DNA from: Candidatus Methanoperedentaceae archaeon
Lineage (GTDB): Archaea > Halobacteriota > Methanosarcinia > Methanosarcinales > Methanoperedenaceae
DNA length: 14,496 nucleotides
Direction: 5' to 3'
Assembly: GCA_027371625.1 (NCBI GenBank)
Contig: DAHXMQ010000017.1
Span: forward strand, 1 to 14,496
A program made the position numbers and the translations under genes. Below are positions 1 to 14,496 of the stretch, piece after piece; positions within the stretch are counted from its first letter, which is position 1, and each line of letters opens with the position of its first letter. Below the pieces are notes generated by a model. It searched no databases. It was not told where the DNA came from and saw only the letters and a program-made list of their open reading frames with translations.

Positions 1-45
1 ATTTGCATTTTTATAAGTTTTTATTCAATTAACATGCTTAAAATT

Positions 46-63
46 TTTGTTTATATAAACAAA
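46..63. repeat. 18-bp perfect palindrome in AT-rich flank
   Basis: TTTGTTTATATAAACAAA is its own reverse complement over all 18 bases. It lies in the AT-rich, apparently gene-free stretch at the left edge (1-101), just past the 3' end of the cytochrome gene. It contains a TATA-like core, so it could be a regulator site or promoter for a gene off the left edge. AT-rich palindromes of this size can also arise by chance. Nothing else is recognised in 1-101. Confidence 0.4.
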
Positions 64-101
64 TGCTTTAGCTTTAATGTGTTTTCGATTTTTTTCTGTT
101 G

Positions 102-1283
102 CTATCTTCTCAGCCGACATATAAACACAACCACCAAAGCCGCAATTGCCGAAAATGCTTCGAATCCAGGTGTTGTTGGTGTTGTGGTCATTGGTATTGC
201 CGTTGGTTTCGCGGCTGTGGCTGCCGGTGTATATGGAACAGTTTTCGTTGTTGGTGCGGGTGTACCGATCCCAAGTCCGATTGTATCTACTACGAACCCT
301 TTCTCAGAACCGCCTTTACCGTAGTGGCACCTGAAGCAAAAGCCGTTGTTTACCGTGATCTCAGAGAACTTTGCTGGCTTTGTATCTAGATCGCCGTGGC
401 AGGTGCTGCACTTGCTGTCATTCCCACCATAATCAACGCCGTGGCTGCCTTCGCCATACATCCATTTAGAAAACGATGGGTTAATCGAGGTCGAAGTGTT
501 TGGATGGGTGGGTGAAACTGGCGTATAGTCAATCATCGTCTGTTCTCGTCCTAAACGTGGTGCGCCGAGCGTGATAACCTGGAAACTTGGGTTGGTCTTC
601 AGGGACAATATGGTATAGACATCCCCATAAAACATCCCAAGTACATCCGGCGAGTAGTTGCCGTCTGGGTAACTGACTGTTGTATGGTCGTAACCTTGAC
701 TTATGGTGAAAGTCTCGATTCGATAGTCAGGATCCGAAAGGTTGCCGATGACAGATACCCTAAGCTTCTCTCCCACGAATTGGTGGATATCCTTAGTCGG
801 GTCATCAATGCGTGTAGGAATGAGATCGTTATAGAGGTTATTTATCATAATGTAGCGATTGCCAGCATATCCATTACTTCCCAGAGTAAATCGTGCTGTG
901 CCGTTAGTAATAGTTGCAGCATTAAAGGGCTTATTGAGAGACTTAACGACTTCGTAGGAGCATTCGCGTGTGTTAAAATTACATCCCCATCTCACTGATT
1001 CGTTATTAGATACATTAAGCATTTTCTCTGTCTGCTCCATGTCTTCCAGTTCGCTGTCTCTTGAGACGTTCGAGATTTTCCCACTTCTTATTATGACAAC
1101 AGCCTCAGGGTCAAAAAATAAGCCATCATATCTGGACAGTACAGCCTCGGTGATAGATGTTGTCCTGATATCCCCTTTACCATCAAGGCTGGGCTCAAGA
1201 GTGAGCGTCAATGTTCCGGCGGCAGCAAGCCCTGTACCTAATATGAAGCATATTACAAATACTACAATGATGTTGTATTTCAT
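102..1283 (-). CDS. Secreted diheme c-type cytochrome with PGF-CTERM-like anchor
   Basis: A predicted extracytoplasmic electron-transfer protein of 393 residues. Residues 1-22 form a signal peptide (hydrophobic core, then AAAG). Two CxxCH heme c motifs are visible: CSTCH at 292-296 and CFRCH at 316-320. Nearby histidines at 260 and 281 could be distal ligands. Residues 23-290 contain no heme motif and match nothing I recognise. They carry several N-x-S/T sequons, consistent with an S-layer-side glycoprotein. A Thr/Pro/Ala-rich linker (about 340-370) leads to TPGF, a hydrophobic segment and CRLRR, the layout of archaeal PGF-CTERM sorting tails processed by archaeosortase. The start ATG has GGAG at 1294-1297, 10 nt upstream. 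It lies 53 nt downstream of the small membrane protein gene on the same strand. The electron-transfer role is inferred; the partner is unknown. Confidence 0.88.
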   Translation of the reverse strand: MKYNIIVVFVICFILGTGLAAAGTLTLTLEPSLDGKGDIRTTSITEAVLSRYDGLFFDPEAVVIIRSGKISNVSRDSELEDMEQTEKMLNVSNNESVRWGCNFNTRECSYEVVKSLNKPFNAATITNGTARFTLGSNGYAGNRYIMINNLYNDLIPTRIDDPTKDIHQFVGEKLRVSVIGNLSDPDYRIETFTISQGYDHTTVSYPDGNYSPDVLGMFYGDVYTILSLKTNPSFQVITLGAPRLGREQTMIDYTPVSPTHPNTSTSINPSFSKWMYGEGSHGVDYGGNDSKCSTCHGDLDTKPAKFSEITVNNGFCFRCHYGKGGSEKGFVVDTIGLGIGTPAPTTKTVPYTPAATAAKPTAIPMTTTPTTPGFEAFSAIAALVVVFICRLRR

Positions 1284-1325
1284 TTTTGAGTTTCTCCGGT
1301 GAGCTTTAATTTAATATTACAGCTG

Positions 1326-1333
1326 CCATATAC
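1326..1333 (-). promoter_or_regulatory. Possible TATA box for the cytochrome gene
   Basis: On the minus strand GTATATGG lies about 45 nt before the cytochrome ATG, which would give a leader of roughly 20 nt holding the GGAG site. The box is weak and overlaps the neighbourhood of the preceding gene's stop, so cotranscription with that gene is equally possible. Confidence 0.25.
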
Positions 1334-1336
1334 TTC

Positions 1337-1600
1337 TTATTTGGTCTCATGAATCAAAAAATTCTGAACTAAGCGCAATATACCAAATATGATCAGACCG
1401 ATACCTCCAAAGAAAAGGAAATAGCCGATTGGTAATGGAATAGAGATAGGAGAAGGAGTAAGGATAAGAGTATGTTTGACTCCTCCTAGGATCACCTCCT
1501 GAGTTCCTCCTACTAAGAAATAGTGACTTAAAACCCAAAGGCTCATTAAAAAGACAGAACCAATAACAATACATAAAATACCTTGATATATTTTTCTCAT
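1337..1600 (-). CDS. Small two-helix membrane protein, unknown function
   Basis: An 87-residue protein with two predicted membrane segments: about residues 5-29, and 57-80 (GYFLFFGGIGLIIFGILRL). Between them is a short polar loop with a Pro/Ser/Ile-rich stretch. I do not recognise a family. The ATG has a good Shine-Dalgarno site, AAGGAG at 1611-1616 read on the minus strand, 10 nt upstream, which supports a real gene. It sits downstream of the eqolisin-like secreted protein gene and upstream of the cytochrome, all on the minus strand. The same order, secreted protein then small membrane protein, recurs at 3196-4393. Confidence 0.6.
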   Translation of the reverse strand: MRKIYQGILCIVIGSVFLMSLWVLSHYFLVGGTQEVILGGVKHTLILTPSPISIPLPIGYFLFFGGIGLIIFGILRLVQNFLIHETK

Positions 1601-1670
1601 TTTTACTTTACTCCTTCCTTTGTTCTTGCATGCTAAATCCTATCTTACTAATGTTAGTGGCAGAAAGCTC

Positions 1671-1703
1671 CAAAAAATAGAGGCGGATAAATAAAATCCC
1701 GCC
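1671..1703 (-). terminator. Possible hairpin plus T-run after the eqolisin-like gene
   Basis: GGCGG at 1682-1686 pairs with CCGCC at 1699-1703, extendable by two A-T pairs with a bulged C. On the minus strand the hairpin follows the stop codon at 1725 and is followed by a T6 run (1672-1677 as A6 on the plus strand). It is plausible as a terminator. Archaeal termination often needs only the T-run. Confidence 0.4.
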
Positions 1704-1724
1704 GCAAATTCGGAGTTCGGCATT

Positions 1725-2774
1725 TTATCTACCTGTCTTCAGTCTTGTGTGGCTACTGTCCACGATGTCAACCCCTAATCCCTGGAAAAGGTTTTGGGCA
1801 TTTGGATCAACATACTTGTTCCAATTGACCGTTATGGTCTGACCATTTCTCTTGATAGCCATATTGCTGAAGTCGGTTGTGCCCCAGAGGTCAGATGTGG
1901 CATCAAGATTATGTCCTTCGAGGGCTGTATACAGGTACTGCCCTGTAGTTCCTTGAAGGTTGGTGGTCAAATATGTATTGCCTCCGGTTGTTTGGTCGTA
2001 GAAGGTAATCCACCACTTTGCCCCGTCCCAACTCATTAAGCCTCTTATACGGTCACCTACATTTACGTTTATCGGGCTGCTGCGATAGTAATTATTAGAG
2101 CTATCTACTATCCATGCTGCTCCAGTTTTCGGGTTCCCGGGCCACAAACCGTCTTCGTTGTGCTCGAGAACAGGCTGTATTATCGTGTTTCGTCCACTCC
2201 AGCTACCACTCCCGGGTGCTTGAATCGCGGGGAAGAGATACGCAACATCATCGTCTATCCAGTCACTTATTGGTTCAGTTGGAACTGTCCATTCGGCGTA
2301 GAAATAGTTTATGTTATTGTCAGCGGAAGAAGTATATGTTTGTTCGATCCATCCCGAATAGTCCGGAATGCTTTGTGGCATCTCTTCATCTACTACCTTC
2401 AGAATGACCTCGCCAGATGGGTCATAGACCTCAACTTCACCTTTTGAAGCCTGTTGGACAGACGACTCTGAGGGCAACTCATACACTTTTGTTGCTTTTT
2501 GTGGGCCATAAGGGGTAGATACGTTATCAACTTTTTCCTGAGGGAACCTTTTCCAGATATTGTTAGATTGGTCGTATATCTCGGTTACTCCAAGCTTTGT
2601 GTGTACGACTGTAGCCCCCTTTGGAATATTGAACGTATTGTTCCCATTGAAACCCAATGGTTTCGATAATTTTTCATCTGCTCCTTGTGCGCTCACCACA
2701 GGCATAAATACTATGCTCAGCAGCAACATTGCCGCTAGCATCGCGCCTAATTGCATTCCTTTACTTTTCTTCAT
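1725..2774 (-). CDS. Secreted eqolisin (G1 peptidase)-like protein
   Basis: A 349-residue exported protein. Residues 1-30 form a signal peptide (KKSK, hydrophobic core, VVSAQ). Residues 31-140 would be a pro-region or N-terminal domain. From about residue 142 (W-I-E-Q-T-Y) the sequence is Trp/Tyr/Gly-rich and beta-strand-like, including YFYAEWTVPTEP at 157-168, IIQPVLEHN at 198-206 and the segment TALEGHN at 283-289 followed by D-F-S-N-M. This order resembles the concanavalin-like fold of eqolisins, whose catalytic Gln sits in an I-L-Q motif and whose catalytic Glu precedes a T-F-S-N strand; Q200 and E286 are the candidates here. The family assignment is from memory of motifs and is an inference; a non-catalytic lectin-like relative is possible. 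The ATG follows GGAGGG by 8 nt. It has the duplicated promoter-leader cassette upstream. Confidence 0.8.
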   Translation of the reverse strand: MKKSKGMQLGAMLAAMLLLSIVFMPVVSAQGADEKLSKPLGFNGNNTFNIPKGATVVHTKLGVTEIYDQSNNIWKRFPQEKVDNVSTPYGPQKATKVYELPSESSVQQASKGEVEVYDPSGEVILKVVDEEMPQSIPDYSGWIEQTYTSSADNNINYFYAEWTVPTEPISDWIDDDVAYLFPAIQAPGSGSWSGRNTIIQPVLEHNEDGLWPGNPKTGAAWIVDSSNNYYRSSPINVNVGDRIRGLMSWDGAKWWITFYDQTTGGNTYLTTNLQGTTGQYLYTALEGHNLDATSDLWGTTDFSNMAIKRNGQTITVNWNKYVDPNAQNLFQGLGVDIVDSSHTRLKTGR

Positions 2775-2823
2775 ATTTTTATCCCTCCATATATTTCTTG
2801 TTGCCCTCCGGCGCGGCGCTGGC

Positions 2824-2831
2824 TTTAAATA
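2824..2831 (+). promoter_or_regulatory. Plus-strand TATA box for putative small RNA A
   Basis: TTTAAATA, inside the conserved CTGGCTTTAAATA, lies 27 nt before the conserved ATGCCTTCGGG block. This is the usual archaeal TATA-to-start distance. The box is conserved at 4453-4460 although the flanking bases differ. Confidence 0.55.
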
Positions 2832-2850
2832 TGTTCAAAGCAATACTGCC

Positions 2851-2910
2851 ATGCCTTCGGGCACTCTGGGGTTCAGTTGCTCTCAAGAAACGACTGAACC
2901 CCACGTTTTT
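2851..2910 (+). ncRNA. Putative 60-nt antisense small RNA, copy A
   Basis: Read on the plus strand, this block forms TGCC-TTCG-GGCA, a classic UUCG tetraloop hairpin (2852-2863). It is followed by a stem GGGGTTCAG (2868-2876) with CTGAACCCC (2894-2902) that extends to 12 pairs with one G-U, then ACG and T5 (2906-2910) like a terminator. The other strand would have a CGAA loop and A-C mismatches, so the plus strand is the better RNA. A TATA box sits at 2824-2831. The RNA would be complementary to the untranslated leader of the minus-strand secreted-protein mRNA. An ATG at 2851 opens a 27-codon frame, so a leaderless small protein is the alternative. Differences from copy B fall mainly in the loop, and they change amino acids rather than being silent. 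Confidence 0.55.
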
Positions 2911-3008
2911 ATGGCTGTAAAATCTGATTATTAGATTTTGTCTCCTTAACCCGAGAATTTACAGTTCCAGTTTTTTAGATGAGAAGAGGGAGTATATATT
3001 ACAAACGG

Positions 3009-3016
3009 TTTATAAA
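3009..3016 (-). promoter_or_regulatory. TATA box of the eqolisin-like gene
   Basis: TTTATAAA within the conserved CGGTTTATAAA is the best archaeal TATA box upstream of the gene on the minus strand. It predicts a start near 2985 and an unusually long leader of about 210 nt. A second conserved AT-rich block (2993-3000) is an alternative box. Iterons lie directly upstream of the box. Confidence 0.5.
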
Positions 3017-3041
3017 ATATAACGTGATTAAAAATTACAAC

Positions 3042-3065
3042 GCCGTTAAAATTTTTAATGACGTT
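3042..3065. promoter_or_regulatory. Two 18-bp-spaced GMCGTT iterons, copy A
   Basis: GCCGTT at 3042-3047 and GACGTT at 3060-3065 lie exactly 18 bp apart, each followed by an A/T-rich RAAAWTTW spacer. They sit upstream of the minus-strand TATA box. The same unit occurs four times at 4681-4739. Regular spacing near two helical turns suggests cooperative binding of a regulator. Confidence 0.5.
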
Positions 3066-3195
3066 GAAAATTAATAAATTTGAAATGAGTGCTTTTATAT
3101 TCTATACGATTTCAGATTTCAGAATCAATATATACCAACCGATTATTTGCTCTGTGCTTTTAGAGCAACTTATGACCTATAAAGAGAAGTATTTC

Positions 3196-3558
3196 CTATG
3201 TGCATTTGCTAAATGTCTTGAGAGCAGCACCTACTAGAAGGAGAACTGCACCTGGAAAAATGATTAATCCCAAGCCAGGAAATGTAAGTATTGAGAGAGC
3301 TAGAACTAAAATGCTTCCAATCCACGCCAAGAGTATGTTTCGGTAACATCCCCAAGCCGCTATAGCTGCTCCAATAACACAATATAGGAAGAAAGGTTGT
3401 AAAGCTCCTTCCCAAATTATTCCTGTAGCGCCGGTTGCTGGGTAATAAAACTTGTAAGGTCTTCCAGCGAAAAAAAATAGGAGGGAAGGGCCCACTACTG
3501 AGATGAACCCTAGCAGACCATAGAATTTTGGATCACGCCAGATCGATTGGAATTGCAT
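3196..3558 (-). CDS. Four-helix membrane protein, unknown function
   Basis: A 120-residue, strongly hydrophobic protein with about four membrane segments, near residues 12-31, 52-68, 71-90 and 93-113. It has few charged residues. FFFAGRPYKFYYPATG joins helices 1 and 2. No family is recognised. It begins 31 nt after the stop of the six-cysteine secreted-protein gene on the same strand, so the two are probably cotranscribed. No strong Shine-Dalgarno site is seen before the ATG, which fits translation by coupling or reinitiation. It may be the functional counterpart of the two-helix protein at 1337-1600 in the parallel module, but I see no sequence similarity between them. Confidence 0.6.
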   Translation of the reverse strand: MQFQSIWRDPKFYGLLGFISVVGPSLLFFFAGRPYKFYYPATGATGIIWEGALQPFFLYCVIGAAIAAWGCYRNILLAWIGSILVLALSILTFPGLGLIIFPGAVLLLVGAALKTFSKCT

Positions 3559-3589
3559 AATTCATGATGGTTCTATCAAGCATTTGCAA

Positions 3590-4393
3590 CTACCACGCAT
3601 TGCAACTTCCTACAATCCCATTAACTATACTGCCTGTATACCCGTAAGTACAGGAGACAGAGCCTGATTTTGATCCAGAAGTTTTGGTCAAAAGCGAATG
3701 TGTCCAAGAATTCAAAAGATAATGAAAGTCTCCCTGCCCATACATATTGACCCAATCTCCATTAGAGGGATTCCAATAATAGGTACAAGCAGTGTTACTC
3801 CAACCATCCGGCAGCCACCAGCAATAGCCATCATCACCACTAATTTTCCAAGCCGAATTCCCATCCCAACCAAATGTCATTTGGCTATATCGCTCGGTTA
3901 ATTTGTCCCCTGTTCCACCCCAACCGTACATGTAAATATCAGTAGCCGCGTTTGTCTGAGGATCGGTTGATGCTGTTTTAGGCTGTAAGCTCTCATTTTT
4001 TTCCACTACAACCACATTGCAATTATTGTCCACTATAGTTCTAACGCTTTTACTTCCTTTCTCTCCTGGACCGAACTCAGTTGTTATCCTAAATGAAACT
4101 TGGCAGAGATCGTTAGGACTGTTACGCTTTCCAGTGGTGACGACATCTCCTTTTTTAATATCTTGGAATGGTAATGTTTTTTGGTATATAATTTGTTGGA
4201 CTTCACTGGCATTTATTTCGGTTGGCTTAACGCTAATCCCATTTGAATTAGAATTTAGCGGGGTATTCGGTAGATTTAGCTGCTTGTTCATTAAAATAGC
4301 GTTTTCGGCATATGCCACCGGCAACAGTGCCATGTTCATAGCAAACAACACCATCAGCACTGTGCCTAATTGTATCCCTTTATGTTTATTCAT
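3590..4393 (-). CDS. Secreted six-cysteine protein, unknown function
   Basis: A 267-residue exported protein. I start it at the ATG at 4393, preceded by GGAGGA 7 nt away, rather than five codons upstream where the ATG would overlap that site. Residues 1-29 form a signal peptide (MNKHKGIQLG, hydrophobic core, VAYA) closely resembling that of the eqolisin-like protein (MKKSKGMQLG). The mature part has six cysteines (97, 125, 191, 203, 248, 264), an even number that suggests disulfide bonds. Its second half is rich in Gly, Trp, Tyr and Ser (for example CWWLPDGW at 191-198, GDFHYLLNSWTHSLL at 221-235), suggesting an extracellular beta-rich fold. I do not recognise a family and assign no function. 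It heads a likely two-gene operon with the four-helix membrane protein. Confidence 0.72.
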   Translation of the reverse strand: MNKHKGIQLGTVLMVLFAMNMALLPVAYAENAILMNKQLNLPNTPLNSNSNGISVKPTEINASEVQQIIYQKTLPFQDIKKGDVVTTGKRNSPNDLCQVSFRITTEFGPGEKGSKSVRTIVDNNCNVVVVEKNESLQPKTASTDPQTNAATDIYMYGWGGTGDKLTERYSQMTFGWDGNSAWKISGDDGYCWWLPDGWSNTACTYYWNPSNGDWVNMYGQGDFHYLLNSWTHSLLTKTSGSKSGSVSCTYGYTGSIVNGIVGSCNAW

Positions 4394-4452
4394 TTTTTGT
4401 TCCTCCATTTATTTTTCCTCGACTCATTGCTTCCCTCAGGCTAGGCACTGGC

Positions 4453-4460
4453 TTTAAATA
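4453..4460 (+). promoter_or_regulatory. Plus-strand TATA box for putative small RNA B
   Basis: TTTAAATA in the conserved CTGGCTTTAAATA context lies 28 nt before ATGCCTTCGGG. The one-base spacing difference from copy A stays within the normal archaeal range. Confidence 0.55.
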
Positions 4461-4480
4461 AGTTTAAAGCAAATACTACC

Positions 4481-4540
4481 ATGCCTTCGGGCACTCTGGG
4501 GTTCAGTTGCTCTTGCGGAACGGCTGAACCCCACGTTTTT
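4481..4540 (+). ncRNA. Putative 60-nt antisense small RNA, copy B
   Basis: It has the same layout as copy A: UUCG tetraloop hairpin (4482-4493), stem GGGGTTCAG (4498-4506) with CTGAACCCC (4524-4532), then ACG and T5 (4536-4540). The 26-nt spacing between the arms is identical to copy A. The loop sequence differs, and one stem pair is T-G here against T-A in copy A, so pairing is kept on the plus strand but lost on the minus strand. It would be antisense to the leader of the six-cysteine protein mRNA, and nearly complementary to the other leader too. A leaderless small protein starting MPSGTLGFSC is the alternative reading. Confidence 0.55.
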
Positions 4541-4647
4541 ATGGCTGCAAAATCTAGATGTGATATGGTTGGATTTCCAAACCTTTCACCCTCGAACTTT
4601 ACAGACCCAATTTTTAGAATAGAACAAGCAGTATATATTACTATCGG

Positions 4648-4655
4648 TTTATAAA
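4648..4655 (-). promoter_or_regulatory. TATA box of the six-cysteine protein gene
   Basis: TTTATAAA in the conserved CGGTTTATAAA context on the minus strand predicts transcription from near 4622 and a leader of about 230 nt. Confidence 0.5.
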
Positions 4656-4680
4656 TTATAATGTATTTAAAAAATTCAAT

Positions 4681-4739
4681 GCCGTTAAAAATTACAATGA
4701 CGTTGAAATTTTTAATGCCGTTGAAAATTTCAAGACGTT
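4681..4739. promoter_or_regulatory. Four 17-18-bp iterons, copy B
   Basis: GMCGTT cores start at 4681 (GCCGTT), 4699 (GACGTT), 4717 (GCCGTT) and 4734 (GACGTT), with periods of 18, 18 and 17 bp and A/T-rich spacers of the form RAAAWTTWMAAT. They lie between the minus-strand promoter of the six-cysteine gene and the start of the plus-strand UbiA gene, so one regulator could act on both. Confidence 0.55.
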
Positions 4740-4741
4740 TG

Positions 4742-4749
4742 TAATATTA
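4742..4749 (+). promoter_or_regulatory. Possible TATA box for the UbiA gene
   Basis: TAATATTA is centred about 28 nt before the GTG at 4774, which would make the UbiA mRNA nearly leaderless. It directly abuts the last iteron. Confidence 0.35.
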
Positions 4750-4773
4750 AGAGGCTGCATAATTACTTAAAGC

Positions 4774-5628
4774 GTGGATATCGTAAACTCACCTACTTTA
4801 CGGCTTCTAAATTCATCAACTCTTGTGGCTATTTCAGGTGCTCTTAGGCTGCACATAGCCTTTCTTTTGGCGGGTATAGAGCCAAAGATAATCGTTTATC
4901 TGGCATTTGGACTGATTATTTATGCAACATATACTCTTGACCGTTCCCTTGACTGCAAAGAAGATGCAATAAACAAGAGCGAATTAACTGAATCAAATAA
5001 GCATATAGCTGTTATTGCCTGTATCCTTTCATTTCTTGCCGGAGCTTTGATACTTGCCGGGGAGAACATATATTTTGCATCATTCTTTCCTTTTATTATA
5101 GGCTACCTTTATTCAAAAGGCATCAAAACAGGTAAACTTACGCTAAAGCTGAAAGGCAGCATGGGAGGCAAAAATATTGTAATCGGATTGACATGGGGAG
5201 GAACTATAGCGAGTATTGTTAGTAAATGGACTGGGAATATCTTTGCTGTCATCTCAATATTTTTATTTTATGCAACCAAATTATTTATGAATTCGGTACT
5301 GTATGATTTTAAGGACATAAAAGGAGATGCAGCAGCCGGAATAAAAACGTTGCCGGTGTGTTTTGGTAAAGACAGAATTAGAAAAATACTTCTGATGTTC
5401 TGTTCATCGCTTCACGCAAGTATGATTATTGCATTTTTAATGGGTTTTATAAGGCGTGAATTGGTAATTCTGTCCTATAGTTTCGTCATCGGCACCTGCG
5501 CATCTTTTTGTTTGACAGGTTTTGAGGCACAAGAGTTGGGAGTAAGAAAATATGCAAGAGAAATTTTGATAGACGGCGAATCCACAATTGCTCTTGTCCT
5601 TAGATCAATTATAAATTCTCTATTTTAA
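4774..5628 (+). CDS. UbiA-family prenyltransferase
   Basis: A 284-residue integral membrane protein with about seven to nine hydrophobic segments. UbiA enzymes transfer a prenyl chain to an aromatic or polar acceptor using two Asp-rich motifs that bind Mg-diphosphate. Motif 1 is YTLDRSLDCKED (53-64; D56, D60), a variant of the usual NDxxDxxxD. Motif 2 is YDFKDIKGDAAAGIKTLPV (177-195; D178, D181, D185), which matches the family well. The start is GTG with no clear Shine-Dalgarno site and a TATA-like box just upstream. The tail overlaps the convergent FilR1-like gene by 20 bp. The acceptor cannot be told from sequence: ether-lipid, quinone or phenazine-type routes are all possible. UbiB-like and lipid radical SAM genes nearby favour isoprenoid lipid or respiratory cofactor metabolism. 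Confidence 0.82.
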   Translation: MDIVNSPTLRLLNSSTLVAISGALRLHIAFLLAGIEPKIIVYLAFGLIIYATYTLDRSLDCKEDAINKSELTESNKHIAVIACILSFLAGALILAGENIYFASFFPFIIGYLYSKGIKTGKLTLKLKGSMGGKNIVIGLTWGGTIASIVSKWTGNIFAVISIFLFYATKLFMNSVLYDFKDIKGDAAAGIKTLPVCFGKDRIRKILLMFCSSLHASMIIAFLMGFIRRELVILSYSFVIGTCASFCLTGFEAQELGVRKYAREILIDGESTIALVLRSIINSLF

Positions 5629-6391
5629 CAGAGCGTTCCTTATAATAATTGAAAAGTTCTTCTCCCCAAAAGAGAGCAGATTCATCAAAGCTCACCAAAT
5701 CCTTTCGGGAATCGAATGCGCCATTTTTAAAGAAAAGTGAAATAGAAAAGAAGATATCTGTGCCAACGCATGCAAGCTTGATATCTTCGTCTGAAACATA
5801 AAGGCTCCAATTCCTAAAACCTAATGCTTGTGTTAGCATCTCACTGTACTCATTTTCTATTTTGTCAAACGCTTTTCTGGTCAAAATAAGAGATATGTCC
5901 GTTCCTTTCTCAGCCAATCGTAAAAAGAAATCAGGATAAATTGGATGAACTATCGGAGATATGCCCATGACCTTTTTAGAACTCAAAATATTTTCCAGAA
6001 ATTCTTTGTGTGGTTCATAGAGTTCTTCGATGCTGCTCTCGATTATCTGGATATTACCAAGCTCACCAATCTTCTTTAGCAAATTGGATGGAATTGCCCC
6101 CGCATCATGCTCCCGCCAGAATTCTTCCTGACGTTCAATAACCTCTACTGTTTTTACTAAAGGTTCCAGATATCCCGCTATCATCTGTCCAATCTCGGTA
6201 AGAGCATATTGTTTGCCCTCCTGCTTCACTAAATTTCTTTCCTCAAGTATCCTTATCTGAGGAAGCATTCCAGTGGCGGTGAAACTTAAAGCCTGCCTCA
6301 TCTCTTCCAGCGTTTTTGGCCCATCTTGTAATAGCAAAAGTAGTTTTTTTCTTTTATCTGACGATGTGATAATGCTTAAAAGGTCAGGCAT
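5609..6391 (-). CDS. FilR1-like (DUF1724) winged-helix transcriptional regulator
   Basis: 260 residues from the ATG at 6391. A longer reading from a GTG at 6418 would start within or upstream of the TATA-like box, so I reject it. Residues 1-75 form a winged helix-turn-helix (SDKRKKLLLLLQDGPKTLEE, then Q-I-R-I-L-E-E-R-N-L-V as recognition and wing region, and LTEIGQM). Residues about 115-255 resemble the FilR1 middle domain (MGISPIVHPIYPDFF, LILTRKAFDKI, VSDEDIKLACVGTDIFFSISLFF, then the ending L-F-N-Y-Y). Such proteins are common in Methanosarcinales and related archaea, where some control methanogenesis or cell-morphology genes; the ligand is unknown. Its 3' end overlaps the convergent UbiA gene by 20 bp. 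The target could be UbiA or the iteron promoters, but nothing in the sequence proves this. Confidence 0.85.
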   Translation of the reverse strand: MPDLLSIITSSDKRKKLLLLLQDGPKTLEEMRQALSFTATGMLPQIRILEERNLVKQEGKQYALTEIGQMIAGYLEPLVKTVEVIERQEEFWREHDAGAIPSNLLKKIGELGNIQIIESSIEELYEPHKEFLENILSSKKVMGISPIVHPIYPDFFLRLAEKGTDISLILTRKAFDKIENEYSEMLTQALGFRNWSLYVSDEDIKLACVGTDIFFSISLFFKNGAFDSRKDLVSFDESALFWGEELFNYYKERSVKIENL

Positions 6392-6406
6392 AATTGTCAA
6401 TATATG

Positions 6407-6417
6407 TATATATAGCA
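6407..6417 (-). promoter_or_regulatory. TATA box of the FilR1-like gene
   Basis: GCTATATATAC on the minus strand lies about 22 nt before the ATG at 6391, implying a leaderless or nearly leaderless mRNA. It supports the shorter start. Spacing is at the short end of the normal range. Confidence 0.5.
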
Positions 6418-6495
6418 CTTTATCTTATAACTTTTGAAGCCTATTTTTAACAACATTTTCTTGAGCCAAAAGGAAGGCAAAAATGAGGACGCACC

Positions 6496-7239
6496 CTATA
6501 CAATTTTTTCTTCCCCTTTTTCCCTTGTCCTTACCCTGACATCCTTCAGAAAAGAAACACGTTGAGCAAGAGCTATCATCTCTTCCCTCGTAAGAGGCTT
6601 CTCTTGTCTTATCTTTTCATCAGGGGCATATTCCGGAATTCCCTGCTGGATGACGTATGTACAATCACGAACTTGGATGGATTTTGCTATTCTCGGAACA
6701 TCCACACAAGAGCGAAAAACAGTAGTCCTGGCTTCTATGGCTACAGGAAGATTCAATGTTCGCAGTGCATGCTCTGCCGCATCTCCAATACCTCCTGTTA
6801 TCATGCTGTATTGTTGCGCATCATCAAGCGGAGCCTTGATATCCAGGAAAATTTTATCTATGAGCTTTTTTCCGATCAGGCTCGAAAGGCGCTCTGGATA
6901 GTACCCATTGGTCTCGATTCCCACCAGTAACCCTTGTTCTTTTGCGAATTTCGCAAGGTGCTCCAGTTCTACGGGATGCGCTGTCGGCTCCCCGCCAGAG
7001 AAAACCACGGCGCTTATGAAGCTCTTTGTATCGAGAATCTGCTTTTCGATTTCCTCAATATCTACGGCATTACCTTTCTTGAAAAGTGGTTCAAGGCGAT
7101 TAGCCACCTCGATGAACTGGTTATTTGAACAGTAGAGGCATTTAAAGTTGCAGCCGTTGAAGAAAATAACCGATGCCGACCTGCCGTACCAGTCTATTGT
7201 CGAAACAGGAATCATCACACCGCTAAAAATCAATTTCAT
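6496..7239 (-). CDS. Radical SAM activase, anaerobic ribonucleotide reductase-activating type
   Basis: 247 residues from the ATG at 7239, chosen because GAGGAG lies a few bases upstream; a TTG five codons earlier is possible. CNFKCLYC (30-37) is the CX3CX2C motif that holds the radical SAM 4Fe-4S cluster. SGGEP (81-85) is the SAM-binding motif, and GIETNGYYP and KIFLDIKAPL follow in the expected order. The opening layout (IPVSTIDWYGRSASVIFFNGC) matches NrdG2-type anaerobic ribonucleoside-triphosphate reductase activating proteins, which generate the glycyl radical on the reductase NrdD. No NrdD partner is in the window, so an activase for another glycyl radical enzyme or a related function is possible. 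The downstream minus-strand region is T-rich, which could terminate transcription. Confidence 0.8.
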   Translation of the reverse strand: MKLIFSGVMIPVSTIDWYGRSASVIFFNGCNFKCLYCSNNQFIEVANRLEPLFKKGNAVDIEEIEKQILDTKSFISAVVFSGGEPTAHPVELEHLAKFAKEQGLLVGIETNGYYPERLSSLIGKKLIDKIFLDIKAPLDDAQQYSMITGGIGDAAEHALRTLNLPVAIEARTTVFRSCVDVPRIAKSIQVRDCTYVIQQGIPEYAPDEKIRQEKPLTREEMIALAQRVSFLKDVRVRTREKGEEKIV

Positions 7240-7292
7240 TGTCTCCTCTATCAAAAGGATTATGAGTTAATAAACTAATTTCATACTGGGCG

Positions 7293-7325
7293 ATATATTA
7301 AATCTTGCGCCTGATTAAAGGAGGT
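7293..7325 (+). promoter_or_regulatory. TATA box and strong ribosome binding site of the phasin-like/UbiB operon
   Basis: ATATATTA at 7293-7300 is a good archaeal TATA box. AGGAGGT at 7319-7325 is a near-perfect Shine-Dalgarno site 7 nt before the ATG at 7333. The interval 7240-7332 separates this operon from the divergent radical SAM gene and probably holds both promoters. Confidence 0.5.
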
Positions 7326-7332
7326 TAAAAAG

Positions 7333-7650
7333 ATGTCTGAGATGTCGGATATGTTAAGAAAAATGGGTTTGTTCGGGATTGGAGTACTATCCCTGACCCA
7401 GGAAAAGATCGAAGAGTTTACTCAGGAAATGATAAAAAAAGGGGAAATGAGTAAGGAGGAAGGGAAAAAATTCGTAAAGGATGTTTTATCCGAGAAAGAA
7501 AAACAGCTAAAGGACATGGAAGAGAAGATAAATGAAAAGGTTAAGGAAAATCTCAAAAAGAGCGGGATTGTGATGAAAAGCGATATCGAAACCCTTGAGA
7601 AAAAAATCGAAAAGCTTGAAAGAACAATCCAGTCCATGTCAAAAAAATAA
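7333..7650 (+). CDS. Phasin-like coiled-coil protein
   Basis: A 105-residue, Lys/Glu-rich protein. Residues 1-30 include a short amphipathic or hydrophobic helix (MGLFGIGVLSLTQEKIEEFT), then MIKKGEMSKEEGKKFVKDVL and a C-terminal coiled coil (about 65-103, ending in heptads such as ETLEKKIEKLERTI). This layout is typical of the small phasin-superfamily or PHA-regulator-like proteins found in many bacteria and archaea. The gene is 15 nt upstream of the AarF/UbiB gene and surely cotranscribed with it. A role in helping a membrane-bound UbiB-type protein, rather than coating polyhydroxyalkanoate granules, is an inference from this pairing. No PHA synthase gene is in the window. Confidence 0.7.
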   Translation: MSEMSDMLRKMGLFGIGVLSLTQEKIEEFTQEMIKKGEMSKEEGKKFVKDVLSEKEKQLKDMEEKINEKVKENLKKSGIVMKSDIETLEKKIEKLERTIQSMSKK

Positions 7651-7665
7651 ACCTGGAAGTATATC

Positions 7666-9351
7666 GTGCGATTGCTTGACAGGGGCTATGCCTATGCCAG
7701 ACGTTACAGGGAAATTACTGGCGTGCTGGTCAGGCATGGCTTCGGGTATGCTGTTGAGAGGTACGGTCTTCGCCCCTTCCACTCACTGAAAGAGAGACTT
7801 AGCAAACCAAAGCCGCTCAGGGAAGAGATGCTTCTGCTCTCTGAAGCAGAGAGATTGCGCCGCGCTTTGGAGGAACTTGGACCAACTTTTATAAAGTTCG
7901 GACAGATATTGAGCACCCGCCATGATCTCATCCCGGAGGAATACATCGGGGAACTCTCCAAGCTTCAGGATCGTGTTCCGCCTTTTGAGTTTGCAGAGGC
8001 AAAAAAAACCATCGAAAAAGAGCTTGGGAAAAGTATGGATGATATCTTTTTATCTTTTGACCAGGAACAGATTGCAGCAGCTTCAATAGGGCAGGTATAT
8101 CATGCCAAACTGAAAAGCGGTGAGGATGTGGCTGTCAAGGTGATGCGCCCAGGAATTGAAGATATCATAGAGACCGATTTGCTGATTTTAATGGATATTG
8201 CAAGGTTCGCTGAAAAGCACATAAAAGCAAGCAAATTTTTTAATCCTGTCGGTTTTATTGAGGAATTCTCCCGTGTCATGAGGCAGGAGATCTATTACGT
8301 GCATGAAGCCCAGAATGCGAATAAATTCTACAGGAATTTCAAGGGAGACAATACAGTCAAAATCCCAAAGATCTATTCGGAATATACAACAAACCATGTC
8401 CTTATTCAGGAATACCTTGTGGGCATCAAGATCACGGATATAGAGAAAATCGATGCTGCCGGGCTTGACAGGAAAAAGATCACGATCAACCTTTCAAACG
8501 CCTACTTGAAAATGATGTTCGAGCATGGCTTTTACCATGCAGACCCGCATCCTGGGAACATCCTTGTTTCGGAGAATGAGGTCATCAACTTCCTTGATTT
8601 CGGTATGGCTGGAATTGTTGATCCTTTCCTTCGCGAGAATCTTGTCGATCTTATGGTAGCTACCCAGAGAAAAGATATAGAGCTATTGATGGAAACGTTG
8701 AGCGAAATGGGATTGATCAGCGATGTCGGGGATTGGAGTTTTTCGCTCAAGGCAAATCTTGAGGATTTTATAGACCGGTATTACAGTTTAACTGTTAAAT
8801 TCATCGATCCCACGGAATTCCTGAGAGATATCATCGGTGTGCTGATAAAAACAGGCGGAAGAGTACCAAATAGCATAATGCTTCTTTCAAAAACGCTCCT
8901 CATGAGAGATGAGATCAGCCGAAGACTTGATCCTGAGCATAATTTTTCAGAGCTTGTTGAGCCGTATATTCAAAAGATACTCGATGAGCGCTCCAGAATT
9001 TCATACATACTGGAGGAAACAGAAAAGAACGTGGTCGATTTTGCGCTTCTTGTTAAGGCTTTCCCGAAGCGCTTCCATCATATACTCAAGAAGGTGGAAA
9101 AGGGAACTGTAAGATTTGAGCTTGAACACAGGGGTTTCGAAAGTCTTGTCGAGGAACTGGATATCGTCAGTAACAGGCTTTCTTTTTCCATGATAATCGC
9201 CGCACTTATTGTGGGCTCTTCCCTTATTCTCAACGCAAGACTGCCGCCGATTGTATTTGGAGTATCTTTGCTGGGAATAATCGGGTTCCTTCTCGCAGGT
9301 TTTTTCGGGCTGGGGCTTGTTATTTCAATACTGCGAACCTGGAAATGGTAG
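7666..9351 (+). CDS. AarF/ABC1/UbiB-family atypical protein kinase
   Basis: 561 residues from a GTG start 15 nt after the phasin-like gene. UbiB/COQ8 proteins are membrane-linked, kinase-like ATPases supporting isoprenoid quinone and lipid metabolism. Visible motifs: KFGQ at 77-80 (the KxGQ motif), an Ala-rich loop IAAASIGQVYHA at 136-147 in place of the Gly-rich loop, Lys158 in VAVKVMRPG, HADPHPGN at 291-298 (catalytic loop), and LDFGMAG at 310-316. The C-terminus (about 505-558) has two membrane helices. The motif usually written ExD reads E208-I-Y210 here (QEIYYVHEAQN), so the expected Asp is Tyr. The last 27 bp overlap the convergent Tes-like gene. The substrate is unknown. Nearby UbiA and lipid radical SAM genes fit an ether-lipid or quinone-like role. 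Confidence 0.93.
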   Translation: MRLLDRGYAYARRYREITGVLVRHGFGYAVERYGLRPFHSLKERLSKPKPLREEMLLLSEAERLRRALEELGPTFIKFGQILSTRHDLIPEEYIGELSKLQDRVPPFEFAEAKKTIEKELGKSMDDIFLSFDQEQIAAASIGQVYHAKLKSGEDVAVKVMRPGIEDIIETDLLILMDIARFAEKHIKASKFFNPVGFIEEFSRVMRQEIYYVHEAQNANKFYRNFKGDNTVKIPKIYSEYTTNHVLIQEYLVGIKITDIEKIDAAGLDRKKITINLSNAYLKMMFEHGFYHADPHPGNILVSENEVINFLDFGMAGIVDPFLRENLVDLMVATQRKDIELLMETLSEMGLISDVGDWSFSLKANLEDFIDRYYSLTVKFIDPTEFLRDIIGVLIKTGGRVPNSIMLLSKTLLMRDEISRRLDPEHNFSELVEPYIQKILDERSRISYILEETEKNVVDFALLVKAFPKRFHHILKKVEKGTVRFELEHRGFESLVEELDIVSNRLSFSMIIAALIVGSSLILNARLPPIVFGVSLLGIIGFLLAGFFGLGLVISILRTWKW

Positions 9352-10815
9352 AGGCACTGCGAATTTCCTTTCAACCACTGCCCGGTGTATTGTATTATAC
9401 GTGCAGAAAGGAATTACCCTTCCATCCGGAGTTGCATAATGTACGCCACACCGTTTAACCCTTTCAATGTCCATGTTGTAAAGATCCATAAAATGCATTG
9501 CTCCTATGAAAAATGTACTGCGGTGGAATTCCGCAAGACCATTCCCTGTGCCTGTCACCAGAAGGTTGGATAAGAGTTTCCTCATATTTACAGACTTCGG
9601 CGCTTTTTCTTTATCGATGTACCTTTGTATTCTGTAGGCGAGCCTGCTTGTTCTTATTATTTTTCCAATATGCCTGCCCACCCATCTATCGCTTCCTTGT
9701 GCAAGCTCATCTATATCCTCAAGAAGTCCGTCAACATCTATAAACCTGGTTATCGGCGTCATTTTGCCGTTTTCATAATAAACGTATGTTCCTGCACCGC
9801 AGTGCGGATGAACCGTGAATTCCACGTTTGTCTCGCCGTCCTGTTTTGAGGTGAAATGGGAAACAGGCACAATGGAGGGCACAGGATAGAAATCATCTGC
9901 TGTAATATCTCCACCAGTCTGGCTTTCGACAAGGTCAAAAAAATCCGGGATTGTTATTCTCTTTTCCCTCCTTTCTTCCTTATCTATCCTTCCTGTAAAC
10001 GATACTGGCTGGAAATTAACGCCGAACACCGCATCCATGTTTTTAATTCCGAACCTTATTATGTCCCCGACCTGGCTGTCATTCACGCCTTTAGCCAGCG
10101 TAGGTACAAGAGTAACGCTCTTCAAGCCTGCTGCCCTGCAATTTTCTATAGCTCTGAGCTTTTGCTTCATCCCATTATATCCCCTGTTTATTATATAGGG
10201 CTCTTCAGTTACCCCGTCGAATTGCAGATAGACCGTATTGAGACCTGCTGCCCTCATATCCTGGCAGAATTTCAGGCTGTTTGCAAGTTTTATCCCGTTG
10301 GTTGCAATCATGATCTGGCTGAACTTGAACTCCTTAGCCATCCCGACAATATTGACAATATCCTCCCGCATTGTTGGTTCGCCACCTGCGAACTGGACTG
10401 CAGGGCAGGGCACAGGCTTCTCATCCCTGAGCATCTGCATCATGGCTCTTATCTGCGAAAGCGTGGGCTCGTAAAGGTAGCCTGACGTTGCGGCATTTGC
10501 AAAACATACTGGGCAGCTCTGGTTGCACCTGTTTGTCACATCGATGTTTGCAAGAATTGTGGTTGTCCTGTGCGATTCACATAAACCGCACGAGTGCGGA
10601 CAATTCCCGTTCGATGTATTCGGATTTGATACACCTCCACCGTCATGTTTGTAATGCTCAAACCGCCTGAACAGTCCTGCGCTTGACCAGTAAACATCCT
10701 TGAAAGTCCCATGAATGCGGCATGTTTTTTCAAGCATGATTTTCCCGTTCTCTTCGAAAATTGCAGCATCAATTGCTTCAAGGCATTCAGGGCACAGTGA
10801 TTTAGTTGCTTTCAT
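9325..10815 (-). CDS. Radical SAM protein, tetraether lipid synthase (Tes)-like
   Basis: 496 residues. Tes joins two archaeol-type lipid tails through sp3 carbons to make tetraether (GDGT) lipids, using several Fe-S clusters. Seen here: an N-terminal Cys-rich region with CPEC (8-11), C32 and H35; CPHSCGLC (72-79); the radical SAM motif CNQSCPVC (97-104) after IDVTNR; AGGEP (143-147); HPHCGAG near residue 340; and a C-terminal CGVHYATPDGRVIPFCTYN. This Cys layout and the C-terminal signature match Tes homologues in methanogens as I remember them. Related radical SAM paralogues exist, so the exact reaction is inferred. The ATG follows a G-rich ribosome binding site. The gene is divergent from a B12-type radical SAM gene and overlaps the UbiB-like gene tail. 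Confidence 0.82.
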   Translation of the reverse strand: MKATKSLCPECLEAIDAAIFEENGKIMLEKTCRIHGTFKDVYWSSAGLFRRFEHYKHDGGGVSNPNTSNGNCPHSCGLCESHRTTTILANIDVTNRCNQSCPVCFANAATSGYLYEPTLSQIRAMMQMLRDEKPVPCPAVQFAGGEPTMREDIVNIVGMAKEFKFSQIMIATNGIKLANSLKFCQDMRAAGLNTVYLQFDGVTEEPYIINRGYNGMKQKLRAIENCRAAGLKSVTLVPTLAKGVNDSQVGDIIRFGIKNMDAVFGVNFQPVSFTGRIDKEERREKRITIPDFFDLVESQTGGDITADDFYPVPSIVPVSHFTSKQDGETNVEFTVHPHCGAGTYVYYENGKMTPITRFIDVDGLLEDIDELAQGSDRWVGRHIGKIIRTSRLAYRIQRYIDKEKAPKSVNMRKLLSNLLVTGTGNGLAEFHRSTFFIGAMHFMDLYNMDIERVKRCGVHYATPDGRVIPFCTYNTIHRAVVERKFAVPLPFPGSQY

Positions 10816-10822
10816 ATAAACA

Positions 10823-10890
10823 CCCCCCCTTTCCGAGTGCGCATGCCGTTTAACACTCCCATTAATTAAAGGGTTTGAAATCTTATAAAG
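10823..10890 (-). promoter_or_regulatory. TATA box and G-rich ribosome binding site of the Tes-like gene
   Basis: On the minus strand CTTTATAA at 10883-10890 predicts transcription from near 10860. The ribosome binding site is an unusual G7 run (C7 at 10823-10829 on the plus strand), about 7 nt before the ATG. Confidence 0.4.
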
Positions 10891-10910
10891 CTTTTTAATG
10901 TGAATTACAA

Positions 10911-10918
10911 TTTAAATA
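10911..10918 (+). promoter_or_regulatory. TATA box of the B12-type radical SAM gene
   Basis: TTTAAATA predicts a start near 10940 and a leader of about 25 nt before the ATG at 10967. It lies about 20 bp from the Tes-like promoter, so the two genes share one compact divergent control region. Confidence 0.4.
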
Positions 10919-10966
10919 AGCGTTAAACCTATATCTTCAGCCAATTAGATATGCGATAGAGATGGC

Positions 10967-12469
10967 ATGATGAAGACGGGGTTTAAAATCGTATTGACCG
11001 CCGACCGTACTTTAATGAGCGAATATCAGGGAGGCATTTTCATGGGATTTTCAGCCTGCGTTCCACGGGGAATTATTCCGGATTTCCTGTATTTTTCCCT
11101 CTTTTCGCCATCAATAGACCATAAGGCTGGCATTGTCCGAGTCGCCCCACTCGGTTTGAGGAAAATCGAAGCTGCGCTGTTGGAAAAAGGTTTTAATGAA
11201 AATGAAATCGTGGCTGCACATCCCGATCATCTTGACAGGGTTATCGGTAGTGAAACCCGAATACTCAGCATCTCAGCGATGGACCCGCTTGGAATGGGAC
11301 CGGCTTCCTCAACATTCTCCAAGCTCTGGGAAGGGGAATGCTATATGCCCTACAAGTTCAGGGAGATACTGGGCAACAAGGTTGTTTTGAAGCACAGGAA
11401 TAATATCAATATAGTGGTGGGGGGTTCAGGAGCATGGCAGCTTACGGATGAAAGGATGAGGCATGCTCTGGATATTGATTATGTTGTGGACGGCGAAGGA
11501 GAGGAGGTGGTGCCCGGGCTATTCAGGGACATTCTAAATGGCACAAGAAGAGAACACGTTGTCGAAGGCAAGGTTGTCGAGGAGCCTCCATGCGTAACAA
11601 AACCAACCATCTGCGGTGTGGTCGAGATAACAAGAGGCTGCGGGAGGGGTTGCGAGTTCTGCGTCCCGACGATGCTAAGGCACAGGAGCATGCCTCTGGA
11701 TAAAATACTCAGGGAAATAGAGGTAAATAAAAAAGCCGGCAAAGGTATCGTTCTACATGGTGAGGATGTTTTCAGATACAAGGCAGATGGGCTTATTCCC
11801 AATAAAAATGAAGTTGTTAAGTTATTCGAGAACGCAGAAAAAGCTGCTGGCTTCGGGAATATTTCCATCTCCCATCTTGCCTTTTCAACCGTATGCAGCG
11901 CCCCTGATGTCGCAGGCAAAATTTCGGAGATACTTTATCTCGGTAGCAAGGAATATCCATATACAGGCGCACAGATAGGGTTGGAGACAGGAAGCCCGAA
12001 TCTTATAAGTAATCACATGAAGGGAAAGGTCAAGCCCTTCAAACCCGATGAATGGCAAAGCGTAGTTGAAAGCGGCTTGGGTATATGCAACGATGCCCAT
12101 ATAGTGCCGACTGCTACCCTCATTCTTGGCATTCCTGGGGAGACCGATGACGATATTATAAAGACAATCGAGTTGCTGGATGACATTAAAAATCTCAAAT
12201 TCGTACCTGTTCCCCTTCTCTTCGTTCCACTGGGCAGGTTCAATAACGCAAGGTTCTGCGAGAAAAAAGACCTGAATGAAAATCACTGGCAGCTTATACA
12301 CAGATGTGCAGAGATATTTATAAAGAAGTTTGACGAGCTTTATCCAGATTATGCAAGGATGGCGGGGCATGGCGCGATAACCCGAAGCGCCATAAAACTC
12401 CTGGCAGGATATGGTAAGAAAAGAGCACGGGATTATATGATATCCAGTGGCTACACGCCTGATTTTTAG
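10967..12469 (+). CDS. B12-binding-type radical SAM protein
   Basis: A 500-residue protein. Residues 1-180 resemble a cobalamin-binding-type N-terminal domain: IVLTADRTLMSEY (8-20), GLRKIEAALLEKGF (63-76), HPDHLDRVIG (85-94), ILSISAMDPLGMGP (99-112), IVVGGSGAW (149-157) and DYVVDGEGEE (171-180). Only part of the canonical DxHxxG cobalamin motif is present, so cobalamin binding is not certain. CGRGCEFC (225-232) is the radical SAM cluster motif. GAQIGLETGSP and the later ILGIPGETDDD are typical of B12-radical SAM enzymes. These often methylate or form C-C bonds at unactivated carbons. Archaeal GDGT ring synthases are radical SAM proteins too. Being divergent from a Tes-like gene makes a lipid substrate plausible, but this is inference. 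A start at Met26 is less likely because conserved-looking residues precede it. Confidence 0.78.
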   Translation: MMKTGFKIVLTADRTLMSEYQGGIFMGFSACVPRGIIPDFLYFSLFSPSIDHKAGIVRVAPLGLRKIEAALLEKGFNENEIVAAHPDHLDRVIGSETRILSISAMDPLGMGPASSTFSKLWEGECYMPYKFREILGNKVVLKHRNNINIVVGGSGAWQLTDERMRHALDIDYVVDGEGEEVVPGLFRDILNGTRREHVVEGKVVEEPPCVTKPTICGVVEITRGCGRGCEFCVPTMLRHRSMPLDKILREIEVNKKAGKGIVLHGEDVFRYKADGLIPNKNEVVKLFENAEKAAGFGNISISHLAFSTVCSAPDVAGKISEILYLGSKEYPYTGAQIGLETGSPNLISNHMKGKVKPFKPDEWQSVVESGLGICNDAHIVPTATLILGIPGETDDDIIKTIELLDDIKNLKFVPVPLLFVPLGRFNNARFCEKKDLNENHWQLIHRCAEIFIKKFDELYPDYARMAGHGAITRSAIKLLAGYGKKRARDYMISSGYTPDF

Positions 12470-12502
12470 CCAGTGGCTTGTTTTATTTACTTTCCCTTAA
12501 GG

Positions 12503-12510
12503 TTAAATAG
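12503..12510 (+). promoter_or_regulatory. TATA box of the coiled-coil gene
   Basis: TTAAATAG is centred about 26 nt before the ATG at 12532, so the mRNA is probably leaderless; no Shine-Dalgarno site is seen. The T-rich stretch just before it (12479-12494) could terminate the preceding gene. Confidence 0.45.
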
Positions 12511-12531
12511 CATGTAATTCAAGTATAGATT

Positions 12532-12936
12532 ATGCCCACCGAAAAGGTTGCATCTGTAATAGAACGGCTACTATTGCCCAAGCTCAGTGAAATGGAGGGG
12601 GAAATTAAGGCTATACACGGTGAGCTAAAAGCTGTGAATACCCGGATAGATTCGCTTGAAGACAGGATAGATAACCTTGAATCAAACACGAATATTAAAA
12701 TAGACAGCCTTAAAACAGAAATGAACAACCTTGAGTCAAATCTGAGTATCAAGATAGACAGCCTTGAAACAAAAATGGATACATTCGAATCAAATCTAAC
12801 TATCAAAATAGACAGCCTCAGAACGGAAATGAACGTTAAGTTTGATTCTCTGGAAAAGCGAATCCCGGTTATAGAAAAGATTACCATCTTGGAGCTTAAA
12901 ATCGCCGATATCGAGAAAAGGCTTGCAGTGGCATGA
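12532..12936 (+). CDS. Small coiled-coil protein with 18-residue repeats
   Basis: A 134-residue protein. Residues 1-36 (KVASVIERLLLPKLSEMEGE and on) are helical. Residues 37-100 consist of 18-residue repeats of the pattern IKIDSLxTEMNxLESNLx: TRIDSL..., IKIDSLK..., IKIDSLE..., IKIDSLR..., then a partial VKFDSLEKRI. Hydrophobic spacing is typical of a long parallel coiled coil. The C-terminus (KITILELKIADIEKRLAV) is again coiled coil. No enzymatic motif is seen, and no family is named with confidence. It probably forms oligomers or acts as an adaptor. It appears to be a single-gene, leaderless unit between the lipid radical SAM gene and the AT-rich nuclease-like gene. Confidence 0.68.
   Translation: MPTEKVASVIERLLLPKLSEMEGEIKAIHGELKAVNTRIDSLEDRIDNLESNTNIKIDSLKTEMNNLESNLSIKIDSLETKMDTFESNLTIKIDSLRTEMNVKFDSLEKRIPVIEKITILELKIADIEKRLAVA
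12640..12855 (+). repeat. 54-bp in-frame tandem repeats
   Basis: Units start at 12640, 12694, 12748 and 12802, each 54 bp (18 codons); the last decays near 12855. ATAGACAGCCT recurs in three of the units at the same offset. The copies differ mostly at third positions and in surface residues, showing old in-frame expansion with selection on the heptad pattern. Confidence 0.75.
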
Positions 12937-13011
12937 TTTTGAGATATATTTATTGGGGCTCTAAATACGGAGTTATGGGAAATTGTAGTAACCTTTGTCT
13001 AATTTTTATTC

Positions 13012-13044
13012 ACCAACATCAATTGAAATTAAATTTGTGTTGGT
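13012..13044. other. Imperfect inverted repeat in the gene-free 12937-13171 gap
   Basis: Arms 13012-13024 (ACCAACATCAATT) and 13032-13044 (AATTTGTGTTGGT) pair 11 of 13 bases with a 7-nt loop. A second small inverted repeat, TATGTG-TTG-CACATA, lies at 13054-13068. They could be a terminator region for the coiled-coil gene, an operator, or a scar of an insertion element. The rest of the gap is AT-rich with no gene seen. Confidence 0.35.
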
Positions 13045-13134
13045 AGTTACGTTTATGTGTTGCACATATAATAAGACTGACCTTTAATCAACTTGAAATA
13101 AGCCTCTTATATTTTTTTATCTCTTCAAACCAAA

Positions 13135-13142
13135 GTATATAA
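13135..13142 (+). promoter_or_regulatory. TATA box of the nuclease-like gene
   Basis: GTATATAA is centred about 33 nt before the ATG at 13172 and predicts a start near 13165, so the mRNA would have almost no leader. Confidence 0.5.
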
Positions 13143-13171
13143 GCATAACAGTTATTATTTAAAATGAAATT

Positions 13172-14341
13172 ATGGTAGTGCAATCTTTTAATTTGGATTT
13201 TGTAATAGATTTTCTGAAAAAAACCAACAACCCAAACCGAGATAAATACTTAGAAGTTTTTAATTCTGAAGGTTTATCAACGGGTATATCCAAATTTCAC
13301 GACTTCTGGGAAGATTTTGCTGAATTTCTACTCTCCAGAGATTTTAAAATTTATAAAATTAGTAAAGACATCGATAAACCGAGCTACGAAATAAACAATT
13401 TAATGGAATCAATCGAAAAAATTACTCAAATACAAGATATGGTTTTATGCGACATACTCAAACGAAGATTCGAATTTGAGGTTAAATCACATGGATATGA
13501 TAATCCTGCCCCTATCGAAAAAAATGGAATACAATATTTTAGAATACCTTTCAAAGAATGGATTTTTATTGTGCCTAAAGATGAAGTGGATAAAATTAAC
13601 AAAAAAATGAGTGAAATGATTATGTATTTGTTTAGCTGGGATAACATTCCAGGAGACCATAACGGAAGACTCATAGAATTCCTGACACAGAAATTTGGTA
13701 TTGATTGGGTAAAAACAGCAAAAATTGAGAAAGTCGATGACGGTAGGACTATAAGATTAACTGGTGAAAATAATTTTCTGTCACTAAAACTTAACAATGA
13801 AAAAACTAAGGTAAACTTAGAAATCAATGACAGTAGAACCTATGAATTCATTGCGAAGATAGCACTTGGTGAGCTACACATATACATGAATAGTGCATTT
13901 CAGAAAAATTTGTTCGAGAGTACCAAATTTTTATTTCATCTTTTGCTTACTCCCACCGAAAAAGATGAATTTACCAAAGAAATAAAAAAATCTCCAGAAT
14001 TAGCCGAAATGAAAATCCAAGAAGATAAAATTATTTACGAGTCATACAAATCTGTGTTTACAAAAAATAATATAACACTATCCGAAGATGAATTACAATT
14101 TTTAAAGGAGCTTATTACAATTCAAAGACCCACATTTGATTTTTTAGGAATCACAAAACCAAGCTCATCTTTTTCAAGACCATTTTATTTTATAGAAGTA
14201 AAAAGCAGTAAATCTGGTAATCCAAGATTGACATCTTCCCAAAAAAAATTTATAGAAAATGTCAAAGAAAAATTTGGTATATTAGTTTTCCATATTGAAA
14301 TAGAGCCTAATGGAGTGGAAGTAAAATTTTTCTCACCATAG
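13172..14341 (+). CDS. Uncharacterised protein with C-terminal PD-(D/E)XK nuclease-like motif
   Basis: A 389-residue protein. The first 310 residues are not recognised; they are charged and Lys/Glu/Ile-rich, with the stretch YFRIPFKEWIFIVPKDEVDK near the middle. The C-terminus reads PTFDFLGI (320-327), then FYFIEVKSS (339-347), then LTSSQKKFIENVKEKFGILVFHI (354-376). The Asp323, Glu342-x-Lys344 and Gln357 order fits the catalytic core of PD-(D/E)XK nucleases of the VRR-NUC or resolvase-like kind, including the trailing Q-K-x-F helix. The nuclease assignment is an inference from this motif alone. The gene is visibly more AT-rich than the lipid genes to its left and has only its own promoter, suggesting acquisition. 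It is followed by a possible transposase. A role in defence or mobile-DNA processing is possible but not shown. Confidence 0.7.
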   Translation: MVVQSFNLDFVIDFLKKTNNPNRDKYLEVFNSEGLSTGISKFHDFWEDFAEFLLSRDFKIYKISKDIDKPSYEINNLMESIEKITQIQDMVLCDILKRRFEFEVKSHGYDNPAPIEKNGIQYFRIPFKEWIFIVPKDEVDKINKKMSEMIMYLFSWDNIPGDHNGRLIEFLTQKFGIDWVKTAKIEKVDDGRTIRLTGENNFLSLKLNNEKTKVNLEINDSRTYEFIAKIALGELHIYMNSAFQKNLFESTKFLFHLLLTPTEKDEFTKEIKKSPELAEMKIQEDKIIYESYKSVFTKNNITLSEDELQFLKELITIQRPTFDFLGITKPSSSFSRPFYFIEVKSSKSGNPRLTSSQKKFIENVKEKFGILVFHIEIEPNGVEVKFFSP

Positions 14342-14344
14342 TAA

Positions 14345-14350
14345 TTTTTT
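14345..14350 (+). terminator. T6 run after the nuclease-like gene
   Basis: A T6 run starts 4 nt after the stop codon. Short oligo-T tracts are the usual archaeal termination signal. Confidence 0.4.
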
Positions 14351-14421
14351 GAATAATTAATCCCTAACTCCGCCAGATTTACGCACTATTTCTGAGAAAT
14401 CCATCCACTCATACCGAAATG

Positions 14422-14450
14422 CTTATATCATAGTATTACGTATATACGTA
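14422..14450 (+). promoter_or_regulatory. TATA box and 14-bp palindrome before the right-end gene
   Basis: CTTATATCA (about 14422-14430) is a TATA box 25-30 nt before the ATG at 14453. Between them TACGTATATACGTA (14437-14450) is a perfect 14-bp palindrome, placed where a bound protein would block the start site. The preceding stretch 14351-14421 shows nothing recognisable; it may hold the left end of an insertion element. Confidence 0.45.
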
Positions 14451-14452
14451 TC

Positions 14453-14496
14453 ATGGAACTTCCTGACTGGGTACTGAAACATAAGGCAAAAGGTAC
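14453..14496 (+). CDS. Partial gene, possible transposase N-terminus
   Basis: Only the first 14-15 codons are in the window, reading MELPDWVLKHKAKG and running off the edge. The phrase L-P-x-W-V-L-K-H-K-x-K-G-T resembles the start of IS4/IS1634-type transposases common in Methanosarcina-like archaea, from memory. This is too short to be sure. The promoter and palindrome just upstream support a real gene start. Confidence 0.4.
   Translation, partial: MELPDWVLKHKAKG

Follow-up and report, generated by a model that had tools for sequence, protein, structure and literature searches.

A family of folded mRNA leaders ahead of exported-protein genes in methane-cycling archaea, with a probable translational switch in one of its types

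The locus and its two leader elements

The analysed stretch of 14,496 nucleotides (the window; contig DAHXMQ010000017.1 of a Candidatus Methanoperedentaceae archaeon) carries on its minus strand two genes whose products possess signal-peptide-like N-termini, a 349-aa protein (1725-2774) and a 267-aa protein (3590-4393); their Shine-Dalgarno sequences at 2783-2788 (GGAGGG) and 4402-4406, likewise on the minus strand, are predicted to be unpaired with values of 0.98 and 0.86, respectively. Neither protein gave a Pfam match at E up to 0.01; in the PDB, the 349-aa protein matched amoebiasin and a design derived from it, both with E about 0.01, and no close relatives of it were found in the viral contigs searched. 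By eye, a possible promoter TATA for the sense mRNA lies at 2993-3000 (minus strand, within repeat D1) and a similar one for copy B at about 4632-4639; the sense transcripts would, again by eye, begin near 2970 and 4600. AT-rich repeats with an 18-nt period (family D3; 3034-3076 and 4655-4733) directly precede these candidate promoters of the two genes and are possible arrays of transcription-factor sites. The window also encodes a 393-aa protein (102-1283, minus strand), whose matches to PGF-CTERM and cytochrome c7 are weak and stay below the Pfam cut-offs, and a prenyltransferase of the UbiA family (4774-5628, plus strand).

Ahead of the two genes lie two copies of one element on the minus strand, copy A (2796-2904) and copy B (4425-4534), which scored 99.5 and 112.7 bits with the covariance model R1, each copy being among the sequences from which that model was built. 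Copy A is in sense to the 349-aa gene; copy B, 1.63 kb away and 92% identical over 84 nt, is the second copy of which the earlier note had spoken. Both copies conform to the layout of the leader family, i.e. P1, core, P2 and P3 in sense before an ORF with a signal peptide. P1 is a long hairpin, in copy A an inverted repeat at 2867-2903 (arms 2867-2876 and 2894-2903) that is apparent from sequence, folding and covariation. The conserved core GCCCGAAGGC (minus strand, 2853-2862 in copy A and 4483-4492 in copy B) forms the 5' arm of P2 and reads GCCUUCGGGC on the plus strand; P3 is a second inverted repeat (2822-2841 and 4451-4470, respectively); and the 3' arm of P2 is positioned at 2803-2812 (GCCGGAGGGC in sense) in copy A and at 4433-4441 (GCCUGAGGG) in copy B, both on the minus strand, covariation of this arm being seen in type 2 of the family only.

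The same letters had been read in the earlier note as a plus-strand antisense small RNA gene. Its landmarks are present: the plus-strand GCC-UUCG-GGC at 2853-2862, the stem at 2867-2903, the T5 run directly past the stem (2906-2910, plus strand), which had been taken as the terminator of the plus RNA, and the TATA-like box TTTAAATA at 2824-2831. The box, however, is at the same time part of the plus-strand arm of P3; the T run, by eye, frequently forms one arm of a separate small inverted repeat in Methanoperedens; and the UUCG loop is not conserved across the family, the unchanged complement of UUCG and its flank being present in 65 of 137 rows (71 with flank changes allowed), UCCG in 32 and other loops in the remainder. 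That G-U pairing is retained on the plus strand only is true, by eye, for the inner pairs of P1, but P3 of copy A retains G-U on the minus strand. Compared with shuffled sequences, the 60-nt plus-strand pieces are far more stable (z of -5.28 and -4.57), and the minus strand at the same place (133-134 nt) is about equally unusual (z of -5.43 and -3.87); in consequence, stability is no guide to the strand.

Extent of the family and the genes downstream

Folded mRNA leaders of the kind seen in the two window elements form a large family, located before exported-protein genes in methane-cycling archaea. A search at the DNA level detected the element in 34 of the 185 Methanosarcinales genomes; after removal of 10 of the 74 BLAST places (in eight duplicate loci), an ORF with a signal-peptide-like start followed closely behind the element and on the same strand in most of the remaining 64. 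For the alignment, 11 truncated, duplicate or doubtful places were removed and 51 of the other 53 were kept (two had no recognised core); alignment A1 consists of 48 of those 51, the starts of six being trimmed by hand. A covariance-model search of the kind suggested in the earlier note was performed with model R1 (built from 48 sense sequences, both window copies among these) and detected the element, at E up to 0.01, in 102 of the 185 genomes, the family lying, contrary to the strand proposed, on the minus (mRNA) strand. Twenty candidates per genome were scored, so that counts per genome are lower bounds; the Methanosarcina-group genomes G156 and G157 contain at least 20 elements each. The window's own genome has three sense matches above 40 bits, of which two are those of the window and the third is on C171, and one weak sense match of 21.8 bits (C376), whereas two further listed matches are the same inverted repeats on the opposite strand. 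In a sample of the phylum, 86 of 392 genomes matched at E up to 0.001 (nine candidates of each being scored), 38 of them outside the order and with weaker scores (best 55 bits). Ten matches in nine loci outside the order were inspected, and the next ORF was exported-looking by eye in nine cases, the exception being L231, where the ORF start chosen was not; P3 is kept in these distant relatives with other letters, by which the TATA box is spoiled (by eye).

Within the fetched loci, which are mostly those topping the match lists and not a random draw, 156 model matches exceeded 40 bits (139 + 17). An ORF followed in 148, with its start at a distance of up to 40 nt in 127; the 29 others (8 without ORF, 21 with a farther ORF) include several that look like mis-called starts or broken genes. 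A strict, home-made and admittedly crude signal-peptide test was passed by 122 of the 127 element genes. As background, 244 ORFs were taken from 20 arbitrarily chosen stretches of the order, each of 20 kb (400 kb in total); 10 of them passed the strict test, and looser tests were passed by 58 (hydrophobic) and 35 (crude). A background taken from the loci themselves (hydrophobic N-termini in 79 of 132, versus 124 of 127 element genes) was uninformative, probably because the neighbours are exported too, and was replaced. Leaders were seen clustered at neighbouring genes in L039 (four), L152 (five) and L155 (three). When 20 downstream proteins longer than 180 aa were compared with Pfam, eight matched peptidase families (four C39-like, three M12-like, one S8), one matched DUF7689 and one DUF5815 (below cut-off), and ten had no match.

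Part of the signal-peptide association may stem from the copying of whole cassettes of promoter, leader and signal peptide. By eye, many Methanoperedens members share a near-identical signal peptide (MK.SKGMQLGA.LAAMLL) joined to different mature parts, and at L034 2757-2867, L040 619-730, L123 2334-2453 and L145 236-352 the leader is followed by a broken-looking signal-peptide start (by eye) and then by another ORF; the leader cassettes may be shuffled. These observations would also suit an element that is simply the upstream part of a cassette duplicating with secreted-protein genes and that has no regulatory role. We regard this explanation as quite improbable, given the compensatory changes in P1, P2 and P4 described below and the more diverse signal peptides of the type-2 members.

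Covariation, strand and the relation to sRNA162

By sequence comparison, the family, its location in sense and its covariation are established. In alignment A1, 92.5% of the cells pair, ten pairs are changed on both sides (reached by 1 of 500 shuffles) and 33 cells are changed on both sides (0 of 500), P1 being among the helices with such compensatory changes; further pair types were not in excess over the shuffles (22 versus 20.3; 101 of 500). Slid controls favour the A1 structure, since it was derived from the same sequences. The tests of P2 and P4 use pairings that are not, or not fully, contained in the model. In type 2, the variable letter of the core and its partner in P2 covary (80 of 98 standard pairs versus 68.5 expected; 4 of 20000 shuffles). 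P4 denotes the alternative pairing of the P2 3' arm with the gene's own Shine-Dalgarno sequence, and P2 and P4 are mutually exclusive because both use the same GCCUC. Pairing to the Shine-Dalgarno was analysed in 113 distinct members of the 156 (90 type 2, 23 type 1; L012 and L047 were counted as type 2 yet look type-1-like). For the 90 type-2 members, ten letters at the P2 3' arm paired with their own Shine-Dalgarno at a mean of -9.38 kcal/mol compared to -7.75 kcal/mol crosswise, a difference reached in 0 of 5000 permutations when relatedness is ignored, and again in 0 of 5000 when the permutations were confined to genera, the small ones being merged by tens of handle numbers (relatedness within genera ignored). 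Methanosarcina alone (n = 36) gave 0 of 5000, and the effect was weaker elsewhere (g23, 19 of 5000, n = 11; Methanoperedens type 2, 88 of 5000, n = 13). Examples of arm and Shine-Dalgarno are GCCUCU/AGAGGU, GCCUCG/CGAGGU, CUCCUAG/CUAGGAG and GCCUUUUG/CAAAAGGU. In type 1, own pairing (-3.33) was no better than crosswise pairing (-3.28); copy B reaches -3.3 kcal/mol with three pairs, its arm not being complementary to its own Shine-Dalgarno, and copy A, whose arm reads GCCG, lies outside the test set.

In type-1 relatives such as L010 (1524-1637) and L014 (1058-1166), the P2 arm CUGAUGAGGG faces CCCGAAGGC, from which a kink-turn-like junction would result. By eye, P2 can be read as a kink-turn (GCCUGAUGAGGG variants) in some of the type-1 relatives; this reading was rejected for the window copies, which lack the 3-nt bulge.

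The earlier note knew of no described RNA family with this layout, which is incorrect: in Methanosarcina mazei, sRNA162, an RNA of 191 nt that also yields stable 5' fragments of 55-65 nt, overlaps the 184-nt 5'UTR of MM2442 in antisense for 65 nt (Jager et al. 2012, PMC3510493). Binding of sRNA162 to this leader was seen in gel shifts, and its overexpression slightly lowered the MM2442 transcript, the regulatory outcome being left open by the authors; in the portion of the article available, homologues are reported only from M. acetivorans and M. barkeri, the MM2442 leader is treated as a target and not as a family, and no ribosome binding site was seen ahead of the annotated start (PMC3510493). 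If the leader start in L027 is set by the 65-nt overlap, a length of 184 nt reaches the ATG at 1668 within one base; an in-frame UUG at 1626 has a Shine-Dalgarno of its own and is preceded by AAGAGGUGA, which is complementary to the upstream GCCUCUU. Judged from these letters, the MM2442-like gene appears likelier to start at this UUG than at the ATG, which lies 42 nt further downstream and is the position that the 184-nt distance would give.

The Rfam model of sRNA162 (RF02792) hits two loci of the Methanosarcina group on the strand opposite the element (143.5 and 185.9 bits), and in those two relatives the model starts opposite the conserved core. It found matches in 26 of the 185 genomes; the 16 in which the cut-off was exceeded all belong to group g26. 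Among 14 controls it was positive in M. acetivorans; sub-cut-off matches opposite elements occurred in G079 and G169 and a weak one in another Methanoperedens genome (G059:C183, 33.9 bits), whereas weak matches in L014, L019 and L031 (27.7-33.7 bits) were not accepted as members. The window gave no RF02792 match at the gathering threshold (78 bits), genome G000 had no match to the model, and none of the six Rfam matches within window positions 2600-4900 at E up to 10 was to sRNA162.

The strand evidence is mixed. In 137 distinct rows, G-U cells are more frequent on the sense strand in P3 (130 versus 17) and P2 (16 versus 5), and on the antisense strand in P1 (33 sense versus 81 antisense). After clustering, P1 yielded 23 sense versus 61 antisense (96 clusters, below 85% identity), 17 versus 32 (50 clusters, below 75%) and 13 versus 18 (31 clusters, below 70%), and P3 85 versus 14, 43 versus 10 and 21 versus 7 at the same three levels. 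By genus, the P1 values are 18 versus 24 in Methanoperedens, 3 versus 25 in Methanosarcina and 12 versus 32 elsewhere. RNAalifold applied to A1 likewise preferred the antisense strand (-20.96 versus -7.78); this preference and the antisense G-U excess of P1 are not explained by a purely sense element.

As an alternative, copies A and B might be plus-strand antisense RNA genes of about 60 nt, with predicted 5' ends near 2851 and 4481, acting in cis on the leader and homologous to the 5' domain of sRNA162. Besides the P1 excess and the precedent of sRNA162 and sRNA171, this possibility is favoured by the TATA-like box centred about 24 nt before the predicted start, by the T5 past the stem, by the finding that 37 of 53 Methanoperedens rows have an A5/T5 run next to P1, where letter shuffles predict 4.2, and by the weak RF02792 match in G059. 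We nevertheless consider it doubtful. An antisense RNA of this kind exists in Methanosarcina, but the element itself stands in sense before signal-peptide genes and covaries with their Shine-Dalgarno sequences; P1 asymmetry is small in Methanoperedens; RF02792 misses the window and G000; and in relatives outside the order the P3 letters, by eye, do not form a TATA box any more. The T run, often an arm of its own repeat, occurs in 16 of 103 rows outside Methanoperedens (5.0 expected). An A-rich stretch upstream of the TATA box is typical of an archaeal BRE; the mean A count in the 7 nt preceding the antisense box is 4.13 in Methanosarcina and 3.58 elsewhere, but 1.02 in Methanoperedens, the genus of the window, where the box is preceded by GC-rich letters. 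Overall, the case for an antisense RNA is good in Methanosarcina and weak in the window.

Both strands might instead be functional, the leader switch containing a built-in antisense RNA that starts opposite the core (an anti-anti-Shine-Dalgarno), conserved in Methanosarcina and its relatives and decayed in type-1 Methanoperedens. Such an arrangement, which is compatible with the sense-strand leader proposed here, is in our estimation a serious prospect, if one with less than an even chance. It agrees with the opposite preferences of P1 and of P2 and P3, the strong P1 asymmetry in Methanosarcina, the start of the sRNA162 model opposite the core, the sub-cut-off matches in G079 and G169, the predicted masking of the Shine-Dalgarno upon core blocking (see below) and the slightly lowered MM2442 transcript (PMC3510493). 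Against it stand that antisense transcripts are known for sRNA162 and sRNA171 only, that matches outside the order are, by eye, without the antisense TATA box, and that the P1 asymmetry shrinks in the 31 clusters below 70% identity.

A putative Shine-Dalgarno switch and comparison with known systems

We consider it likely that the place is the 5' leader of exported-protein mRNAs that acts in type 2 as a translational switch, the type-1 copies of the window being probably permanently open or otherwise read; the earlier observation was real, and its main strand was probably misread. According to this proposal, the minus strand would fold into P1, the core GCCCGAAGGC(A), P3 and then P2, formed by the core and a downstream GCCU. 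In type 2, the GCCUC may pair instead with the gene's own Shine-Dalgarno: bound to the core, it would leave the ribosome site open, and released from the core it would close the site, so that anything occupying the core would shut the leader. In Methanosarcina, sRNA162 with its 5' end opposite the core would be well placed for such an occupation. The type-1 copies of the window keep P1, core and P3 without the Shine-Dalgarno-masking half; they may represent a permanently open derivative or possess another readout, e.g. through RNA stability or a protein bound to P2.

Folding predictions support the switch in type 2: with P1 and the core blocked, the predicted accessibility of the Shine-Dalgarno in 95 type-2 leaders fell from 0.60 to 0.07 (93 of 95 fell), and with P1 alone blocked it was 0.64. 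In 22 type-1 leaders the corresponding change was from 0.90 to 0.81 (copy A counts as type 1 in this blocking test and was placed in type 2 by a regular expression in the prediction of Shine-Dalgarno unpairedness); the window's type-1 copies are thus predicted to be open and to be without a switch in its type-2 form. That switching takes place, and what triggers it, is our inference, as is any effect on the two window genes. The core might also be bound, together with P1 and P3, by a small molecule, in which case the leader would be an orphan metabolite riboswitch. This idea, again compatible with the switch proposed here, finds an argument in the highly conserved core between helices combined with an alternative Shine-Dalgarno pairing, as in translational riboswitches, but the genes share export and no evident pathway (see the Pfam matches above), and we hold it to be rather unlikely.

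With Rfam 15, no entry for the leader itself was found in the window or in the 11 relatives searched; its place was represented in these searches only by the antisense sRNA162 of Methanosarcina. In the literature covered (mostly freely accessible articles in their main texts, including parts of PMC2864571 and PMC5378194), no description of the leader family was found; in Methanolobus, stem-loops masking ribosome sites in longer 5'UTRs have been described (PMC5378194). Apparently, the family has so far gone unrecorded. It is conceivable, although we think it distinctly unlikely in its full extent, that in methanogenic and methanotrophic archaea the leaders act as an RNA switch for the whole secretome, with up to dozens of leaders per genome whose shared core governs access to the Shine-Dalgarno, and with sRNA162-type antisense RNAs able to pair with that core and closing leaders in cis, perhaps also in trans, as a single regulon. 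To our knowledge, few cis-regulatory RNA families are known in archaea; if the proposal is true, a widespread one would be added, protein export would be linked to translation, and the action of sRNA162 on MM2442 would acquire a concrete outcome, namely masking of the Shine-Dalgarno by the freed GCCUC.

Among known systems, translational riboswitches are a class with anti-Shine-Dalgarno/anti-anti-Shine-Dalgarno alternatives and a conserved core between helices. The type-2 leaders resemble them in that a conserved core competes with the Shine-Dalgarno for one strand, and differ in that no candidate ligand is named; the window copies, moreover, are without the Shine-Dalgarno-masking arm. Leader attenuators controlled by antisense RNAs are a further known class, with which the element shares complementary hairpins on both strands; that antisense occupancy alters the leader fold, as in these attenuators, is here a prediction from folding. 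The closest likeness is to sRNA162 and sRNA171 and the MM2442 leader, in which core and P1 are on the same sides as in the window elements and which likewise lies ahead of a gene with a signal-peptide-like N-terminus. By sequence comparison, the window shares with the 5' domain of sRNA162 the GCCUUCGGGCA and a GG(G)UUCAG hairpin opposite the leader; the 3' half of sRNA162 (linker and stem-loop 3) had no model match in the window, which in contrast to sRNA162 with its linker and third stem displays a counterpart of the 5' domain alone.
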